Source of the DNA: an uncultured Myxococcales bacterium
GTDB lineage: Bacteria; Myxococcota_A; Polyangia; Polyangiales; Polyangiaceae
Direction of reading: 5' to 3'
NCBI GenBank assembly: GCA_937902985.1
Contig: CALFNG010000255.1
Location: 1-64,000 of the forward strand
DNA length: 64,000 bases
The position numbers and the translations under genes were made by a program. Of the stretch, positions 1-64,000 are shown one piece after another. Below the pieces are notes generated by a model, which did not search any database, had not been told where the DNA came from, and worked only from the letters and a program-made list of their open reading frames with translations. Within the stretch, counting starts at the first letter, position 1. Each line of letters begins with the position of its first letter.

Positions 1-102
1 GCGGACGCCGCGCCCCCACCGGACGCCGCGGACGCCGAGCCCCCCGCGGATGCCGCGGACGCCGAGCCCCCCGCGGACGCCGCGGACGCCGCGAGCGAGT
101 AG
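1..102 (+). CDS. 3' end of a gene with an Ala/Asp/Pro repeat tail (partial)
   Basis: An open frame enters from the left edge and stops with TAG at the given end. It encodes only a low-complexity tail made of a repeated nine-residue unit, PPADAADAE. The DNA under it is a matching 27-base tandem repeat. Nothing can be said about the function of the missing upstream part. It is convergent with the neighbouring Hsp70 gene, with 4 bases between the stops. The same DNA also opens a long antisense-shadow ORF on the plus strand, which is not credible as a gene. Confidence 0.6.
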   Translation, partial: ADAAPPPDAADAEPPADAADAEPPADAADAASE

Positions 103-106
103 CCGC

Positions 107-2914
107 CTACTCCACCAGCCGGAGACCGATCGGCAACGCGTCGCCGAAGAACGCCGCGCGGTCGATCTCGTCGACGGCGACGACTTCGCGCACGGCGCGC
201 ACCTGCTCGGGCTTCGCGCCCGCGGCGACGAGCCGCTTCTCGACTTCCCTGGCCACGCCGTCGTTCACGTCGCGCGCGCGATCCCCCGTCTTCCGGACCA
301 GCGCGACGGCGGCAGCGCGAGCCGTGGGCACGGCGTCCCACTTCTCGCGGAGCAAGTGATCGACCCACCGCTCGGCGACCCCGGGCGTGACGACGTGATG
401 CACGCTCGCGTAGGCGGGGACGCGCGCGCCGAGGCGCCCGATGGCGGCCCAGAGCCGCGGGTCGCGGTCCGTCCACGTACGCTCGAGCACCCATCCGCCG
501 AGCTCCGAGCGCCGGCGGGGCGCGAGCCGCTCGAGCGAAGACGCCAGGTCGAGCGCGTCGTCGAGCGCGAGGATCGGCTTCTTCGGCTTCTTGAGCCCCG
601 CGGTCGCCGGGGCGAGCGCCGGGTCGACGAGATCGCGGAGCTGCGTCTGCATGGCCTCATCGAGGCCGGCCGCGACCCGGCGCCAGGCGATGAAGAACGA
701 TTGCCAGCCGCGCGCCTCCGCCGGAAACGAGAGCCTCTCGTCGAAGAGCGGCGCGAGCCGGACGACGCGCTCCGGATCCAGCGCGTCCCCGAAGCCGGGC
801 CGGACGCACCAGCCCGCGAGGAGCCAGAAGACCCGCTCGTGATCGGCGGATCGACGGCGAGCCCGCGCCCCCGGCGCGAGGGCGTCGAAGAGCGCGCGGC
901 TGGTCTCGACGGTCCACTGCGCGCGCTCACCGAGCGCCCGTTCGAGCTCGCGCACGAGGTCCTTCGCTTCTCGCCCTGTCGCGTCGGCGCGCGGCCTGCC
1001 GAATGCGCGCTCGATGAGCTCGAGAGCCGCGTCGACCCGGCGCGGCGGCCTCGACGAGCCCGGAGGCGGCCGGCTCGTCGCCGAGCCGGCCCTGAGCTGG
1101 AACGCGAGGCGGAAGCGCCGGGGCGCCTGCGACACGGCCTCGACGCACGCGAGGTCCACGGTACCGACGGGGGTGAGCTCTCCCTCGATCGCCACCCGCA
1201 CCTCGGCCGACTCGGCGCCATCGCGCGGCCCGGGCGCGAACGACGGAGCACCCGAGAGCCGCGACGAGACGACCGGCGGCAGGCGCACGAACGACTCGTC
1301 GTCGACGTCGACCACGTCGCCCGCGACCGCGACCGCGTCGTCGCTCGCGAAGAGATCGAAGCGCACGGGCCGTCCGACCACGAGCGCGAAGGTGCGGCCC
1401 CGCGCCACGTGGGTCGCTCCTTCTTCGGCGCCGCGAGGGACGACGCAAACGGCCTTGGGGCGGACGCGTCCTTCGCGATCGCCGCCGCGATCGCCCCCAC
1501 CGTCGCCGGCGATGCCGACGAAGTAGCCGCGCGCCGAGCCGCCGCCGATGCGTATGCCGTGACCGCGGCGCGCCCGCGCGTAGCCGACGGCGCCGCGAGC
1601 CACCGCGAGATCCGGATCCGCATCGGGCAGGCGGGTGACTTCGCTCGCGCCTTCGCCTCGCCAGGCGTGAATGGCGGAGACGAGGCGACGCGCGATGCCG
1701 CTGGCGCGGAAGACGCCGCCGTTCAACAGGATCGCGCTCGGCGCGCCGCCTGCGGGAAGGTGCTGAGCATGACGGCGGACGAACGCCGCCACGTGCCGCG
1801 TGATGGCGACGTCGCGCTCGTAAGGGAGCCCGAACGCGACGAGTCCGCTCCGCGCGCGCTGCGGTCCGGCGTCGAACTCCACGATGGGCAGGAAGCCTTC
1901 GAGCACGATGCGCTCGACCTCGTCGCGCTCGAGGCGCGCCGTCCGGACGGAGCCCACGAGCCCTGCGCCGCGCCCCGCGATGGCGACGGAGGCATGGTCG
2001 GCCGGCGCCTCGCCGAGCAAGAGCTCCTTCGCTCCCCGGCACGAGGCGACGAGCTGCGCGAACGTCGCCGGATCGAGTCTCTCGCCCGCGCTCGCGAGCC
2101 GGGGCTCGACGAGGTGCGCGAGCGCGAGGTCCATGTTGTCGCCGCCGAGGAGCAGGTGAGGTCCCACGGCGACGCGCGTGACGCGCGTCACCCCCGATCC
2201 GGTCGCGTCGCTCGGGGCGCGGACGACGCGGACCAGAGAAAGGTCCGTCGTTCCCCCGCCCACATCGACGACGAGGACGAGCGCCTCGGAGGCTCGCCCG
2301 ACGAGCCGCTCGAGGCCGCCCTCGCCGGAGCGTACCATCCAGTCGTAGAACGCGGCCTGCGGCTCCTCGACGAGCTTCGGCGAGAGCCCCGCTCGACGCG
2401 CGGCCTCGACGGTGAGCTCGCGCGCCACCTCGTCGAAGGACGCGGGCACCGCGAGAACGACCTCCTGTTCCGCGAGCGGCTCGCCCGGATGCTCGACGTC
2501 CCAGGTGCTGCGAACGTGGACGAGGAGGCGCTCCGCAGCTTCGACCGGGGACACCCTCGGCACGCCGTCCGGGGCTCCCCAAGGCAAGATCGCGGCGGTG
2601 CGATCGACGCCCGCGTGCCCGAGCCAGCTCTTGCTCGACGCGACGAGTCGACCGGGCACGTCGGCGCCGCGACGACGGGCGATCTCGCCGAGAGCCCACG
2701 GCGCGTCACCGAACGGATCGTCGTGGCGCTCGCCCTCGACCGGCGCGTAGAGCAGCGACGGGAAGAGCGGCCGCGCCTGCACCGCGCCCGCCCCGACGAG
2801 CTGGGGAACGTCGAAGACGGCCGCTTCCCCCGCGCTGTCGAGCGGCGCCCACGCGACGACGGTGTTCGTCGTCCCGAGGTCGATGCCGACGGCAAGGCGC
2901 GCGGGCGCGAGCAT
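107..2914 (-). CDS. Hsp70-family protein with C-terminal DUF3731-like extension
   Basis: Predicted cytoplasmic ATPase of the Hsp70/actin fold, 935 residues, far longer than DnaK (about 640). The phosphate-1 loop AVGIDLGTTNTVVA begins a few residues in, the phosphate-2 loop VVDVGGGTTDLSLV is near residue 255, and an adenosine-loop-like ILLNGGVFRASG is near 430. The last roughly 350 residues (from about VDAALELIERAFG) resemble the DUF3731 extension found on a subset of bacterial Hsp70 proteins; that assignment is from memory of the family. I chose the ATG of MLAPARLAVGIDL because GGAG lies about 9 bases upstream; the ORF-track start is 41 codons earlier and has no such support. It lies head-to-head with the iron-permease-like gene, and downstream of a second Hsp70 and a DUF2760 gene. 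Substrates are unknown; unlike dnaK there is no grpE or dnaJ beside it. Confidence 0.9.
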   Translation of the reverse strand: MLAPARLAVGIDLGTTNTVVAWAPLDSAGEAAVFDVPQLVGAGAVQARPLFPSLLYAPVEGERHDDPFGDAPWALGEIARRRGADVPGRLVASSKSWLGHAGVDRTAAILPWGAPDGVPRVSPVEAAERLLVHVRSTWDVEHPGEPLAEQEVVLAVPASFDEVARELTVEAARRAGLSPKLVEEPQAAFYDWMVRSGEGGLERLVGRASEALVLVVDVGGGTTDLSLVRVVRAPSDATGSGVTRVTRVAVGPHLLLGGDNMDLALAHLVEPRLASAGERLDPATFAQLVASCRGAKELLLGEAPADHASVAIAGRGAGLVGSVRTARLERDEVERIVLEGFLPIVEFDAGPQRARSGLVAFGLPYERDVAITRHVAAFVRRHAQHLPAGGAPSAILLNGGVFRASGIARRLVSAIHAWRGEGASEVTRLPDADPDLAVARGAVGYARARRGHGIRIGGGSARGYFVGIAGDGGGDRGGDREGRVRPKAVCVVPRGAEEGATHVARGRTFALVVGRPVRFDLFASDDAVAVAGDVVDVDDESFVRLPPVVSSRLSGAPSFAPGPRDGAESAEVRVAIEGELTPVGTVDLACVEAVSQAPRRFRLAFQLRAGSATSRPPPGSSRPPRRVDAALELIERAFGRPRADATGREAKDLVRELERALGERAQWTVETSRALFDALAPGARARRRSADHERVFWLLAGWCVRPGFGDALDPERVVRLAPLFDERLSFPAEARGWQSFFIAWRRVAAGLDEAMQTQLRDLVDPALAPATAGLKKPKKPILALDDALDLASSLERLAPRRRSELGGWVLERTWTDRDPRLWAAIGRLGARVPAYASVHHVVTPGVAERWVDHLLREKWDAVPTARAAAVALVRKTGDRARDVNDGVAREVEKRLVAAGAKPEQVRAVREVVAVDEIDRAAFFGDALPIGLRLVE

Positions 2915-2967
2915 GGGAACGTCTCCGCTTAGCACGCCCTGGCCCGTTCCTCGCAAGGAGCTCGACC

Positions 2968-3378
2968 GTGCCTTGGGCCGATCGCTTTCATGCGTTTGCT
3001 TCTCGCGTATCTTCGATTCTCGGCGCACCCGCCGCATTTCTCGCTGCGCTGGGCATCGTCTTCTTCTGGATGGTGAGCGGCCCGCTCTTTCACTTCTCGG
3101 ATACGTGGCAGCTCGCCATCAACACGGGCACCACGATCGTGACATTCTTGATGGTCTTTCTCATCCAGAACACGCAGAACCGTGACGCCAAGGCGCTGCA
3201 CCTCAAGCTCGACGAGCTGATTCGAGCGAACCGTCACGCCCGAAACGCCCTCATCGACCTGCAACATCTCACCGACTCCGAGCTGCAGGCGCTGGAGCTC
3301 GAGTTCCGCAAGCTTCGCGGGGCGCCGGTGCCCGAGCCGAAGACTTCGAGCATCGTCACGCCCCGCAAGGCGAGTTAG
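2968..3378 (+). CDS. Low-affinity iron permease family small membrane protein
   Basis: A 136-residue inner-membrane protein with two hydrophobic segments: around residues 18-40 (SILGAPAAFLAALGIVFFWM) and 50-70 (INTGTTIVTFLMVFLIQNTQ). The second, with its NTGTT...FLIQNTQNRD signature, is characteristic of the low-affinity iron permease/DUF family (PF04120-type). The C-terminal half is a charged helix (AKALHLKLDELIRANRHARN) as in relatives. It starts at GTG, supported by AAGGAG about 6 bases upstream. It is divergent from the DUF3731 Hsp70 (53 bases apart) and convergent with the second Hsp70, so it interrupts what is otherwise a minus-strand chaperone block. Iron transport by bacterial members is weakly supported in general, so the family name should not be taken as a demonstrated function. 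Confidence 0.85.
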   Translation: MPWADRFHAFASRVSSILGAPAAFLAALGIVFFWMVSGPLFHFSDTWQLAINTGTTIVTFLMVFLIQNTQNRDAKALHLKLDELIRANRHARNALIDLQHLTDSELQALELEFRKLRGAPVPEPKTSSIVTPRKAS

Positions 3379-3383
3379 CGCAC

Positions 3384-3431
3384 CTCTCTGCTCTGCGCCC
3401 TCTGCGCCTCTGCGGTCCATCTCCCTCTCGA
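3384..3431. repeat. Dispersed CTCTGCG-type repeat, copy 1
   Basis: The sequence CTCTGCTCTGCGCCCTCTGCGCCTCTGCGGTCC... recurs, in either orientation, at 31071-31121, 31191-31241 and 36944-36986. This copy fills the gap between the convergent iron-permease-like and Hsp70 genes. No coding potential or T-tract is seen. Confidence 0.7.
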
Positions 3432-3438
3432 GCGTGGC

Positions 3439-5274
3439 TTACGTTGCCCGAACGCTGAGCTCGACGCGCCAGCGCTCGTCGGCGTGGAGAGGCCTGAGGG
3501 GCTCGGCCTCGATGAGCAGCGTGCCCACCTCGGTGACCCGCGAGCGGAGACGGACGGGCACGACATCGCCTTCGCGACGGCCCACGGCCGGCAAAGTGAC
3601 CTCGATCGGCGGCTGCTCATCGAGCTCGTCGGCCTGCCACTCTTCGAGCGCGTCACCGGCTTTGTCGTCACGGCGAACGCTCGAGCCGAAGAAGCGAAAG
3701 CGGACCGGCTCGCCCACGATGACGCCGAGTTCGTGGGGCGGCAGAGCGGCTTCGGTTCCCTCTTCCATGCCGAACGGCGCGACGCAGAGGGCCGTGATCG
3801 GCGGCTCGAGCCCGGGCACGGCGGGTACGGCGCCTTCGATCCCCACGTAGTACGCGCGCGCCGTGCCGCCGCGGATGCGCAGGCCCTTGCCCCGCCGCAC
3901 GAGCGCATAGGCGCACGCGCCGCGGGCCACGGCGAGGTCGAGATCGGCCCCCTCGAGCACGCGCACCGGGGGCGCGCCGTCGCCTGCGAGCCACGCGTCG
4001 AGCGTCTCGACGAGGCGCTGCCGCAGCGGGTCGGCCTTCATCACCCCGCCGTTGAACAGGACGGCCGTGGGCGCGAGGAGCCTGGGCGCGCGCTCTTCGG
4101 TCGAACGGCCGACGAAGCCCTCGAGCCTCGAGAGAGCTCCCGATTGGCGGGCGAGGAACGCCGCGAGGTGGCGCGTCACCGCGGGGTCGGACGCGTAGGG
4201 CAGGCCGAGCTGGGTCAGCCCCGCTCTCGCCCGGGTCGTCGGACGCGCGTCGGCGGACACGCTCGGAAAGAACCCGTCGACGATGTTCCGGGTGACCTCC
4301 TCGCGCGTGAGCTCCGTGCGTAGCGTGGCGCCGAGGAGGGCGGAGCCTCGCGACGCGATCGCGATCGGCGCCGACGGGAGGGACACGTCGGAGAGCAGGC
4401 GCTCCTTCGCGACGCGGCACGCGTGTACGAGGCTCACCTGTTGCCAGCGATCGACGACCTTGCCTTCGACCTCGAGCTTCTGGCGCGCGAGGTGCGCGAG
4501 GGCGAGATCCATGTTGTCGCCGCCGAGCAGGATGTGGTCGCCCACGGCCACACGGACGAGATCGAGCGCCCCGTCCTTGTCGACCGCGGCGATCACCGAG
4601 AAGTCCGTGGTGCCGCCGCCCACGTCGACGACGAGCACGACGTCGCCCGGAGAAATCTGCCCCCGCCAGGCGTCGCCCATGCCGAGCGTCCACGCGTAGA
4701 GAGCGGCCTGCGGCTCTTCGAGCAACGTGATCTTCTCGATCCCGGCGGCCAGAGCCGCCTCGACGGTGAGCTCGCGTGCGGACGCGTCGAACGACGCGGG
4801 CACGGTGAGGATGACGTCTTGTTGCGCCAGCGAGGCGTCGCCTCCGCCGAAGCGCGCGTCGAAGGCCTCGACCAGATGCTCGAGGTAGCGCCACGAGGTC
4901 TCGACCGGCGAGATCTTCTCGACGTCTTCGGGGGCGCCGAGCGGCAGGATGCCGGCGCGCCGGTCGACGGTCGGGTGCGAAAGCCAGCTCTTGGCGCTCG
5001 AGATGACGCGCGCGGGCGCGTCGACGCCGCGAGCCCGCGCGTACTCGCCGACCACGAACGTGCGCTCGGCGTCCCAGGGAAGGGCCTGAGGCCCCTCGCT
5101 CGCGTGCGCGAAGTAAAGAAAAGACGGCAGGAGCGGTTGCGCCTCGATTTGCCCCTGCGAGACGCGCTGCGGAATGGAGAGCACCTGCGGTCGGGGCGTG
5201 TCGCCATCGAACGGCGCGACCGCCAGGGTCGTGTGCGTCGTGCCGAGGTCGATCCCCACCGCGAAGCGCGTCAC
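3439..5274 (-). CDS. Hsp70-family protein (short form)
   Basis: A 611-residue Hsp70-fold ATPase, predicted cytoplasmic. The phosphate-1 loop AVGIDLGTTHTTLA is at residues 5-18, the phosphate-2 loop VVDVGGGTTDFSVI near 215 and the adenosine-loop motif VLFNGGVMKAD near 400. After the ATPase domain there is a beta-rich tail ending VELSVRAT and no DUF3731 extension. It shares extensive similarity with the longer paralogue at 107-2914 (for example FDASARELTVEAA against FDEVARELTVEAA), so the pair arose by duplication. The GTG start overlaps the stop of the upstream DUF2760 gene (GTGA), so the two are translationally coupled. It is a specialised Hsp70 rather than DnaK; the client is unknown. Confidence 0.92.
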   Translation of the reverse strand: MTRFAVGIDLGTTHTTLAVAPFDGDTPRPQVLSIPQRVSQGQIEAQPLLPSFLYFAHASEGPQALPWDAERTFVVGEYARARGVDAPARVISSAKSWLSHPTVDRRAGILPLGAPEDVEKISPVETSWRYLEHLVEAFDARFGGGDASLAQQDVILTVPASFDASARELTVEAALAAGIEKITLLEEPQAALYAWTLGMGDAWRGQISPGDVVLVVDVGGGTTDFSVIAAVDKDGALDLVRVAVGDHILLGGDNMDLALAHLARQKLEVEGKVVDRWQQVSLVHACRVAKERLLSDVSLPSAPIAIASRGSALLGATLRTELTREEVTRNIVDGFFPSVSADARPTTRARAGLTQLGLPYASDPAVTRHLAAFLARQSGALSRLEGFVGRSTEERAPRLLAPTAVLFNGGVMKADPLRQRLVETLDAWLAGDGAPPVRVLEGADLDLAVARGACAYALVRRGKGLRIRGGTARAYYVGIEGAVPAVPGLEPPITALCVAPFGMEEGTEAALPPHELGVIVGEPVRFRFFGSSVRRDDKAGDALEEWQADELDEQPPIEVTLPAVGRREGDVVPVRLRSRVTEVGTLLIEAEPLRPLHADERWRVELSVRAT

Positions 5275-5855
5275 GGGAGCTCGACCTCAGCGGGCGCGAG
5301 GACGCGCGCGTCGTACCCGGCCATGATTTGCGGCAGGTCGAGGCGCGTCGCGCGCCAGCCGCGATGGCGCAGCACGCCCGCGTACGGTGGCTGCCCGCCC
5401 ACCCTGCCGGTCAGCTTCACTTCATCGGGCGCGAAGCCCTCGTTCAAGATCACGCGCGCGCCCTCGTCTTCGGTGCGAACCGGCTCGATCGTGGCGTGAG
5501 CGCGCAGCGCTTTGCGGCATCCGTCGTGCACTACCCGCGCCGCCGCGCCCACGTCGGCGTCGGGAAAGGTCGTGATGTCTTGCTGGAGAAAGTCGACGAG
5601 GCGGCCTTCGCGCTGAAGGAGCGAGAGGAGCTGCAGGGCGCGAACGGGCGGGGACGCGACCGTCGGCGCGACAGTCGACGCCGGCGGAGGCGAAGGAGGC
5701 GGCAGCAGCGCTTCGGCGTCCGCTGCCGGGAGCGCCGGCGCGTTGCCCGCCGCCCAGGCGCGCGACGCGAACGAGCCGTCGAAGAGCACGCGGAAGAAGC
5801 AGACCCACGCGAACCAGAGGCGCGTCGGCAGGGGCAGCATCGTCGGGGGCAGCAT
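5271..5855 (-). CDS. DUF2760 domain-containing protein
   Basis: A 194-residue protein that fits the DUF2760 family: an N-terminal RLWFAWVCFFRVLFDG segment, a low-complexity Ala/Pro linker, then a conserved core with ALQLLSLLQREGRLVDFLQQ and DITTFPDADVGAAARVVHDG, followed by GQPPYAGVLRHRGW near the C-terminus. The DUF2760 name is from family knowledge; no biochemical role is established. I start at the ATG of MLPPTMLPLPTRLW (GAGGAG lies 10-15 bases upstream) rather than the ORF-track start 99 codons earlier. It is the first gene of a coupled pair with the downstream Hsp70, which suggests that the DUF2760 protein works with, or is a client of, the specialised chaperones. Confidence 0.85.
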   Translation of the reverse strand: MLPPTMLPLPTRLWFAWVCFFRVLFDGSFASRAWAAGNAPALPAADAEALLPPPSPPPASTVAPTVASPPVRALQLLSLLQREGRLVDFLQQDITTFPDADVGAAARVVHDGCRKALRAHATIEPVRTEDEGARVILNEGFAPDEVKLTGRVGGQPPYAGVLRHRGWRATRLDLPQIMAGYDARVLAPAEVELP

Positions 5856-5972
5856 CGATGACGTCTCCTCGGCCACGGACCAGACACTACTAGACAACCG
5901 CGGTTCTGCGCGCCATGACCGCCAGAATGCGGCAAAACGTAACGCGAGGTGTGGTACGGCCTCGGGTTCGCC

Positions 5973-6782
5973 ATGCCCGTGTTCATCGCTGTGCTCCTCG
6001 GGGTCGTCGAGGGGTTGACCGAGTACCTTCCCGTGTCCTCTACGGGGCACCTCGAGCTCGCGGGCCACATGCTCGGCTTGCCCGACGACGCAGCGACCTC
6101 GTCGTTCGAGATCGTGATCCAGCTCGGCGCGATCCTCGCGGTCGTCGTTCACTACCGCGCGCTCCTGGCCGAGCGCACGGCGGGCCTCTTCCGCCGAGAC
6201 CCGGCGGCCATCCGCCTGCTATTGGCGCTCGCGATCGCGTTCGCGCCGGCCGCGTTGGTGGGGCTCCTCTTCCGGAAGGCCATCAAGGCCCACCTGTTCA
6301 AGCCTCTCCCGATCGCCGCGGCGCTCATCGTCGGAGGGGTGTTGATGATCGTCGTCGAGCGCCTCCGGGCGCGTCGCGGCACGGTGGGCGAAGACGGCCT
6401 CGAGCGCGTGACGCCGCGACGCGCGCTCGCGATCGGGCTCGGGCAGTGCTTCTCGCTCTGGCCGGGGTCGTCGCGCTCGATGTGCACGATCGTCGCAGGC
6501 CAGCTCTCGGGCCTGTCGACGGCAACGGCCGCGGAGTTCTCGTTCCTCCTCGCGCTTCCGACACTCGGCGCGGCCACGATCTTCGAGGGCTACAAGGCGC
6601 GGCACGTGCTGTTCGCCAACGGCGGCGGCCTGAACCTGGCCGTGGGGCTCGTCGTATCGTTCCTCGTGGCCTGGGCCGTCATCGCGAGCTTTCTCCGTTA
6701 CCTTCGGGCACGCGGGCTGGAGCCGTTCGGCTGGTACCGAATCGTGATCGGAGTCGTCGCCCTGTGGGTCCTCGCGAGCTGA
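5973..6782 (+). CDS. uppP: Undecaprenyl-diphosphatase UppP/BacA
   Basis: Integral inner-membrane phosphatase that recycles undecaprenyl pyrophosphate to the lipid carrier used for peptidoglycan and other envelope glycans; the family is also linked to bacitracin tolerance. About 269 residues with multiple hydrophobic segments. The two family signatures are present: EGLTEYLPVSSTGHL near the N-terminus, with the catalytic Glu-rich segment, and PGSSRSMCTI around residue 170. The family's usual length is about 270. The ATG of MPVFIAVLLGVVEG matches the usual N-terminus; an in-frame GTG 24 bases upstream (5949) is an alternative, and neither has a strong ribosome-binding site. The 3' end overlaps the following lipoprotein gene by 19 bases, implying co-transcription. 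Confidence 0.95.
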   Translation: MPVFIAVLLGVVEGLTEYLPVSSTGHLELAGHMLGLPDDAATSSFEIVIQLGAILAVVVHYRALLAERTAGLFRRDPAAIRLLLALAIAFAPAALVGLLFRKAIKAHLFKPLPIAAALIVGGVLMIVVERLRARRGTVGEDGLERVTPRRALAIGLGQCFSLWPGSSRSMCTIVAGQLSGLSTATAAEFSFLLALPTLGAATIFEGYKARHVLFANGGGLNLAVGLVVSFLVAWAVIASFLRYLRARGLEPFGWYRIVIGVVALWVLAS

Positions 6783-7783
6783 CGCCCTCGGCGACCCGAA
6801 CGCACGGGCTCTTCGCCTGGGCCGCCGCGTGCTCAGTGGCGGTGCTCGCGTGTGCCCCGGCGCGCGACGCCGTCTCGCCGCCGCACGGGCCATCGGCTGG
6901 CGGAGCGGCCCCGAATGGACCCTCGGCACCGCTCGAACCGATCGTGGACCTCGACCCGGGCCCGGCGCTCGCGCTGCTGCCCGACGAGGGAGAAATCCTG
7001 GTACGGACCAATGTGCTTCGCGGTCATCCTGTGGGCGCGCGCATCGGGCCCATACTCGGTACGTGGCCGGGCTGGAGGGAGACGCTCCACGCGGTGGCGC
7101 GCGACCCGATCGTCGACCTCGACTGGATCGACCTGGTCGGGCCGGCGGATGCGAGCCAAGGGCGACTGGTGGCGCGAACGGCCGCCGGCACGCCGGACGC
7201 CGCGCTCGACGGGCGCCTCGTGGCGCTCCAGGCGCGCTCGGCGGAACCCGCGGCGAGTCACGTCGAACCGGGGGTCAACGCCGCAGCGGCCCGCCTCGAC
7301 GGTGTGCTCCGGGTCGTCTTCCGCGCGCAGCCCCGGACGGTCGCGGCTGTCCCCGTATCACGAGGCCTCGCGACGTCGCACGTCCTCGCGCGCGCCAGAC
7401 TCCACGACCCGCCCACCGCGCACCTCGAAGCCGTGCACGCCGACGTACCGGATCCCCACACCCTCGTCCGCGTGGTGCCGCAGGCGATCCGTCGAATGCG
7501 CGCGCAGGTTTTCGCGCTCCCCGGCGGAGACGCCGACGCGAACGCCGAGGGCGACTGCGCGAACCCCGACGACGCCGCGCGCGCCGGCGCGAACCTGCGA
7601 GACACCATCGCGCAGCAAAACTTCGCCATCGTGCGGATGCTCACCCACGGGTTGCTCGACAGCGTCGTCGTGACCGTCGAGGGTGCGACGGTCAAGATGC
7701 GCCTCCACGCGACGCGCGATCAGCTCGAGGCCGTCGTCGGCCTCGTCTCCGCAATGATCCCCGCGGGCGACGGCGAGCGCTGA
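6764..7783 (+). CDS. Hypothetical lipoprotein co-transcribed with uppP
   Basis: I do not recognise the family. The 339-residue product begins with a signal peptide ending in a lipobox-like AVLAC (residues about 20-30), followed by a Pro/Gly/Ala-rich tether and then a soluble domain rich in Asp/Arg/Val with no obvious catalytic motif. I chose the GTG inside the end of uppP because CGGAG lies about 10 bases upstream and it is the start that places the lipobox at the expected distance. The C-terminal ORF-track frame is correct, but its first 283 codons are shadow. The 19-base overlap with uppP indicates an operon. It may be an envelope protein, but nothing ties it directly to undecaprenol metabolism. 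Confidence 0.7.
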   Translation: MGPRELTPSATRTHGLFAWAAACSVAVLACAPARDAVSPPHGPSAGGAAPNGPSAPLEPIVDLDPGPALALLPDEGEILVRTNVLRGHPVGARIGPILGTWPGWRETLHAVARDPIVDLDWIDLVGPADASQGRLVARTAAGTPDAALDGRLVALQARSAEPAASHVEPGVNAAAARLDGVLRVVFRAQPRTVAAVPVSRGLATSHVLARARLHDPPTAHLEAVHADVPDPHTLVRVVPQAIRRMRAQVFALPGGDADANAEGDCANPDDAARAGANLRDTIAQQNFAIVRMLTHGLLDSVVVTVEGATVKMRLHATRDQLEAVVGLVSAMIPAGDGER

Positions 7784-7877
7784 AGAACCGGCCTTTGCGA
7801 CGGGCGTCGAAGACACGAGGCGCGGCTGGACTTTCTCGCCGGTTGCTCCCTATAGAGTGCGTCCACGGAGGCCTTTC

Positions 7878-8198
7878 ATGAACGAAAGATTGTCGCGTCG
7901 TGACGTGCTTCAGAAGAGCGCTGCATTGGGCGTCCTCGCCGTCGTGGGCACAGCCGCCTGCGGCAAGTCCGAGCCGAAGGGCCCGTCCTGCTCCGACACG
8001 ACGAGCCTGACCGCAGCCGACGCGCAGGTCCGCACGCAGCTGGCGTACGTCGATCGCTCGCTCGAGCCCGGCAAGGTGTGCTCGGGCTGTCAGCAGTTCT
8101 TGCCCGCCGCTCCCGACACGTGCGGGGCCTGCAAGATCCTGAAGGGCCCCATCAGCCCGAACGGCAACTGCAAGTCGTTCCTCGCCAAGACCACCTGA
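7878..8198 (+). CDS. High-potential iron-sulfur protein (HiPIP), TAT-exported
   Basis: Small periplasmic electron carrier predicted to hold one [4Fe-4S] cluster. The 106-residue product has a twin-arginine signal (SRRDVLQKSAALG, followed by a hydrophobic stretch and TAACG, which may also serve as a lipobox). The mature part carries the HiPIP cysteine pattern: CSGCQQF, then CGACKILKGPI, then GNCKSF. Start at the ATG of MNERLSRRD, preceded by GGAGG; the ORF-track start 7 codons earlier is not needed. It appears to be a single-gene transcript, convergent with the YeaQ-like gene. HiPIPs usually shuttle electrons between a membrane complex and a terminal reductase or oxidase; the partner is not evident here, though CxxCH proteins occur about 43 kb away. 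Confidence 0.88.
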   Translation: MNERLSRRDVLQKSAALGVLAVVGTAACGKSEPKGPSCSDTTSLTAADAQVRTQLAYVDRSLEPGKVCSGCQQFLPAAPDTCGACKILKGPISPNGNCKSFLAKTT

Positions 8199-8211
8199 GC
8201 GCGAGCCCCGC

Positions 8212-8493
8212 TCACGCCGGCAGCGACTTGGACCGCGCATAACGGCCCCAGGCGAGCTGCGAGAGCGCGAGCACGACGAGCGCGCCCGCGGCAGCGAAGA
8301 TGAGCTGTTCGGTGCGCGACTCGTCCGGCGCGATCGCGTGGCTGATGACGCCCCCGGCGACGGCTCCGAGCGGGCCGAGCAGCATCTTCACGACGACGCC
8401 CGCGCCGCCGCGGAGAAATGGCAAGATCATTCCGGCGAGGCTCGCTGCGACGCCGATCGCGACCCAGCCGAGCAAGCTATCTACACCATTCAT
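8212..8493 (-). CDS. GlsB/YeaQ-like small membrane protein
   Basis: A 93-residue protein with three hydrophobic segments (about residues 5-27, 30-52 and 62-82) and Gly-rich helix packing motifs such as GPLGAVAGGVISH, typical of the transglycosylase-associated/YeaQ/YmgE small membrane family. These are often stress-induced but have no defined biochemical role. AAAGGA lies about 8 bases upstream of the ATG. It sits 13 bases from the HiPIP stop, convergent. The family assignment is by general resemblance, so moderate confidence. Confidence 0.65.
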   Translation of the reverse strand: MNGVDSLLGWVAIGVAASLAGMILPFLRGGAGVVVKMLLGPLGAVAGGVISHAIAPDESRTEQLIFAAAGALVVLALSQLAWGRYARSKSLPA

Positions 8494-8538
8494 GGGAACG
8501 TCCTTTCTCTTTCAGGCACGCCGCGTCTTTGCGGCGGC

Positions 8539-8847
8539 CTACGATTCCTTGGTGCCGGCGACGCCGTCGACGGACATGATCTCGCAGAGCCACCACTCGT
8601 CGGCGGGGGCGCTGGTGTCGATGCGCATCAAGACGCGCTCGCCCGGCTGCGTGGCCTTGAGCACGCTCGAGACCGCGCGACCGCTCTTGTTCGCTCCACC
8701 CTGCTCCCAGTCAACGAGTTCGCCGCGCTTGTGTACGGCACCGGCCGGCTGAAAGAGCTCGTAGGGCACCAGCAACACCGGCTCGTCCGGCGCGCGCTCG
8801 AACGTGGTCTTGCGCACCACGTCTCGTATCCGGATGGAGTTGGGCAT
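8539..8847 (-). CDS. Hypothetical protein, 102 aa
   Basis: Unrecognised small soluble protein with no signal peptide or membrane segment. Trp-rich DEWWLCEI near the C-terminus and a mixed charged composition suggest a folded domain. The start is well supported: GGAGGGAAGATCGA lies directly before the ATG. It lies 45 bases upstream of the YeaQ-like gene on the same strand, so the two may form one transcript. Confidence 0.6.
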   Translation of the reverse strand: MPNSIRIRDVVRKTTFERAPDEPVLLVPYELFQPAGAVHKRGELVDWEQGGANKSGRAVSSVLKATQPGERVLMRIDTSAPADEWWLCEIMSVDGVAGTKES

Positions 8848-9120
8848 TCGATCTTCCCTCCGCTGGGGGCGCGGGGAATGTCCCCGTGCAGCATCCGATG
8901 GGTGTGCCAGAACCGTTCCAGATGGAACTCGACCGCAGCGCGAGCGGTCGAAATGGCGTTCCTGAAGGCCGACTCGCTACGAATGCAGAGCCCTGAAGGG
9001 GCGAGGCGCGTAAAAACGCCTCGGCTCGGTGCGTGCCCACCGCGACGGGCCCGGTCGCCGAGCGAACCCAGCCCACCAGCCAGGCCCTCTCAGCGACTCC
9101 CGGTTGGGGAGCGGAGCTCG
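8848..9120. other. Non-coding gap between small gene and glnA 3' end
   Basis: About 335 bases separate the small hypothetical gene from the glnA stop. No convincing ORF is seen. It must hold the promoter of the minus-strand small gene; no clear -35/-10 could be picked out. Confidence 0.4.
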
Positions 9121-9145
9121 AGGGGAGCGGGCCGCCCGCTCCCCT
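9121..9145 (-). terminator. Strong hairpin downstream of glnA
   Basis: Perfect inverted repeat AGGGGAGCGGG-CCG-CCCGCTCCCCT (11-bp arms, 3-base loop) about 38 bases past the glnA stop. A third arm, CCCGCCCGCTCCTCTCGA at about 9159-9176, can pair alternatively with the left arm. There is no T-tract, so it may be a transcript 3'-end stabiliser or a Rho-assisted site rather than a classical intrinsic terminator. Confidence 0.55.
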
Positions 9146-9182
9146 GGACCATAACAGGCCCGCCCGCTCCTCTCGAACGTCA

Positions 9183-10598
9183 CTAAATGTCGTAATAGAG
9201 AAAGAACTCGTGCGGCGTGGGGCGCATCCGGATCGGATTGAGTTCCTTGTTGCGTTTGAACTCGAGCCACTCGTGGATCGCGTCCTTCGTGAACACGTCG
9301 CCCTTGACCAGGAACTCGTGGTCCTTCTCGACGGCGTCGAGCGCCTCTTCAAGGCTGCCCGGCATGTGCGGGATGTCTTTGAGCTCCTCGGGAGAAAGAC
9401 CGTAGATGTCCTTGTCCATCGGATCGCCCGGGTTGATCTTGTTCTGGATCCCGTCGATACCGGCCATCAGCATCGCGCTGAACGCGAGGTACGGGTTGCA
9501 GCTCGGGTCCGGGAAACGGACCTCCACGCGGCGGGTCTTCGGGTTCGGTCCCGTGATCGGGATTCGGCAGCTCGCCGATCGGTTCCGGCTCGAGTAGGCC
9601 AGGTTGACCGGCGCCTCGAAGCCCGGGACGAGCCGGCGATACGAGTTGGTGGTCGGGTTCGTGAACGCCGCGATCGACTTCGCGTGCTTGATGATGCCCC
9701 CGATGTAATGGAGCGCCAGATCCGACAGGCCTGCGTAGCCGTCGCCCGCGAAGAGGGGCTTGCCCTCTTTCCAGATCGACTGGTGCACGTGCATGCCGCT
9801 GCCGTTGTCGCCGAAGAGCGGCTTGGGCATGAACGTCGCCGACTTGCCGGCCTTGCGAGCGGTGTTCTTGACGACGTACTTGAACCAGAGGAGCTGGTCG
9901 GCCGATTCGACGAGCTTCTTGAACTTGAGGCCAATCTCACACTGGCCGCCCGACGCAACTTCGTGGTGTCCGACTTCGACTTCGACGCCGGTTTCCATCA
10001 GCGTGGTCATCAAGGTCTGGCGGAAGTCAGCCAGCGTGTCGGTCGGCGGAACGGGGAAGTATCCCTCCTTGTGGCGCGTCTTGTAACCGAGGTTCGGGAA
10101 CTCTTCGCGACCGCTGTTCCACGCACCCTCGACGCTATCGAGGAAGTAGTAGCCCGCGTTCGGCTGCGAGTGATCGAAACGCACGTCGTCGAACACGAAG
10201 AACTCGGCCTCGGGGCCCATGTACGTGGTGTCGCCGAGGCCGCTCTGGCGGAGATACGCCTCGGCCTTCTTGGCGATGTGACGCGGGTCGCGCGAATACG
10301 GCTGCTTCGTGATGGGATCGAAGATGGAGTTCGTGAGGCTGAGCGTCGGGATGACATAGAAGGGGTCGATGCGCGCCGTGGTCGCATCGGGGATCATGAT
10401 CATGTCGGAGGCGTTGATCGGCTGCCACCCACGAATGGACGAGCCGTCGAACGCGATCCCGTCTTCGAACAGACTCTCGTCGAGGCGATTGACCGGGATG
10501 GTCGTGTGCTGCCACACGCCAGGGAAATCGATGAACTTCATGTCGACGAATTTGACGTCGTGCTTCTTCGCCAGCTCGATAACTTCCTTCGGTGTCAT
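9183..10598 (-). CDS. glnA: Type I glutamine synthetase
   Basis: Forms glutamine from glutamate, ammonia and ATP; the main ammonia-assimilation enzyme, cytoplasmic dodecamer. 471 residues, the usual GSI length. Visible landmarks include [20 protein letters not shown] (metal/ATP site), [10 protein letters not shown] and the [16 protein letters not shown]/glutamate segment. A tyrosine in [11 protein letters not shown] aligns with the adenylylated Tyr of enterobacterial GlnA (NLYDLPPEE), so it is of the adenylylation-capable GSI-beta type. Start at the ATG of [15 protein letters not shown]; the 26 upstream codons in the track are not conserved. It lies 84 bases downstream of glnB on the same strand, the classical glnBA arrangement, so expression and activity are probably nitrogen-controlled through PII. 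Confidence 0.97.
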
Positions 10599-10682
10599 GG
10601 CTCCTCCGACGTTCCCTCTTCTTGAGCGTCCGTTCACATCGGCCGGCTCGACGGGGTTGACGGCCCGCCCAGGCAAGCTTGG

Positions 10683-11105
<423 letters not shown>

Positions 11106-11154
11106 TTACCACCCTAACGTTTCACGTTTGTTTCGCGTTACGGACCCGCGCGCC

Positions 11155-12228
11155 GTGAGAACATCTCACCTCGCGCCGCCGCCCGATAACCCCCAATGGT
11201 CCTGTCGCCGTAGCTTGCCTCTCGTCCTAGGCAGGTATCCCACGCCGGTCGTACGCGTCGACTCCCTATCGACGTCGGAGAGCGATTTTTGGGTGAAGCG
11301 CGACGACCTGACGCACTCCGTCTACGGTGGCAACAAAGTACGGAAACTCGAGCGCCTCATCGCCGATGCGCGAGCCCGGGGCGCGACCCGCGTCGTGACG
11401 CTCGGCGCGGCCGGCAGCCACCATGTTCTCGCCACGACGTATTTCGGGAAGCGTGCCGGATTGGACGTCGAGGCGGTGCTCGTTCCGCAGCCGTCGACGC
11501 CTCACGTCCTCGACGTCCTCCGCGCCGACGTCGGGCTCGGGTTGCGCGCCTTTCCTGCGAGCTCGTGGTCCGCGGCGACGATCGCGTTCGCGCTGCGCGT
11601 GGCCTCCGGGGCATGGCCGGTGACGGTCGGCGGGTCGAACGTGTCGGGCTCGATGGGCTACGTCGACGGCGCGCGCGAGCTGGCGGCGCAGGTGCGTCGG
11701 GGCGACTTGCCCGAGCCCGACGTCTGCGTGGTCGCCCTGGGCTCGGGCGGCACGGCCGCGGGGCTCGCGGCGGGGTTCGCGGCGACCGGCCTGAAGACCC
11801 GCGTCGTCGGCGTTTGCGTTTCGAGCCCCGAATGGGTCGTTCGCCTCGTCGCCCTCTTTCTGGCTCGCGCGTGCGCGCGGCGCGCCGGGGTCGAGGGGGC
11901 GTTCGCCGCCGTTCGCGCTCGACTTTCGTTCGACGGGCGCTTCCTCGGCGCGGGCTACGGGCATCCGACAGACGCAGGCAACGAGGCCACCGCGTGGGCT
12001 CGCGACTGCGCGAACCTCACCCTCGATCCCACCTACACGGCGAAGGCGTTCGCCTCGGCGCTCTGGCAGGTGCGCGCTCGCCAGGCGAGACACGTGCTCT
12101 ACTGGCATACCCTCTCGAGCGCTCCGATGGCGCCGCTCCTGGCGGGCGCCCCGGAGGTGCGCGATCTCGACCCCGCCCTCGCCAGCCTGGCGAAGGTGGC
12201 GAGGTCGAAGCGGAAAGAGGTAGGCTGA
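11155..12228 (+). CDS. PLP-dependent D-cysteine desulfhydrase/ACC deaminase family enzyme
   Basis: Fold type II PLP enzyme, about 357 residues. The Schiff-base lysine lies in VYGGNKVRKLE, preceded by FWVKRDDLTHS, the diagnostic N-terminal motif of the ACC deaminase/D-cysteine desulfhydrase group. GSGGTAAGLAAGF matches the phosphate-binding glycine loop. The likely reaction is alpha,beta-elimination on a D-amino acid such as D-cysteine; substrate cannot be settled from sequence. The start is uncertain: GTG at 11155 gives a plausible N-terminus (VRTSHLAPPPDN), no good ribosome-binding site is seen, and the track start 86 codons earlier overlaps glnB on the other strand and is unlikely. It appears monocistronic, divergent from glnBA. 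Confidence 0.85.
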   Translation: MRTSHLAPPPDNPQWSCRRSLPLVLGRYPTPVVRVDSLSTSESDFWVKRDDLTHSVYGGNKVRKLERLIADARARGATRVVTLGAAGSHHVLATTYFGKRAGLDVEAVLVPQPSTPHVLDVLRADVGLGLRAFPASSWSAATIAFALRVASGAWPVTVGGSNVSGSMGYVDGARELAAQVRRGDLPEPDVCVVALGSGGTAAGLAAGFAATGLKTRVVGVCVSSPEWVVRLVALFLARACARRAGVEGAFAAVRARLSFDGRFLGAGYGHPTDAGNEATAWARDCANLTLDPTYTAKAFASALWQVRARQARHVLYWHTLSSAPMAPLLAGAPEVRDLDPALASLAKVARSKRKEVG

Positions 12229-12361
12229 AGGGCTTTGGGTCCGGGACGAACAGGAGACGAAACCCGTCGATCGGATCTCGCCATTCGGTCTCGTGATGCC
12301 TACCATCGGCAATCCGAGCGGCAGACGCCGGCCTTGGAATAGCGGCCCGAGTTTACCTCCC

Positions 12362-12673
12362 ATGACCAGGAAACCTCGCTTTCCACCGGAACCGGACACG
12401 CGCCCCGACGCGCGTCGCTCCAAGAGACCGTCGGCGCACCGAAGCGGTCCGGCACCGAAAGACGCCCGCGCCCGATCCGAGGCGCCGACGCTGCCTCCGC
12501 CCGGCAAGAGCGCCCCCAAGGGCTCCTCTCGACCGGCTCGTTCGGGGCCCGTGCCACGCGATTCCAGCGTGCAGAAGGTCAAGCCCGACATGCCCGCCGC
12601 AACGGTCGACGAAGTGACCGCGGATCTTTCCCGAGACCCGCGGGCCGAGCAGGACGAAGACGAGGACAGCTGA
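12362..12673 (+). CDS. Small basic/Pro-rich hypothetical protein
   Basis: About 103 residues with no recognised domain. The N-terminal two-thirds is rich in Arg, Pro, Ser and Lys (for example KPRFPPEPDTRPDARRSK) and the end is acidic (AEQDEDEDS), suggesting an intrinsically disordered protein. It ends 2 bases before the GTG of the HAD gene, consistent with co-translation. The ribosome-binding site is weak and coding cannot be demonstrated beyond the tight spacing. Confidence 0.4.
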   Translation: MTRKPRFPPEPDTRPDARRSKRPSAHRSGPAPKDARARSEAPTLPPPGKSAPKGSSRPARSGPVPRDSSVQKVKPDMPAATVDEVTADLSRDPRAEQDEDEDS

Positions 12674-12675
12674 CC

Positions 12676-13419
12676 GTGCGGCCGCGCGTCGTCCTCTTCG
12701 ATCTCGACGGGACGGCGCTCACGTTCGAGGGGCTCCCGCCAGGACCCGGCCGCCGCGCCCTCGCCCTCGCCATGAGCGAACTGCACGCTGTCGAAGACGC
12801 GACCGACGGTCTTCGCCTCGCCGGCGGAACCGACCGCGCCCTCGTCCGCTCGATGCTCGAGCGCTCGCGCATCGGCGAAGGCGACGGCCGGGACGCCGCG
12901 ATCGCGCGGGTCCTCGAGGCGTACCTCGTGCACCTCGCTGCCGTTCTGCGCACGCGGCGTTACCGGCCCGTCGGCGACGTGGCCGGCACGGTCGCGACGC
13001 TTCGGGGCCGTGGCGTCGTCGTGGGCGTGGCCACGGGCAACACGCGCGGCGGCGCCCGGCTCAAGCTCGCGTCGGCGGGGCTCTCGTCGGTCTTCGACCT
13101 CGCGATGGGGGGGTTCGGGTGCGACGCCGAGCCGCGCGCCGAGATCGTTCGCGTCGCGGTCGAGCGCTGCGTCGCGGGCGCGGCGGGGACGCCCGGCATC
13201 GCGGACACGCGCGGCGGCGTGGACCTGGTCGTCGTGGGGGACACGGAGCACGACGTCAGCGCGGCCCGCGCCGTCGGCGCGCGCGTCGTGGGCGTCGCCG
13301 CGACGGCGCGAGCTCGCCTCGAACTCGAGGCCGCCGGCGCCGATGCGATCGTCGACGCTTGTGGCGAGGCTCTCGTGAGCGCCGTCCTCGCCGCGCACGC
13401 GAAGCCGGCTTCGCGATGA
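12676..13419 (+). CDS. HAD-superfamily hydrolase (phosphoglycolate phosphatase-like)
   Basis: 247-residue soluble phosphatase of the haloacid dehalogenase superfamily. Motif I is FDLDGTAL (nucleophile and acid/base Asp), motif II is a Thr in GVATGNTRGG, and the C-terminal motif IV is VVVGDTEHDVSAARAVGAR. A helical cap lies between motifs I and II, as in the Gph/PGMB group. The substrate is unknown; phosphoglycolate or another small phosphomonoester would be typical. GTG start, 2 bases after the small upstream gene. Confidence 0.9.
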   Translation: MRPRVVLFDLDGTALTFEGLPPGPGRRALALAMSELHAVEDATDGLRLAGGTDRALVRSMLERSRIGEGDGRDAAIARVLEAYLVHLAAVLRTRRYRPVGDVAGTVATLRGRGVVVGVATGNTRGGARLKLASAGLSSVFDLAMGGFGCDAEPRAEIVRVAVERCVAGAAGTPGIADTRGGVDLVVVGDTEHDVSAARAVGARVVGVAATARARLELEAAGADAIVDACGEALVSAVLAAHAKPASR

Positions 13420-13461
13420 GGGGCCGCCCTCTTGCCGCTGCGCGCCCGCGCATGAGAGCGT

Positions 13462-14577
13462 TTGGGCTTGCACGGACGAACGCGAACGCCCTCGCTCGCC
13501 CCGAGCGCCATCGCGCTCGTGGGGTTCGCTGCGCTCGTCGCGTGCGGCGAGGAGCCCACGGACGGACCCGACACACCGGACGCGACGGTCTCCGCGATCG
13601 AGGTGGTTCCCGATCGCGACGCCATGCCGGCGACGGTCGACGAAGAGGACCGAGCGGCCGACGGCGCACCCTTCGCCGTGGAGACGGACGTGGATGCGGC
13701 GCGGGACGCCGGAGACGGCGGCGGGATATGCCCCGACGACATGATCTCGGTCGACACGACCTATTGCCCCGACGTCGCCCGCACGTGCATCGACGCGGAG
13801 CACGACGACATCAACAACCTCGACATCTGCCACGCCTTCGCGCACCACCAGCACTGCCGCCTGCGCCCGCGGCGGATCGCGTTCTGCATCGATCGCTACG
13901 AGCATCCGAACCGCAAGGGCGCTCACCCGACGTGGATGCTCGACTGGTACCAGGCCGAGGCCACGTGCGAGTCGGCGGGGAAGCGACTCTGCTACGCGAG
14001 CGAATGGACGGCCGCGTGCGAAGGCCCTGAGCACACGCCGTTCCCTTATGGCTGGGAGCGCGACCACACCAAGTGCAACTTCGACAACTTCTTCATCGAG
14101 CCGAAGAAGTGGCCGCCGAAAGGGCAATTTCTCTTTTACTCGAGGAACCCCGAGGTCGCGCTCCCCGAGCTCGCCCGGCTCGACGAGAGCGTCCCGAGCG
14201 GCTCGATCGAGAGCTGCGCGAGCGGCTACGGGGTGGCCGACATGACGGGGAACGTCGACGAGTGGGTGATCAGCGACGTGGCGCCGCGAGAGAAGTCGCT
14301 GTGGGCGGGCCTCAAAGGGGGCGCCTGGGGGCACGTCCGCAGCCAGTGCCGGCCCATGACCTACAGCCACGACCCGGGCTTCTCGTATTACTTCGTCGGC
14401 TTCCGGTGCTGCCAGAACGCCCCCGGTGCGCCCCACTGGAGCCCGTCGGCCCAGGCGATGCGCGCGCCCGAAGTCGAGCCTCACGACTATGCGCCCGAGC
14501 CGATCGTCGTCGATCGCCCGGCCGGTCCGTCGAAGACCAAGTTCTTCCGGAGTGGCCATTACGGGCGTCCCGAATGA
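13462..14577 (+). CDS. SUMF1/FGE-like lipoprotein
   Basis: 371-residue exported protein. A short signal peptide ends in the lipobox AALVAC, followed by an acidic/Ala tether. The remainder is a formylglycine-generating-enzyme-type (SUMF1, C-type-lectin-like) domain: AFCIDRYEHPN, WYQAEATCESAGKRLCYASEW, GYGVADMTGNVDEWV and YYFVGFRCC. It has many cysteines, suggesting disulfides outside the cell. Myxobacteria use many SUMF1 domains as non-catalytic surface modules, so sulfatase maturation should not be assumed. The start is TTG (13462 or 13468), the only one that leaves a full signal peptide. A second SUMF1 lipoprotein is at 37049-38008. Confidence 0.88.
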   Translation: MGLHGRTRTPSLAPSAIALVGFAALVACGEEPTDGPDTPDATVSAIEVVPDRDAMPATVDEEDRAADGAPFAVETDVDAARDAGDGGGICPDDMISVDTTYCPDVARTCIDAEHDDINNLDICHAFAHHQHCRLRPRRIAFCIDRYEHPNRKGAHPTWMLDWYQAEATCESAGKRLCYASEWTAACEGPEHTPFPYGWERDHTKCNFDNFFIEPKKWPPKGQFLFYSRNPEVALPELARLDESVPSGSIESCASGYGVADMTGNVDEWVISDVAPREKSLWAGLKGGAWGHVRSQCRPMTYSHDPGFSYYFVGFRCCQNAPGAPHWSPSAQAMRAPEVEPHDYAPEPIVVDRPAGPSKTKFFRSGHYGRPE

Positions 14578-14600
14578 GGGCTCGCCGCGGCGATCGCAGC

Positions 14601-14640
14601 CGGCTCACGAGGGCCGGGGCCGGCTCACGAGGGCCGGGCG
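14601..14640. repeat. 20-bp tandem duplication at a stop codon
   Basis: CGGCTCACGAGGGCCGGGGC is followed directly by a nearly identical copy. The second copy contains the TGA stop of the amidotransferase gene (minus strand), so the last codons and stop have been duplicated, leaving a second in-register stop just outside the gene. Confidence 0.75.
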
Positions 14641-15371
14641 CCGGCGAGCCGCGCGAAGTTCCGGAGCACGTCGTGGCCGCGAGTGCCGTCGTGGACGCGA
14701 GCGAGCATCGCGTCGGGGTCGAGCCCTTCGCCTCGCAAGATGCCCGCGCGCGCCAGCAGGTAGCCGCGCATGATCTCGGCGTCGAGCTCGGGATGAAACT
14801 GAACGGCGCGAACGCGGTCTCCGATCGCGAACGCGGCGACGGGGTCGAGCGCGGTCCTGGCGAGAACGAGCGCGCCCGGGGGAGGCCGCGTCACGGCGTC
14901 GACGTGCGTCGCGTGGACGTCGAAGGCGCGCGGCAAGCCCGCGAACAACGGATCGTCCATGGTGCGGGTCACCCGGACCGTGCCGATCTCGCGGCCGAGA
15001 GGGTTCTTCGTCACCTCGCCGCCGAGGGCCTGCGCGATCATCTGGTGGCCGAAGCAGATGCCGAAGAGCGGCACGCGCGCCAGCACGATCCGCCGGAGGA
15101 GCTCCTCGGCCCGAAGCATCCAGGGGGCTCGCTCGGTCACGCTCGAGCTCGAGCCGGTCATGATGAAAGCGTCGGCGTCGCGGGGCCCCGGGAGGGGGGC
15201 GCTGCCGCGAACGTCGTACACGGCCCACCTCCCGCGCCAGCCGTCGCCGGTCCGTCCGCGGATGAATCGCTCAAAGTCGCCGCGGAGGCGAGCGATGGCC
15301 GGGAGGGTCTCCCCCGCCACGAGGACGCCGAGGACCCGATCCGTTCCGCCGTTTGCGCATGCGCTGGTCAC
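14625..15371 (-). CDS. Class I glutamine amidotransferase-like protein
   Basis: 248-residue cytoplasmic protein with the triad-type GATase fold. The nucleophile Cys is in FGICFGHQMIAQALGG, the His and Glu are in VQFHPELDA, and AFIMTGSSSSVTE is the oxyanion-strand region. Such stand-alone proteins (YfeJ/GMP-synthase-glutaminase-like) act on gamma-glutamyl compounds or amines; the substrate is unknown. I start at a GTG (VTSACANGGTDRVLG), as the upstream 41 codons of the track are not conserved and overlap the divergent gene. The ribosome-binding site is poor, so the exact start is uncertain. Its 3' end lies in a 20-bp duplication. Confidence 0.85.
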   Translation of the reverse strand: MTSACANGGTDRVLGVLVAGETLPAIARLRGDFERFIRGRTGDGWRGRWAVYDVRGSAPLPGPRDADAFIMTGSSSSVTERAPWMLRAEELLRRIVLARVPLFGICFGHQMIAQALGGEVTKNPLGREIGTVRVTRTMDDPLFAGLPRAFDVHATHVDAVTRPPPGALVLARTALDPVAAFAIGDRVRAVQFHPELDAEIMRGYLLARAGILRGEGLDPDAMLARVHDGTRGHDVLRNFARLAGARPS

Positions 15372-15417
15372 GCGGCTAAAGTAACTGCAGACGAAGACGC
15401 AGACGAGGCCGTGGGCA

Positions 15418-17007
15418 GTGCGAGCCGGTCTCGCGCGCCGCCCGGCGTTCCCAGTGAATTCAACCCAGCTTTCGCTCCCCCTCGAAGAGTTCATCGCTCA
15501 AGGCTCTTTCAGCGGCGCGCCGGGGATTGCGCGCCACCGCCGGGTCTTCTGCAACCGCGACCTTCGCATGAACGGGATCGCGTGGGTGGGGTTCGACATG
15601 GACTACACGCTGGCGATCTACAACCAGAAGGAGATGGACGAGCTCTCCAGCCGGGCCACGATCGAGAAGCTGATCGCGCGCGGATACCCGGAATTCATCC
15701 GCTCGATCCCGTACTCGACCGAGTTCGCCGTGCGCGGCCTCCTCATCGACAAGCGGCTCGGGCACGTGCTCAAGATGAACCGCTACAAGCTCGTCACGAA
15801 GGGCTACCACGGCCTTCGCGAGCTCGGAAAAGACGAGCTGCGGCAGCTCTATCACTCGAAGAAGATCCGCCCGGCGACGCCGCGATTTCACTGGATCGAT
15901 ACGCTCTACGCGCTGAGCGAGGCCACCCTCTACGCCGCGCTCGTCGAGGCGATGACGCAGCGGCGCATGTCGATCGACTACGCGAAGACCTTCAACGACA
16001 TCCGCGAGGGCATCGACGAGGCCCACCGCGACGGGACGATCCTCGAGACCGTGGCGGGCGACTTCCCGCGCTTCGTCAACAAGGACCACGATCTCGCGCC
16101 GACGCTGCACAAGCTGCGGAGCGCGGGCAAGAAGCTCTTCGTCCTGACGAACTCGCGGTGGTCGTACACCGACCAGATGATGAAGTACCTGCTCGACGGC
16201 GAGATGAGCGAGTACCCGCACTGGCGCAACTATTTCGACGTCGTCATCGTGGCGGCGACCAAGCCGGCGTTCTTCCAGGAGCGGCGCCCGCTCATGGAAC
16301 GCGTCGAGCGCGACGGCGATCGCCTCGAGCCGGCCGCGTTCCCGCTCGAGCGGGGCAAGATCTACGAAGGCGGTAACCTCCACGACCTCGAGCGAGCCCT
16401 CGGCGCCGTGGGCGACGAGATCCTCTACGTGGGCGACCACATTTACGGCGACATCTTGCGGAGCAAGAAAGAGAGCGCCTGGCGAACGGCGATGATCATC
16501 CAGGAGCTCGAAGGGGAGGTCGTCGCCCACGAGTCGTGCAGCGAGGACATCGCCCGGGCGGAGCAGCTCGAAGACGGGCGCGATCGCCTCGAAGACGAGC
16601 TCCGCTTCTATCAGATGCGGTTCAAGGAGCTCTCGCGCCGGATCGAGCACCCGCACGCGCAGCTCGCGGCGCACGACGCTCGCTCTCCCCCGTTTGGCCT
16701 CCCGTTCGGCCTCTCGAACGGCGAGGCCGAGGCCGAGCGCGCCCGGACGAAGCGCGCCATCGACCGCGTGAGGGCGCGCCTGCGCCACGCGGAGGCCGAG
16801 CTCCAGGCCATCGACCGCCGCGTCGATCAGCGATTCCACCCCTACTGGGGGTCCCTCCTCAAAGAAGAGAACGAGCAGTCGAGCTTCGGCGCGCAGGTCG
16901 AGGAGTACGCGTGCCTCTACACGTCGCGCGTCAGCGACTTCCTCCTCTATTCGCCGCAGCAGTTCTACCGGAGCCCGCGCGACGAGATGGCCCACGAGCT
17001 GGGCTGA
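15418..17007 (+). CDS. HAD-IG family 5'-nucleotidase
   Basis: 529-residue cytosolic nucleotidase of the cN-II-like HAD-IG group (PF05761). Motif I GFDMDYTLAIY carries both catalytic Asp residues in the characteristic DMDYT form, LFVLTNSRWSYTDQMM is motif II, and YVGDHIYGDILRSKK is the terminal acidic motif. The RFHWIDTLYALSEATLYAALV segment is typical of the family. Probably dephosphorylates purine 5'-monophosphates (IMP/GMP); substrate not proven. GTG at 15418 with GAGG about 9 bases upstream; an in-frame GTG at 15454 (VNSTQLSLPLEEF) is a possible shorter start. It ends 3 bases before truD, so the two are probably co-transcribed. Confidence 0.93.
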   Translation: MRAGLARRPAFPVNSTQLSLPLEEFIAQGSFSGAPGIARHRRVFCNRDLRMNGIAWVGFDMDYTLAIYNQKEMDELSSRATIEKLIARGYPEFIRSIPYSTEFAVRGLLIDKRLGHVLKMNRYKLVTKGYHGLRELGKDELRQLYHSKKIRPATPRFHWIDTLYALSEATLYAALVEAMTQRRMSIDYAKTFNDIREGIDEAHRDGTILETVAGDFPRFVNKDHDLAPTLHKLRSAGKKLFVLTNSRWSYTDQMMKYLLDGEMSEYPHWRNYFDVVIVAATKPAFFQERRPLMERVERDGDRLEPAAFPLERGKIYEGGNLHDLERALGAVGDEILYVGDHIYGDILRSKKESAWRTAMIIQELEGEVVAHESCSEDIARAEQLEDGRDRLEDELRFYQMRFKELSRRIEHPHAQLAAHDARSPPFGLPFGLSNGEAEAERARTKRAIDRVRARLRHAEAELQAIDRRVDQRFHPYWGSLLKEENEQSSFGAQVEEYACLYTSRVSDFLLYSPQQFYRSPRDEMAHELG

Positions 17008-17010
17008 TCG

Positions 17011-18165
17011 GTGCTCCCCACTCCCTTCCGTTCGCCCTCCCGTTCGCCGCTTCCGACGGCCCGAATCAAGGAGAGCCCGGACGACTTCGTCGTCGAAGAG
17101 CTCCCCGCGTACGCGCCGGCCGGGGCCGGCGACCACGTCTTCGTCCGCTTCACGAAGCGCGACCGCACCACGATGGACGCCGTGCGCGCGATCGCCCGTG
17201 CGCTCGCGTGCGATCCCCGCGCTGCCGGCTTTGCCGGCATGAAGGACAAGCGCGCCCTCACCACCCAGACGTTCTCGCTCCAGCCGCCGCGCGGAACGAC
17301 CTCCCTCGAGCTGGCCGCTCGCGCCCGCGAGCTCGCTCTCGTGGGGCTCGACGGGATCACGATCCACGAGGCCTGCCCGCATCCTCACAAGATGAGGGCG
17401 GGGCACCTCGCGGGGAACCGCTTCGCGATCACCGTCCGAGGTCTCGAGGCCGACCGGGTCTCCGAGGTCGCCCGCGCGCTCGAAGGCATCGCGCGGAGCG
17501 GCGTCCCCAACGCGTTCGGCGTGCAACGCTTCGGTTCGCGAGGCGATAACGCGACGCGCGCGCTCGCCTGGCTGCGGGGGGAAGAGCGCGGTCCGCGCGA
17601 TCCCCGGGTCTCGCGACTGCTCTGGTCGTCGCTCCAGTCGGCCGTGTTCAACGCCGTCCTCGACGAGCGGGTCCGCGACGGCACCTGGGTGACGCCCCTC
17701 GAGGGCGATCTGTTAAAACTTCGTACGTCCGGTGGACTCTTCGGCTGTGCAGACGTTCAGACTGACGGCCCGCGGGCCGCCTCGGGCGAAGTGTCCCCCA
17801 CCGGCCCGATCATCGGGGCGCGAATGCGCTGGCCCGAAGGGGCGCCCGCGGCGCTCGAACGGCGCGTAGCGGACAGCATCCTGGGCGCGGACTTCGATCT
17901 CGCCAAGACCCGCTCGCTCGGCGAAGGGAGCCGCCGCGCCTTGCGCTTGTGGGTCGAAGACCTCCGCTGGGAGCTCATCGAGACGACCGAGAGCGACCCG
18001 AACGGCCCGTACGGCACCGGCGTCGGGAAGAGCTCGGCCTGCATGCGGGTTTACTTCGTGCTACCGAAGGGGTCTTACGCGACGACGGTGCTTGCGGCCG
18101 CCGTCGACCTCGACGAAGTACGCGCGGCAGACGGGTCTTCGCCTGCTGACGAAGAGGATGCCTGA
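17011..18165 (+). CDS. truD: tRNA pseudouridine(13) synthase TruD
   Basis: Isomerises U13 of certain tRNAs to pseudouridine. 384 residues. Family landmarks are present: IKESPDDFVVEELP at the N-terminus, catalytic Asp in GFAGMKDKRALTTQ, HKMRAGHLAGNRFAITVRG, and VPNAFGVQRFGSRGDN. The C-terminal LRWELIETTES... VYFVLPKGSYATTVL block is also typical. GTG start 3 bases after the 5'-nucleotidase. An ATG 5 bases before its TGA (18158) could start the next gene, but a later GTG is better supported. Confidence 0.96.
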   Translation: MLPTPFRSPSRSPLPTARIKESPDDFVVEELPAYAPAGAGDHVFVRFTKRDRTTMDAVRAIARALACDPRAAGFAGMKDKRALTTQTFSLQPPRGTTSLELAARARELALVGLDGITIHEACPHPHKMRAGHLAGNRFAITVRGLEADRVSEVARALEGIARSGVPNAFGVQRFGSRGDNATRALAWLRGEERGPRDPRVSRLLWSSLQSAVFNAVLDERVRDGTWVTPLEGDLLKLRTSGGLFGCADVQTDGPRAASGEVSPTGPIIGARMRWPEGAPAALERRVADSILGADFDLAKTRSLGEGSRRALRLWVEDLRWELIETTESDPNGPYGTGVGKSSACMRVYFVLPKGSYATTVLAAAVDLDEVRAADGSSPADEEDA

Positions 18166-18190
18166 CGGAAACCGTGGGAGCCATAGCGAC

Positions 18191-18934
18191 GTGAATTCCC
18201 TGATCGAACGAGTGAAGAGCGCCATGGTCGGCCTGGGCACAGGCTGGATCCTGGCCCTCATGCTGGTCCTCAGCATCGTCTCGCTGGCCGTGATGCTCGA
18301 GCGCGTGTGGCTCTACTGGTCCCTCCGCGACGACATCGACGCATTGATGCGCGATCTGGGTCGCCTCCTTCGGGGCGGCGACATGGAGGGCGCCCGTCGC
18401 CGGCTCGAAGAGTCGCGCAGCGCCGAGGCGGCGGTCGTCGTCGCAGGGCTCGTCGAGGCGGACCGCGGCGTCCTTGCCGCCGAGGAGGCCATGGAGGGCG
18501 CGAGTTGCTTGCAGCGGGTGAAGCTCGAAAAGCGCCTCGCCTTCCTCGGTACGCTGGGCAATAACGCTCCGTTCATCGGGCTCCTCGGCACCGTCATCGG
18601 CATCGTCGCCGCGTTCGACGAGCTGAGTAAAGGCAAGACCGCCGTCGCTGGGGCCGCGGCGACGCAGCTCGCCCCCGAGGCGGTCATGGCGCGGATCTCC
18701 GAGGCGCTCGTCGCCACCGCGGTCGGGATCATGATCGCCATCCCGGCGGTCGCGGCGTTCAACGCGTTCCAGCGCGTCGTGCGGGGCACGGTCGCCAACA
18801 CCGAGGCCCTCGGACACATGCTCCTCGCTCACCTCAAGGCGGTGCCGGTCGCCGAAGGCGCTGCGGGCGAGGCCGGGATCGATCGCGCCACGCCGGCGCC
18901 GCGCTCGAAGGCCGAAGACACGGAGCGCAACTGA
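18191..18934 (+). CDS. exbB: MotA/TolQ/ExbB proton-channel family protein
   Basis: Inner-membrane subunit of a proton-motive-force-driven complex that energises TonB or a TolA-like partner. About 247 residues with three membrane segments: residues about 17-37, 135-160 (GNNAPFIGLLGTVIGIVAAF) and 170-200 (VATAVGIMIAIPAVAAFNAF), the two conserved ExbB/TolQ blocks. I prefer the GTG of VNSLIERVKSAM (GGAG 11 bases upstream); ATG at 18158 overlapping truD is the alternative. It is followed by exbD with TGATG overlap, then a TonB-like gene. Confidence 0.92.
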   Translation: MNSLIERVKSAMVGLGTGWILALMLVLSIVSLAVMLERVWLYWSLRDDIDALMRDLGRLLRGGDMEGARRRLEESRSAEAAVVVAGLVEADRGVLAAEEAMEGASCLQRVKLEKRLAFLGTLGNNAPFIGLLGTVIGIVAAFDELSKGKTAVAGAAATQLAPEAVMARISEALVATAVGIMIAIPAVAAFNAFQRVVRGTVANTEALGHMLLAHLKAVPVAEGAAGEAGIDRATPAPRSKAEDTERN

Positions 18935-19416
18935 TGGCCGGCGGCTCTTCGGATGCGGGCGACGACGGCATCACGGGCATCAACGTCACGCCGCTGGTCG
19001 ATATCACGCTCGTTCTGCTGATCATTTTCATGGTCACGACGAAGATCGTCCTCAACCAGACCGTGCCTCTCGATCTTCCGAAAGCTGCCACGGGCACGAG
19101 CGACGTGCAGACCGTCTTCAGCATCGTGCTCGCTGCCGACGGGCGGGTCGTCGTCGACTCGAGCGTGGTCGCGAACGACGACGCGATCCTCGGTCTGGCT
19201 CGCAACGCGCAGACGGCGCACCCGGATCTCCGGGCGGTCATCAAGGCCGATGCGGCGGTCACCCACGGGCGCGTCATTCATGTGCTCGACCTGCTGAAGC
19301 AGGCCCACGTCTCCAAGATCGCGTTCGGCGTGATGCCGACGGGCGCGGCGCCCGTCGCGCCCCCCGTTCCGGGCCCGGCGGCCACGCCACCCACCGTCTC
19401 CGCGCCCCCGCACTAA
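18934..19416 (+). CDS. exbD: ExbD/TolR family protein
   Basis: 160-residue partner of the preceding ExbB. Short cytoplasmic N-terminus, then a single membrane helix, ITGINVTPLVDITLVLLIIF, carrying the conserved Asp that conducts protons (VTPLVDI), then a periplasmic domain and a Pro-rich tail. Its ATG shares a base with the exbB stop (TGATG), so the two are translationally coupled. TolR and ExbD are not separable by sequence here; the adjacent TonB-like gene favours ExbD. Confidence 0.94.
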   Translation: MAGGSSDAGDDGITGINVTPLVDITLVLLIIFMVTTKIVLNQTVPLDLPKAATGTSDVQTVFSIVLAADGRVVVDSSVVANDDAILGLARNAQTAHPDLRAVIKADAAVTHGRVIHVLDLLKQAHVSKIAFGVMPTGAAPVAPPVPGPAATPPTVSAPPH

Positions 19417-19443
19417 CCGGACGAGCGTCGCGAGAGAAGCTTC

Positions 19444-20358
19444 ATGCCGGACGCCAAACGCCGACCGACGTCGAACAACGGGGCCTCCCATGCGGCCTTG
19501 TCTCGCCCTGTCCCTCGCTTCGCGCTGGGAGACGCCGGGGTCGCCGCTTACGACGACCCGATGAGCAAGGTGCTCGGCCTCGACGCGCAGACCGACAGCC
19601 CTGCGGCGTGGCTCGCCTATTCGCTCGGCGCCATCGCGCTCTTCCTCGGTCTCATGGTGACTGCGCGAGCCGTGACGGTCTTGCTCGCGTCGCTCGAAGC
19701 GCGTCCGCAAGAGGCGGCGAGCGCGCCGCAAGAGATCGAGGTGATGAAGGACGAGCCGCCGCCCCCCCCTCCGCCGGCCCCGGAAGAGACGGCGCAGCCG
19801 GAGCCTCCACCCGTGAAGGCCGCGCCGCACGACGCGCCGCCCCCGGCGGCCGCGCCTGCGCAGGCGGCCAAGGTCCTCACGCAGGAGCCGGATCCGAACG
19901 AGCCGGTCGATCTGACCGGCAACACCATCGTGCAGGGCAACGCCGACTCGTACGCGGGCGGTACGACGTCCGCGAACGGGACGAGCAATCGCGCCGTGCG
20001 CAACATCGTGACGAGTCCCGCGGGCGTTCCCGGGGGAACCGGCGCCCCTCAGGCGACGGCCCCGAGCGGCCCCGATCGGTCGAGAAAGTGCTCCGTCGGC
20101 GGAACCGAGTGGAACGCGCCGTTTCCGCCCGAGGCCGACACGGCGCAGATCGACGAGGCGTACGTCATGCTGCAGGTCGACGTGAAGCCCGATGGAACCC
20201 CCGCGGCGGTCAGGGTCCTGGCCGATCCCGGGAACGGCTTCGGGCGCGAGGCGCGCCGGTACGCGCTCGCGCAGCACTACCCGCCGGCGCTCGACCACGA
20301 CGGGAACCCGAGCCCAGGCCTGTGCACCTTCTCGACGAGGGTTCACTTCTCCCGGTAG
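19444..20358 (+). CDS. TonB-like energy transducer
   Basis: 304-residue protein with a cytoplasmic N-terminus of about 55 residues (longer than in enterobacterial TonB), one membrane helix (WLAYSLGAIALFLGLMVTAR), a long Pro/Glu-rich periplasmic span (KDEPPPPPPPAPEETAQPEP) and a C-terminal globular domain with AYVMLQVDVKPDGTPAAVRV, which fits the TonB_C pattern of a strand followed by DG and VRVL. It is 27 bases after exbD, completing an ExbB-ExbD-TonB operon that would power outer-membrane receptors; no TonB-dependent receptor is in the window. Two cysteines in the C-terminal region (RKCSVGG and GLCTFS) may form a disulfide. Confidence 0.88.
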   Translation: MPDAKRRPTSNNGASHAALSRPVPRFALGDAGVAAYDDPMSKVLGLDAQTDSPAAWLAYSLGAIALFLGLMVTARAVTVLLASLEARPQEAASAPQEIEVMKDEPPPPPPPAPEETAQPEPPPVKAAPHDAPPPAAAPAQAAKVLTQEPDPNEPVDLTGNTIVQGNADSYAGGTTSANGTSNRAVRNIVTSPAGVPGGTGAPQATAPSGPDRSRKCSVGGTEWNAPFPPEADTAQIDEAYVMLQVDVKPDGTPAAVRVLADPGNGFGREARRYALAQHYPPALDHDGNPSPGLCTFSTRVHFSR

Positions 20359-20380
20359 ACGACGTAGGAACGCGGTCGCG

Positions 20381-21253
20381 ATGACCGACGACGCACGCGC
20401 CGAGCTCGGGAAGCTGGCTGCATCGCTGCGGGCGTACCTCGAGTGGCAACAGGACGCCGGGACGATCGGCTTCCCCCGCCGGGGCGATCCGGGAGTGCCC
20501 GTGACCGCCACGACGGAGCGCGCACCCGAGGCTGCGGCCATGCCCGCGACGACAGCGGTCCCCGCGCCCACGACTGCCGTCACTGCGACGGCGACAGCGA
20601 CAGCGACCTTCCCGGCGACGGCAACGGCGACGACGACTGCGACTGTGGTCGTGCCGGCGACCGATCGGTACGTCCGCCTTCCCGAGCTCGCCGCCGAAGT
20701 GTCCGTCTGCACCAAGTGCGGCCTCTCGGCAACGCGCACGCAGACCGTGTTCGCCCGCGGCAACCCCGACGCTGCCGTCTGCTTCGTCGGCGAGGCCCCG
20801 GGCGCAGAAGAGGACGCCCAGGGTCTGCCGTTCGTCGGAAGAGCCGGGCAGCTGCTCGACCGGATGATCGCCGCGATGGGCCTCTCGCCGGAGCGCGACG
20901 TCTATGTGTGCAACATCCTGAAGTGCCGCCCCCCCGGAAACCGCCGCCCCGAGCCCGACGAGATGGCAACCTGCATCCCCTACCTTCACGAGCAGCTCGC
21001 GCTCGTGAAGCCTCGGGTCATCGTCGCCATGGGGAACACGGCCGTGGCCGCCTTGCTCGACACGAAGCTCGGCATCACGAAGCTCCGGGGGCAGTTCAAG
21101 CTGTACCGGGGGCATACCCTCGTCATGCCGACCTACCACCCGTCGTACCTTCTGCGTCCGAGCCCACAGCAAACCGAGGCCAAGCGGCAGGCCTGGCAAG
21201 ACCTTCAGCTCGTCATGAAGGAGCTCGGCATCGAAGCGCGGACGCCTCCGTAA
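20381..21253 (+). CDS. Family 4-type uracil-DNA glycosylase with Ala/Thr linker
   Basis: Removes uracil from DNA in base-excision repair. 290 residues. The catalytic/uracil-binding motif is GEAPGAEEDAQGLPFVGRAG, and the [4Fe-4S] cysteines of family 4 enzymes are visible in VCTKCGLSATR, NILKCRPPGNRRPEPDE and MATCIPYL; motif HPSYLLR is near the end. An N-terminal helix (residues 1-35) is separated from the enzyme by an unusual low-complexity linker of alternating Ala and Thr (about residues 60-100), encoded by GCGACG/GCGACA repeats, in a size range prone to slippage. ATG chosen, with AGGAA 10 bases upstream; the track start 63 codons earlier is inside the TonB gene. Confidence 0.94.
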   Translation: MTDDARAELGKLAASLRAYLEWQQDAGTIGFPRRGDPGVPVTATTERAPEAAAMPATTAVPAPTTAVTATATATATFPATATATTTATVVVPATDRYVRLPELAAEVSVCTKCGLSATRTQTVFARGNPDAAVCFVGEAPGAEEDAQGLPFVGRAGQLLDRMIAAMGLSPERDVYVCNILKCRPPGNRRPEPDEMATCIPYLHEQLALVKPRVIVAMGNTAVAALLDTKLGITKLRGQFKLYRGHTLVMPTYHPSYLLRPSPQQTEAKRQAWQDLQLVMKELGIEARTPP

Positions 21254-21280
21254 GCGTTCGTGACTCCGTAAGCGTTCGTG
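21246..21280. repeat. 18-bp tandem duplication at the UDG stop
   Basis: CTCCGTAAGCGTTCGTG occurs twice in tandem (period 18), and the first copy contains the TAA stop of the glycosylase gene. It resembles the tandem duplication at the amidotransferase stop (14601-14640) in arrangement but not in sequence. Confidence 0.75.
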
Positions 21281-21462
21281 GCGCCTCGACGCTCCCACGG
21301 TCGCGCCGTCGAAGGCTTCGCGGCCGTTCGACCCTCTGAGCCTGAGCTGCGCGTCTTGGGGGACGGAGCGCGCTCATCCCCTACAAGCGCACCAAAAGAC
21401 CTGACATCTCGCGGCGCTCGGAGCTCTTTTGGTCTCGCCTCTTTGCGGTCTTAGGCGGCACA

Positions 21463-24288
21463 ATGGGATCTCTCCTAGCTGCCCGCATGGAAGCCCCGAT
21501 CGACGACCTCGTTTCGCGCTGGAGGGACAACCCGACCCCCACGATGACGGTGGCGCTCTGCGAGGCGCTGCGGGGGAGTTCGAGCTCCCTGGTCGAGCAG
21601 GTCGGCCAGTTCGCGACGCAGCGGCACTCGAGCGACGTCGTGGTCCTCGTGTCGGTTGCACGGATGTACCTCGACTCGAGCCGCTTCGCTGATGCACAAA
21701 ACGTCCTCGTTTCGGCGGGCAAGCAGGCCCCGCACGACGGCGACATCTACCGCTGGCTAGGCGAGACGCTCCTCAGGCGTGGTGATGCAGACCGCGCCGA
21801 GAAGGTGCTCAAACGCGCCATCCAGCTCGGCGCCGTCAGCCCCGACGCGAGGGTCTGGCTCGAACGGGCGCGGGTCTTCAAGCCCATGCAGGCGAAGGCG
21901 GGAGCCCGGGCCGTAGCCGCCGAGGTCGCGCACACGGCGCAGCCGGCGCGCGAGCTCCTCGACTCGATGAGCGAACACACGACCGACGTCCACCTGCCTC
22001 GCCCGCAGAACCTGCAGAAGCAGCCAATCCCCGCGTCGCTGGCCCTGCCGATCGAAGAGACGACCGACCCGCGGCGGTTCTCGAAGAGCGCGCAGACCTA
22101 CCCCAAGTCGTTCGATCCTCCGGCCGACGGCCTCTTCGCGAACGCGTCACTCCGGGCCGCCGTTTCCTCTCCGTCGCCGTCCGCATCGGGCGAGATCGAG
22201 ATCTCGGTCTCGGCGGTCGCTCCCCTCCCCACGGCGCCGACCCCGAAGCCTGCTGGCGCGCGCGCCGCGCGTCCGCTCCCGGCGCCTACGAACGGAATCG
22301 CCGCGAAGGCGCTGGCGCCCCCGACCGAGGGTCTCGTTCCGCACCCCCGCGACGTCCTCGACGCCCTGACCTTCGCGGGAATCTTCGAGCCCCAGGTCGA
22401 CGGTGCGGCGCGGCCGGCAGCGTGGGACAGGCCGGCCAGGGGGCCCAAGCGCAAGGGCAGCGGCGCGCTCATCGGCGGCATGGTGCTCTTCGTCGCGGCC
22501 AGCATCGGGACGTACGTCTTCTATCAACACAAACGCGCCGGCGATCACCTGCAGTCCGACGCCCTCCTCGTGACCGTCGAGGTGCAGCTCCACGCGGCGA
22601 AACCCGACACGTTGCCCCACGTGGAGCAAGAGCTCGCGCAGGCCCTGCAGCTGGAGTCGCGCAGCCCTCGCGCGGCCCTCGACTGGACGCAAGACCGGGC
22701 CATGGTCGGTCTCATCAAGGCCGGCGAAGACGTCGCCTTCGAAGACGCGATGACACGCGCGAAGGAGGTCGGCGTCCCCGAAGAGAAATACGCGTTCGCG
22801 CGCGTCGCGTCGTTCCTCTTCCAGGGAGACACGGCGGGGGCGGCGGCGGTGCTTCCACACTGGGATGGGCCCGCGGCGGCCGACTCGTGGTACCAGCTCG
22901 TCGCGGGGGCCGCGCTCGAGCGAGCGGGCGATGCGCGGGCGCGCGACCGCTACCGGTCCGCAGCGAAGCTCGACCCGAACCTGGTCCCGGCGCAGGTCGG
23001 GCTCGCGCGGGTGACGGCGATCGCGGGCGACGCGCAAGATGGGATGAAACTGGCGAAGGCGCTCCGCATCAAACTTCCCGATCGCGCCGAGCCGATCGCG
23101 CTGGTCGCGCTCGCGTGGGGGCGCGATCCGCTGCGCGAAGACAGCCCGACACCGACGGAGGTCGATCAGGTTCGCGCCCGCCTCGACGAGCTGCCGTCGG
23201 GGCTCAAGTTCGTCCCCCACGCGGTCGCCGCCCTCGGCGCGCTCGACAAGCGCGGCGTCGACGACGCGCGGGCGGCCGTGCAGCGCGGGCTCGCGGTCGC
23301 CGATTCGCCTGGCGCCGCGGTCTGGCTGGGAACGATCTCCCTGCAGTTCGGCGACGAGGCCCTCGCGCGCAAGGCAGCCCTCGCGGCGCTGCAGCTCTCG
23401 GCGGCGTACGAGCCGGCCCGAGCGCTCGCCGCGCGGGTGGCCCTGCTCGGGGGCCGCCTCGACGAGGCCCTCAAGGCCACCGAAGATCTCGATCCGACGT
23501 CGCCCGACGTCGCGGTCGTGAGAGCGGCGTCGGCCTACGAGCGACTCGATCCCGACGGAGCGGCGCGCGGCCTCGATGCACTGGCCACGGACGCCCGCAA
23601 GCAGCCGTTCGTGGCGTCGCTGGCGCTCGCGCCCGACGTCCTCGCAGGACGCGTGCGGCTCGATCCGACGAAGCTCATGGCGCTCGCTGACAACGACGAC
23701 GCGCCCTGGAGCAACCTCATCGCCATGGACGTCGCGCTCGACGCCGGGGACCTCGCGGGGGCCGACAAGATCGCGACGAGCTGGGGGAAGGGAGCCGAGG
23801 CGCAGCCTCTGCTCGCCATTCGCCTCGCGCGTCTGGCGCGCTACGAGGGCCGGCTCGACGCCGCGGAGGCCCTGTCGCAAACCGCGCTCAACTCGGCGAC
23901 GGTGACTCCGCGCATCCTCTTCGAGCGCGCCTTCACGCTCGTCGCCCGCGGGCGCTCGCCCGACATCGGGCCGCTCCTCGCCCGCTATCCCCTGGTCCTC
24001 GGGCCCCTGGCGACGTGGCTCAGCGCGTACGCCACGGCGTCGACCGGCGGTATCGATGCCGCGAAGGGCAAGACCGCGTCTCTCGATCCGCCGCCCGGTA
24101 CGTCCCCCCTCGAGGCCCGGATCGCGGCGGCCGCGGCCCTCGGCGCGATGAAAGACCATCGCCGTGGCGCGGACTACGTCCACGACGTCCTCCAGAGCGG
24201 CAGCCTCAACCCGGACCTGGTGAACGCGGCGCTCGCGCTCGGGTTCCACAAGGTCGACCACTACAAGCGCCGGCCGACGTACGAGTAG
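21463..24288 (+). CDS. Large tetratricopeptide-repeat protein with one membrane helix
   Basis: 941 residues, no specific family recognised. An N-terminal TPR-like block (about residues 10-140; for example DIYRWLGETLLRRGDADRAEKVLKRAIQLG) is followed by a disordered Pro/Ala/Ser-rich region (about 150-320), a single predicted transmembrane helix near 335-352 (GALIGGMVLFVAASIGTYVFY), and a long C-terminal Ala/Leu-rich helical repeat domain (about 370-940) of further TPR-like units. The membrane topology places one TPR domain on each side of the inner membrane, suggesting a scaffold. ATG at 21463 has AGGCGG just upstream; ATG at 21487 is an alternative. Confidence 0.85.
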   Translation: MGSLLAARMEAPIDDLVSRWRDNPTPTMTVALCEALRGSSSSLVEQVGQFATQRHSSDVVVLVSVARMYLDSSRFADAQNVLVSAGKQAPHDGDIYRWLGETLLRRGDADRAEKVLKRAIQLGAVSPDARVWLERARVFKPMQAKAGARAVAAEVAHTAQPARELLDSMSEHTTDVHLPRPQNLQKQPIPASLALPIEETTDPRRFSKSAQTYPKSFDPPADGLFANASLRAAVSSPSPSASGEIEISVSAVAPLPTAPTPKPAGARAARPLPAPTNGIAAKALAPPTEGLVPHPRDVLDALTFAGIFEPQVDGAARPAAWDRPARGPKRKGSGALIGGMVLFVAASIGTYVFYQHKRAGDHLQSDALLVTVEVQLHAAKPDTLPHVEQELAQALQLESRSPRAALDWTQDRAMVGLIKAGEDVAFEDAMTRAKEVGVPEEKYAFARVASFLFQGDTAGAAAVLPHWDGPAAADSWYQLVAGAALERAGDARARDRYRSAAKLDPNLVPAQVGLARVTAIAGDAQDGMKLAKALRIKLPDRAEPIALVALAWGRDPLREDSPTPTEVDQVRARLDELPSGLKFVPHAVAALGALDKRGVDDARAAVQRGLAVADSPGAAVWLGTISLQFGDEALARKAALAALQLSAAYEPARALAARVALLGGRLDEALKATEDLDPTSPDVAVVRAASAYERLDPDGAARGLDALATDARKQPFVASLALAPDVLAGRVRLDPTKLMALADNDDAPWSNLIAMDVALDAGDLAGADKIATSWGKGAEAQPLLAIRLARLARYEGRLDAAEALSQTALNSATVTPRILFERAFTLVARGRSPDIGPLLARYPLVLGPLATWLSAYATASTGGIDAAKGKTASLDPPPGTSPLEARIAAAAALGAMKDHRRGADYVHDVLQSGSLNPDLVNAALALGFHKVDHYKRRPTYE

Positions 24289-24310
24289 TCTGCGCGCGGT
24301 CGTCACACCC

Positions 24311-25486
24311 TTGCGACCCGCACCACCGCAGAGAGACGTTTGCCCCGGCTGTCGAAGGCCGGCGAGCGTCTGCTACTGCCGCTTCGTCACGACGTTCGCG
24401 ACGCGAACCCGCGTGGTCGTGTTGCAGCATCCGCGGGAGCGCGACATGCCGGTCAACACGGCGCGGATCGCGTCGCTCTGCCTGCCCGCGGCCGAGGTTC
24501 ACGTGGGCCTGCGCCTCCCTGATCGGCGGGTGCTGGCAGACCCGTTGCGGCCCGCGGTGCTCCTCTACCCGGGGCCCGGCGCCGTCGACGTCGAGCGCCT
24601 TCCATCGGGGTCCGTAGGGCTTTCCGCTCTCACCCTCGTGGTCATCGACGGCACATGGTCGCAGGCAAAGAAGCTGGTCCGGCTGAACCCCGAGCTCGCC
24701 GCGCTCCCGCGGTACGCGTTCCGCCCACCGAGCCCGAGCGAGTACCGTATCCGGCGAGAGCCTCACGAAGATTACGTCTCCACCCTCGAGGCGCTCGTCC
24801 ACGTCCTCGGCGTGCTCGAAGGCGATCGCGACCGCTTCTTGCCGATGCTCCGGCCCTTCCGCGCCATGGTCGACGCCCAGATCGCGTTCGCAACGTCGAG
24901 TCGAAGCCGGCGGCGCGTCCGGAACCCGAAGGCTCGTATGCCCGTCGATCCGCGGGCGCGCCTTCCGCCGGCGCTTCGAGGCCGCCCTCGCGATCTCGTG
25001 TGCGTCCACGCCGAAGCGAACGCGTGGCCCTACGGCGCGACCGAGCGCGCAACATGCCCCGAGGAGCTCGTGCACTGGGTCGCGTGTCGACCCGCGACGG
25101 GCGAGGCTTTCGAGGCCATCGTCGCGCCGCGGCACTCGTTGTGCTCGAAGACGCCGTGGCACCTCGGCATGGAGGCCTCCGCGCTCATCGGGGGAATGGC
25201 AGTCGGCGCGCTGCACGAACGATGGGCGCGCTTCGTCCGGCCGAGCGACGTCGTCTGCGCCTGGGGAACCCACACGCTGGCGCTCTTCGAGGCCGCGGGC
25301 GGCGCCTTGCCGGCGACGCGCGTCGACTTGCGCCTAGCCGCGCGCGGGTACTCGAACGGGGCCGTCGGAACGATGGACTCGTTCCGCGAGAGCCTCGGGG
25401 TGAGCGCACCGGCGCCACGCGCCGCCGGCCGCGCGGGCGCGCGCCTCGCGACCCTCGCAGCCATCGCCTCGTATCTGGCGTCCTAG
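24311..25486 (+). CDS. DTW-domain protein fused to an exonuclease-like C-terminal domain
   Basis: 391 residues. The N-terminal part is a DTW domain (tRNA-uridine aminocarboxypropyltransferase family, which uses S-adenosylmethionine to form acp3U in tRNA): zinc-type CPGCRRPASVCYC, VVVLQHPRERDMP, and the name motif VVIDGTWSQAKKL, followed by YRIRREPHEDYVSTLEAL. From about residue 225 a second domain begins (LVCVHAEANAWPYGATE ... LVHWVACRPATGEAFEAIV ... VVCAWGTHTLALFEAAGG). Its spacing resembles a DEDD-type 3'-5' exonuclease fold, but the first acidic pair is not evident (HAEANAW), so it may be inactive. That is inference. TTG start is forced, because the zinc motif lies before the first ATG. 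Confidence 0.82.
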   Translation: MRPAPPQRDVCPGCRRPASVCYCRFVTTFATRTRVVVLQHPRERDMPVNTARIASLCLPAAEVHVGLRLPDRRVLADPLRPAVLLYPGPGAVDVERLPSGSVGLSALTLVVIDGTWSQAKKLVRLNPELAALPRYAFRPPSPSEYRIRREPHEDYVSTLEALVHVLGVLEGDRDRFLPMLRPFRAMVDAQIAFATSSRSRRRVRNPKARMPVDPRARLPPALRGRPRDLVCVHAEANAWPYGATERATCPEELVHWVACRPATGEAFEAIVAPRHSLCSKTPWHLGMEASALIGGMAVGALHERWARFVRPSDVVCAWGTHTLALFEAAGGALPATRVDLRLAARGYSNGAVGTMDSFRESLGVSAPAPRAAGRAGARLATLAAIASYLAS

Positions 25487-25640
25487 CGTGCCGGCGCGCG
25501 ACGAACGCAGCGTACTCGGAGCCAGCCCGAGCACACGCGCAGCGCCGCCGCGACCCTCGATGATCCAGTTCAGACGTTCGAGCACGGGGGTGATGCCGCG
25601 CGGTTCGAGCGCCGCGGCTCCCGGGGTCGCGCCGCGCGCG
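25484..25640 (-). pseudogene. Remnant of a Fis-type HTH tail of a sigma-54 activator
   Basis: Reading the minus strand gives ...VLERLNWIIEGRGGAARVLGLAPSTLRSS, which closely resembles the C-terminal Fis helix-turn-helix of NtrC/FhlA-like activators (typical pattern: LE.TGW.IEGP.GAA..LGL.PSTLRSRM.KLGI). No AAA+ domain or other coding sequence precedes it, and the ending is frame-disturbed: shifting one base after TLRS gives a short tail and a TAG at 25483-25485. I read it as the decayed 3' end of a lost regulator gene, squeezed between the DTW gene and the CvfB-like gene. The ORF track lists a GTG-started frame here only as an 83-residue ORF running on into the DTW gene. Confidence 0.55.
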
Positions 25641-25840
25641 CGGCCGGCACCTCACCGCCCGGTCGCGCCGGTCGCGCCGAAGCCGGTGAAACCCGCCGTG
25701 CACCGCGAGAGCTCGCAGATGTAGCCTGTCGGCATGATCGGGATCCGGATCGGCGCGTGGGTCGTTTTCGGGATGGCGTGCGCCGGGGTCAGCGCCGCGA
25801 CGCCCGGCGGGGCGAGCCTCTCGATCGCCGGTCGCTTCGA

Positions 25841-26539
25841 ATGACGTCGAAGCCGCCCCCCGCCTCTCGCGCCAAGCCCCCCAAGCGCGCCACGCTCGAG
25901 GTCGGGGAAGTCGCGTTCCTGACGGTGACCGATCTCGTTCCGTTCGGAGCCTTCGTCGACTGGGGGCTGCCGAAGGAGCTGCTCGTGCCGCTGAAGGAGC
26001 AAACGCGCGACCTGAAAGTGGGCGAGCGGCATCCGATCGGGCTCTACATCGACGACACCGGACGTCACGCCGGGACGATGCGCGTGAGCGAGATGCTGAG
26101 CGCCGCGAAGGGCGAGTTCTCGCTCGACGAATGGGTCGAGGGCGAGGCCTGGCGCAACGACCCCGACATCGGCCTCTTCGTCATCGTCGAGCGCGCCTGC
26201 GTCGGCCTCGTGCCGGAGAGCGAGCCGCACGAGCTGACGCGCGGCCAGGCCGCGAGGTTTCGCGTCACGAACATCTTGCCCGACGGAAAGATCGAGCTCT
26301 CGCTGCGCGGCCTGGCCCACGAAGAGCTGGGGAACGACGCACGGAGGATCCTGACCGCTATCGCGCGCGGCGATGCCGAAGAGGTCGGCAACCAATCGAC
26401 GCCCGAAGAGATCCGAGCGATCTTCGGCCTCAGCAAGAAGGCCTTCAAGCGCGCGGTGGGGCGTCTCCTCAAGGACGGCGCGCTGGCGTTCGACCCGGAC
26501 GGCTTGCTCGTGGTCACGGGTCGCGAGCCAGCTCCATGA
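25841..26539 (+). CDS. S1-domain RNA-binding protein, CvfB/YitL-like
   Basis: 232-residue cytoplasmic protein. It has an N-terminal S1-like domain (EVAFLTVTDLVPFGAFVDWG ... LLVPLKEQ), a second S1-like segment (WVEGEAWRNDPDIGLFVIVE), a third (GQAARFRVTNILPDGKIELS), and a C-terminal winged helix (TPEEIRAIFGLSKKAFKRAV ... LLKDGAL). This order is that of CvfB/YitL, an RNA-binding protein linked to virulence-factor expression in Staphylococcus; its role here is unknown. ATG of MTSKPPPASRAK chosen, removing 28 track codons. A 36-codon ORF with a hydrophobic N-terminus ends in ATGA overlap with this ATG but is not convincing. Confidence 0.9.
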   Translation: MTSKPPPASRAKPPKRATLEVGEVAFLTVTDLVPFGAFVDWGLPKELLVPLKEQTRDLKVGERHPIGLYIDDTGRHAGTMRVSEMLSAAKGEFSLDEWVEGEAWRNDPDIGLFVIVERACVGLVPESEPHELTRGQAARFRVTNILPDGKIELSLRGLAHEELGNDARRILTAIARGDAEEVGNQSTPEEIRAIFGLSKKAFKRAVGRLLKDGALAFDPDGLLVVTGREPAP

Positions 26540-26638
26540 GCGCGGCGCCCGCGATCGTCGACGACCTCGCCGCGGAAGGCTTGGCGCCGAGCGCCACGGG
26601 GCTCGCTCCCGCCGGGGCGTGACGGGCGCCCCCGATCG

Positions 26639-27016
26639 ATGCTCAAAATCCACGAGACCCTCACCGCGACCGGCGAAGCGTCGCTCGTGCACTTGGCGAT
26701 CGACTCCGGGGAGCTGGCGCTGGTGCTCGACGACAAGGAACCACTCGCGCTCGGAGAGAGCGCGCTCGAGGCCGTGATGGCGCGCTTCGGTGCGCCGCTC
26801 GAGCCCTCGGAGCCGCTCATCGCCGTTGCGACGCTCGATCTGGGGGGCGGCCGCGCCGTTCGCCACGTCCGTCACCTCGCCCTCTACGACGTCATCGCGC
26901 GAGACTTCGTCGTTTACGACGTGCCCGGCCGCGACTCGCTTTGCGCCCTCGCGATCACCGTCTCCGCCGCGCTGGCCCACCTCGCCCGCGCAAACCTCGC
27001 CGCGCGCAAGACGTAG
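26639..27016 (+). CDS. Hypothetical protein, 125 aa
   Basis: Unrecognised soluble protein without signal or membrane segment. Composition is balanced for a folded alpha/beta protein (IHETLTATGEASLVHLAIDS, VIARDFVVYDVPGRD). It lies about 100 bases after the CvfB-like gene on the same strand and its stop is 2 bases from the stop of the convergent WYL regulator. The intervening 100 bases contain a 28-codon ORF (26536-26622) overlapping the CvfB-like stop by ATGA, for which I see no further support. Confidence 0.6.
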   Translation: MLKIHETLTATGEASLVHLAIDSGELALVLDDKEPLALGESALEAVMARFGAPLEPSEPLIAVATLDLGGGRAVRHVRHLALYDVIARDFVVYDVPGRDSLCALAITVSAALAHLARANLAARKT

Positions 27017-27018
27017 AC

Positions 27019-27984
27019 TTAGAGGCGCCCGTCGGCGTGAGCGCGCAGGAGACGCTCGGTGAGGCGCTTCACGTGATCCCGCAGCTCCGGCGGCTCGCGG
27101 ACGTCGAAGTCGACGCCGATCGAGATGATCCACGCGGCCAATCCCTCGAGCGAGAAGGCGCCGATATGGAGCAGGCACGAGCGCTCGTCGACGGGCTCGA
27201 GCTTGCCGCTCATCGGCGAGATGCGGTCGCGGAGCGACTCGAACGGGGCGTGCAGCGTGACGCGCGCGCGGATCCTGTAGGCCACCGACGCCACGCCCCG
27301 CGTGACGTACGCGCCGACGTCGTCGTCGGGCGAGCTGCGAGGCAAGAAGCGCGCGCCCGTGGGCGCGGGGGAGTCGACCCGGTCGATGCGGAACGTCCGC
27401 CAGTCGTTCCGGTCGCCGTCCCACGCCACGAGATACCAGCGGCCTTGCGTGTGCACGATGCGATGGGGCTCGACAGTGCGCGAGGTCGAGGCGCCCGCGT
27501 GGTCGCGGTACGAGAAGCGAAGCTCGTGCCGCTCGGAGCAGGCGGACGCGAGCGACGAGACGTCGCTCATCTTCACGGTCGGCCCCGAGTCGGCCAGTCG
27601 CACGATCGACGACCGGAGCGCTGCCAGCCGTCGGCGAATGCGCTTCGGCAACACCTGCTCGAGCTTCGCGAGGGCGCGCGCCGAGGCCTCGCCGATCTCC
27701 GCCACGGACCCGCCCGCCGCGGTTTGCAAGCCGACCGCGACGGCGACGGCCTCGTCGTCGTCGAGCAGCAAGGGCGGGAGCGACGCGCCCGCGCCGAGCT
27801 TGTATCCGCCCGCAGTCCCCGACGTGGAGTGAACCGGGTACCCGAGGCTCCGCAAGCGGTCGACATCGCGGCGCAATGTTCGCTCCGTGACCTCGAGGCG
27901 GCGGGCGAGCTCGCCACCCGTCCAGAACTCGCGCGCTTGGAGGATCGAGAGGAGCCGCAAGAGGCGCGCGGACGTGAGGAGCAT
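27019..27984 (-). CDS. WYL-domain transcriptional regulator
   Basis: 321-residue cytoplasmic regulator. N-terminal DeoR-like/HTH_11 winged helix (residues about 5-60: LLRLLSILQAREFWTGGELA, VTERTLRRDVDRLRSLGYPV), then a WYL ligand-sensing domain with the signature RWYLVAWDGDRNDWRTFRID near residues 160-185, and a C-terminal WCX-like extension (FDVREPPELRDHVKRLTERL). WYL regulators sense nucleic acids or nucleotides in DNA-damage and phage-defence contexts or repress metabolic genes. ATG of MLLTSARLLRLL chosen (14 codons inside the track ORF). It is divergent from a small zinc-ribbon gene, with a 29-bp dyad between them. Confidence 0.93.
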   Translation of the reverse strand: MLLTSARLLRLLSILQAREFWTGGELARRLEVTERTLRRDVDRLRSLGYPVHSTSGTAGGYKLGAGASLPPLLLDDDEAVAVAVGLQTAAGGSVAEIGEASARALAKLEQVLPKRIRRRLAALRSSIVRLADSGPTVKMSDVSSLASACSERHELRFSYRDHAGASTSRTVEPHRIVHTQGRWYLVAWDGDRNDWRTFRIDRVDSPAPTGARFLPRSSPDDDVGAYVTRGVASVAYRIRARVTLHAPFESLRDRISPMSGKLEPVDERSCLLHIGAFSLEGLAAWIISIGVDFDVREPPELRDHVKRLTERLLRAHADGRL

Positions 27985-28000
27985 TCGTAGACTCTGGCAC

Positions 28001-28029
28001 ACGTCGCGGACCGATCCTGTCCGCAACGT
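28001..28029. promoter_or_regulatory. 29-bp dyad between WYL regulator and divergent gene
   Basis: ACGT-C-GCGGAC-cgatcct-GTCCGC-A-ACGT: arms of 11 bases match at 10 positions around a 7-base spacer. It lies 16 bases upstream of the WYL start codon and 17 bases upstream of the zinc-ribbon ATG, the right place for an autoregulatory operator. Binding by the WYL protein is inference. Confidence 0.55.
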
Positions 28030-28046
28030 CTGCCATGGTCTGACCC

Positions 28047-28352
28047 ATGGCCTGCGTAGTCGCCTGCGTTCTCGCTCACGCCCTCGCGGAATCGGAAAGC
28101 GCGCCCCCGGCTCGACGGCAGCGATCCGGCGGGGAGACTCGCAGAGGCGCCGGCGGCGGCGAGCGGCCGCTCCGGTGCGGCGGGTGCGCCGCGTCGTTCG
28201 AGCCCCACGCGTGGCTCGCGTTGCCCCTCGTCGCGGTGCTGGCGGGGGAGGCGATCGCCTCGCACGTGATCAAGTGGCCGCTCGGCGTGCGCATCGAGAT
28301 CCGCCGCTGCCTTCGCTGCGGACGGTCGATGGCGCGAACGACCGAGCCGTAG
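28047..28352 (+). CDS. Small zinc-ribbon-like protein
   Basis: 101 residues. Two CxxC pairs (RCGGCAASFEPHAW near residue 44 and RCLRCGRSMART near 88) bracket a segment LVAVLAGEAIASHVIKWPLGVRIEIR, forming a probable zinc ribbon; the first 40 residues are low-complexity and may not all be translated. Divergent from the WYL regulator with a shared 62-base region containing a dyad. No strong ribosome-binding site is visible. Function unknown. Confidence 0.55.
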   Translation: MACVVACVLAHALAESESAPPARRQRSGGETRRGAGGGERPLRCGGCAASFEPHAWLALPLVAVLAGEAIASHVIKWPLGVRIEIRRCLRCGRSMARTTEP

Positions 28353-28387
28353 CGACGACGGCGCAGGCGATTTACATTCGCGAGACG

Positions 28388-28429
28388 ATGAAGAAGCTCG
28401 CCGTCGACGTCTGGTCCGACATCGCCTGC
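28388..28429 (+). pseudogene. N-terminal remnant of a DsbA/FrnE-like thiol oxidoreductase
   Basis: The frame starts MKKLAVDVWSDIAC, which is the classical N-terminus of the DsbA/FrnE family, normally continuing PWCYVGK. Here the sequence diverges immediately after the first Cys (SRSLTATEP) and runs antisense into the end of nudC. So only the first 14 codons survive, cut exactly at the active site. It is most simply explained by a deletion that fused this 5' fragment to the nudC 3' flank. Confidence 0.6.
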
Positions 28430-28439
28430 TCGCGGTCTC

Positions 28440-29228
28440 TCACGGCGACTGAGCCACGTCGGCGATCCACGCGTCGATGAGGCGGCGCGCGATGCTCACC
28501 CGCGGCGGGATCGCGGGGAGCTCGGTGACGCGAAACCAGCGGGCGTCGAGGATCTCGCTGCCGTCGGGGCGGATGTCGCCGCCGGCCCATTCGGCGAAGT
28601 AGCCGACCATGAGCGAGTGCGGAAATGGCCAAGGCTGGCTGCCGAAGTAGCGCGTCGACGTGACCTCGATCCCCACCTCTTCGCGCACTTCGCGCGCGAG
28701 CGTCTCTTCGAGCGACTCGCCGATCTCCACGAAGCCGGCGAGCGTGCTGTAGAACGCGCCGGGAAAGCGGGCGCCGCGGGCCAGGAGCGCCTCGTCGCCT
28801 CGCCTCACGAGGACGATGACCGCCGGCGCGATGCGCGGGTAGCCCAGGAAGTCGCACTTGGGGCAGCGCATGCAGCGCTGGTTGGGGATCCGCTGCATCG
28901 GCGTCGCGCATCGCCCGCAGAAGCGGTGGGTGTCGCCCCACTCGACGATCTGGCTCGCGCGGCCCGCCATCATGAAGCGCGCGTCGCCGAGCGACGCGTA
29001 GAGACCACGAAGCGGGCCGACCTTGAACGGCGCGGCCACGGGCCCCTTGCCGAGGGCGGCCGCGATCGCGGGCGTACCGTCGTCGAGCGCGCCGAGATCG
29101 TGGCCGCCTTCCGCGAGGACCCCGAGCGCAGCGGCGTCGTCGTCGTCGGGCAGCTCGACCCGATCGCCGTCGCTGCGAACGACGAGGCCTTCGGGATGGA
29201 CCAGAAACCATGCGCGCGGCGGCATCAT
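28440..29228 (-). CDS. nudC: NAD(+) diphosphatase (NADH pyrophosphatase)
   Basis: 262-residue Nudix hydrolase that splits NADH/NAD+ to NMN(H) and AMP and can remove NAD caps from RNA. It has a zinc ribbon FCGRCATPM...RCMRCPKC near residues 110-130, the Nudix box GFVEIGESLEETLAREVREE with the following VG, and the NudC-specific SQPWPFPHSLM. The N-terminal domain (MMPPRAWFLVHPEGLVV) is also present. Start at the first ATG of MMPPRAW; the track's 70 extra codons lie in the divergent gene. It is head-to-head with the DUF885 lipoprotein gene with almost no spacer. Confidence 0.96.
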   Translation of the reverse strand: MMPPRAWFLVHPEGLVVRSDGDRVELPDDDDAAALGVLAEGGHDLGALDDGTPAIAAALGKGPVAAPFKVGPLRGLYASLGDARFMMAGRASQIVEWGDTHRFCGRCATPMQRIPNQRCMRCPKCDFLGYPRIAPAVIVLVRRGDEALLARGARFPGAFYSTLAGFVEIGESLEETLAREVREEVGIEVTSTRYFGSQPWPFPHSLMVGYFAEWAGGDIRPDGSEILDARWFRVTELPAIPPRVSIARRLIDAWIADVAQSP

Positions 29229-29247
29229 GACGAATACCGTAGCGTGG

Positions 29248-31053
29248 ATGCGACCCCGCCCCCCCTCGCGAACCCGGCTCGGCTTCGTCGCGCTCGCCGT
29301 GCCCGCGCGCGTCGCGATCGTGGCCCTCGCGAGCGCGGGGTGCTCCGGGCACGCGCCCCCCACCGCACCGCCCGTCGCGGCGGTGGCCACGACGGCCCAG
29401 CCGCCCGGCTCGCTCCCACGCGAGCCGATCGCGAGCAAGCCGGCGATCTCGCCCGATGCCGGCCCCCCGTTCGCCTCGGTTCGAGACCAGCTGCTCGACG
29501 CCCTTCTGGCCGACGAGCCCTCGACCGCGCGCGATCTCGGACTTCACGAGTTCGACGGCAAGGTCGCGCCGGTCTCGGCGAGGGACGTCGCCGCGCGCGT
29601 CGCCCGGCTGCGCACCGCGGCCGACGAGCTCGCCGCCGTCGACGTGGGCTCGCTGTCCCGCGACGAGACCCTCGACCGCGCGGAGCTCGCGAGCTGGGTC
29701 GCGTCGGACCTCTTCACGCTCGTCGACCTGGACGCGCCCCGCAAGTCGCCCGGGTTCTACGAGAGCCTCTTCGGCGTGAGCTCGTACGTGGACCACGAAT
29801 CGGCGCCCATCGCCCAGCGCGCCGCCCGCCTCGTCGCGCACGAAGAGGCCGCCCTCGCCGAGATCGCGCATGTCCGCGAGAACCTGACCCCGCCGCTGTC
29901 GAAGCCGGTGACCGAAGTGGCGGCGCGCAACTTCGCGGGGTTCGCGACCTACCTCCGCGGCGACGTCGCGAAGATCTTCGGCCCCGTGGGCGACGACGCG
30001 CAGCGCCAGCGCTTCGCCCGGGCCACCGAGGCCCTCGCGAAGGCCGCGACCGACCTCGCCGTGTGGTTCAAGAAAGAGGCGGCGCGCGGCGACCAGAGCC
30101 ACGTGCTGGGGCCGTCGCGCTACGCCAAGCTGCTTCGCGTGCAGGAGGGGCTCGCCGTCCCGGTCGACGCGCTCGACGGCTTCGGGCGAATGAACGAGGT
30201 CGATCTGGCGGCGAACAAGAAGGCCTATGAAGACCTCGCGGCGCAGGTGAAGCCGAAGCCCGTGGCGGAGGCACGACTCTTCGCGACGGCGGGACGAATG
30301 ATGCAAGAGGCCCGTGCGTTCCTCGCGGACCACGCGATCGTGACGCTCGCCTCGACCGACACGCCCGTCGTTCGCGAGACGCCGCCCTACGAGCGCTGGA
30401 ACTCGGCGTCGATCGAGATGAGCGGACCCTTCGATACGTCGCGGAGCGCGTTCTACCAGCTCACGATCCCCGACCGGGCGTGGTCCGCGAAGGACCGCGC
30501 CGCGTATCTGGGCTCGCTCGGGGATCTGTTCGGGACGACGATCCACGAGGTCTACCCCGGCCACTTCGTTCAGGGGCGCTGGGCCGAGCGGGCTCCCAGC
30601 CGCGTGGCCAAGGCGTTCACGAGCTACTCGTTCGTCGAGGGGTGGGCGCACTACTCCGAGCAGATGATGATCGACGAGGGCTTCGGCGGCGACGATCCCG
30701 CGAACCGGCTCGCGATGCTCGACGGCGCGCTCCTCCGCAATTGCCGGTTCGCGGCGTCGATCGCGATTCACGTCAAGGGCATGACCGTCGAGCAGGTCGA
30801 GCCCAGGTTCGTGACCGATTGCCATCAAGACGCGGCCACCGCGCACGAGCAGGCCGTGCGCGGCACCTTCGATCCTGGGTACTTCGCCTACACGCTCGGG
30901 AAGCTGCAGATCCTGGCGCTGCGCAAGGAGGCCCAGGCGCGCCTCGGCGACCGCTTTTCGCTCCAGCACTTTCACGACGCGCTCCTCGCCCACGGCTCGC
31001 CGCCGATCGCGTTGATCCACGACGCCGTCCTTCGAGAGCTCGGCGCTCTCTGA
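29248..31053 (+). CDS. DUF885 metallopeptidase-like lipoprotein
   Basis: About 601 residues. N-terminal signal with a lipobox-like ALASAGC (about residue 33), then a Pro/Ala tether and the DUF885 body. HEVYPGHFVQ near residue 440 and FVEGWAHYSEQMM near 465 give the HE...H + E arrangement of a zinc peptidase active site, as expected for this family; relatives are annotated as DUF885 or as carboxypeptidase-like proteins. Location: envelope, probably periplasmic face. ATG at 29248 leaves 19 bases to the divergent nudC start; ATG at 29227 is an alternative. It is followed by a pair of inverted dispersed repeats. Confidence 0.88.
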   Translation: MRPRPPSRTRLGFVALAVPARVAIVALASAGCSGHAPPTAPPVAAVATTAQPPGSLPREPIASKPAISPDAGPPFASVRDQLLDALLADEPSTARDLGLHEFDGKVAPVSARDVAARVARLRTAADELAAVDVGSLSRDETLDRAELASWVASDLFTLVDLDAPRKSPGFYESLFGVSSYVDHESAPIAQRAARLVAHEEAALAEIAHVRENLTPPLSKPVTEVAARNFAGFATYLRGDVAKIFGPVGDDAQRQRFARATEALAKAATDLAVWFKKEAARGDQSHVLGPSRYAKLLRVQEGLAVPVDALDGFGRMNEVDLAANKKAYEDLAAQVKPKPVAEARLFATAGRMMQEARAFLADHAIVTLASTDTPVVRETPPYERWNSASIEMSGPFDTSRSAFYQLTIPDRAWSAKDRAAYLGSLGDLFGTTIHEVYPGHFVQGRWAERAPSRVAKAFTSYSFVEGWAHYSEQMMIDEGFGGDDPANRLAMLDGALLRNCRFAASIAIHVKGMTVEQVEPRFVTDCHQDAATAHEQAVRGTFDPGYFAYTLGKLQILALRKEAQARLGDRFSLQHFHDALLAHGSPPIALIHDAVLRELGAL

Positions 31054-31070
31054 GAAGCCATGCCGCTCAT

Positions 31071-31241
31071 CTCGGAGGAGAGGGAGATTTGCCGCGGAGG
31101 CGCAGAGAGCGCCGAGCAGAGATTGGGGTCGAAGGCCGGCGACCTGCGCGGCGGATCCGATCTGCGTCAAACGCGCTCCAGCGCCCGCAAACCCCTCTGT
31201 CCACTGCGCCCTCTGCGGCTCTGCGGCCAATCTCGCTCTCA
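31071..31241. repeat. Inverted pair of CTCTGCG-type dispersed repeats
   Basis: Left end GAGGAGAGGGAGATTTGCCGCGGAGGCGCAGAGAGCGCC (about 31074-31112) and right end CTCTGTCCACTGCGCCCTCTGCGGCTCTGCGGCCAATCTCGCTCTC (about 31194-31239) are inverted relatives of each other and of the copies at 3384-3431 and 36944-36986. The element lies between convergent stop codons and could form a long cruciform or act as a bidirectional transcript end. No transposase or target-site duplication was identified. Confidence 0.65.
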
Positions 31242-31244
31242 GGT

Positions 31245-33443
31245 TCACCAGGCGTCGAGAACGGCGTTCACGGCGGCGCGCGAGACGAGGAACGTCGCGT
31301 CGACGCCGGCAGCGCGCGCGAAGTAGCCTTCGGTCGTGCCGTCGCGCGTGGGCGCGCCGATCTCGATGTGGAGCGCGCCCGCCGCGCCGTCATCGCCGCC
31401 TGCGCCGGCCGAGACCACGGCGTCGATCTCGAGCGTGGGGCGGTCGAACCCCTCGTCGGACGTGGCCGGCCCGGTGTGCAGAGCGCACTCGGCACGCAAC
31501 CCCGCGAGCGCGCTCTCGAGCTTCTCCGGTACACCGGCATCGCCGCCGGCCCGCTCGAGCGGGCCGCCTCCGTCGCGCGCGCGCGACAGAGCGATCCGCG
31601 CCGCGCCGCGCTCGATGGAGACGCGCGTCCACGACGCGAGATCGAGGCGAAACGGGCCGCGATCGACCGGAGGGTGCGACGCCAGCTCCCGGAGCACGGC
31701 GCTTGCGACGAACACGCCGGGGCCGTCGGACGCGCGCGCGTAGACTCCCCCCTCTCCCGGCGCGCCGAAGACGAGCCCGAGGCGGCGCCCGGGCTCGCGG
31801 CCCGACGACGGCAGCACGAGGGTGACGGCGCACGAGCCTTCGCGTCCGAACCCGAAGGTCCCGTCATCGCTCTCGGCGACCCAGGCGTCGGCCTTGGCGC
31901 GCGCGAACGCCTCGACGAGATCGCCGGCCGACAGGTTGTCGGCGGCGACCCCGCGCGCCTTCCAGACCCCTCCGTCGAGCTCGAGCCGCGCCGGCCCGTG
32001 GCTGCACCCGTCGTCGACCGCGACGACCGCGCCCGGGTCGACCGGGGATCGCCACACCGGACCCGCCGAGAGCGCAATCGGGTGCGGCTCGAACCGGCGG
32101 GCGACCCCTCGCGCGAGGGCCAGGATCGCGCCGTCGTCGATGCGTCTCGCGAGCGCGACGCCCAGCGCGTCCGGTGCCGTGACCTCGACGACCTCGCTCG
32201 CCCCGCCCCCGGTTCTCAGGATCGTGGCGCGCGCTCGCACGGTGAAGCGCTCGCCCGGCGCGGCGCGGCGCACGTCGAGCGCGCGAGCACCCGCCAGCGC
32301 GTCGACCAGCGCGTTCGTCGAGTCGGCCTCGCCGGGCGGGATCTCGCGCTCGTCAGGGGCGCGTTCGTGCCAGCCGCCAGCACGGCGGGCCAGATCGACC
32401 ACCGGCCCCGCGCCGGATCCGGCGGCCGGCTCGAGGCGCACTTCTTCGATCTCGTCGGCGTGCGCCATGAGCGGGCTGTCGTCGACGAGCGAGGCCGCCG
32501 TCGCCGCGAGCGCGTCGGCGACGCCTCCGGCGACGCACGCGGCCGCGCGCGAGGGCGCGGTGCGCACGACCACGACGTCGGCCCGGAGCTCGGGGTCTTC
32601 GCTCGGACACGCGCCGCCGACGACGAGCGTGGTGCCCGGACGCGACGCGTCGCGCGGCGTGATGACCACGGTGCGCACGATGGAGGCCATGGCTCTCTCG
32701 GCGGCGGCGTCGTCGACGAAGCTCTCGGCGCGCGCGTCGGCGAGCGCTCCGAAGAGATGGTCGAGCGCGGCGCGCGAGGCGCGCAGTCCGCCCTGGCCGT
32801 CGACGCGGAACGCCGTTCCGCGCCGCTCGAGGGTCACCCGCGCGACGCCGGGCGCGGTCAGCTCGAGCCGCGCGACGTCGTTCGCGCCGTAGGGCACGAG
32901 CGAGCGCTCGCGGTAGGCGTCCGCGCCGCGAAGGAGCTGCACCTTCAGCGTGCGTTCGACCACGAACGTCCCCTCTCCGTCGAGCCGCATGTACGCGGCG
33001 CCCTCGGGCGTGAGCGCGTCGGCACCAACCACGAACCGGTACGTGACCTGGCCCACCGTGAGGCTTCCCCGGACGCGGGGCGCGTCGAGGCCGACGCCGT
33101 CGGCCTCGTTCACGTCGCGCACGCGCGGCGCCATCTCGAGCTCGCGGAGGAGGGCGTCGACGGCCGAGGGATCCGCGGGGTCGCGGCGCGGCTGGACCAT
33201 CGTCCACGCAGACTGCCCGTCGGCTCCCGCCGCGGCGTCGCGCGCGAGCGCGAGCGTCTCGGACCCGTGCACCAGCTCGATCTTTCGCACCTGGTCGACG
33301 CGAAAGCTCGGGAAGACGTCCGTCCTCCGCGCGGCGCGGTCCGCGTCGGAGACGCGGCCCCGATCGACGAAGTACGCGTAGCCAGCGGTTCCGATCGCCA
33401 GGACCACGAGCGCGACGGGGGTCGCGGTGTTCGCGATCTTCAA
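31245..33443 (-). CDS. DUF4340 domain-containing protein
   Basis: 732-residue envelope protein; an N-terminal membrane anchor (ATPVALVVLAIGTAGYAYFV) is followed by a beta-rich DUF4340 region with SLTVGQVTYRFVVGADAL and YMRLDGEGTFVVERTL. DUF4340 proteins are regularly encoded with GldF/GldG-type ABC transporters, as here. The TTG start overlaps the upstream gene's stop (TTGA), so it is translated from the same transcript as the last of a four-gene operon. Its role is unknown; probably an extracytoplasmic partner of the exporter. Confidence 0.88.
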   Translation of the reverse strand: MKIANTATPVALVVLAIGTAGYAYFVDRGRVSDADRAARRTDVFPSFRVDQVRKIELVHGSETLALARDAAAGADGQSAWTMVQPRRDPADPSAVDALLRELEMAPRVRDVNEADGVGLDAPRVRGSLTVGQVTYRFVVGADALTPEGAAYMRLDGEGTFVVERTLKVQLLRGADAYRERSLVPYGANDVARLELTAPGVARVTLERRGTAFRVDGQGGLRASRAALDHLFGALADARAESFVDDAAAERAMASIVRTVVITPRDASRPGTTLVVGGACPSEDPELRADVVVVRTAPSRAAACVAGGVADALAATAASLVDDSPLMAHADEIEEVRLEPAAGSGAGPVVDLARRAGGWHERAPDEREIPPGEADSTNALVDALAGARALDVRRAAPGERFTVRARATILRTGGGASEVVEVTAPDALGVALARRIDDGAILALARGVARRFEPHPIALSAGPVWRSPVDPGAVVAVDDGCSHGPARLELDGGVWKARGVAADNLSAGDLVEAFARAKADAWVAESDDGTFGFGREGSCAVTLVLPSSGREPGRRLGLVFGAPGEGGVYARASDGPGVFVASAVLRELASHPPVDRGPFRLDLASWTRVSIERGAARIALSRARDGGGPLERAGGDAGVPEKLESALAGLRAECALHTGPATSDEGFDRPTLEIDAVVSAGAGGDDGAAGALHIEIGAPTRDGTTEGYFARAAGVDATFLVSRAAVNAVLDAW

Positions 33444-35104
33444 GCAGCGCGCCCTTTACCTTGCGGCTCGTGCGGCCCACGCGGCTCGTGCGGCTCGGCC
33501 GGCTCGGCCGGCTCGACCGCGCTTCCGGCGAGGCGCGCGTAGGGCGCGTTCTCCGACGATCGCCGCCACGCCCAGACGGCGACGCCGAGGAGGACCGCGG
33601 CGATCGGCATCAAGACGAGCACGTAGCGCCGAACCTCGGCGCGGGCGTCATCGGAGAGGCGCATCGCGACCGCCACTTCGGCGCGGTCGGGTACGTCGAC
33701 GACGGCGGGTCGGGCCGCGAGCCACGAGAGCGCGCTGTCGGTGAAGAAGGCCGCGCCGTGGAGCGGCCGCGGCTGACGCCAGTTGTCTTCGGCGAGCGCA
33801 AAGCGGCTGCCGACGACGACGACCCTTGGCCCGTGCGGCGCCGAGGTCTCGACGCGGGGGCGCTCCGCGGCCATGGCGATGACGAACGGGCCGCCGCGAT
33901 CGACCGGGTCGCGCGGGGGCGCGCCCGTCCACGCCGCGGCGCCGGCAATGTTCGCCTTCGCGTAAGCGCCGGCCGACGTCGAGAGCAGGTCGGCCGAGGC
34001 GACGGCACCGGGGGGCGACACGTGCCGGAGCGACTGCGCGAAGAAGGCCGCGACCCGCGGCGGGTGCGCGTCGGCGCCGCCCGGGACCAGGCTCGCCGTG
34101 ACGGGGTGCGGAGCCACCGCGACGAAGAAGCCCTCGCCGTGCGTCTCAGGAATGGCGACGTCGCCGTCGATGTCGTGAACGACGTCGTTGCCCAGGGCGA
34201 TCCCGAACGGTGCGAGGGCCTCGTCGAGCCCGGCGGGCGCGAGAGCGCCCGTCTCGAGGGCGTCCGACGGACCGACCGCGGCCAGGAGGCTCCCGCCTTG
34301 AAGGAGCCACTCCCGCAGCCGCTCCGCCTCGTCCGTCGTGAACGGCTCGCGCGGACCCGCGAGCACGACCACCGAACAGCCGGCCAAGGCCGCAAGACGA
34401 GTGGACGGGGCGAGGGGGGCCGATGGTTCGTGCCCACCCGCCGCGAGGTCGACGCTCGCCAGCTCGTAGTTGTTCTTCTCGAGGAGATCCCGCACGTCGC
34501 CGAGCGAGTCGCGCTCGTCCTTGGTCGACTCGAGGGCGAGCTCGCCGTGACCGACCGTGAAGCAGAGCTTCGCCTTGTCGCCGCCCAGGACGCTGCGGAT
34601 CGCCTGCGTCAGCGCGCGCTCTTCGCGCGGCCTGACGTGCACGTCGTCGGACGGCGCGAGCAGGTCTTCGTGGGTCAGAAACCAGTGCCTGTCGCCGCTC
34701 GCCACGACCACGACCGCGTCGGTCGCGACCCGGCCGTCCTCGGTGCGCCCCGCCTCGAGCCCGAAGCGACGCTGCAGGTCGACGAGTTGAACGGCGTCGC
34801 GATCGGGATCGATCCAGCGCACGCCGAGCCGGGGCGTGGCGGCGGCATACGCGGCGAGCAGCGGCCTCAGGCCCGTCTCGAGCGGGTCGCCGCGGCCGGC
34901 GACGGTCCACACCTCGACGGGGCGGTCGAGCGCGTTTAGCGTCTCGAGCGTGGCGGGGCTGATCGACCAGCGCTTGTGCGCCGTCCAGTCCCAGCGCGTG
35001 AAGTGCCGGGCCGCGAGCACGTTGACGACGCCCGCGAGGACGATCGCGGCCGCGAGGCCCGCGAGCTGGAGCGCCCGCGCGCCGTCGCCCGAGCGACGCG
35101 TCAT
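33440..35104 (-). CDS. GldG-like ABC transporter auxiliary protein
   Basis: 554-residue protein. An N-terminal membrane helix (LQLAGLAAAIVLAGVVNVLA), then the GldG/ABC_transp_aux extracytoplasmic domain (RPVEVWTVAGRGDPL; KLCFTVGHGELAL; SVVVLAGPREPFTTDE), and a C-terminal helix (YVLVLMPIAAVLLGVAVWAW) followed by a Glu/Pro/His repeat tail. ATG overlaps the upstream permease stop by ATGA, so the 318 extra track codons are shadow. In Flavobacterium the GldAFG system supports gliding; here the same gene order occurs, but adventurous gliding in myxobacteria uses other machinery, so a general exporter is at least as likely. Confidence 0.9.
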   Translation of the reverse strand: MTRRSGDGARALQLAGLAAAIVLAGVVNVLAARHFTRWDWTAHKRWSISPATLETLNALDRPVEVWTVAGRGDPLETGLRPLLAAYAAATPRLGVRWIDPDRDAVQLVDLQRRFGLEAGRTEDGRVATDAVVVVASGDRHWFLTHEDLLAPSDDVHVRPREERALTQAIRSVLGGDKAKLCFTVGHGELALESTKDERDSLGDVRDLLEKNNYELASVDLAAGGHEPSAPLAPSTRLAALAGCSVVVLAGPREPFTTDEAERLREWLLQGGSLLAAVGPSDALETGALAPAGLDEALAPFGIALGNDVVHDIDGDVAIPETHGEGFFVAVAPHPVTASLVPGGADAHPPRVAAFFAQSLRHVSPPGAVASADLLSTSAGAYAKANIAGAAAWTGAPPRDPVDRGGPFVIAMAAERPRVETSAPHGPRVVVVGSRFALAEDNWRQPRPLHGAAFFTDSALSWLAARPAVVDVPDRAEVAVAMRLSDDARAEVRRYVLVLMPIAAVLLGVAVWAWRRSSENAPYARLAGSAVEPAEPAEPHEPRGPHEPQGKGRAA

Positions 35105-35862
35105 CCCCACCTCCACGCGTCGACGGCCCGGGTTGCGACGAAGAGCGGCAGCGCGATCATCGTCCCGTAGAAGACCAGGTGACGAGAGTCGACGAGGCCA
35201 CTCGCGAAGTCGTTCATGTGCGCCCAGACCGAGACGTGCGCGCAGAGGTCGTGAAGCAGCGTTCCGTCGCTCGTCACGAATTCCCCGACGCCGAGGATGA
35301 AGAGCGTCAGCAGCACGAGCGCGGTGAAGAGCATGGCGAGGAATTGCGATCGGGTCAGTGCGCTCGCGCAGAGGCCGACGGCCAGGTAACCGGCGCCGAC
35401 GAGGAGCACGCCGAGGTAAGCGCTCGCGGCGGCGCGCCAGTCGAGCTGACCGTCGGGGTCCGCCCGCCTCAGGATGACGAGGTAGAGCACCGTCGGCAGC
35501 CACATCGCCACGTACGTGGTCAGCGCCGCCGCGTACTTCGCGAGCACGACAGCAGCGCTGGAGACCGGAGCCGTCATCAGGCTCTCGATCGTTCCGCTCC
35601 GGCGCTCTTCGGCGAAGAGGCGCATCGTCATCGGGGGCACCAGCACGAAGAGAACCATGTAGAGGAGCACGGTGTTCCCGAAGAACGCCGAGAGCGGCGT
35701 CTCGTCGCCGCCGAGCTCGGCGGCGTTGTGCGCGAACTGGTCCACGAGGAGGTAGAAGTGCATCCCCTGCGTGAAGAGGAAGACGACGATGAGCACCCAG
35801 GCCAGCGGGGTGACGAAGAACGCGAACATCTCGCGCTTGTAGATCGGCCAGAACGACGTCAC
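35101..35862 (-). CDS. ABC-2 type transporter permease (GldF-like)
   Basis: 253-residue integral membrane subunit with six hydrophobic segments, beginning FWPIYKREMFAFFVTPLAWV and including FAEERRSGTIESLMTAPVSS, the conserved cytoplasmic loop of ABC-2 permeases. GTG start overlaps the ATPase stop (GTGA), and its stop overlaps the GldG-like start (ATGA). Substrate not predictable. Confidence 0.93.
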   Translation of the reverse strand: MTSFWPIYKREMFAFFVTPLAWVLIVVFLFTQGMHFYLLVDQFAHNAAELGGDETPLSAFFGNTVLLYMVLFVLVPPMTMRLFAEERRSGTIESLMTAPVSSAAVVLAKYAAALTTYVAMWLPTVLYLVILRRADPDGQLDWRAAASAYLGVLLVGAGYLAVGLCASALTRSQFLAMLFTALVLLTLFILGVGEFVTSDGTLLHDLCAHVSVWAHMNDFASGLVDSRHLVFYGTMIALPLFVATRAVDAWRWG

Positions 35863-36887
35863 GCGCCGCCCTCGGGTGGCGGCGCTTCCCGGGTGAGGGC
35901 GGCGAACACGTCTTCGAGCGAGCCGCCCGACGGGTGCGCTTCGCGGACGCCGAGCCCGCGGGCGACCAGGGCAGCGACGCAGCGCTCGACGCCGAGGGCG
36001 CGCGCTTCGACCGTTGCCCCCGCGGCGAACCCGACACGGAGACGCTGCACGTACCCATGCGCCTGCCCGTCTAAGAGGCCGGCGACGTCGCTGGCCGCGT
36101 CGTCGGCGCCGACGCGCGCGACCTCGACCACCCCTTCCACGGCGCGCAGGATCGTCGCGGCGATCGCGGCGTCGCCGCGCACGGAGAGGTCGGCGGTCGT
36201 CCCCCCGCGGAGGGCGCGAATCTCGTCGGTCGGTCCCTGCGCCACGAGCTTGCCGTGGTGCATCAGGAGGACACGCGTCGCGCAGGCCTCGACCTCGCCG
36301 AGGATGTGCGTCGAGAGAACGACCGTGTGCTCGCGCCCGAGGTCGCGAACGAGCTGGCGCACGTCCCGGATCTGGTTCGGATCGAGGCCCGCGGTGGGCT
36401 CGTCGAGAATGACGATGGGCGGACGCGCGACGATCGCGTCCGCGAGCCCGACGCGCTGCCGGTACCCCTTCGAGAGGTGCCCGATGCGCTGGTTCGCGAC
36501 GTCGATGCAGGCCGCTCGCGTCATGGCCTCTTCGACGCGCACGCGGCGGCCGGCCCGCGGCACGCGTTTGAGCTCGGCGCGGAAGCGCAGGTACTCGACG
36601 ACGCGCATCTCCGGGTGCAGGGGCACTGCCTCGGGCATGTACCCGATGCTACGCCGGGCCTCGAACGAGTCGGTGACCACGTCGTGCCCGTCGATGGTGA
36701 CCGCCCCGGCGGTCGGCCCGAGGAACCCGGCGAGGATCCGGAGCGTCGTGCTCTTGCCGGCGCCGTTCGGGCCGAGGAAACCGACGACCTCGCCCTTCCC
36801 CACCTCGAACGAGACGTCGTCGACGGCGACCTGAGCGCGGCCGGTCGCGCTCCAGTAGCGCTTCGTCAGGCCGGACACGCGGATCAC
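35859..36887 (-). CDS. ABC transporter ATP-binding protein
   Basis: 342-residue cytoplasmic ATPase. Walker A GFLGPNGAGKSTTLRILAG, signature HLSKGYRQRVGLA (LSKGYRQ in place of LSGGQ, usual in this subgroup), Walker B VILDEPTAGLD and the switch His in VVLSTHILGE. The C-terminal ~110 residues form the extra domain common in exporters of the CcmA/GldA type. First gene of the four-gene exporter operon; GTG start. Upstream DNA to the divergent SUMF1 gene contains a dispersed repeat. Confidence 0.95.
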   Translation of the reverse strand: MIRVSGLTKRYWSATGRAQVAVDDVSFEVGKGEVVGFLGPNGAGKSTTLRILAGFLGPTAGAVTIDGHDVVTDSFEARRSIGYMPEAVPLHPEMRVVEYLRFRAELKRVPRAGRRVRVEEAMTRAACIDVANQRIGHLSKGYRQRVGLADAIVARPPIVILDEPTAGLDPNQIRDVRQLVRDLGREHTVVLSTHILGEVEACATRVLLMHHGKLVAQGPTDEIRALRGGTTADLSVRGDAAIAATILRAVEGVVEVARVGADDAASDVAGLLDGQAHGYVQRLRVGFAAGATVEARALGVERCVAALVARGLGVREAHPSGGSLEDVFAALTREAPPPEGGA

Positions 36888-36943
36888 GGGGGCGTTCTAC
36901 CCCGGCTCCCCGGCGAGAGCGAAGCGCCCGGCGGGCCATCCCC

Positions 36944-36986
36944 CCTCTCGGCCCTCTGCGCCCTCTGCGGCCACTCTCTCTCGCGG
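36944..36986. repeat. Dispersed CTCTGCG-type repeat, copy in a divergent promoter region
   Basis: CTCTCGGCCCTCTGCGCCCTCTGCGGCCACTCTCTCTCGCGG, related to copies at 3384-3431 and 31071-31241. This one lies between the start codons of divergent genes, so the repeat is not limited to transcript ends. Confidence 0.65.
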
Positions 36987-37048
36987 ACTCTCGCGGAACC
37001 GCGGGCAGTTTCCGGGGCGCCGGCGGTACCGTCTGCTACTTGGAGTTC

Positions 37049-38008
37049 GTGAAGACGCGCGTCGCCCGGCTCGCAGGTTCGGTTGCGTTCGCCTTTCTCG
37101 CGTGTGCCCGGAGCGAGGCCGCTCCGTCGACGAGCGCGCCGGTGGTCGCGACCGCGTCTGCGACCGCGTCCGAGCCGGCGTCCACGTCCGCGTCCACGAC
37201 CACGCCGTCCGCGTCCACGTCCACGTCCGTGCCTGCCCCCCTGCCCCCGCACATGCTGCTCGTCCCGGCCGGGTCCTTCACCATGGGGACGGATACCGGC
37301 GGCGAAGGCGACGAGCACCCGGCGCACACGGTCACGCTCGCCGCGTTCTGGCTCGACAAGACCGAGGTCACGAATGGCGCGTGGGACGAGTGCGTCGCGG
37401 CGGGCGCGTGCCGGCCCAAGTCAGCGAGCGTGCGCGCCGAACACCCCGACTTCAACGGCCCGAACCAGCCGGTGAGCGGAGTCTCCTGGGACGACGCGCG
37501 CGGATACTGCGCCTGGCGCGGCAGGCGCTTGCCGCGTGAGGCCGAATTCGAGAAGGCCGCGCGCGGAACCGACGACCGCCGCTACGCCTGGGGCAACGAC
37601 CCGCCGACGCGCGACCGCGCGGTGTTCTCGGCCGGACGCACCGAAGACGTCGGCACTCATCCCTCCGGTCGCGGCCCCTACGGGCACGACGACCTCGCGG
37701 GCAACGTGTGGGAATGGATGGAGGACGAGTACGACCCGTACGCTTACCGCCGGTCAGGCGCGCCCGAAGGTGTCCCCGGCGCGTGCGCCGAGATCATGGC
37801 CGCGCAGGACGAGCTCCGGCGTGACTACGAGCAAGGCTTCACCGGCACCAACCCCATTCCCACCGAGTGCGAGCACGCGATTCGCGGCGGCGCGTACAAC
37901 TACGATCCTCACGGCCTGCGCGTGACGAACCGCGTGCACCATCCCGGCAAGTACCGGATCCCGATGCTAGGGGTGCGCTGCGCGAAGGATGCACCTCGCA
38001 GTCCTTGA
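37049..38008 (+). CDS. SUMF1/FGE-like lipoprotein
   Basis: About 319 residues. Signal peptide with lipobox FAFLAC (about residue 20), a Ser/Thr/Ala repeat tether (STSASTTTPSASTSTSV), then a compact SUMF1 domain: MLLVPAGSFTMGTDTGGEGD, FWLDKTEVTNGAWDECV, PVSGVSWDDARGYCAWRGRR, GHDDLAGNVWEWMEDEYDPY and AIRGGAYNY. It matches the standard sulfatase-modifying-factor pattern better than the longer SUMF1 protein at 13462. The second active-site Cys arrangement of true FGEs is not evident, so a non-catalytic surface role is likely. GTG at 37049 with GGAG five bases upstream; TTG at 37040 is the track start. Confidence 0.9.
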   Translation: MKTRVARLAGSVAFAFLACARSEAAPSTSAPVVATASATASEPASTSASTTTPSASTSTSVPAPLPPHMLLVPAGSFTMGTDTGGEGDEHPAHTVTLAAFWLDKTEVTNGAWDECVAAGACRPKSASVRAEHPDFNGPNQPVSGVSWDDARGYCAWRGRRLPREAEFEKAARGTDDRRYAWGNDPPTRDRAVFSAGRTEDVGTHPSGRGPYGHDDLAGNVWEWMEDEYDPYAYRRSGAPEGVPGACAEIMAAQDELRRDYEQGFTGTNPIPTECEHAIRGGAYNYDPHGLRVTNRVHHPGKYRIPMLGVRCAKDAPRSP

Positions 38009-38106
38009 TTGGCCGCCCCGATGCCGCGCGGAGGGACGCAGCTGTAACCAATACGTCGCACGGCTGCACCGCAGGCTCATGGTAGAGCCCCTCCCGCGGC
38101 TGGGGC

Positions 38107-39246
38107 ATGCGAGCGATCTCACTTCTTCGCGGGTTTCTAGGAATGGGCCTTGGCCTCGGGCTCATGGCATGCACAGGGAGCGGCGACGATTACGCGTCGG
38201 TAGCCGCCGCCCCTCTCTCCGCCGACGCAAGCGTTCAAGATGGGGGGATCGGCGACGCGACGCTGACCGAGGGCGCTGCACCCGATGGCGGAGCCGGCAT
38301 CGACGCCGCGTCAGACGCGCCAGGTACCCTGGCCGCTCTGCGCGTGGCCAACTGGTCGGCGAGCGCTCCGATGGTCGATTTTTGTATCGCCCCGCACGGT
38401 ACGAACGCGTTTCGGCGGCCTGTGCTTGCGGACCTCGCGGTCGCCATCAGCGAGGCGGGCCTCGTCGACGCGGGGTCGTCGGCCGTGGCATTCCCCCAGG
38501 CCAGTGCCTATTTTCTCGTCGCCCCGGGTCAGTACGACGCCCGGCTCGTGCCCGGTGGGGCCCCCGATTGCTCTGCGAAGATCGTCCCGGACGCAACCGC
38601 ATTGCCCGTGTTCGACGCCGGTCAACAAGCGACGATTGCGCTCATCGGTGCACTGGACTCGGACGGTGGGAAAAGGCCTCTCTCGATCGCGGCCTACTTT
38701 GACGACATCCGCGACGTCTACGCTCCGCCCCCCAGCGGAGGCGCGGCCGACAGCGGCGCGCCAGGCGACGGAGGCGCGGCGACCGACGGCAACATCAACG
38801 CCGTCGCACCGCTCGACTCCAGTGTGCCGCAGGGCCGCCTGGCCGTTCGAGCGATCAACGCCAAACCCGGCGGCCTTCAGAACATCGATATCGGAATCGT
38901 TTCGAGTGTGACCGACGGCGCCCAGCTGGTGCCTTTCTTTCTCGGGATCCCTTACGGCGCATCGAGCCGTTCAGCATCCAACTTCAGCGTCGTGGCCGAC
39001 CCGAACGGCTACGCGCCGGCCGCCCCGCTCGTCGCCACGGACCTCATCGCGGTGCGCGCCATGGGTGCCCCGAACAACCTGGCCCTCGGGTCCGGCGTAT
39101 CCGCGGCGGCTGGCGCCGTATTGACCTTCGTTGTGGTCGATACGCTTTCACCATCGAAATCCAGCCCGACCGCACAGCTCGTCGAGTGCCTCGACAACGT
39201 CGGGACGCTCGGCCTCACGGGCAGTTGCGCCGTCGTCTCGCAGTGA
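38107..39246 (+). CDS. DUF4397-like lipoprotein
   Basis: 379 residues. Signal peptide ends with lipobox GLMAC, followed by a long Asp/Gly/Ala tether (DASVQDGGIGDATL). Two beta-rich segments follow: LAALRVANWSASAPMVDFCI and RLAVRAINAKPGGLQNIDIG; each starts with the 'LRV.N....P.VD..' pattern of DUF4397 domains. A second Gly/Asp-rich spacer (GGAADSGAPGDGG) separates them. Surface-exposed lipoprotein of unknown role. It sits 98 bases after the SUMF1 lipoprotein on the same strand. Confidence 0.8.
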   Translation: MRAISLLRGFLGMGLGLGLMACTGSGDDYASVAAAPLSADASVQDGGIGDATLTEGAAPDGGAGIDAASDAPGTLAALRVANWSASAPMVDFCIAPHGTNAFRRPVLADLAVAISEAGLVDAGSSAVAFPQASAYFLVAPGQYDARLVPGGAPDCSAKIVPDATALPVFDAGQQATIALIGALDSDGGKRPLSIAAYFDDIRDVYAPPPSGGAADSGAPGDGGAATDGNINAVAPLDSSVPQGRLAVRAINAKPGGLQNIDIGIVSSVTDGAQLVPFFLGIPYGASSRSASNFSVVADPNGYAPAAPLVATDLIAVRAMGAPNNLALGSGVSAAAGAVLTFVVVDTLSPSKSSPTAQLVECLDNVGTLGLTGSCAVVSQ

Positions 39247-39275
39247 ACCCCGTCTCGCGAAGCGGGGCTGTTCAC
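39243..39275 (+). terminator. Hairpin spanning the stop of the DUF4397-like gene
   Basis: GTGAACCCCG-tctcgcgaag-CGGGG-ctg-TTCAC forms a two-part stem around the TGA stop. There is no T-tract, so it may stabilise the transcript end rather than terminate it alone. The 205 bases to the next gene contain no credible ORF. Confidence 0.4.
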
Positions 39276-39451
39276 GGCGGCCCCCGCGGATACCGCGATG
39301 AAACGTTACGACGGCGTGGTGGCTGTGTGACTTTGTCAGACAACCCCCCTGCGGCCGTTGCCTCGACGGAACCTATGGGCGATGGTGCCGGGCGCTCGGC
39401 GCCCACGGCGTCCCTGGCGGAAACGCTTGCTGAAGACGACCTTCCTCGACC

Positions 39452-42400
39452 ATGATAGCCGCAGCGCGGAAAGCGACCGGACTGCTCGTATCCGCGGTCC
39501 TTGCGACGGCCGCCGCCGGATGCGGCTCCGGGGACGACACGACGTCGACGTTCGTGACCAACGTCGTCGGCCCGGATAGCGGGTCGGACGCTACCACCGC
39601 ACCGCCGCGAAACGCAGACGCGGGGGGCCCCGACGTCGACCGCCCAGAGGTCGGCGTCAGCGACAGCACGACGGGCGCCCCGGTCGCGATGTTCTCGTCG
39701 GCATCGGTCGACGTTGGACTTGTCCCCTGCAGTGGAAAAGGAACCGCCGCGCTCCACGTCCAGAACACGGGCACGAGCGTTCTGGCCCTGAGCGTGGTGA
39801 CCACCGGAAGCGTCTTCTCGGCGGTGCCCACGAGCCTGACGATTCCGCCGGGGCTCGACGACGGGGGGTCCACCGGGACGCTCATCATCACGGCCGACGT
39901 TCCGGGCTCGTCTGCCGCAGCCATTCCGCTGACCGGCTCGCTCACTCTGTTCACGAACGACCCGGCTCGGTCGAACGTGACCTTGCCCCTGTCCGTGACG
40001 CCAAGCGGCGCGACCATCGTCTTCCAGGATGCAACGGCGGTCAGTTTTCCTACGACCGGCGTGAATCAAGCCGCCTCGGCGCTGGCGGTAACGCTCGCGA
40101 ATCGCGGGAACGCCCCGGCTACAGTCAACATTGGTGCTCCCCAGAATCCGTTTTACCTCACGGGGTCGGCTGACGGGGGCGGGGGCCCGATCGACGTCGG
40201 TCGCACCTACTCTGCGAGCTTTGGCTTCACCCCGACCGACGCAGCGCTGAAGTCTCAGATTGCAATCGTCACCATCACTAGCCCGACGTGCGGCGCGAAC
40301 GTGGCGTCGATCTCGCTGACCGGCCAGGGCGCGCTCGGCAACGTGACGGGGTACCCGACGGCCCCCCTTGATTTCGGGTTTGCCGATTGCGGAGGGAGCG
40401 CGCCCGCGCCAGCGCAGTTCCTTCTGACGAATACTGGACCCGCCGCGGCACACGTCACGAAGGCGTCGATCTCGGGACCGGGCTTCAGCACAAGCACGGC
40501 AGTCGGCCAGGTGATCCCCGGCGGCGGCGGCACGCTCCTCGTCAACGTCAACGCCCCCGCCGTTCCGAACGTCTCTTCGCTGACGCCGATTGCCGCGACC
40601 TTGACCCTGCAGACCGACGCGGACACATCGGCACAGACGATTGCCCTCACGGAAGAACCGCACGGCGCCGTTCTCGTTTTCGACACTTCAGCTAACCCAA
40701 ATTTCGGCAGCTTCGGGCAATCGGTCCTTCTTCAGGCCACATCCCAAAACTTCAGCGTCAAGAACACCGGCACGGGTGCGGCGGTCGTAACGCTCTCGGC
40801 TGGAACCACCGGCTCGGCGCCCGCGCCCTTCACGGTCTCGAATCCGAGCTTCTCGATCCCTGCGGCCGGCGCCCAGACCGACGCCGTCATCTTCGCGCCA
40901 ACTGCCGCGAACAACGCGGGCTCGCTCTCGATGAACGCCACGGGCACGCTTTGCGCGCCATTGCCGTCGTCACTGCCGCTCTCGGGCGCCGGCGTCGGCG
41001 CGGGCCCATCGATAAACCCCACGTCTCTGACGTTCCCGGCCTTCTGCGGCGGGCCCCCCCCTGCTCCCGCCACCTTCACGGTCCGAAACGACGGCCAGGC
41101 CAACCTGAACTGGTCGATGAGCCCCGTCACGGGCGCGGGCAGCGAGCGATACACGCTCTCGGCTTCACCCGCGCCGGGCCTGCTCATGCCGGGAAAGACT
41201 TCGACGGTGACGGTCACCGCGGCCGCCATACCGTCCCCGACGCCGAACCCTCGCCCGTCTTCATACGCCTCGCACGTCACGATCACGACCGACGTACCGT
41301 TCGACAATCCGCACACCGTCACTCTGGGCGAGACGCCCCTCGGTGATGTGCTCTCCGTGTCACGCTCCAACCTTTCGTTCGGGCAGTTTCCGATCGGTAC
41401 GTCCACGATCGCGCAAACGTTCATCGTAACGAACGACGCCAATCTGGGCTCGCCGGCGGCGACCCTCTCCGTCTCGCCGGACGGTTCCGGTGCGAGCGCC
41501 TATTCAATTGCGCCGGCAACGATCGGGAACCTCGCCCCGGGCGGTGGCGTTTCCGGCTTGGAGAGCGTGACGTTCCGTCCCGGGGACGCGATACCCTACC
41601 AAGCCAAGGTCGCGCTCGCGTCTACCGACAGGCTGTGTTCGCCGCTCCCTCCGGAGATCCAGCTCATGGGCACGGGAACGCAAGGCAAGGTCAGCGTCTC
41701 CGCGACCACCCTCGCCTTCGGCACCGATGCGAACGACCCCGGGGGCCTGGTGAACTGCGGGTCGACTGGACTCGCGCACACGTTCACCATCTCGAACATC
41801 GGAAATCAGCTCTTCAACGTCACGGGGCTGTCGCTCGGGCTGGGCGCCATGTCGCCTTACGTCGTCTCGGGCGACGCGGCGACACTTCCGGCGGCAGCTC
41901 CGATCGGCGCCAGCCTCACCGTCACGGTGACGCCCAAGGCGATTCCAGCGAATGTCACGAATCCGAACGATGCCACACCATTCACCGACACGTTGACGGT
42001 TTCGACGGACGCCGCGCTTGACGCGCCACACCGGATCGCGCTGGTCATGCAGGCTCGTGGCGCCGTGATCACCGACACGCCGCTCGCCACGACATGGGAC
42101 TTCGGGACGCTCGGCAACGGGCGGATCGGCACCTTTTCGAGCACGGTGACGAACACGGGCAACGCGGACGCCTCGATCGCGTTCTCGGGGCTCACCAACC
42201 CGACCATCTTCGGCTTGCAGGGGAGCCCCACGACGATCGCTGCCAACGCCGTCACCGACATTATGGGGCAGTTCTCGCCGCCTGCGACGAACCAGGTCTG
42301 GACCGACCACGGAACGCTGATCGTGACGCCGGCCCAGGTCTTCTGCGAACCGCTCCCGGCCGCCTGGAACCGTCCGGCGATCAGCTTGTCCGGATCCTCG

Positions 42401-43114
42401 ATCGGTGGAAGTCTACCGGTTACCGTCTCAGGGAATCTGGCGTTTCCGACGACGGATTGCGGAAGCGCGGGGCCGGCGGCCCAGTCGATCACGCTGACCA
42501 ACACGACGGCCGTGCCCTACGTCTACACGGCCGCGCTGAGCTACGGGGCGTTCTATACGCTGCAGAACCCGACCCAGGGCGACGCGGGGGCCGGGATCAT
42601 CGCGGGTCACGGGGTGGTCGTGCTCGGGGTGACTCCGGTCACGGTCGCGCCCGGGCCTGGAGTCGTCGCCGGCTCGGCACCCTATGCCGACAATCTCGTC
42701 ATTGCCATTCAGTCGCAAACGCCGAGCGGCGTCACGCTCCCCATCTCGTGGACGCTCAACGGCGCGATGCTGTCGCTGCCCGAGGGCATGGGCCCGAACA
42801 AGGACTCGACGGGCAACCAGTTCTACGTCGCCGACAGTCAAAGCGGGCTCACTCTCCCGATGGACAACTCGGGCACCGCAACGGCCTCGGTTCAGTTCGG
42901 AATTCAACCACTGGGCGCGTTCACCGTAACTCCGACGCCGCCCATCGCCATCGAGCCGAACATTCGCGCTCTGCCGCGCCTCAGCAGCGCTTCAGCAGAC
43001 ACCGCGTGCCCGGCCCTCACCGCCGGGTCGGCTACTTTTCTCTACTCCGGGCCGGTGTGCCGGCCGTTTCAGTTTCCGAAGATCACGATCCAATCCTGCG
43101 CCGGTGCGTTCTGA
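39452..43114 (+). CDS. Large choice-of-anchor/ASH-domain surface lipoprotein
   Basis: 1220 residues. Signal peptide with lipobox TAAAGC (about residue 24) and a Gly/Asp/Pro tether, then about nine immunoglobulin-like beta-sandwich repeats of roughly 120 residues. Each opens with a strand such as PLDFGFADCGG, SLTFPAFCGG, NLSFGQFPIG, TWDFGTLGNG or NLAFPTTDCG and contains an F/V.NTG segment (FLLTNTGPAAAHV, FTVRNDGQANLNW). This is the ASPM-SPD2-Hydin / choice-of-anchor-D pattern common in myxobacterial surface proteins. Probably an adhesive or structural outer-membrane lipoprotein. It ends 39 bases before the cNMP-fold gene and may head its operon. Confidence 0.85.
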   Translation: MIAAARKATGLLVSAVLATAAAGCGSGDDTTSTFVTNVVGPDSGSDATTAPPRNADAGGPDVDRPEVGVSDSTTGAPVAMFSSASVDVGLVPCSGKGTAALHVQNTGTSVLALSVVTTGSVFSAVPTSLTIPPGLDDGGSTGTLIITADVPGSSAAAIPLTGSLTLFTNDPARSNVTLPLSVTPSGATIVFQDATAVSFPTTGVNQAASALAVTLANRGNAPATVNIGAPQNPFYLTGSADGGGGPIDVGRTYSASFGFTPTDAALKSQIAIVTITSPTCGANVASISLTGQGALGNVTGYPTAPLDFGFADCGGSAPAPAQFLLTNTGPAAAHVTKASISGPGFSTSTAVGQVIPGGGGTLLVNVNAPAVPNVSSLTPIAATLTLQTDADTSAQTIALTEEPHGAVLVFDTSANPNFGSFGQSVLLQATSQNFSVKNTGTGAAVVTLSAGTTGSAPAPFTVSNPSFSIPAAGAQTDAVIFAPTAANNAGSLSMNATGTLCAPLPSSLPLSGAGVGAGPSINPTSLTFPAFCGGPPPAPATFTVRNDGQANLNWSMSPVTGAGSERYTLSASPAPGLLMPGKTSTVTVTAAAIPSPTPNPRPSSYASHVTITTDVPFDNPHTVTLGETPLGDVLSVSRSNLSFGQFPIGTSTIAQTFIVTNDANLGSPAATLSVSPDGSGASAYSIAPATIGNLAPGGGVSGLESVTFRPGDAIPYQAKVALASTDRLCSPLPPEIQLMGTGTQGKVSVSATTLAFGTDANDPGGLVNCGSTGLAHTFTISNIGNQLFNVTGLSLGLGAMSPYVVSGDAATLPAAAPIGASLTVTVTPKAIPANVTNPNDATPFTDTLTVSTDAALDAPHRIALVMQARGAVITDTPLATTWDFGTLGNGRIGTFSSTVTNTGNADASIAFSGLTNPTIFGLQGSPTTIAANAVTDIMGQFSPPATNQVWTDHGTLIVTPAQVFCEPLPAAWNRPAISLSGSSIGGSLPVTVSGNLAFPTTDCGSAGPAAQSITLTNTTAVPYVYTAALSYGAFYTLQNPTQGDAGAGIIAGHGVVVLGVTPVTVAPGPGVVAGSAPYADNLVIAIQSQTPSGVTLPISWTLNGAMLSLPEGMGPNKDSTGNQFYVADSQSGLTLPMDNSGTATASVQFGIQPLGAFTVTPTPPIAIEPNIRALPRLSSASADTACPALTAGSATFLYSGPVCRPFQFPKITIQSCAGAF

Positions 43115-43153
43115 GGTCCGACGCTTTGCTCGAACTCGTTGAGGAGGCAATCC

Positions 43154-45328
43154 ATGGCCAGTAAACGCCCGACCCGCCCCGTTGCCGCGGAGCGCCAGGA
43201 GGCCGGGTCCGCCGATTTGCCGCTCGATCACGCCCTGTCGCTTCTCCTGGCCGACGAGACGGAGAACGCGCTCCGGTGGGGCGCCGCCGTGCTCGAGGGC
43301 GGCCCCTGGACGCCCGGTGCACTGGTCATCACCGCGCGCCTTCTCGACCAGATGGGCCGACGGCGCGCGGCCGTCGAGGGCCTGAATCTGGCGATCAATC
43401 AGGCGATCATCGAGGGCAATCTGCCGCTCGCGATGGCTGCCCTCGGCGACCTGCGGTCGTGCGGTGCCGACGTCGAGGTCCCGCTCGACCAGATCGCCTC
43501 CGCGTTCTGCGTGGGTTCCGATCGGCTCCATCAAGACGAGGCCGAGTCCTTGTCTCCGCAGCTCGCAGAGTTCCGCCCGCTGAGCCCCTTTCTCACGGGC
43601 CCCGCGCTGGCATCCAAGGCGGCGCAGATCGTCGAGACCGTGCGACGCACGGAGCACGACGACAAGGACGAGGGTCCAGCGAGAATCGCGCCGCTGCCCC
43701 TCTTCAGCGCCCTCGGCAAAGAGGCACTCCACGATCTGCTGGCGGCCTTCGAGACCCTGACCGTCCCCACGGGCCACGCCGTGATCCGCGAGGGTGAGGA
43801 GGAGGCGGCCGCGTACATCGTCGCTCGCGGTGAGCTCGAAGTCTCGCGGCGCGCCACCGATGCCAACGGAAAGCCCATCGTCGTCGCGCGCCTCGGAAGC
43901 GGCGCATTCTTCGGTGAAATGGCGCTCCTCTCCCAGCTTCCCGGGGCCGCCAGTGTGATCGCGACGCGCCCCTCGATTCTGCTCGTCGCCAAGCGCGAGG
44001 ATCTCGAGGCCGTCGTCGAGAAACACCCGGAAGTCGCCGCCGAGCTCGCGGCGCATTGCCGACGGCAGTCCGTGGCGAACCTCGGCTGGGCGTCGCCCGT
44101 CGTGCTGGCGATCCCACCCCGCGAGCGCGCCGCCCTGGTCGAGCACTTCGAAACGCGCGTCTTCGAGGCGGGCGACAAGCTCGTCGAGGCGGGCGAAGAG
44201 GCGCGCGGCCTGCATCTCATCGTTTCGGGAGAGATCGGGATCGTCGCCCATGAGGGCGGCGAACGAATCTCCCTCGCGACGCTTACGGCGGGAGAGACGG
44301 TTGGCGAAGTCGAGCTCGTTCTCTGCCGGAATTCAGTGGCAGACGCGATCGCAGTCCGGCCTACGGCGACTCTCTTCTTGCCGCGCGAAGAGTTCTTCGC
44401 CCTCGTTCAAGACCACCCCCCCATCTTGCACGGTCTGTACGGGATCGCCGTCCGACGGCACGCTGAGACGAATCTCGCGCTCGGCGCCGGTTCGTCCGCG
44501 GCGCTCGACGAGGCCTGGCACGCAGACATCTCGGAGGACGCGGCCGCCCTCGTCGAGCCGGCGCCGCGTGCGACCCCAACTGCGGGGCAACGGATCTCTC
44601 CGCTGGCCCGCGGGACCTTGGGGATCTCCAGGGCGAGCTCGGCGCCGCCAGCGCGCTCCCCAACGCTTCCGCCACCTTTGCCGCCGCCGCCACCGCCGGT
44701 GACCATGGCCAGCACGCCGCTGCCCCCCGTCACTTCCACGATCCCCGGGCTGCCGGTGCCTCGACGCACCACGAATCCGCCGGCAGTCCCGGCCTCCGTT
44801 CGGCCCAACGAGTTCGCGCGTGCGTCGAGCAAGGTCTCGAGCTTTGCGCCGCTGACCGCTTCCACATCGTCGGGCGGAGAGGCGTCTTCTCCCTTCGCCG
44901 CGCGAACGCTGGGGGTCGTCGCGCTCGTGGCGGCCGCGGCCGGGGTCATCGCGGTCCTGGCGACGCGTGGCTCGCAGGGGAACGCCCTCCCCACGCCGCC
45001 CCCCGCCGCCGCTCATGCGCCCGTCGCCGCACCGCTGCCGTCTCCCAGTCCGGCCGCGGACTGGACCGCTGCTCCCGTCGAGACAGCCCGACCGACCGTG
45101 GCGCCCCGGCCCGTCGCCCCGCATGTCGTCACGAAACCGAAGGTCGTCGTGGAGCCGAACCCGGTGTTCCGCGCCGGCGACGGCCCGACGCATGGCGCCG
45201 CACCGGTGGCGAGCCAGCTCTCCCCCTCCTCGGCGACCGCCGCGCCGCCTGCGCACTCGGCGACCTCGCCCGCAGGTTCAACAGACGTGCGCGCGATCGG
45301 CGCGGGCGAGTTCGGAGGACGCGAGTGA
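43154..45328 (+). CDS. Double cyclic-nucleotide-binding-fold membrane protein
   Basis: 724 residues. N-terminal helical region (about 20-130) with a TPR-like segment, then two CRP-type beta-rolls: residues about 180-300 (GEEEAAAYIVARGELEV; GAFFGEMALLSQLPGAASVI) and 320-435 (HLIVSGEIGIVAHEG; GETVGEVELVLCRNSVADAI). The phosphate-binding Arg expected after FGE.AL is replaced (QLPGAAS), so ligand binding is doubtful. A Pro/Ser/Thr-rich stretch follows, then one membrane helix near 582-605 (TLGVVALVAAAAGVIAVLAT) and a Pro/Ala-rich tail outside. Start at ATG after GAGGAGG. Coupled by GTGA to the next TPR protein; part of a kinase operon. Confidence 0.88.
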   Translation: MASKRPTRPVAAERQEAGSADLPLDHALSLLLADETENALRWGAAVLEGGPWTPGALVITARLLDQMGRRRAAVEGLNLAINQAIIEGNLPLAMAALGDLRSCGADVEVPLDQIASAFCVGSDRLHQDEAESLSPQLAEFRPLSPFLTGPALASKAAQIVETVRRTEHDDKDEGPARIAPLPLFSALGKEALHDLLAAFETLTVPTGHAVIREGEEEAAAYIVARGELEVSRRATDANGKPIVVARLGSGAFFGEMALLSQLPGAASVIATRPSILLVAKREDLEAVVEKHPEVAAELAAHCRRQSVANLGWASPVVLAIPPRERAALVEHFETRVFEAGDKLVEAGEEARGLHLIVSGEIGIVAHEGGERISLATLTAGETVGEVELVLCRNSVADAIAVRPTATLFLPREEFFALVQDHPPILHGLYGIAVRRHAETNLALGAGSSAALDEAWHADISEDAAALVEPAPRATPTAGQRISPLARGTLGISRASSAPPARSPTLPPPLPPPPPPVTMASTPLPPVTSTIPGLPVPRRTTNPPAVPASVRPNEFARASSKVSSFAPLTASTSSGGEASSPFAARTLGVVALVAAAAGVIAVLATRGSQGNALPTPPPAAAHAPVAAPLPSPSPAADWTAAPVETARPTVAPRPVAPHVVTKPKVVVEPNPVFRAGDGPTHGAAPVASQLSPSSATAAPPAHSATSPAGSTDVRAIGAGEFGGRE

Positions 45329-46272
45329 ACCGCAGGATCTGGTTTGGAATGGGCGTCGCCTCGCTCGCTCTCTCGCAGGCGTCCAGCGCAAGAGGCGAGC
45401 CCCCGGTCAGCGGACAAGCCGACGCCCTCTTCGAGCAGGCCATGGACCTGCGGAGCGCGGGGAACGACGCCGCAGCGTGCCCAAAATTCGCTGCAAGCAA
45501 GCAGCTGGCCCCCGCCATCGGAGTGACGCTCTATCTCGCAGAGTGCTACGAGCGCACCGGGCGAAGCGCGAGCGCGTGGCGCGAGTTTCGCGAAGCCGAA
45601 AAGATGGCCGGCGAACGCAATGACAAGCGCGCCGAGGTCGCCGGAAAACGCGCGGCCGCGCTCGAACCGAGCCTCGACCGGCTCACCGTCGGGACGCCTG
45701 GCCGGAGCATCGACGCGGGAACGGTCGTGACGGTCGATGGCGCAGCTCTGGCGCCTGAATTCTTGGGCCATGCGCTCGCCGTTGACCCCGGTGACCATAC
45801 CGTGACGATCACGTCTCCAGGTCAGGCGGCGAGGACCCTCACTGCGCACGTCGACGCGGCCACACCCACAGCGATCGTACGCATCGACGCAGCGCAGCCG
45901 TCCGAGGTCACGTTGCCTCCAGCGGCCACGGCCGACACGACACCCGCGGCGACCGCGGAGACCGGCGACCGCGGCGTCACGGGACGATTCGTCGGGATGG
46001 GGCTGGTCGTCGCGGGCGCGGCCGGGATTGGAATCGGCACGTGGCTTCTGACCGACAAGGTCCGAGACCTGATGCCCAACGGTCAGCTCTGCGATCCCCG
46101 TCTTCGAGCTCACGCTATTCCCGAGGGAATCGTCGCGCTCTCCGTCGGCGGCGTGGCCGTCATTTCCGGAGTCTCTCTTTATTACGTAAGTCGGCCGCAT
46201 CACGCTGGAATCGCTCTCTCGCCCGCGATCGTCCCGAGTGGCGCTGGAGCCCTCTTGAGCGGAAGCTTCTGA
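45325..46272 (+). CDS. Exported TPR protein of the kinase operon
   Basis: 315 residues. N-terminal signal (WFGMGVASLALSQASSARGE), then TPR-like helices (about 30-105: ADALFEQAMDLRSAGNDAAA; LYLAECYERTGRSASAWREF), a beta segment similar to PEGA domains (VVTVDGAALAPEFLG...DPGDHTVTIT) and a C-terminal pair of hydrophobic segments (VGMGLVVAGAAGIGIGTWLL; EGIVALSVGGVAVISGVSLY). This architecture is common next to myxobacterial Ser/Thr kinases. Envelope-located scaffold or sensor is likely. GTG start overlaps the upstream stop. Confidence 0.85.
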   Translation: MNRRIWFGMGVASLALSQASSARGEPPVSGQADALFEQAMDLRSAGNDAAACPKFAASKQLAPAIGVTLYLAECYERTGRSASAWREFREAEKMAGERNDKRAEVAGKRAAALEPSLDRLTVGTPGRSIDAGTVVTVDGAALAPEFLGHALAVDPGDHTVTITSPGQAARTLTAHVDAATPTAIVRIDAAQPSEVTLPPAATADTTPAATAETGDRGVTGRFVGMGLVVAGAAGIGIGTWLLTDKVRDLMPNGQLCDPRLRAHAIPEGIVALSVGGVAVISGVSLYYVSRPHHAGIALSPAIVPSGAGALLSGSF

Positions 46273-46283
46273 GCTCGACGGTC

Positions 46284-48107
46284 ATGGAGGTCGAGGCGCA
46301 CAAGACTGCCAGCGGCAAACCTCTCGCCGCCGGCGAGAGCTCGGCGCCGCGAACCATCGGACGCTTTCGGGTGATCGCGGAGCTTGGGCGGGGATCGACC
46401 AGCATCGTCCATCTCGGAGCGGTCAACGGCCCCGCCGGATTCAACAAGCTCTTCGCGATCAAGCAGTTGCGGCGCGCGCTCGCCGCCGATCCCGCGCTGA
46501 TCAATCTGTTCCTCGCCGAGGCGCGGGTCGGGGCGCAGCTGAACCACCCGAACATCGTCACGACGCTGGAAATCGACGAAAAGGAGGCGCTCCCGTACAT
46601 CGTGATGGAGTACCTCGACGGGCAGACGCTCCAGAATCTCGTGGCAACCGCCCGCATGGCGTTCATGCCGTTGCCCCTGCACATGCACCTCGCGGCTTTG
46701 AGCGGCGCGCTCGAGGGCCTCGGGCACGCGCATGCCGCACTCGGACCCGACGGGCTTCCCATGCACGTCGTCCACCGCGACGTGAGCCCGCACAACGTGT
46801 TCGTGACGAGCAGCGGAGTGCCCAAGCTCCTCGACTTCGGAGGCGCCCAGACGGGCGCGCCGGCGGACGAATCGCCGAGCGTCATGCCGAACAGCGCCGC
46901 CCGGGTGGCGTACTTGTCTCCCGAGCAGGCCCTGGGTAACCCGGTCGATGCTCGCTCCGATCTGTTCTCCATGGGAGTGATGTTCTGGGAAGCGGTCACG
47001 CGGAAGCGCTTCTGGTCAGAGGAGGCGACCAAGGCGGAGATCCTTCGCGCGCTCGCGGCGCGCGAGCTCCCTTCGACGCGGGTGTCCATGCTCGCGAAGG
47101 TCGACGAGCCGCTCCGAGCCATCGCGTTGAAGGCCACATGCCCGCGGCCCGAAGACCGCTACGAGAGCGCGACGGCCTTTCAGAGGGAGCTGCAGACCGC
47201 CCTTCGCGCAATGACGCCGCCAGCCTTTGATCTCCGCGACCTCGGAAAGCGCCTCGCCACGATCTTTGCCACCGACCGCGCTCGGCTTCAGGCGGCCATC
47301 GAGGCTCAGATCGGCCAGCGGCCGCCGGACGTCATCTCGCGCGATCCACGGGGGGGGGCGGCGGCGTCACGAGAAGACGAGCCGGAAGCGGCCCAGGTCC
47401 TGCCCGAGGCGCCATTCGCAACGTTCGAGGCCGAGGCAGCGAATGCATCGGAGCCGGTGAGTTCGAGCCGCCCAACGCCCTCGAGCCGGCCAACGCCCTC
47501 GAGCCGTCCCATGCCTGCGAGCTTGCCTCCGCCCGCGAGCTTCGTCTGGGCGGAGAGTCGTTTCCCGTCGGAGGGACCCTTACCGTCGTTTCCCCTTCCC
47601 GACGCAGACCATTCGGACCGCGCTCATCGTCGGAGGGTGGCCATCGCAGGGCTGGCGCTCGCCGCGATCTTCGGCATCGTCGTCGCCGCGATTCGCAGCT
47701 CGGGCCAGGACGCGCAACCATCCGCAAACACGTCGGCGACTCCCGAAGCGTCGCAAAGCGCCGCGACCTCGCCTCGCGAGACGCCTCGCAGCGCACCACC
47801 GGCTATCGCGCCGTCAGAGTCGTCCCCGGCTGCAGTCTCGCCCGGGGCGACAGCCAACGTGCCTAACGCAAAGGCGGTTACGCCAGAGGCTTCTGCGCAT
47901 GGCCACGAGGTGGGCGTCGCCAGCGGACGCGCCCTGGCGTCGCCGATGCGTGCCCGTAGTCCCGGCGTCGCGCCCGCGGAAGCGAAGCCGACTCCTGTGG
48001 CCTCCACGAGCCAAGACCTCCCCGTCCGTGTCTCGGGCAGCGCGGCCCCCACCCCCGCAGGGCGTCCGGTGCACCCCATCGACTCGATGAACCCCTACGG
48101 CCCATGA
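46284..48107 (+). CDS. Eukaryotic-like Ser/Thr protein kinase, membrane-anchored
   Basis: 607 residues. Kinase domain at about 25-310: Gly loop ELGRGSTSIVHLG, Lys in FAIKQLRRAL, catalytic HRDVSPHNVFV, DFGGAQTG, and YLSPEQALGNPVDARSDLFS. Catalytic residues are all present, so it should be active. The HRDVSPHN form is usual in myxobacterial kinases. A linker with three copies of SSRPTP, one membrane helix (about 452-472, VAIAGLALAAIFGIVVAAI) and an extracytoplasmic Ser/Ala/Pro-rich tail follow. No PASTA or other sensor domain. ATG chosen 81 codons inside the track ORF. It overlaps the next gene by ATGA. Confidence 0.93.
   Translation: MEVEAHKTASGKPLAAGESSAPRTIGRFRVIAELGRGSTSIVHLGAVNGPAGFNKLFAIKQLRRALAADPALINLFLAEARVGAQLNHPNIVTTLEIDEKEALPYIVMEYLDGQTLQNLVATARMAFMPLPLHMHLAALSGALEGLGHAHAALGPDGLPMHVVHRDVSPHNVFVTSSGVPKLLDFGGAQTGAPADESPSVMPNSAARVAYLSPEQALGNPVDARSDLFSMGVMFWEAVTRKRFWSEEATKAEILRALAARELPSTRVSMLAKVDEPLRAIALKATCPRPEDRYESATAFQRELQTALRAMTPPAFDLRDLGKRLATIFATDRARLQAAIEAQIGQRPPDVISRDPRGGAAASREDEPEAAQVLPEAPFATFEAEAANASEPVSSSRPTPSSRPTPSSRPMPASLPPPASFVWAESRFPSEGPLPSFPLPDADHSDRAHRRRVAIAGLALAAIFGIVVAAIRSSGQDAQPSANTSATPEASQSAATSPRETPRSAPPAIAPSESSPAAVSPGATANVPNAKAVTPEASAHGHEVGVASGRALASPMRARSPGVAPAEAKPTPVASTSQDLPVRVSGSAAPTPAGRPVHPIDSMNPYGP
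47463..47516 (+). repeat. 18-bp tandem repeat in the kinase linker
   Basis: Three copies of TCGAGCCGNCCNACGCCC encode SSRPTP-SSRPTP-SSRPMP between the kinase domain and the membrane helix. Copy-number change would alter linker length without breaking frame. Confidence 0.75.
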
Positions 48108-49132
48108 GAACGATCTTCGGACATGGTTGCCTCTGTCGCCCTGGTGCGATCGCCCTGGTCCTCACGTTGACCACGGCCCAGGCGTACGCGCAGGAGCCCC
48201 AAGCCTCCGCTGCGCCGACCAGCGAAGCGAGGGCTCACTTCGATCGGGGCGTGACCTTCTACGAAGAGACCGATTACTCGGCCGCTCTCGTCGAGTTCAA
48301 ACGAGCCTATACGCTCGCTCCGACGTGGCAGGTTCTCTTCAACATCGGCCAGTCGTACTTTCAGCTGAGAAACTATGCTCTTGCCCTGGTGACGCTCCGG
48401 CAGTTCATCGAACAGGGAGGGAATCGGATCCCGCCGGAGCGGCGAGCGCTCGTCGATACCGAGAGCATGGATCTCGCCAATCGGGTCGGGCACACACGCA
48501 TCCTGTCGAATCGAACGGGTGCCACCATCTCGGTCGATGAGGAAGTGGTGGGGGTGACCCCGGTGAAGGACCCTGTGCTCGTGAGCGTCGGGATACGCAA
48601 ATTGAAGGCTGTCTACCCCGGCACCCCGGCTGTCGAGGGGCCCGTCGAGGTCGAAGTGTCGGTGCCGGCCGGCGAGACGGTCGATGTTCGCCTCGACTTT
48701 CCGGATTCGCCCCCGCCCATGGCGGCCGAGCCTTCCGCGCGTCCCCGCGAGGTGCCCACGGCGGCCGCTTCCGAACAAGCCACGGTTGCGACACATAGCC
48801 GCGCTCCGGCCCTCGTATCGTTCGGGGTCGCAGTCGCTGCCACGGCGATAGGTGCCGTTTTCGGCGGCCTCACACTCCGCGACAAATCCCGCCTGGAAGG
48901 CGAGTGCGTCGGGAAAGCCTGCGTCGTCGGGTCTCGACCGGACATCGACGCGGTATCGCGAGACGGAGCCATCGCGACCGTCGGTTTCAGCGTCGCGGCG
49001 GTCGGCCTTGCCACGGGCGTCGTCTTCTGGCTCGCGGCGGGGGGTTCGGCCGCGCGCGACGGCGGCATCACGACCTCCCCCCCGGCCCCACGCACGAGCT
49101 TCGGTCCAGGGTTCGTCGCCGGCACGTTTTGA
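48104..49132 (+). CDS. Exported TPR/PEGA-like protein of the kinase operon
   Basis: 342 residues. Signal peptide ending AQAYAQE, TPR pair (RAHFDRGVTFYEETDYSAAL; QVLFNIGQSYFQLRNYALAL) at about 40-115, a PEGA-like beta segment (TRILSNRTGATISVDEEVVG; VSVGIRKLKAVYPG) at about 130-195, then two hydrophobic segments near 232-252 and 290-312. Same plan as the protein at 45325-46272, so the operon carries two such scaffolds flanking the kinase. ATG overlaps the kinase stop (ATGA). Confidence 0.87.
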   Translation: MRTIFGHGCLCRPGAIALVLTLTTAQAYAQEPQASAAPTSEARAHFDRGVTFYEETDYSAALVEFKRAYTLAPTWQVLFNIGQSYFQLRNYALALVTLRQFIEQGGNRIPPERRALVDTESMDLANRVGHTRILSNRTGATISVDEEVVGVTPVKDPVLVSVGIRKLKAVYPGTPAVEGPVEVEVSVPAGETVDVRLDFPDSPPPMAAEPSARPREVPTAAASEQATVATHSRAPALVSFGVAVAATAIGAVFGGLTLRDKSRLEGECVGKACVVGSRPDIDAVSRDGAIATVGFSVAAVGLATGVVFWLAAGGSAARDGGITTSPPAPRTSFGPGFVAGTF

Positions 49133-49142
49133 GAGACCCCGG

Positions 49143-50726
49143 ATGCTTCAACAGCGAGTGAGAGACGCATTGTGGGCGATCGGCGCGGGGACCGTGGTCA
49201 CGGCGTGGGGCTGCAACGCACTCACCGACTCGACGGGCTACTACGAAGTGAAACCCGCCGTCTTCGACTCTGGAACGGCCCTTTCAGACTCTGGAACGGC
49301 CCTTTCAGACTCTGGAACGGCCCTTCCCGACGCGACGTGCGTCGCGGGTACGGATCGCCGCACGCTCGAAGCTGCATGCACCGGCAGCTCTTGCGTGCCG
49401 TATGATGCCGTCCTCGCCGTTTGCGACGGCGGCTTTTGCCCGCTACCCACGCCGAGCCCGCAGCCCGTTGCGGACGCGAGCGCCGAATCCGGAGCCGCTC
49501 CCGACGGGGGAAGCGACGCCGCTCCAAATGATGGCGGCGTCGAGGGAGGTACCGGCTCCTGCAGTCAACTCCCCGGTGAGCCGAGCTCGGTCGTGTATGT
49601 GACGGGATCGACCGCGCTCGCATCATTCATCGGAGAAGTTTCCAGTGCCCTCGCTTCCAAGGTCACCATCGTCTATCAGCAGAGCGGCTCGTGCGTCGGG
49701 GTCCACTCGGCGCTCGATCCCGCAAACTACGCGCTCTCCTCCGCGAACGGGGTCGCGACGTATTACACCCCGAGCGGGGTCCAGAAGACCTGCGTTCTCG
49801 ACCCGAGCGAGAGGCTCGTCGCCGACGTCGGCGCCTCGGACGTCTTTTACTCCACATGTTACCAGGGCCAGGCGGTGACGCCGACTCTCCCGGCGTCGGT
49901 GGGAGAGAACTTCGGGCCCGTGCAGATCATGAATTTCGCCGTACCCCAGTCATCCACGCAGCAGAGCATCAGCCTCGCCGCGGCGTATTACGTCTTCGGC
50001 TTCGGCGGCAGCCCCTACCGGGTGCCGCCGTGGACGGACCCGATGCAGCTTCAGATTCGCAGTGCGAACTCGGGAACCCAGTCGCTCATCGCGGCCGCCA
50101 TCGGCGTGCCACCGAGCGCGTGGTTCGGAGTGAGTCATGGAACGAGCGCCCAGGTCGGCGCGGCGCTCGGCGCGGCGGGCCAGAGCGGCAGCCAGACGGT
50201 CGTCGATTCGGCGCTCGGTATCCTGGCATCGGACTATCTCCTCCAGAACGCGCAGGTGCTTCGCGGGCTCGCGGTCCGAGACGAAGGCGCGAGCTGCGCC
50301 TTCTACCCGAACACGACCGCGTTCGCCCGGGACAACGCCAACGCTCGGGACGGCCACTACCCCCTCTGGGGCCCGTCTCACTTCTACGCGCGCACCGACC
50401 CGGCCACGGGGCTCCCGCTCAAACCGGGGGTCTCCCAGTTCATCGATAGCCTCAACGGACTGACTCCCCTGCCCGGCCTCGACCTCGTGGCCGAATACGC
50501 CGCGAAAGGTCTCGTTCCACAGTGCGCCATGCACGTGACCCGCTCCAACGACGGCGGCGACTACACGCCCTTCAAGGCGGCGGCTGCGTGCAACTGCTAT
50601 TTCGACCTGCACGCCACGGGCTCGACCTCGTGCAAACCGTGCCAGGCGAACTCCGATTGCCCGAGCCGTGCTCCCAACTGCAACAAGTTCGGCCCGCAGC
50701 CGCAGCAGGGCTACTGCGACCTTTGA
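49143..50726 (+). CDS. PBP-like (PstS-type fold) cysteine-containing lipoprotein
   Basis: 527 residues. Signal with a lipobox-like TAWGC (about residue 24), then a repeat tether and an acidic/Gly spacer, and from about residue 150 a type II periplasmic-binding-protein-like domain: VVYVTGSTALASFIGEVSSA, TIVYQQSGSCVGVHSAL, VGASDVFYSTCYQGQAV, IMNFAVPQSSTQQSISLAAA. That is the order seen in PstS-like and related substrate-binding folds. No transporter subunits are nearby, so it may be a surface binding or sensor protein serving the kinase operon. The end is Cys-rich (CKPCQANSDCPSRAPNCNKF). ATG at 49143, 10 bases after the previous gene. Confidence 0.8.
   Translation: MLQQRVRDALWAIGAGTVVTAWGCNALTDSTGYYEVKPAVFDSGTALSDSGTALSDSGTALPDATCVAGTDRRTLEAACTGSSCVPYDAVLAVCDGGFCPLPTPSPQPVADASAESGAAPDGGSDAAPNDGGVEGGTGSCSQLPGEPSSVVYVTGSTALASFIGEVSSALASKVTIVYQQSGSCVGVHSALDPANYALSSANGVATYYTPSGVQKTCVLDPSERLVADVGASDVFYSTCYQGQAVTPTLPASVGENFGPVQIMNFAVPQSSTQQSISLAAAYYVFGFGGSPYRVPPWTDPMQLQIRSANSGTQSLIAAAIGVPPSAWFGVSHGTSAQVGAALGAAGQSGSQTVVDSALGILASDYLLQNAQVLRGLAVRDEGASCAFYPNTTAFARDNANARDGHYPLWGPSHFYARTDPATGLPLKPGVSQFIDSLNGLTPLPGLDLVAEYAAKGLVPQCAMHVTRSNDGGDYTPFKAAAACNCYFDLHATGSTSCKPCQANSDCPSRAPNCNKFGPQPQQGYCDL
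49266..49328 (+). repeat. 21-bp tandem repeat (SGTALSD x3) in the PBP-like lipoprotein
   Basis: Three copies of GACTCTGGAACGGCCCTTTCA, essentially identical at DNA level, encode D-SGTALS repeats just after the lipobox. Identity at silent positions points to recent expansion. Confidence 0.85.
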
Positions 50727-50736
50727 CGCGACCTGA

Positions 50737-51285
50737 TCAGCATGAGCCCGAGGGCGGCTTGCTGCCCGCCGCGCCGCGGGCCGGGCGGCGCGCGCCGCGG
50801 AGCCATAGCAAGGCGACGGAACCAAGGATCCCGAGCCACCCGAGCCCGCCTCGCCTCTCCCCGCCCCGGTCCGCGGAGAGGGAGCACCCGAAGCTCGGTT
50901 GAGGGAGGGCAGTGGTTGGATTCGAATGGTCGTCGTTTGGATTGATGCCCATCCGGATGTCGTCGATCGCGTGCGGATCGATCATTTCCACGGCATCCAG
51001 CGCCGGCCCCACCGTCGAGGGTCGGGTGCCGATCGCGCCCTGTTGACGGAGCTCCGCGCCGAATGCGTTGTTCGTCATGAAGCCGCCCTGCTCGGTCGTG
51101 TGGCACAGGAGACAGCCGTGAGGCGGCGCGACGGCGTTTTCGATCGTCGCCGAGCCACTCAGCTTCAAATGCTGGTCGACCTCTGCCGGGAACGTGGAAC
51201 TTCCAGCTGCGCCAAGGCTCCACCCGGTCAACGCGGTCAGACAGAGAAGCGCGAGGGATCGCCTGAGGCGGGCCTGGGTACTCAT
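50737..51285 (-). CDS. CxxCH protein with MYXO-CTERM-like tail
   Basis: 182 residues. N-terminal signal (RRSLALLCLTALTGWSLGAA), a single haem c-type motif PPHGCLLCHTTEQGG near residue 60, and a C-terminal sorting tail with SFGCSLSADRGGERRGGLGW, a hydrophobic helix (LGILGSVALLWL) and RGARRPARG. The Gly-Cys followed by helix and Arg cluster matches the MYXO-CTERM domain (TIGR03901-type), which directs surface anchoring in myxobacteria. GAGAGG is upstream of the ATG. Last gene of the yceI operon, 8 bases after the barrel gene. Probably a cell-surface monohaem cytochrome-like protein. Confidence 0.85.
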   Translation of the reverse strand: MSTQARLRRSLALLCLTALTGWSLGAAGSSTFPAEVDQHLKLSGSATIENAVAPPHGCLLCHTTEQGGFMTNNAFGAELRQQGAIGTRPSTVGPALDAVEMIDPHAIDDIRMGINPNDDHSNPTTALPQPSFGCSLSADRGGERRGGLGWLGILGSVALLWLRGARRPARGAAGSKPPSGSC

Positions 51286-51293
51286 GACACCTC

Positions 51294-52502
51294 TCAAAGA
51301 AAAACGTGGAACTGGGCCAACCACGTCGTGACGCCCGTGTTGGCCGGCGCTCCGGCGGCCCCGATGCTGCTGTAGATGCCGTCGAACCGCAGGTCCATGT
51401 GCGGCAAGAAGAACCACACCGCCGAGAGCCAACCGTCGAACGACGCTGGCTCTTGCGCCGCGCCGCCGTTCAACACCTCGCCCGTCAGCATGACGTGAAA
51501 ACCCTGGGCCGGCTCGTAGTCGGCCTGGGCGAACGCGGCGTACCCGCCGCGGTGGCCGTTCCACGTCAGCGATTGGTAGACGCTATCGGCCTCCGCCAGG
51601 AGAACGAGGGGTTGGACCGGCGCATAGCGAACGAACACCCCGTTCGCGTACCGATAGTCGGTCACGCCATATTGAATGTCGCGCGTCGCCCTGGTGAACG
51701 AGCTGCTGGCTCCGACCGCCAGCGTCGTCGCCGGCGCGTACTCGACATAAGCGCTGTAGCCACGCTCGCGAAAGTCGTCGGGGCGCATCTGAAAATTTCC
51801 GGCGATGCCCATCGCCTCGGCCCGGACCTTGTCTTGACTGAACGCGAGCGCCACCCCGTACTGCTGCGTTGCGTCGAAATCCGTTCGCGTGAGCGTTCGC
51901 GCCCAGAGCGTGTGCTCGATCATCCGGATGCCGAAAGGCAACGCGAGCTTGCCAGCGCGGAGGAGCCATGCGCCGTCTTCGTCGAGCTCCGCGCCCAGCC
52001 AGTGCTCCCTCGAGATCAAGTTCTTGGTGCTGGCGCGCGTCAGCGACACGGGAAGATCCCCCTCGGGGGCGTAGCCGATGTTCCCCGCGGCGCGAAACCT
52101 GCCGAGCTTGATGTCCGCCGTCAGGTCCGCGCGCATCGTGATGAATTGCTGCTGAACCGGGCTGCTTTCGACCTGGTTGCTGAGAAAGGCCTCTCGAAAG
52201 TCGCCACCCAGCCGGACCTGTTCGGGAAGCGGCACGAGACCCGCCAGGAAGCCAGACGTCTTGTCGGCCTCGCCCGACTCCGACGTTTGCCCGTAGCGCA
52301 TGCGCAGGAGAAGGTCGCTCTGAGCCCGCCCGTATTCGGTGAGGACGCCCGCACCCCCCGAGGGATCCGTGTGGCATGGCGTACACCCCGTGTACCCGTG
52401 ACGGATCATCCAGGGATAGGCGCGCGCGCTGGACGACGCCGTGACGAGCGCCGCCCAGAGCGCGACGCCCACGACCCAGCAGAATAGACGGCGCGCCGCC
52501 AT
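51294..52502 (-). CDS. CxxCH-bearing outer-membrane beta-barrel protein
   Basis: 402 residues. Signal peptide ending ARAYPW, then HGYTGCTPCHTDPSGGAGVL with one CxxCH haem motif near residue 40, followed by about 330 residues of alternating amphipathic strands (LRLGGD..., ADLTADIKLGRFRAAGNIGY, YSAYVEYAPATTLAVGAS) ending in the C-terminal Leu/Phe (FHVFL) usual for barrels. So a haem-motif plug fused to a porin-like barrel is likely. Second gene of an operon with yceI 38 bases upstream. An electron-conduit role is inference. Confidence 0.82.
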   Translation of the reverse strand: MAARRLFCWVVGVALWAALVTASSSARAYPWMIRHGYTGCTPCHTDPSGGAGVLTEYGRAQSDLLLRMRYGQTSESGEADKTSGFLAGLVPLPEQVRLGGDFREAFLSNQVESSPVQQQFITMRADLTADIKLGRFRAAGNIGYAPEGDLPVSLTRASTKNLISREHWLGAELDEDGAWLLRAGKLALPFGIRMIEHTLWARTLTRTDFDATQQYGVALAFSQDKVRAEAMGIAGNFQMRPDDFRERGYSAYVEYAPATTLAVGASSSFTRATRDIQYGVTDYRYANGVFVRYAPVQPLVLLAEADSVYQSLTWNGHRGGYAAFAQADYEPAQGFHVMLTGEVLNGGAAQEPASFDGWLSAVWFFLPHMDLRFDGIYSSIGAAGAPANTGVTTWLAQFHVFL

Positions 52503-52540
52503 CGACGTTCAACTCGAAACCGTGGGCGGCGCCCGGTTTC

Positions 52541-53095
52541 TCAGCTGCCCGCCACGTGAAAGCTGGCGCTCACGTCGACCTCAGGCTTCACCGTCACACC
52601 GAGGTAGACCGGCACCGTGATCCCGAAGTCGTTCATGTTGACGTGAAAGCTGCCGTGAACCGCGGATGTTGCGCCTTCGCCCTTGGCGTCGTAGTGCACC
52701 GTGACCGGACGCGTCTGCCCGTGGAGCTGCAAGCTGCCAGCGACATCCGCAGCGGCCTGCTCGCCGGGTTGAGGATACTTCAACGCGCTCCGAGCGATCG
52801 TCAGGATGGCCGCGGGGTATTTTTGCACTTCGAGGTACTTCTCTTTCATATGGTGATCACGCAGCCCGATGCCCGTACTGAGATTCGCCAGGGGCACGGT
52901 GACGACCACGCTCTTCCCGTCGTCGGACATGGTCAGATCGGCGGTGGTCCCGTCGATCTTCATACCCGCCGGTCCGGCGGCCTCGAACGAGACGCGTGCG
53001 TCAGTCGTCGCGGACAAGGCCGCGTGACCCACCGCACTGAGAGTCCCGAGGCTCGCTACCAGAGCTAAGATCCAAAGGCCCTTGCGTCGTTGCAT
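52541..53095 (-). CDS. YceI-like periplasmic lipocalin-fold protein
   Basis: 184 residues, with signal peptide (LWILALVASLGTLSAVGHAA) and a YceI domain: FEAAGPAGMKIDGTTADLTM, GLRDHHMKEKYLEVQKYPAA (the HM..KYL.V.KYP signature), and SFHVNMNDFGITVPVYLGVT. YceI proteins bind isoprenoid-type lipids in the periplasm; they often accompany cytochrome b561 or c-type genes. GGAGGTGAG precedes the ATG. First gene of the three-gene operon; the regulator gene ends 111 bases upstream on the same strand. Confidence 0.94.
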   Translation of the reverse strand: MQRRKGLWILALVASLGTLSAVGHAALSATTDARVSFEAAGPAGMKIDGTTADLTMSDDGKSVVVTVPLANLSTGIGLRDHHMKEKYLEVQKYPAAILTIARSALKYPQPGEQAAADVAGSLQLHGQTRPVTVHYDAKGEGATSAVHGSFHVNMNDFGITVPVYLGVTVKPEVDVSASFHVAGS

Positions 53096-53206
53096 TCAGC
53101 TCACCTCCGGTGCCACGCTTCGGTCCTGCGACTTACTTTGCAGGGCGACGCTCGAGCAACACCTATTTTGTGACGTTTGCGATACGGCCACTCCCGGGAG
53201 CGCGCC

Positions 53207-54325
53207 TCAGAGCCCGTATCTCTTGAGCTTCTCGTAGAGGGTCGAGACGGCGATCCCCAAAGCACGGGCGGCGTTCATCTTGTTGCCGTCCGTCTGGGCC
53301 ATCGTTTGACGGATGGCAACCCGCTCTATTCGCTCGAGCGCCTGGCCGCCCAGCGGAAGGCCCTCGAGCCACGACTCTTCGTCGTTGGCCGGCCGAAGGA
53401 GCTTGAGATGGTGCGGCTCGAGGGCGTTCGTGCCCGGGTCGACGAAGGCCACCGCGCATGCGAGCACGTTCTTGAGCTCACGGACATTTCCAGGCCAGGG
53501 GTGGGCTTTGAGCGCGGCGTGAGTCGCGTCATTCACCTGGAGATCCTTGCGCCCGAGGTCATTCAACAGGCCCCGAACCAGTTCCGGCAGGTCGTCGAGA
53601 CGTTCGCGGAGAGGCGGGACCGAGATGACCGCCACCGCGAGCCGGAAGAAGAGATCCTCGCGGAACTTGCCGGCCGAGACATCGGCCCGGAGATCGCGGT
53701 TGGAGGCAGCCACCACGCGAACGTCGATGTGACGTTCGGTCTTGCCGCCGACCCGTCGGACCTTGCGGCTCTCGAGAGCTCGAAGGAGCCGCGGCTGCAA
53801 GTCGAGCGGGAGCTCCCCCACCTCGTCGAGGAAGAGCGTTCCCCCGTGCGCCCGCTCGAAGGCGCCCGCGTGAGCGGAGACCGCGCCGGTGAAGGCCCCA
53901 CGCTCGTGGCCGAGAAGCTCGCTCTCGGCCAGGTTGGCCGCCACCGCTCCGCAGTCGAACACGACGAACGGACCGTCGGCCCGCGCGCTCTGCTCGTGCA
54001 AGACGTGGGCGATGACGTCCTTGCCGGCGCCTGTCTCGCCGAAGAAGGCGACGGTGACGTCGGTCTGCGCGAACCTCTGGAGCATGTCCATCACCTCCAG
54101 CATGGGACGTGATCGAGCCCGCAGGTGGCCAAAACTCCGGATCGGTTCAAGGGGACGCTTGCGGAGGCTGGGCGCGGGCGCTTGCAGCCTGGGTGGGGCC
54201 CAGCTTCCGCGATTTGTTGCCTGCTCACACGTGGCCGTCTCCCCTCCCCTGGCCTCCTTTGAGACCACGCCAACCTGGATCGTCCGGCTTGGACGCTCCC
54301 CCTCGGCCGTGTTCGCGAGCTCCAT
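53207..54325 (-). CDS. Stand-alone sigma-54-dependent activator (no receiver domain)
   Basis: 372 residues. N-terminal ~60 residues have no known sensor domain. AAA+ module: Walker A-like [34 protein letters not shown] (sigma-54 contact GAFTGA), Walker [27 protein letters not shown]. Fis-type HTH at the end: [20 protein letters not shown]. So it should activate sigma-54 promoters without a phosphorylation input, probably by ligand or partner protein. It is upstream of, and on the same strand as, the yceI operon, which is the nearest candidate target. It is divergent from the histidine-kinase operon across a 679-base gap. Confidence 0.93.
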
Positions 54326-54687
54326 GGTTCGACTCCCGTCGTAAGGCTCGCGCTCTCGCGCGAGGTCGAGGTGAAATGACTTCTACTCACTCGCGCTTAG
54401 GCGCCGTGCTACGTCTCGGAAACATCGCGGCGGTGTTCCGCGGCGTTGCGTTCGCGGTCCAACGTGAAGGGTCTGCCGAACGCTACTCTCGCCGAGCGCT
54501 CGGTCGTCATGTCCGGAATGGAGAGTTGGCGAGCAGCGCGCTCCGCGCCCGCTGCGGTCTCCCGGGTGAGTGTCCCGTCTCCAAGGCCCGTCACGCTTGT
54601 ACTCGGAGATGCAGCCGAGCTCTGTGAATCTTGCGCCACGAACTTCGGCCGTTTCGAGCGCGATATCGTCACCGTCTTCACCGGTCC

Positions 54688-54730
54688 GTCACCGAAAACC
54701 GGAATCGACCTCCGAAAACCGGACGGTGAC
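54688..54730. promoter_or_regulatory. Repeated CCGAAAACCGGA boxes inside an inverted repeat
   Basis: CCGAAAACCGGA occurs twice, start-to-start spacing 20 bp (54692 and 54712), so both lie on one face of the helix. The pair is bracketed by GTCACCG and its inverse CGGTGAC. Good candidate for an upstream activator site; the binding protein is unknown. Confidence 0.5.
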
Positions 54731-54962
54731 TCCCGCGGCGAGGCGGGTGGTTGGCGACGGCCGGCGTACGCCCTTCTCTCCATCGTCGGCGTCCGGGAGT
54801 CGCGAAGATGGCGACGCGAGTCGATCGCCGGCGGCGATGAACGTCCTGCCCGACGGGTCACGCCAGGTTTGCGATCTCTCTACACAGTCGATGCATACGC
54901 CGGCGCCAGCAAGTGGTAGGGCTGCGTGCGGAGGGGGGCTTTCGCACGAGCCTGATCCGTCG

Positions 54963-54979
54963 GCTCGTTCGAAACGAGC
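54963..54979 (+). promoter_or_regulatory. Hairpin just upstream of the histidine-kinase RBS
   Basis: GCTCGTT-CGA-AACGAGC (perfect 7-bp stem) followed by TATTTTC and then the AAGGAGG ribosome-binding site. It could be a leader attenuator or an operator. The short T-run makes a weak terminator possible. Confidence 0.4.
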
Positions 54980-55004
54980 TATTTTCACCAAGGAGGAGCC
55001 CGCG

Positions 55005-56276
55005 ATGCTTGTTGAAGCTCACGATGGGCAAACGGGATTGCGTCTGATTCCGCGATGGGCGTCGGGGATGGCTCGGCCCTGCCTTTTGCGTCACTTGGCC
55101 ATTTGTATCGCCACGATTTGCGCGTGGGCGATGCGTCGCGAGCTTTACGTCACGGGCGGCCTTCTGTGGGTGCTGGGGCTGGCCGCGATCGTGAACGCGG
55201 CGGCGGCCAGACTACCCGACATCCCGAAAGGGGTAGGACGTTTCCTTTCGCCTTCTGTCGGGCTGATGACCTGGGCAGCGCTGGTCTTTCTCACCGGCGG
55301 CGTCAGCTCTCCGATGGTGGCCGGCTTATGGCTCGAGATCGTGTTCGCCGCGATGGTCTTTCCGCCGCCTGCCACGCTTCTCACGACCGCAGCCGCGATC
55401 GGCGTGCTCTCCGCCGATCAGTGCGCGCTCGGCCTGGGGTCGACCCTCGGTCGTCTCGGCCTCCAAGCTGGCTTCCTGCTGTCCTTCGGACTCGTAGCCT
55501 TCTCCGCCAAACGGCGCTGGAGGCAGGAGCACCAGGCGCTCTCGATCGAGGCGACGGCGCTGGGAAGCCGCCTGATTGATCTCGAACGCGAGCTCGAAGC
55601 GGCTCGGGTACTGGGCCGGGTGGGGGAACGGGTGGCGCGGCTCGCGCACAGCCTGAAGAACGCCGTCCACAGCCTTCGCGGTTTCGTCAAGCTCATGGAG
55701 GTTCCCGCGAATGGCGACCGCGCACAAGCGCAAGCACAGGTGATCGCCGGGCTGCAGCTCGCCATCGATCGACTCGAACAGACCGCTCGCGAGGTCTTGC
55801 GCCCCAGCGAGGGGCAGAGCCAATCCGACGGGCCGACGACGGCCGCCGAGCTCTCTCGCACGCTCGATGAAGTCGTCGCCGAGATGAGGCGAATTCACTC
55901 CGGTGTACACTGGATCAAGGCGCCGCTGGACAATCTTCGTAGCGTGGCGCTGCCCGCGTTGCGCTTGCGCGAAGTTCTGCTGATCTTGGCGCAAAATGCC
56001 GCTGAAGCGTGCGGCGCGTCCGGCGAGGTCATCGTGCGGGCGCACGTGGTCGGCGATCTTCTTCACCTGGTCGTTCAGGATCGGGGGCCAGGCTTCGACC
56101 CGCTCTTACGGGACGCGATCTTTCAACCAGGGATCACGAGCAAGCCGACCGGAAATGGCTTTGGTCTCTTCCTGGCCCGCCGTCTCGTCGAAGCAGGAGG
56201 CGGCCGCCTGACGATCCACCCGGCAGGTCATGGCGGAGCGCTCGTTTCAGTCCGCCTACCGGTCTTGTCAAGCTAG
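55005..56276 (+). CDS. Membrane histidine kinase
   Basis: 423 residues. About five hydrophobic segments in the first 165 residues (ICIATICAWAM, GGLLWVLGLAAIVNAAAARL, VGLMTWAALVFLTGGV, LEIVFAAMVFPPPATLLTTA) form a membrane sensor with almost no periplasmic loop. A coiled coil (EATALGSRLIDLERELEAA) leads to an H-box VARLAHSLKNAVHSLRGFVK with phospho-acceptor His (near 214), then N-box LLILAQNAAEACG and G-boxes QDRGPGFDP and GNGFGLFLARRLVEAGGG. The start follows AAGGAGG. Operon with the response regulator (8-base gap). The intramembrane sensor suggests it detects envelope state. Confidence 0.92.
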   Translation: MLVEAHDGQTGLRLIPRWASGMARPCLLRHLAICIATICAWAMRRELYVTGGLLWVLGLAAIVNAAAARLPDIPKGVGRFLSPSVGLMTWAALVFLTGGVSSPMVAGLWLEIVFAAMVFPPPATLLTTAAAIGVLSADQCALGLGSTLGRLGLQAGFLLSFGLVAFSAKRRWRQEHQALSIEATALGSRLIDLERELEAARVLGRVGERVARLAHSLKNAVHSLRGFVKLMEVPANGDRAQAQAQVIAGLQLAIDRLEQTAREVLRPSEGQSQSDGPTTAAELSRTLDEVVAEMRRIHSGVHWIKAPLDNLRSVALPALRLREVLLILAQNAAEACGASGEVIVRAHVVGDLLHLVVQDRGPGFDPLLRDAIFQPGITSKPTGNGFGLFLARRLVEAGGGRLTIHPAGHGGALVSVRLPVLSS

Positions 56277-56284
56277 GGCGGACG

Positions 56285-57601
56285 ATGCCTGGAGAGCGGC
56301 TGCTGGTGGTCGACGACGATCCTGGCTCGTTGAGCTACATGTCCCTTGCGCTGGAGCAGGCGGGGTACTCCGTCCGCCGCGCCACCGACGGCTTGTCGGC
56401 GCTGGTCGCCATCGAAGGCGAACCACCGGCCCTGGTCGTCTCGGACCTCCAGATGCCCGGCATGAACGGTCTCGACCTGCTCGAAAGCATCAAGCAGCGT
56501 TGGCCGCAGGTGCTCGTCATCGTCACCACCGTGGAGGAGGAGGTCGCGACGATCGTGGAGGTCGTTCAACGCGGGGCCATGAACTACCTGGTGAAACCGG
56601 TCTCTCCCGCGGTGTTGCGCTCTGCGGCGGCGAAGGCCCTGGCGCATGGCGCGACGCGAACCCCTGCGCCGCTCGATGCATGCGTGCCCGAGATGGTCGG
56701 CGTGAGCCCGGCCATCGTTCGCGTGAGGCAAGCAGTGGCCCTCGCCTCTCGGAGCGATGTCAACGTCATCGTCGTCGGTGAGACGGGGACGGGCAAGGAG
56801 CTCGCAGCCCGGGCACTTCATCGGCTCTCCAGTCTCGCCGGCGGGCCCTTCATCCCGCACAACTGCGCGGTGACCCCTCCGGAGATGTTCGACAGCGAAT
56901 TCTTCGGTCACAGGCGCGGGGCATTCACCGGCGCCGACAGGGACCGAGCCGGGATCCTGCGCGAAGCTCACGGGGGGGTGCTCTTCCTCGATGAGCTGGA
57001 ATGCCTCGGGCTGGCCAACCAGGCCAAGCTGCTGCGCGTGCTCGATGACGGCGAGATCCGTCCTGTAGGCTCGGAGACGTCGCGGCCAGTGTCCGTGCGC
57101 TTCGTTGCGGCGACCAACCGGCCTCCCCAGGCCATGCTCGCCAGCCGCGAACTGCGGGAGGACCTCTACTACCGGCTTCGCGGCTTTCAGATCGAGGTTC
57201 CGCCGCTCCGCGACCGGAGCGAAGACATCGTTCCCTTGACGGATCACATTCTCGGAGGGTCGAGGGCCGGGCTGACGGCTCGCGCCCGGGAGGCACTCCA
57301 GATCTGTCACTGGCCTGGAAACATCCGCCAGCTGCGCAACGTGCTGCGAAGCGCGAATACCGTCGCGGGGGGAGGCCCCATCGACATACGCCACCTGGAC
57401 CTCTCGGACTGTGGCCAGCCGGAGACGCCTCGTCTCTCGAGTACGCTCCCGAGCGGTCCCCTGTCTCCGAGGACGCTGCATGGCGTGGAACGACAGGCCA
57501 TCGAGCATGCGCTGCGAATGCACAACGGAAACCTGAGTCGGGCGGCCGAGGCGCTCGGTATCCACCGGTCGACGCTGCGGCGAAAGCTTCGCGAGCCCTA
57601 A
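56285..57601 (+). CDS. NtrC-family sigma-54 response regulator
   Basis: 438 residues. Receiver domain (1-115): acidic pair in LLVVDDDPGS, phospho-Asp in LVVSDLQMPGMNG (about residue 54), Lys in MNYLVKPVSP. AAA+ (about 140-360): VVGETGTGKELAAR, GAFTGADRDRAGILREAHGG, LFLDELECL, LREDLYYRLRGFQ. Fis HTH at the end: LSRAAEALGIHRSTLRRKLR. Cognate partner of the adjacent histidine kinase. Its stop overlaps by 3 bases the stop of the convergent Cys-rich membrane gene. Targets are not known; no clear -24/-12 element was found upstream of the Cys-rich genes. Confidence 0.95.
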   Translation: MPGERLLVVDDDPGSLSYMSLALEQAGYSVRRATDGLSALVAIEGEPPALVVSDLQMPGMNGLDLLESIKQRWPQVLVIVTTVEEEVATIVEVVQRGAMNYLVKPVSPAVLRSAAAKALAHGATRTPAPLDACVPEMVGVSPAIVRVRQAVALASRSDVNVIVVGETGTGKELAARALHRLSSLAGGPFIPHNCAVTPPEMFDSEFFGHRRGAFTGADRDRAGILREAHGGVLFLDELECLGLANQAKLLRVLDDGEIRPVGSETSRPVSVRFVAATNRPPQAMLASRELREDLYYRLRGFQIEVPPLRDRSEDIVPLTDHILGGSRAGLTARAREALQICHWPGNIRQLRNVLRSANTVAGGGPIDIRHLDLSDCGQPETPRLSSTLPSGPLSPRTLHGVERQAIEHALRMHNGNLSRAAEALGIHRSTLRRKLREP

Positions 57602-58224
57602 GGAGACCGCTGCGCGAAGCAACCGCAGCTATAGGCCGCGACACACTGGACGAGCGCGTTCGCCTGGCCTGCGCCGAACAGTTGATCGGTGAAATCTCCT
57701 TGAATCTTCATCGCGCTCGCGGACTTGAAATCGCAGCCGTAGTCCGCGTAAACGGGTCCGGCCGGAGCGGCCGCTCCCGACAGACAAGCCGCAGGGTCCG
57801 TGGAGCCGCAGAGGCACGGTGTCAGTTGCATCGTGGCTGCGCACCTGGAGCGGAAGATGTCGTCGAGCGTCTTCAGGCAAATCGCGGTCTCCGTCGCGGC
57901 CGTTCCGCACGTCGTTCCGCTTCCCCTCGTGCTTTCGCACGTACCGCCCAGCTGCGCGGGGTCAAAACAGCCGTTGCGCTGAGCGCAGGGAAGGCAGTCC
58001 GAGCCCTGCTCGCGAAGGATGTCTTCGGTGCTCCGGCCACCCGGGGCCGTCGCCGCTCCAGCGGTCGCCGACCGCGTGCGGACGAAGGCAACCGAAACGA
58101 TGCCGACGACGAGCAGCAGGGTCGGGATAGCCCAGGGCCAGACCCCTCGCATGGATCGATGATGGCCCCCCGCCGAAGGCGGCGATTGGCGCGCGGGGTC
58201 GAGCGGATCCTTCGTCTCGGGCAT
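57598..58224 (-). CDS. Membrane-anchored protein with 14-Cys C-terminal domain
   Basis: 208 residues. Short cytoplasmic N-terminus, one membrane helix (VWPWAIPTLLLVVGIVSVAF, about 27-47), then an extracytoplasmic Cys-rich domain of about 130 residues: CLPCAQRNGCFDPAQLGGTC, ICLKTLDDIFRSRCAATM, TPCLCGSTDPAACLSG, FTDQLFGAGQANALVQC. The domain is shared with the ends of the lipoproteins at 58311-59774 and 60550-63267; all keep the same 14 cysteines. I do not recognise the family. Start at the ATG of MPETKDPLD with GGAG 10 bases upstream. It follows the strong terminator of the next gene. Confidence 0.85.
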   Translation of the reverse strand: MPETKDPLDPARQSPPSAGGHHRSMRGVWPWAIPTLLLVVGIVSVAFVRTRSATAGAATAPGGRSTEDILREQGSDCLPCAQRNGCFDPAQLGGTCESTRGSGTTCGTAATETAICLKTLDDIFRSRCAATMQLTPCLCGSTDPAACLSGAAAPAGPVYADYGCDFKSASAMKIQGDFTDQLFGAGQANALVQCVAAYSCGCFAQRSP

Positions 58225-58244
58225 CTTGAAAACTCCATTCATCG

Positions 58245-58284
58245 CAAAAAAACGCGAGCGCCAGCCGAGGGGCCGACGCTCGCG
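58245..58284 (-). terminator. Intrinsic terminator of the 58311-59774 gene
   Basis: On the minus strand CGCGAGCG...CGCTCGCG stem-loop is followed by GTTTTTTTG. It lies 27 bases after the lipoprotein stop and just before the next minus-strand gene, so the two Cys-rich genes are separate transcripts. Confidence 0.85.
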
Positions 58285-58310
58285 CTCTTAGAAAGCCGCC
58301 GCTGGCTCTC

Positions 58311-59774
58311 TCACAATCCGAAGCAGGTATTGCAGCCGAAGGCCGCCGCGCACTGAACGAGTGCGTTGGCCTGGCCGGCACCCTTCGTCTGATCCGTAAA
58401 CACCGACTGAATGGTCGTGGAGCTCGTCGATCCGAAGTCGCACGAGTACGTGTCGTAGCCGGGACCGATGGGCGTCGTCGTTCCTGCGAGGCAGCCGGCC
58501 GCGTCGGCGGAGCCGCAGAGGCAGGGCGTCTCCTGCAACGTGGCGGCGCACTTCGAGGAGAAGATCGTCCCGAGGGTCTCCAAGCAGACCTGCGCTTCGG
58601 TCGGTGTGCTGGGGAAGATGGCGCTGCACGTCGTTCCATCCGGGAGCGCTCCAGCGAGCAGGCTCGCCGTACCAGGCGTACCCTCGCAGGTACCCCCGAG
58701 CTGCGCCGGGTCGAGGCAGCCGTTGGTCGTGGCGCACGCGAGGCAGTCAGGCGCCTGGGCCGTGAGGCATGCCTGCGTCGACCCGTTGGGGCCGCACGCC
58801 GGCGGCGGCGTACCGGTGTCCACGCCCGTGTCCGGTGCGCCGGTTTCGGCCACGCCCGTATCCGGCGCGCCGGCTTCCGCCACGCCCGTGTCCGGTGCGC
58901 CGGTTTCGGCCACGCCCGTATCCGGTGCGCCGGCTTCCGCCACGCCCGTGTCCGGCGCGCTGGCCTCGGTCGCGCCCGTATCCTCGCTGGCATCGTCTCC
59001 AGTACCGGCGTCGGCAGTGCCGGCGTCGGCTCCAGAAACCGCATCGCAGATCACCGTGGTCGATCCCATGTCGCCGCAGTCGCTATCCGTGACGTTGACC
59101 GTGATGGTCGCCGTTCCAGCCGCCGTGCAGGTGAAGGTCGTGGTCGCGGCGGTGGGGCTCGCGATCGTGCCCGACGTGGCGGTCCACGAATACGAGATGG
59201 GCGCGGGACCCATGTCATCGTCGCTCGCGGACGCGACCAGGTTCACCGTGGTCCCCACGGGTACTTCCATGGGCGTCGCGCTCAGGTTGTCGAGCGTCGG
59301 ACAGATGTTGAGAACGCCCGTCACCGACACGCTGCCGGTCTTCTTCGGTGCGACCCTGCACTGCAGGTGTACGGTCACCGAGGTGGTCGCGCCGGACATC
59401 ACGTCGAACTGAGCCGAGCCCGAGCACGTGGCCGCGTCTCCGGCGCTCGCGGTGATCGTCACCGTGTAGCCGGTGCCCGCGGGCAACCCGTCGACGACGG
59501 TCGAGATGACGTCGCCCACGGCGAACGTCCCGACCTTCATGAACCCGCCCGGACCCGTGATCGTGTACGTCGCGGAATCGATCGTGATACCGCCCGTCGA
59601 AAGGAACAATCCGAGGCTGCCGGTGTTGTCACCAGGGCCAGGGTTGTGGGTCGAGCCGACGACGTCGCCCGGATTGCCTCCGGGAGTGGTCGCGGGCTGC
59701 GACGAACAACCAACGACGTAGGTCGTTCCCAGCGCGATTCCGAGAGCAATCGCTCTTGTCGTAGATAGATTCAT
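58311..59774 (-). CDS. Lipoprotein with Ig-like domain, repeat stalk and 14-Cys C-terminal domain
   Basis: 487 residues. Signal with lipobox YVVGCSS; then a beta-rich domain (TYTITGPGGFMKVGTFAVGD ... GYTVTITASAGDAATCSGSA) and a PKD/Ig-like domain (NLVASASDDDMGPAPISYSW ... TITVNVTDSDCGDMGSTTVI), a GAPDTGVAEA repeat stalk, and the 14-Cys domain (CLACATTNGCLDPAQLGGTC; TPCLCGSADAAGCLAG). Extracellular surface protein. GGAGGTCATCG precedes the ATG, matching the leader of its paralogue at 60550-63267. Function unknown. Confidence 0.88.
   Translation of the reverse strand: MNLSTTRAIALGIALGTTYVVGCSSQPATTPGGNPGDVVGSTHNPGPGDNTGSLGLFLSTGGITIDSATYTITGPGGFMKVGTFAVGDVISTVVDGLPAGTGYTVTITASAGDAATCSGSAQFDVMSGATTSVTVHLQCRVAPKKTGSVSVTGVLNICPTLDNLSATPMEVPVGTTVNLVASASDDDMGPAPISYSWTATSGTIASPTAATTTFTCTAAGTATITVNVTDSDCGDMGSTTVICDAVSGADAGTADAGTGDDASEDTGATEASAPDTGVAEAGAPDTGVAETGAPDTGVAEAGAPDTGVAETGAPDTGVDTGTPPPACGPNGSTQACLTAQAPDCLACATTNGCLDPAQLGGTCEGTPGTASLLAGALPDGTTCSAIFPSTPTEAQVCLETLGTIFSSKCAATLQETPCLCGSADAAGCLAGTTTPIGPGYDTYSCDFGSTSSTTIQSVFTDQTKGAGQANALVQCAAAFGCNTCFGL
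58812..58982 (-). repeat. 30/60-bp tandem repeat encoding the GAPDTGVAE stalk
   Basis: About six 30-base units (GAPDTGVAEA alternating with GAPDTGVAET), arranged as a 60-base higher-order repeat. Units are nearly identical in DNA, indicating recent expansion. Confidence 0.85.
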
Positions 59775-60421
59775 TACGATGACCTCCGTTCACAATTAAT
59801 TTTCAGAATTCGACTTCTGTATCCTGTGCTCCGCCGAGGCGGCCTCATCTCGCCGCGTTCTTCCCCACCCCCCCCCGGTGGCGTACGCACCTTCGTGCGT
59901 TGCTGACCGTCTGGATGGCGCGGCTCGAACACAAGTGGTCGGACGCGATGGTGGGCTCGCCCGCTGAGCGCGCTCGGACTCGAGGTTCCCAAGAACTGCC
60001 CGAGCGGGCAATGCGCGCACCCTTCGACGGGCACGGACGGAAGCCAGCTCCTCTCGGATCGTGGATGAACATGGTCAATTTGCGGAGGGCGTCGGTCGTT
60101 CGGGAGTTCTCTTCTCGACTGGGCGTTTCTGCGAGCCTCGCGGCGGCGAGGGCCCTGGAGGGCTCGACGACGCGGGGGGATCCATACTGCGAGAACGAGC
60201 GGACTACGGAGAACTCTTCGAAACATTTGTGTCCGGATCGTAAGAGGGGGCTTCCTCTGCCTCAGCCGAGGCAACAAAGTCGACCTCAGGTCCCGGCCTA
60301 CCGGGGGGATGGGGCTTCGCGCGGGCCCAGCGCAAGCCCGCTCGGCTCGAGGAGCGAGCGGCTCCGGGACCATCGACCCGCCCGGTTGGCAGGATGGTTT
60401 CGCCAAGGTCGCTCGCAAGAC
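59775..60421. other. Gap between the two Cys-rich lipoprotein genes
   Basis: About 650 bases without convincing coding sequence (a 182-codon plus-strand ORF lacks any recognisable feature). Just upstream of the minus-strand gene are an AT-rich patch (AATTAATTTTCAGAATTC), unusual here and a plausible promoter, and the conserved GGAGGTCATCG leader. Confidence 0.4.
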
Positions 60422-60463
60422 AAAAAAATCACTGGCGCCGACCCGTGAGGGCCGGCGCCAGTG
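60422..60463 (-). terminator. Intrinsic terminator of the 60550-63267 gene
   Basis: On the minus strand CACTGGCGCCG...CGGCGCCAGTG (11-bp perfect stem, 12-base loop) followed by ATTTTTTTG. It lies about 85 bases past the stop of the large Cys-repeat gene. Strong, classical Rho-independent form, rare elsewhere in this window. Confidence 0.93.
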
Positions 60464-60549
60464 TCCGTACATGTTAGCCGCCGTCCGAGGCCCGGTGGCT
60501 AGGCGCTACGAGAACCGGCCCCGGAGGGAAACGGCGCTCGAGTCTTCGG

Positions 60550-63267
60550 CTACTGACCGAAGCAGCTGTTGCAACCGAAGGCCGCGACGCACTGAACGAG
60601 CGCGTTGGCCTGACCAGCGCCGAAGGCCTGGTTCGTGAAGGCCGACGACTGGATCTGCGTGCTGCTCGTGGTGTTGAAGTCGCACGAGTAGATGTCGTAC
60701 GCGGGACCGGTCGGCGTCGCCGAACCGGCAAGGCACGTGGCTGCGTCCGTCGACCCGCAGAGGCACGGGGTCTCCTGGAACGTGGCGGCGCACTGCGACG
60801 TGAAGATGGTGCTGAGGGTCTGGAGGCAGACCTGGGTTTCGGTCTCGCTCGACGACGCGAGGACCGTGCTGCACGACGTTCCGTCCGGGAGGGCCCCGGT
60901 GAACTTCGTGCTCGTTCCGGTGGTGTCCTCGCAAGAACCGCCGAGCTGGGCGGGGTCGAGGCAGCCATTGTCCGTAGCGCACGAGAGGCAGGTCGAGCCC
61001 TGGGCCGTGAGGCACGCCGCCGTGGTGCTGCCGATGCCGCACTGGTTGACCGTGACGCACGTGTTGGTGGCGCTGCAGGTCTGGCCCGTCGCGCAGGTGT
61101 TCGGGCAGGCCACGGTGTTGCCGCAGCTGTCCAGCGTGGACCCGCAGGCCTTGCCGGCGCAGGGGTTCGCGGCCGGGATGCAACCGCACGTTCCGGGGGA
61201 TCCGGCGGTGCCGCTGCAGGTAGCCGGAGCGGCGCAAGCCGGGCCGCACGTGATGGTGCCGCCGCAGCTGTCAGAGATCGAACCGCAGGTGTTCATCCCG
61301 CAGGCCGCCGCCATCGTCAGCGGCGTGCAGACGCACGTGCCTGGCGTCGTGGTCGTCGTGCAGGCGGTCGGCGCCGTGCAGGTGCCGCAGCTGATGGTGC
61401 CGCCGCAGGTGTCCGGCGCCGTACCGCAGTTGTTGTTTCCGCAGGCCGTGGCCTTCGAGACCGGCGTGCAGCCGCACGTTCCAGCCGTTCCGCCCGCGCC
61501 GCTGCAGGTAGCCGGCGAGACGCAGCTTCCGCAGTTCACGGTGCTACCGCAACCGTCCGGCGCGTTGCCGCACAAGTTGGTTCCGGTTCCGCAAGCCGCC
61601 GCCACGGTCTTCGGGGTGCAAACGCAGGTCCCGGGAGCGCCGTTGCAAGACGTCTGCGGAGCCGTGCAGCTGCCGCAGGTGACCGTGCCGCCGCAGCCGT
61701 CCGCGGCCGCGCCGCAGGTGTTGGTGCCGCAAGCTTGCGCCACGGTCTTCGGGGTGCAAACGCAGGTCCCCGGAGCGCCGTTGCAGGACGTCTGCGGAGC
61801 CGTGCAGCTGCCGCAGCTGAGGGTCCCGCCGCAGCCGTCGGAGACGCTGCCGCAGGTGTTGGTGCCGCACGCCTGCGCCACCGTCTTGGCGACGCAACCG
61901 CAGGTGTTCGGGTTAGCACCGGTATTGTTGCAGGTCTGCGGAGCCGTGCAGCCGGGGGTGCAGGTCAGCGTCGCGCAGCCGTTGCCCGGGTTGAACGTGC
62001 CGCAGGTGTCTCCCGGCGGGCAGATCGTCGGGCAGACGACGCCGCACGTTCCGTTGGTGCCGCAAACCTGGGGGGCCGTGCAGGTCCCGCAGGCCACGGT
62101 GCCGCCGCAGCCGTCAGCCGCGCTGCCGCAGTTGTTGGTTCCGCAGGCCGCGGCCGGGGTCTTCGGGGTGCAAACGCAGGTGCCCGGTGCGCCGCTGCAG
62201 GACGTCTGCGCAGCCGTGCAGGTGCCGCAGTTGACCGTGCCGCCGCAGCCGTCCGAGGCCGCGCCGCAGGTGTTGGAGCCGCAAGCTTGCGCGACCGTCT
62301 TCGGGGTGCAAACGCAGGTGCCCGGAGCGCCGTTGCAGGACGTCTGCGGAGCCGTGCAGCTGCCGCAGGTCAACGTGCCGCCGCAGCCGTCAGCGACGGT
62401 GCCGCAGGTGTTGCTACCGCAGGCCTGGGTCACGGTCTTGGGGACGCAGCACGTTCCCGCCGTGCCGGCGTCGAGGACGGTACACGAGGTACCGGCCGCG
62501 CAGGTGCCACAGTTCAGCGTGGCGCCGCAGCCATCGCTAGCCGTGCCGCAGGTGTTGCTGCCGCACGCCTGGGTCACGGTCTTCGGGGTGCAGCCGCACG
62601 TACCCGGCGTCCCGCCGTCCGTGCTGCAAGTCGCCGACGTCCCCTGGCAACTGCCGCAGGAGAGGGTGCCGCCGCAGCCATCGCTAGCCGTGCCGCAATT
62701 GTTGGTGCCGCAAGCTTGCGTCGGCGTCTTTCGGACGCACGCGTCGGGCTGTTGGCACGCGAGCTTGATCTCGGCGAACTCGAAGAACGTCCGCGCGTTG
62801 GAGCGCCAGTCGTGGTCGCCCCACTCGCGGCCGATATGGTTTCGGGTGCACGTGAGCTTCACGACGTCTTCGTCGCGCTCACGATTGCCCGGGCACGAGA
62901 CCGTGACGTTCGTCTTGGTCCCCGTGCATGTCGTGTTGTGATCGGTCGAGGTTGCGTTGAGGGTGATCGTGTACGGGCTACCGACGGGAATGCCCGAGAT
63001 CGTCGTTTCAACCTCCCGCTCCGCCTGCGTGTTGATCGTACCGGTCTTGCTGAACATGTTGGGGCCCGTGACCGAGTAGGTCACGGTGTTGACCTGGCTC
63101 GTTCGCCCGATCCTCAACCCCATCTCCACGGTGCCCGTGCTCCCCGTGCTCTCTTCGCTCGATTGGCCAGTCGACGGCTGTGTGAAGCCGGTCGAACAGC
63201 CCACGGCCCCCGCCGCGCTCGCGGCAAGCCCGAGGCATAGAAGTATCTTACCGATCGGTGATTTCAT
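60550..63267 (-). CDS. Large Cys-repeat lipoprotein with 14-Cys C-terminal domain
   Basis: 905 residues. Signal with lipobox GAVGCST, a Ser/Thr tether, and a beta domain (TYSVTGPNMFSKTGTINTQA) similar to the start of the 58311 paralogue. From about residue 177 come about eleven repeats of roughly 46 residues with the pattern ACGxNxCGxxxDGCGGTxxC, GxC, then TCxC, one broken by a divergent unit (CPPGDTCGTFNPGNGCATLT). The C-terminus is the shared 14-Cys domain (CLSCATDNGCLDPAQLGGSC; TPCLCGSTDAATCLAG). Over 100 cysteines, so the mature protein is a disulfide-rich extracellular rod. Ligand unknown. GGAGG precedes the ATG. Confidence 0.9.
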   Translation of the reverse strand: MKSPIGKILLCLGLAASAAGAVGCSTGFTQPSTGQSSEESTGSTGTVEMGLRIGRTSQVNTVTYSVTGPNMFSKTGTINTQAEREVETTISGIPVGSPYTITLNATSTDHNTTCTGTKTNVTVSCPGNRERDEDVVKLTCTRNHIGREWGDHDWRSNARTFFEFAEIKLACQQPDACVRKTPTQACGTNNCGTASDGCGGTLSCGSCQGTSATCSTDGGTPGTCGCTPKTVTQACGSNTCGTASDGCGATLNCGTCAAGTSCTVLDAGTAGTCCVPKTVTQACGSNTCGTVADGCGGTLTCGSCTAPQTSCNGAPGTCVCTPKTVAQACGSNTCGAASDGCGGTVNCGTCTAAQTSCSGAPGTCVCTPKTPAAACGTNNCGSAADGCGGTVACGTCTAPQVCGTNGTCGVVCPTICPPGDTCGTFNPGNGCATLTCTPGCTAPQTCNNTGANPNTCGCVAKTVAQACGTNTCGSVSDGCGGTLSCGSCTAPQTSCNGAPGTCVCTPKTVAQACGTNTCGAAADGCGGTVTCGSCTAPQTSCNGAPGTCVCTPKTVAAACGTGTNLCGNAPDGCGSTVNCGSCVSPATCSGAGGTAGTCGCTPVSKATACGNNNCGTAPDTCGGTISCGTCTAPTACTTTTTPGTCVCTPLTMAAACGMNTCGSISDSCGGTITCGPACAAPATCSGTAGSPGTCGCIPAANPCAGKACGSTLDSCGNTVACPNTCATGQTCSATNTCVTVNQCGIGSTTAACLTAQGSTCLSCATDNGCLDPAQLGGSCEDTTGTSTKFTGALPDGTSCSTVLASSSETETQVCLQTLSTIFTSQCAATFQETPCLCGSTDAATCLAGSATPTGPAYDIYSCDFNTTSSTQIQSSAFTNQAFGAGQANALVQCVAAFGCNSCFGQ
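61050..62735 (-). repeat. About eleven 138-bp Cys-rich repeats within the large lipoprotein
   Basis: Repeats of about 138 bases encode CGxNxCGxxxDGCGGT units. Adjacent middle units (about 61600-61870) are near-identical in DNA, for example GGAGCGCCGTTGCAAGACGT, while outer units diverge, as expected for ongoing internal recombination. Confidence 0.85.
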
Positions 63268-63382
63268 CGCGATGACCTCCAGAGGTTCCAGTCACGCCGT
63301 CCCAAGACTGAGCGCCTGGGCTACGAGCGCAGCCCCGCCTAGTTCAAGAGGCGCGCCATGGCTGGAGTCGCATCGGAATGTG

Positions 63383-63403
63383 GCGAAATCTCGGTGATTT
63401 CGC
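63383..63403. promoter_or_regulatory. 8-bp hairpin in the divergent promoter region
   Basis: GCGAAATC-TCGGT-GATTTCGC, perfect 8-bp arms, in the region between the large Cys-repeat gene and the lipoprotein at the right edge. Confidence 0.4.
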
Positions 63404-63443
63404 GGTCCCTCGCGAGCCACCGCCCATCGGCCGTCTTCCTGTT

Positions 63444-63469
63444 TCCGGAAATAACGACCGATTTCCGGA
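63444..63469. promoter_or_regulatory. 26-bp perfect dyad (operator-like)
   Basis: TCCGGAAAT-aacgaccg-ATTTCCGGA: 9-bp perfect arms, 8-base spacer. It sits between divergent genes, 177 bases upstream of the Cys-repeat lipoprotein start and 120 bases upstream of the plus-strand lipoprotein start. A good operator or activator-site candidate; binding protein unknown. Confidence 0.55.
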
Positions 63470-63589
63470 GGCGCGGGAACCGGTTCGACCCTGCCATTGA
63501 AAGCACGTCATGATCTTGTCGCAAACGGTCCGCGACTCTCGTGGTAGGCCGTGCGCCACGAGTGACTTGGCCGAAGGGCGGGAAGCATC

Positions 63590-64000
63590 ATGAGACCTGG
63601 CCGAACTGCATTTCTCTGGGCGCCACTGGCCGTCCTGGCCGTTCTCGTAGCGAGCTGCGCCGCCGAGGACCGGCAGTCGTTCCCGGGCGCCAACCCCGGG
63701 TCCAGGGCGTCGAGCGAGACCGATGGCCAGGCTCCCGAGATGGTGCAGGGGCAGTGCCGTCAGGCGCTCGCGGAGCCGTTGCCGGCGAGTCTGGCCGCGA
63801 TGGCCGGGGCGGCCAACCCCGCCGCGGAGTCGATCGTGACCGTGCAGTCGGTGGTCAATCGAATCCAGAACGATTGCGCAGGGGGCGGGTGCCACAGCAC
63901 GCCGCAGTACGCCTTCTTCGTGGCGAGTCCCGGCGATCTTCTCGCGGAGGGGGGCGAGGGTTTCAAGACGCAGGGTGAGTGGGCCCTCGCGCATATCGAG
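63590..64000 (+). CDS. Lipoprotein with CX4CH motif, truncated by the window edge
   Basis: The frame starts at an ATG preceded by GGAAG and is still open after 137 codons at the right edge, so it is absent from the ORF track. Product starts MRPGRTAFLWAPLAVLAVLV with lipobox LVASC, an acidic/Ser tether, and a helical domain containing IQNDCAGGGCHSTPQYAFF. The CAGGGCH is a CX4CH variant of the haem-attachment motif, as in many myxobacterial cytochrome-like lipoproteins. Divergent from the large Cys-repeat gene. Haem binding is inference; the rest of the gene is needed. Confidence 0.8.
   Translation, partial: MRPGRTAFLWAPLAVLAVLVASCAAEDRQSFPGANPGSRASSETDGQAPEMVQGQCRQALAEPLPASLAAMAGAANPAAESIVTVQSVVNRIQNDCAGGGCHSTPQYAFFVASPGDLLAEGGEGFKTQGEWALAHIE

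Follow-up and report, generated by a model that had tools for sequence, protein, structure and literature searches.

Genomes of the Sorangium type encode hundreds of Ser/Thr kinases, many of which have no recognisable sensor domain. How such a kinase might be given a signal to respond to is the question raised by a locus within the window, by which we mean the whole 64,000-nt stretch of DNA from an uncultured Myxococcales bacterium that was analysed here. The features of the locus are as follows.

39452..43114, + strand: giant lipoprotein with ASH/HYDIN repeats, encoded by what is probably the unit's opening gene, ending 39 nt upstream of the cNMP gene
43154..45328, + strand: membrane double-cNMP-fold protein (two Pfam cNMP_binding matches)
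44906..44962, + strand: single TM helix of the cNMP protein (aa 585-603, by hydropathy)
45311..45325, + strand: C-terminal tag of the cNMP protein, FGGRE before the stop, of the TPR1 class (the same class is on 23 TPR1-linked kinases)
45325..46272, + strand: TPR1, with signal peptide, small TPR domain, PEGA-like beta-domain, two hydrophobic helices and a C-terminal beta hairpin ending GSF
46284..48107, + strand: Hanks-type Ser/Thr kinase (Pfam Pkinase) with one TM helix (aa 452-470) and a disordered tail
48078..48104, + strand: C-terminal tag of the kinase, IDSMNPYGP before the stop, of the TPR2 class (tag A)
48104..49132, + strand: TPR2, with signal peptide, TPR domain, PEGA domain, two hydrophobic helices and a C-terminal beta hairpin ending GTF
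49143..50726, + strand: PBP-like (PstS-type) lipoprotein without a transporter, a recurrent neighbour of the kinase/TPR2 type

The five genes from the cNMP gene to the PBP-like gene lie on the same strand and abut or overlap, the cNMP/TPR1 junction being a GTGA overlap and the kinase/TPR2 junction an ATGA overlap, with gaps of 11 nt between TPR1 and the kinase and 10 nt between TPR2 and the lipoprotein; no terminator-like sites were seen between them. These ORFs, overlaps and gaps, together with the domain content, had been given in a preliminary description of the locus, and our ORF and Pfam checks agree with it. That description also took the five genes to form one operon and sensing module, a view that would fall if the neighbouring genes scattered in related genomes. 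The full order is not kept in relatives and the complete set does not recur, whereas the cNMP-TPR1 and kinase-TPR2 sub-modules each stay together and occur as separate cassettes at other loci. We therefore rejected a conserved five-gene operon, because the two pairs occur separately, the order of the PBP-like gene varies and most of its homologues sit elsewhere. What the locus contains is a combination of two cassettes that recur elsewhere, each consisting of an effector and an exported TPR protein, plus a PBP-like lipoprotein.

The kinase had been described as active-looking. It matches Pfam Pkinase (2.5e-29), retains the hallmarks of a Hanks-type kinase (VAIK Lys, HRD, Asn and DFG) as well as the conserved Glu, and the corresponding residues (K60, E79, H164-R165-D166, N171 and D184-F185-G186) are invariant in an alignment of 22 relatives, the catalytic loop reading HRDVSPHN and not HRDxK. 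Its extracytoplasmic tail, previously called short, is in fact ~137 aa long after the TM helix, disordered, rich in Pro and Ala, and predicted to be periplasmic. The kinase resembles PASTA kinases such as PknB and StkP in having a Hanks kinase domain, one TM helix and an extracytoplasmic C-terminus, but Pfam finds no PASTA domain in it, and its disordered tail ends instead in a tag. Assignment to the PASTA kinases (PknB/Stk1) was rejected, since the NCBIfam match scores 184.5 bits against a cut-off of 450 bits and covers the kinase domain only. Nor does Pfam find a TPR in the kinase polypeptide (P0003); the gene that follows supplies it.

The two TPR proteins are similar in plan. TPR1 has a poor Pfam score (0.62); the model of its family shows a clear TPR plus a beta-domain, and an AlphaFold model of TPR1 has a pLDDT of about 97 across the TPR domain. 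TPR2 is matched by Pfam TPR_2 (6e-8) and PEGA (0.001), and its plan draws on a family alignment and an AlphaFold model, as that of TPR1 does. Foldseek places TPR2 close to CTPR and to the TPR domains of STI1, CHIP and RPAP3 (E about 1e-3), with weaker matches for TPR1. Both domains are thus akin to those through which Hop, CHIP and RPAP3 hold C-terminal peptides.

Comparison of the two cassettes with their relatives indicated that the upstream protein crosses the membrane once, continues in a disordered tail rich in Pro and Ala, and closes with a conserved peptide whose class matches the family of the adjoining TPR protein; the window contains this arrangement twice, with the tagged protein directly upstream of the matching TPR gene. 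Three tag classes were defined: tag A in partners of TPR2 ([LI]-D-x-x-[DN]-P-[WYF]), tag T1 in partners of TPR1 (F/L-x-x-R-[KRE]) and tag B in partners of TPR3 (CxPPY...KPEC[LI]). Tag A is carried by 32/33 TPR2-linked kinases, tag B by 10/11 TPR3-linked kinases and strict T1 by 23/39 TPR1-linked kinases, T1 being degenerate, with a strict pattern that misses 16/39 TPR1 partners and matches only 5/13 fresh ones. None of these tagged pairs (32, 10 and 23 kinases) has a mismatched class, and one TM helix is present in 31/32, 37/39 and 10/11 of the TPR2-, TPR1- and TPR3-linked kinases. The strict tag-A pattern had 32 carriers among the 1381 genes of the first 121 loci, and every one of the 32 is a kinase. 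At loci picked by their kinases, TPR2 lies directly downstream of 23/37 tag-A kinases and of 0/98 untagged ones (p = 1.2e-16), and an independent test on the named-genome part alone gave 7/10 versus 0/64 (p = 6.7e-8). About one third of tag-A kinases are not followed immediately by a TPR2 gene; for those without an adjacent TPR gene, TPR2 is encoded elsewhere in the locus in 9/17 (versus 2/102). Literature searches on kinase-TPR pairing and on TPR/PEGA partners brought up no account of these tags, which earlier kinome work may nevertheless mention.

The cNMP protein extends the pairing to an effector that is not homologous to the kinases. This protein, whose two cNMP_binding stretches (Pfam 1.8e-35) are putative nucleotide-binding sites, is a genus-level paralogue of a conserved soluble protein of ~455 aa, to which a TM helix, a tail rich in Pro and a C-terminal tag have been added: a conserved soluble copy (G000:C552) stops at 453 aa, and the tree joins the window protein with that of a congener (L134) at 100/100 within a genus clade. 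It bears a tag of the TPR1 class and adjoins a TPR1 gene, the two reading frames sharing the customary 4 nt, and the kinase adjoining the closest TPR1 paralogue (L133) likewise ends TAGFGGRE. The giant lipoprotein upstream (Pfam PF22544, 4e-25; NCBIfam choice_anch_D, 5e-38) had been mentioned as a possible member of the unit, a suggestion strengthened by the one congener, G001, in which its orthologue (47.6% over 1175 aa) lies directly upstream of the tailed cNMP gene (L134). Separately, a TAtT-type protein (L254; PF16811, 7e-37) ends FGGRK and is a weak candidate for a third carrier of the TPR1 tag; we keep it only as such, since its locus is at the edge of a contig and a homologue in another family, 89% identical and in a TRAP-type setting, lacks the tag.

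We consider it probable that the kinase, which lacks a sensor, is docked by its tag to the TPR protein as co-receptor. Hop, CHIP and RPAP3 offer a likeness, as the EEVD tails of Hsp70 and Hsp90 are also disordered, end in a C-terminal peptide and are held by a small TPR domain of similar fold. The tags described here instead end [DN]P[WYF], [FL]xxR[KRE] or KPEC[LI], are predicted to be periplasmic and have their presumed partner encoded next door; EEVD is absent from them, and no clear carboxylate-clamp residues are apparent in the TPR sequences. Conservation of the groove was dropped as proof of docking, the presumed concave face being on average no more conserved than other surface positions (2.63 versus 2.71 bits, and 2.66 versus 2.64), and charge complementarity between tag and TPR domain is weak.

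The matching of tags to TPR families might have arisen in other ways. Both could be read by, or targeted to, a third factor, such as a PDZ protease (DegS or Prc, for example) or a sorting factor, and co-vary through a shared pathway while the tag never binds the TPR protein. The tags are short and C-terminal, as PDZ ligands are, both TPR families have OMP-like GxF-COOH ends that a PDZ or BAM factor could read, and some tagged kinases are not directly followed by a TPR gene; a shared protease, however, would not require three tags to match three TPR families one to one, and both the tag and a neighbouring TPR gene are absent from kinases to which a PEGA domain is fused at the C-terminus (n=10). 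We regard this alternative as unlikely. It seems less likely still that kinase-TPR pairs were simply duplicated as units, with C-termini conserved for unrelated reasons. Tag classes do largely track kinase clades, the labels clustering on the tree far above shuffles, but the motif is retained in an otherwise diverged tail (for tag A, 32/320 positions in the last 12 aa versus 11/4352 earlier, a 40-fold higher density at the end), the tagged cNMP protein is no kinase, and kinases inside the clade of another class bear the tag of their own TPR neighbour (L268, L079, L183, L211, L198). The kinase tree has 7 changes of TPR family and 6 of tag, always in the same direction, of which only 2 independent switches sit on well-supported branches, and therefore a sign test cannot reach significance.

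That kinases and TPR proteins merely underwent ordinary lineage-specific expansion, leaving the five products functionally unconnected, we judge highly improbable. Chance neighbours are conceivable in myxobacterial genomes with hundreds of such kinases and many TPR proteins (353 and 134, respectively, in Minicystis rosea; PMC8436480), yet tag-matched adjacency (p = 1e-16), the 4-nt overlaps and the absence of downstream TPR2 from all 98 untagged kinases speak against it. Least credible is that the last codons form a ribosome-binding or reinitiation signal for the TPR gene, with the tags as by-products. Overlaps of 4 nt are common, and in the window FGGRE is coded TTC GGA GGA CGC GAG, which puts GGAGG just before the TPR1 start; but FGGR is also coded with GGC GGC or GGT GGT and is kept across gaps of 41-183 nt, the tag-A codons (GAY-x-x-RAY-CCN-TGG/TAY) contain no SD, and tag A persists where the PBP gene intervenes or TPR2 is read from the opposite strand (L085, L091, L281, L282). 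A Shine-Dalgarno origin of FGGR was rejected on these codon and gap checks, which largely refute the coupling explanation.

Under the docking reading, the cluster would be a composite envelope-signalling unit in which two pairs are docked. The first member of each pair would be anchored in the inner membrane, with its output domain (the kinase or the double cNMP fold) in the cytoplasm and one helix leading across the membrane to a disordered tail in the periplasm, where the final ~5-10 residues would serve as the docking tag. The co-translated, exported and membrane-anchored TPR/PEGA protein of the matching family would bind this tag and act as co-receptor, and the kinase would therefore need no sensor domain of its own. 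The TPR/PEGA protein might sense a ligand or surface contact, perhaps through the PBP-like lipoprotein, and sensing could cluster or release kinases and so alter autophosphorylation. The preliminary description had proposed that the TPR proteins or the lipoprotein supply the missing sensor within a five-gene module; co-variation of the kinase tag with the adjoining TPR family supports the TPR part of this idea, and conservation of the five genes as a unit is not supported. In Sorangium and Uabimicrobium, Ser/Thr kinases are known in which a TPR or WD40 domain is fused to the C-terminal side (PMC11032199), and those with TPR share with the present type a cytoplasmic kinase, one TM helix, a TPR predicted to be periplasmic and lineage-specific expansion; here, by contrast, the TPR belongs to an exported protein of its own, and the kinase has at its end a short tag specific to the class.

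New here are tailed single-TM upstream proteins whose C-terminal peptide class matches the adjoining TPR family. Since the tags predict the adjoining TPR type, many kinases that seem to lack a sensor may use a C-terminal peptide to connect to one encoded as a protein of its own. Tentatively, and with slightly more doubt than conviction, we suggest that at least three, and perhaps more, mutually exclusive pairs of C-terminal tag and periplasmic TPR protein make up a modular wiring code in myxobacteria of this group, which uses the final tail residues to assign many sensor-less kinases in each genome, and at times other outputs such as the cNMP protein, to their co-receptors, and in which evolution can exchange tags along with partners. 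Should the tag prove to be a docking peptide, the last ten residues of a kinase would reveal its co-receptor even for non-adjacent genes, a prediction testable with short synthetic peptides, and the recognition of C-terminal peptides by TPR domains would have a counterpart in the bacterial periplasm.

The PBP-like lipoprotein may be linked to the kinase/TPR2 pair, as its gene recurs with that pair in varying order (L085, L089, L091, L094, L116). It has the lipobox TAWGC, no TM helix after it and a long Cys-rich C-terminus. Its likeness to PstS/PBP_like_2 binding proteins consists of a PstS-like sequence pattern and a weak profile match (PBP_like_2, 2.4e-4, below the curated cut-off and seen in 4/7 family members), along with a match to the phosphate-binding protein PstS2 in the PDB (E 0.003); unlike them, it is a lipoprotein with that Cys-rich extension, and at the window locus neither a permease gene nor an ATPase gene adjoins it. 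In the GlnH-GlnX-PknG nutrient-sensing system of Actinobacteria, an extracellular binding protein signals through the membrane to a kinase (PMC11032199), a likeness that extends here as far as gene neighbourhood; PknG differs in being soluble with its own TPR, and the window cluster has no GlnX-like relay. Although 35/40 loci with PBP homologues have no tag-A kinase, such a kinase is present in 5/40 of them, versus 0/80 cNMP/TPR1 loci.

The five genes of the cluster, the junctions between them and the domains they encode proved, in the window sequence and in domain searches, to be as the preliminary description had them. The window (contig C255) belongs to an 8.3-Mb assembly of 563 contigs, and, among named organisms, its kinase has relatives in Myxococcota, for example Minicystis and Sorangium. 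In our survey of 58 related genomes, many of them MAGs, and 40 loci carrying a PBP-like gene, the five genes were not kept together as one set (genes were called by a simple GC-frame method that gives predicted starts only). Across many genomes we found the kinase gene followed, frequently at a 4-nt overlap, by a TPR/PEGA gene like P0004 (family TPR2), and that genes like P0002 (family TPR1) follow other kinases in the same manner was also seen.

Reading of the kinase C-termini revealed a short peptide, tag A ([LIVFM][DE]x(1-3)[DN]P[WYF], at most 8 residues from the stop), present in 32 of 1381 genes across 121 loci, all 32 of which encode kinases. Other tails end in tag T1, [FLYWIVM]xx(x)R[KREDHNQ]* (* marks the stop; e.g. 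FGGRK, LFEERK), or in tag B, CxPPY...KPEC[LI]; the number of classes is a lower bound because sampling was weighted to relatives of the window proteins. The B tail, CxPPY(x)GI+xxKPEC[LI]*, has two conserved Cys and is partnered by TPR3, a TPR family of ~280-310 aa (loci L174, L179, L183, L195, L211, L316, L345, L350 and L352). When tagged kinases were sorted by the TPR family encoded directly downstream, we counted 32 TPR2-A, 23 TPR1-T1 and 10 TPR3-B pairs and none off the diagonal, T1 being degenerate enough that its strict pattern missed 16 of 39 TPR1 kinases and 8 of 13 fresh ones. Two leftover partners match by eye (L069, ...YDEDPY; L302, ...GIKHVNPKCL). Ten kinases that carry a PEGA domain fused at the C-terminus had neither a tag nor an adjoining TPR gene. 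Three further tails were noted:

L161, 6302-8056 (+): kinase ending GR[KR][FI]RT[DS][LI]*
L200, 2016-3698 (-): kinase with the same ending
L254, 2579-3490 (-): TAtT (TRAP transporter T-component) protein whose Pro-rich tail ends SSFGGRK*; it lies at a contig edge, ahead of a TPR1 gene

The ending shared by the first two, for which a TPR neighbour was not found, is possibly a further tag class; a homologue (89%) of the TAtT protein in genome G041 is without the tag.

In loci picked by their kinase alone, TPR2 lay directly downstream of 16/27 tag-A kinases versus 0/35 untagged ones among relatives, and of 7/10 versus 0/64 in named genomes, fetched once the tag classes had been set (with the pattern slightly widened to admit S/T before Pro and, in first position, Y/M). 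Where no TPR gene adjoined, TPR2 occurred elsewhere in the locus for 9/17 tag-A kinases versus 2/102. The A motif is ~40 times denser over the final 12 residues than over the remainder of the tail, and the codons exclude the tag as a by-product of ribosome binding. On a tree of 111 kinases, TPR family changes 7 times and tag 6 times, always concordantly (L268 and L079 within the B clade; L183, L211 and L198 within the A clade), with supported branches holding only two independent switch pairs; the kinase of L169, an A-clade member with a TPR1 neighbour, lacks a recognisable tag. Kinases with a single TM segment after the kinase domain numbered 31/32, 37/39 and 10/11, so the tag should be extracytoplasmic provided that the kinase itself is cytoplasmic.

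The simplest account of these findings is that the tag would dock each of the membrane proteins to an exported TPR/PEGA partner of its own, and that the docked partner would supply the sensor. Published kinases fused to a periplasmic TPR (PMC11032199) would be the one-piece form of this arrangement. TPR1 and TPR2 have the same parts: a signal peptide, a TPR domain of 5 helices, a beta-domain resembling PEGA, a pair of hydrophobic helices and, at the C-terminus, a beta hairpin ending GxF, the terminal Phe being invariant in 24/24 TPR2 proteins. Foldseek places the TPR2 domain near the TPR domains of Hop/STI1, CHIP and RPAP3, which hold C-terminal peptides and which it resembles in fold; matches for TPR1 were weaker. 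Residues of the presumed concave TPR face are not unusually conserved, and docking in the groove is therefore something that we infer; the PEGA domain is a possible alternative site. In TPR1, Cys52 and Cys74 are invariant, a pattern that would fit an oxidising compartment, although the loop joining the hydrophobic helices, which may be on either side of the membrane, holds a second Cys pair. The C-termini of both window proteins and both family alignments (...hxhxGxF-COOH) resemble a beta-signal, which is unusual given those two helices:

45325-46272: TPR1
48104-49132: TPR2

The PBP-like gene recurs beside the kinase/TPR2 pair in variable order among the 40 PBP loci:

L085, L091: kinase-PBP-TPR2
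L116: PBP-kinase-TPR2
L089: kinase-TPR2-x-PBP
L094: TPR2-PBP, kinase 2.4 kb upstream

The kinases of L085 and L091 are the nearest to that of the window (support 99/88 and 99/90), and a tag-A kinase occurs in 5/40 PBP loci versus 0/80 cNMP and TPR1 loci. Gene neighbourhood alone makes the lipoprotein a plausible ligand-binding element.

A double-cNMP protein of ~455 aa is conserved among relatives. The window gene is a paralogue that arose within the genus (grouping with L134 at 100/100) and has acquired a TM helix and a Pro-rich tail with the C-terminus FGGRE*. A cyclic-nucleotide-responsive protein may in this way be gated by a co-receptor of the same kind. In the congener G001, a tailed copy lies directly downstream of the orthologue of the ASH lipoprotein, indicating that the ASH-cNMP linkage is present there too (the contig stops inside the tail). 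The conserved 455-aa gene lies downstream of an HrcA-like gene and upstream of a ~370-aa gene at L132 and orthologous loci in several genomes, apparently an old, single-copy locus. Flanking the window cluster are:

37040-39246 (+): FGE-sulfatase-type lipoprotein and DUF4397 lipoprotein, upstream of the ASH protein on the same strand
50737-51285 (-): small exported protein carrying a CxxCH-like motif; its C-terminal Cys/TM/Arg-rich segment looks like a MYXO-CTERM sorting signal
51294-52502: 402-aa CxxCH protein adjoining the small exported protein

Follow-up and report, generated by a model that had tools for sequence, protein, structure and literature searches.

Can an outer membrane be served by redox proteins that would carry one haem each? 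What is known of single-haem porins comes mainly from Cyc2, which serves as a marker for iron oxidation. The question is raised here by three neighbouring genes in a 64,000-nucleotide stretch of DNA from an uncultured Myxococcales bacterium (contig CALFNG010000255.1), referred to below as the window. They encode a YceI-family protein, a fused monohaem-type outer-membrane barrel and a small protein with one CxxCH motif, and the original prediction was that they form an electron or haem route across the outer membrane. No published account of this operon was found in a literature search of partial coverage.

The three genes and their neighbours

All three genes are on the minus strand. The yceI gene (53095-52541, 184 aa with a signal peptide) is separated by 38 bp (52503-52540) from the barrel gene (52502-51294, 402 aa), which is separated by 8 bp (51286-51293) from the small gene (51285-50737, 182 aa with a signal peptide and a MYXO-CTERM-like tail). 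The coordinates and both gaps are exactly those first claimed. The barrel protein ends in ...HVFL and the small protein starts with the ATG at 51285. Clear ribosome-binding sites precede yceI (GGAGGTGA) and the small gene (GAGGTG), and a sigma-70 and terminator scan was uninformative. The next gene on the 3' side of the small gene (48852-50726) is convergent and encodes a PBP-like protein; it contains an in-frame perfect 21-bp tandem repeat at 49266-49325 (2.9 copies) that is translated as a repeated ALSDSGT.

The gene order was looked for in other genomes. A first survey covered 58 genomes, among them that of the window itself, from the family and order to which it belongs, and the barrel gene was present in 26 of them; the small CxxCH gene lay directly after it in 27 of 29 loci, with a spacing of -26 to +14 bp. 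Barrel profile matches were found throughout the phylum. The second sample, 80 further loci from a named collection and almost all from MAGs, overlaps the first survey in that many loci come from the same genomes. Most of its record titles name myxobacteria or use the older name Deltaproteobacteria, and some give just a proteobacterium. After sequences at least 95% identical were removed, 55 non-redundant loci remained, mostly from Myxococcota. The small gene follows the barrel gene in 51 of these loci, YceI is upstream of the barrel in 38 and missing in 17, and the trio is complete in 36. Loss of CxxCH in orthologues, which would have spoken against the original prediction, was never seen: the motif is retained in all 84 non-redundant barrels and in all 79 non-redundant small proteins. 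A chance line-up of three genes is ruled out because the motifs are invariant and the gene order is conserved. Sequence comparison thus supports the assignment of yceI, the barrel gene and the small CxxCH gene to one conserved operon.

Other genes are found near the operon in parts of the family. A gene with the WVDVGSGAGAPG motif, which we take to encode an RsmG-like methyltransferase, occurs in a subgroup of five loci (L040, L043, L045, L047 and L048) and lies upstream of the operon in four of them. Lipoprotein-like proteins of about 300 aa with three CxxCH motifs, ending in GDCNxCHTxxGxxAPGRI, are encoded near the operon in 17 of the 80 loci (L032, L033, L037, L010, L038 and L041 among them), and in several the gene sits between YceI and the barrel. 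The source genome has its own homologue on another contig (L183:1465-2787), which has no Pfam cytochrome match.

YceI proteins form a lipid- or quinone-binding, lipocalin-like family. The window protein matches Pfam PF04264 (E 1.5e-21; 77.7 bits, cut-off 23.7), has relatives in the PDB (7bwl, 1y0g and 5ixg) and is without CxxCH. It is taken to be a periplasmic lipid-binding protein. Any relay role is putative, as the protein has no CxxCH and roughly one locus in three lacks it.

A sigma-54 activator had also been noted immediately upstream. The gene is real (54325-53207, minus strand) and ends 111 bp before yceI. Its product, with AAA+ and Fis-type HTH domains, matches Pfam Sigma54_activat (2.6e-62) and HTH_8 and contains the GAFTGA motif, and it has no recognised N-terminal sensor domain. 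Its membership of the system is putative at most, and no homologue was found beside the operon at the relatives' loci. Upstream of yceI, no -24/-12 site with two or fewer mismatches was found on the correct strand; the best candidate has three mismatches and overlaps the ribosome-binding site. Sigma-54 control of the operon was rejected because there is no good -24/-12 site and relatives do not keep the activator next to the operon. The plus strand at 54570-57601 encodes a histidine kinase and a sigma-54 response regulator as a pair, which diverges from the activator gene (53207-54325).

The barrel protein and its relation to Cyc2

The barrel protein consists of a signal peptide (residues ~1-28), a CxxCH module (29-66), a linker and a 16-strand barrel (96-401). 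The haem-attachment motif, CTPCH at residues 40-44, is encoded at 52371-52385 on the minus strand. The window barrel has no Pfam, NCBIfam or PDB sequence match, and 12 of 29 barrel homologues give weak matches to Pfam Porin_O_P. An AlphaFold2 model built with the 29 homologues has 16 strands, a pLDDT of 85.0 and a pTM of 0.81; no haem was placed, and model confidence is lowest in the haem module, where the pLDDT is about 46-75. Foldseek searches with this model returned 16-strand porins, OmpT best (E 4.7e-13), along with VhChiP, PorB, Omp32, OprO and OprP. On the strength of the model, the barrel can be assigned with confidence as a 16-strand porin.

The search for cytochrome c maturation genes that had been proposed for the genome found CcmF, CcmC and CcsB-like genes. 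A conserved CXXCH motif and a maturation system, the combination that describes a monohaem cytochrome c, are thus present for both the barrel and the small protein, and both are predicted to carry covalent haem c. The redox half of the original route is partly supported, whereas no feature supports transport of haem. What points to uptake of haem or a metal through the barrel is just the presence of CxxCH and the earlier suggestion, and such a function is extremely improbable: the model is a 16-strand porin, with neither a 22-strand barrel of the TonB type nor a TonB plug, and CxxCH serves to attach haem covalently, not to release it.

Residues 187-213, between predicted strands 5 and 6 (51864-51944, minus strand), are highly conserved with the pattern PFGxRxxEH...R...Q, which includes the invariant His197, and judging by strand order they would lie where porins have their constriction loop L3. 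Met123, His197, His336 and several Arg residues are invariant among the 84 non-redundant barrels, and about ten Arg are near-invariant. The invariant residues are candidates for a distal haem ligand or for the lining of the pore. Could the haem act as a sensor or gate, in a nutrient or anion porin that is opened by the redox state of a haem plug with no net electron transport? The OprO/OprP-like barrel and its arginines, as in anion-selective porins, would suit such a function. It is nevertheless quite improbable given that a dedicated second CxxCH protein is retained in 51 of the 55 loci and that class-I cytochromes take the place of the small protein in related families.

Cyc2 is a monohaem cytochrome fused to a 16-strand porin and it oxidises Fe2+ (Keffer et al. 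2021, PMC8406198). In a model of Cyc2 the haem sits at the periplasmic end of the barrel and solute enters the pore, and the barrel has been likened to the Porin_O_P family (PMC8406198). Cyc2 proteins are recognised by the motif AXPXFAR[Q/K][T/Y] upstream of CXXCH and by PXL four residues after CXXCH (PMC8406198). They also have a single N-terminal CXXCH after the signal peptide, a length of at least 365 aa and a 16-strand porin behind the cytochrome module. The window protein shares the single motif (residues 40-44 of 402; found in 84 of 84 barrels) and, in the AlphaFold2 model and its Foldseek matches, the porin. The AXPXFAR[Q/K][T/Y] motif is found in none of the 84 non-redundant barrels, even with R allowed at the Q/K site, and neither is PXL, in place of which there is DPSGG...LTxYGR. 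The window counterpart of the first motif is AYPWMIRHGYTGC, with A, P and R in common and equally spaced. Because both published motifs are absent, the barrel is a Cyc2-like variant and not Cyc2 by definition.

A more distant relationship was sought in sequence profiles. The proteobacterial comparison set consisted of six Cyc2-like proteins from plasmid records, retrieved with a motif-based query and not including a characterised Cyc2; five of the six fit a slightly relaxed AXPXFAR motif and all six a relaxed PXL. The profiles of the window barrels and of these six proteins align at the haem module. With signal peptides removed, the hhalign score of the modules is 31.4, against 17.3 +/- 2.9 for shuffled controls in which columns were permuted with CxxCH kept in place, and none of the 200 controls reached it. 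No profile similarity to the six proteins was found over the barrel part. The module of the small protein is similar to that of the barrel (0 of 200 shuffled controls reach the score) and to that of Cyc2 (2 of 200).

Other Myxococcota proteins lie between the two groups. Some carry the canonical Cyc2 motif, AIPAFARRYETSCQTCH...PKLTPFGEAF (L156-L167), and the window's own genome encodes a second fused CxxCH-barrel with the near-canonical motif AVPSFSRKYKTSCQTCHTVYPVLNAFGEAFRR (L173:3939-6719, G000:C98), beside which a divergent gene encodes a cytochrome with five CxxCH motifs. Intermediate fused CxxCH-barrels (L174-L181) have the pattern PRFAxxxGxxCxxCHxxPxGGG, for example AIPRFAARNGNECIQCHVSPSGGG. 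In hhalign comparisons, whose E-values are for single pairwise comparisons and not for database searches, the window family matches the intermediates with an E-value of 8e-40 over 362 columns, and the canonical-motif proteins of Myxococcota match the proteobacterial Cyc2-like proteins at 2.3e-19 over 296 columns. The window family matches the canonical-motif proteins of Myxococcota with a probability of 94.6 over 228 columns, half the barrel. The gene after three of the intermediate barrels encodes a class-I dihaem cytochrome c, and most of the plasmid Cyc2-like genes have an annotated c-type cytochrome gene behind them. In the window family this cytochrome slot is filled by a mono-CxxCH protein with a sorting tail.

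The haem module of the barrel thus resembles that of Cyc2, intermediate families join both, and the protein looks like a distant relative. A single-haem porin has a precedent that the original prediction overlooked: Cyc2 resembles it, and Myxococcota hold the linking families. The window family is a branch related to Cyc2 and probably works much as Cyc2 does. Could the barrel be a true equivalent of Cyc2 that oxidises dissolved Fe2+ for energy, with the small protein merely the next carrier? The same architecture of N-terminal monohaem module and 16-strand porin, the related module and the linking families would agree with this, as would the record titles of some homologues, which name groundwater, peat and permafrost MAGs, habitats with redox gradients. 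This is nonetheless unlikely: both published motifs are missing from every barrel, and the second protein of the same genome, with its near-canonical motif AVPSFSRKYKTSCQTCHTVYPVLN, is a better candidate for the Fe2+ job.

The small CxxCH protein and its sorting tail

The small protein carries its haem-attachment motif, CLLCH, at residues 58-62 (51100-51114, minus strand). The window copy has no Pfam, NCBIfam or PDB sequence match and no Pfam cytochrome match, and its model matched no solved fold. Five columns are fully invariant in an alignment of 25 members, the C, C and H of CxxCH and a Gly-Cys in the tail, and just these are again invariant among the 79 non-redundant proteins. This pattern is what haem attachment together with MYXO-CTERM processing would be expected to leave. 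The small protein is without a clear distal ligand, because no invariant Met or His was found beyond CxxCH in the 79 proteins. The NCBIfam model 'GEGP diheme' gives weak matches in 18 of the 25 proteins (best 1.4e-4); these are read as similarity around CxxCH, and membership was rejected. Most orthologues have a calcium-type motif, DSDGDG, which is lost in the window copy (50930-51100).

The tail of the window copy (50776-50889, minus strand) has the signature FGC with Gly133-Cys134, a transmembrane helix at 148-165 and an Arg-rich end. The NCBIfam MYXO-CTERM model TIGR03901 matches 9 of the 25 alignment members (best 3.3e-5) and does not match the window protein at E up to 1. The surface position first proposed for the CLLCH protein is in part upheld by the Gly-Cys in all 79 tails, and the window copy remains unmatched by TIGR03901. 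Judging by the MYXO-CTERM-like tail, the small protein is probably located at the cell surface. It has been reported that a MYXO-CTERM precursor resides in the inner membrane before sorting (PMC11980579). The small protein might face the periplasm, anchored either in the inner membrane through a C-terminal helix that is not cleaved or in the outer membrane's inner leaflet, and accept electrons from the barrel haem on the periplasmic side, a part that the class-I cytochromes next to related barrels appear to play. The ordinary c-type cytochrome encoded next to related fused barrels is also consistent with such a position. This is possible, if somewhat unlikely; the conserved Gly-Cys and the presence of other MYXO-CTERM proteins in the source genome favour sorting to the surface.

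A proposed electron route and known systems

With moderate confidence, we propose that the operon encodes a Cyc2-like outer-membrane redox porin and a dedicated second monohaem protein. The barrel protein would be exported and inserted as a 16-strand porin. By analogy with Cyc2 and given the invariance of CTPCH, Ccm enzymes would attach one haem c to the N-terminal module, which would form a plug at the periplasmic mouth of the barrel. Small soluble electron donors or acceptors may pass the conserved loop-3 constriction into the pore and give electrons to the barrel haem or take them from it; the haem in turn may pass electrons to or from periplasmic carriers. The CLLCH protein would carry a second haem c, be tethered to the outer membrane through its tail, probably on the cell surface, and dock at the barrel as a redox partner. 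At roughly two loci in three, YceI may act on the periplasmic side, which is the weakest step. The precedent of Cyc2 makes uptake of electrons, for example from Fe2+, slightly more probable than their export.

One haem per protein is probably unable to wire the whole membrane. The straight wire from periplasm to surface that was first envisaged is doubtful on this count and because models of Cyc2 place its haem at the periplasmic end of the barrel (PMC8406198). With just one haem, at the inner mouth, the membrane cannot be spanned; therefore either solute enters the pore, as proposed for Cyc2, or the small protein reaches in. The latter would give a two-haem relay, in which a lipid-anchored monohaem protein at the surface dips into the outer mouth of a porin plugged by haem on the inner side, with His197, His336 and Met123 providing a distal ligand or docking site. 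Such a relay is rather unlikely; if it existed, it would be a minimal electron conduit of an undescribed kind, used widely by Myxococcota. The Cyc2-like redox porin with its second monohaem protein, the reading preferred here, makes the operon a conserved and apparently uncharacterised variant among the fused cytochrome-porins. Searches built on the published Cyc2 motif would miss this motif-negative branch across mostly uncultured Myxococcota, and it brings its own partner, with a sorting tail suggestive of a place on the cell surface. Should it be redox active, it would be an overlooked way for Myxococcota to exchange electrons with their surroundings. The operon makes it testable how one haem per protein serves an outer membrane.

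How does the locus compare with known systems? Like MtrAB, PioAB and MtoAB, it would associate a redox protein with an outer-membrane barrel. However, those systems have 26-strand barrels around multihaem chains, and the window proteins have 16 strands and one CxxCH each, so they are not a multihaem porin-cytochrome conduit, in which a multihaem cytochrome lies inside a 26-strand barrel. The phosphate porins OprO and OprP (Pfam Porin_O_P) share the 16-strand porin fold (Foldseek TM about 0.58) but are without the N-terminal CxxCH module and are 10-11% identical. YceI resembles its family (1y0g, 5ixg, 7bwl) in the PF04264 match and signal peptide and differs in its linkage to a haem-porin. The small protein has the Cys signature, helix and Arg-rich end of TraA-type MYXO-CTERM proteins (myxosortase MrtX, PMC11980579), but its tail scores below TIGR03901, and cleavage, lipidation and display are predicted at most. 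Cyc2 (PMC8406198) is similar in its signal peptide, one N-terminal CxxCH module, predicted 16-strand porin and length of about 400 aa, and in the c-type cytochrome gene that comes next in related loci. In contrast to Cyc2, the window family has WM(I)RH for PxFAR[QK][TY] and DPSGG...LTxYGR for PXL, it is paired with a mono-CxxCH protein that ends in a MYXO-CTERM-type tail, and YceI is upstream; the iron oxidation of Cyc2 is not claimed here. Closest to home, the canonical-motif proteins (L156-L167) and the second fused protein of the window's own genome (L173) also join CxxCH to a barrel in the same phylum, but they carry PxFARRY...P.LTPFGEAFRR and form a branch separate from the window family.
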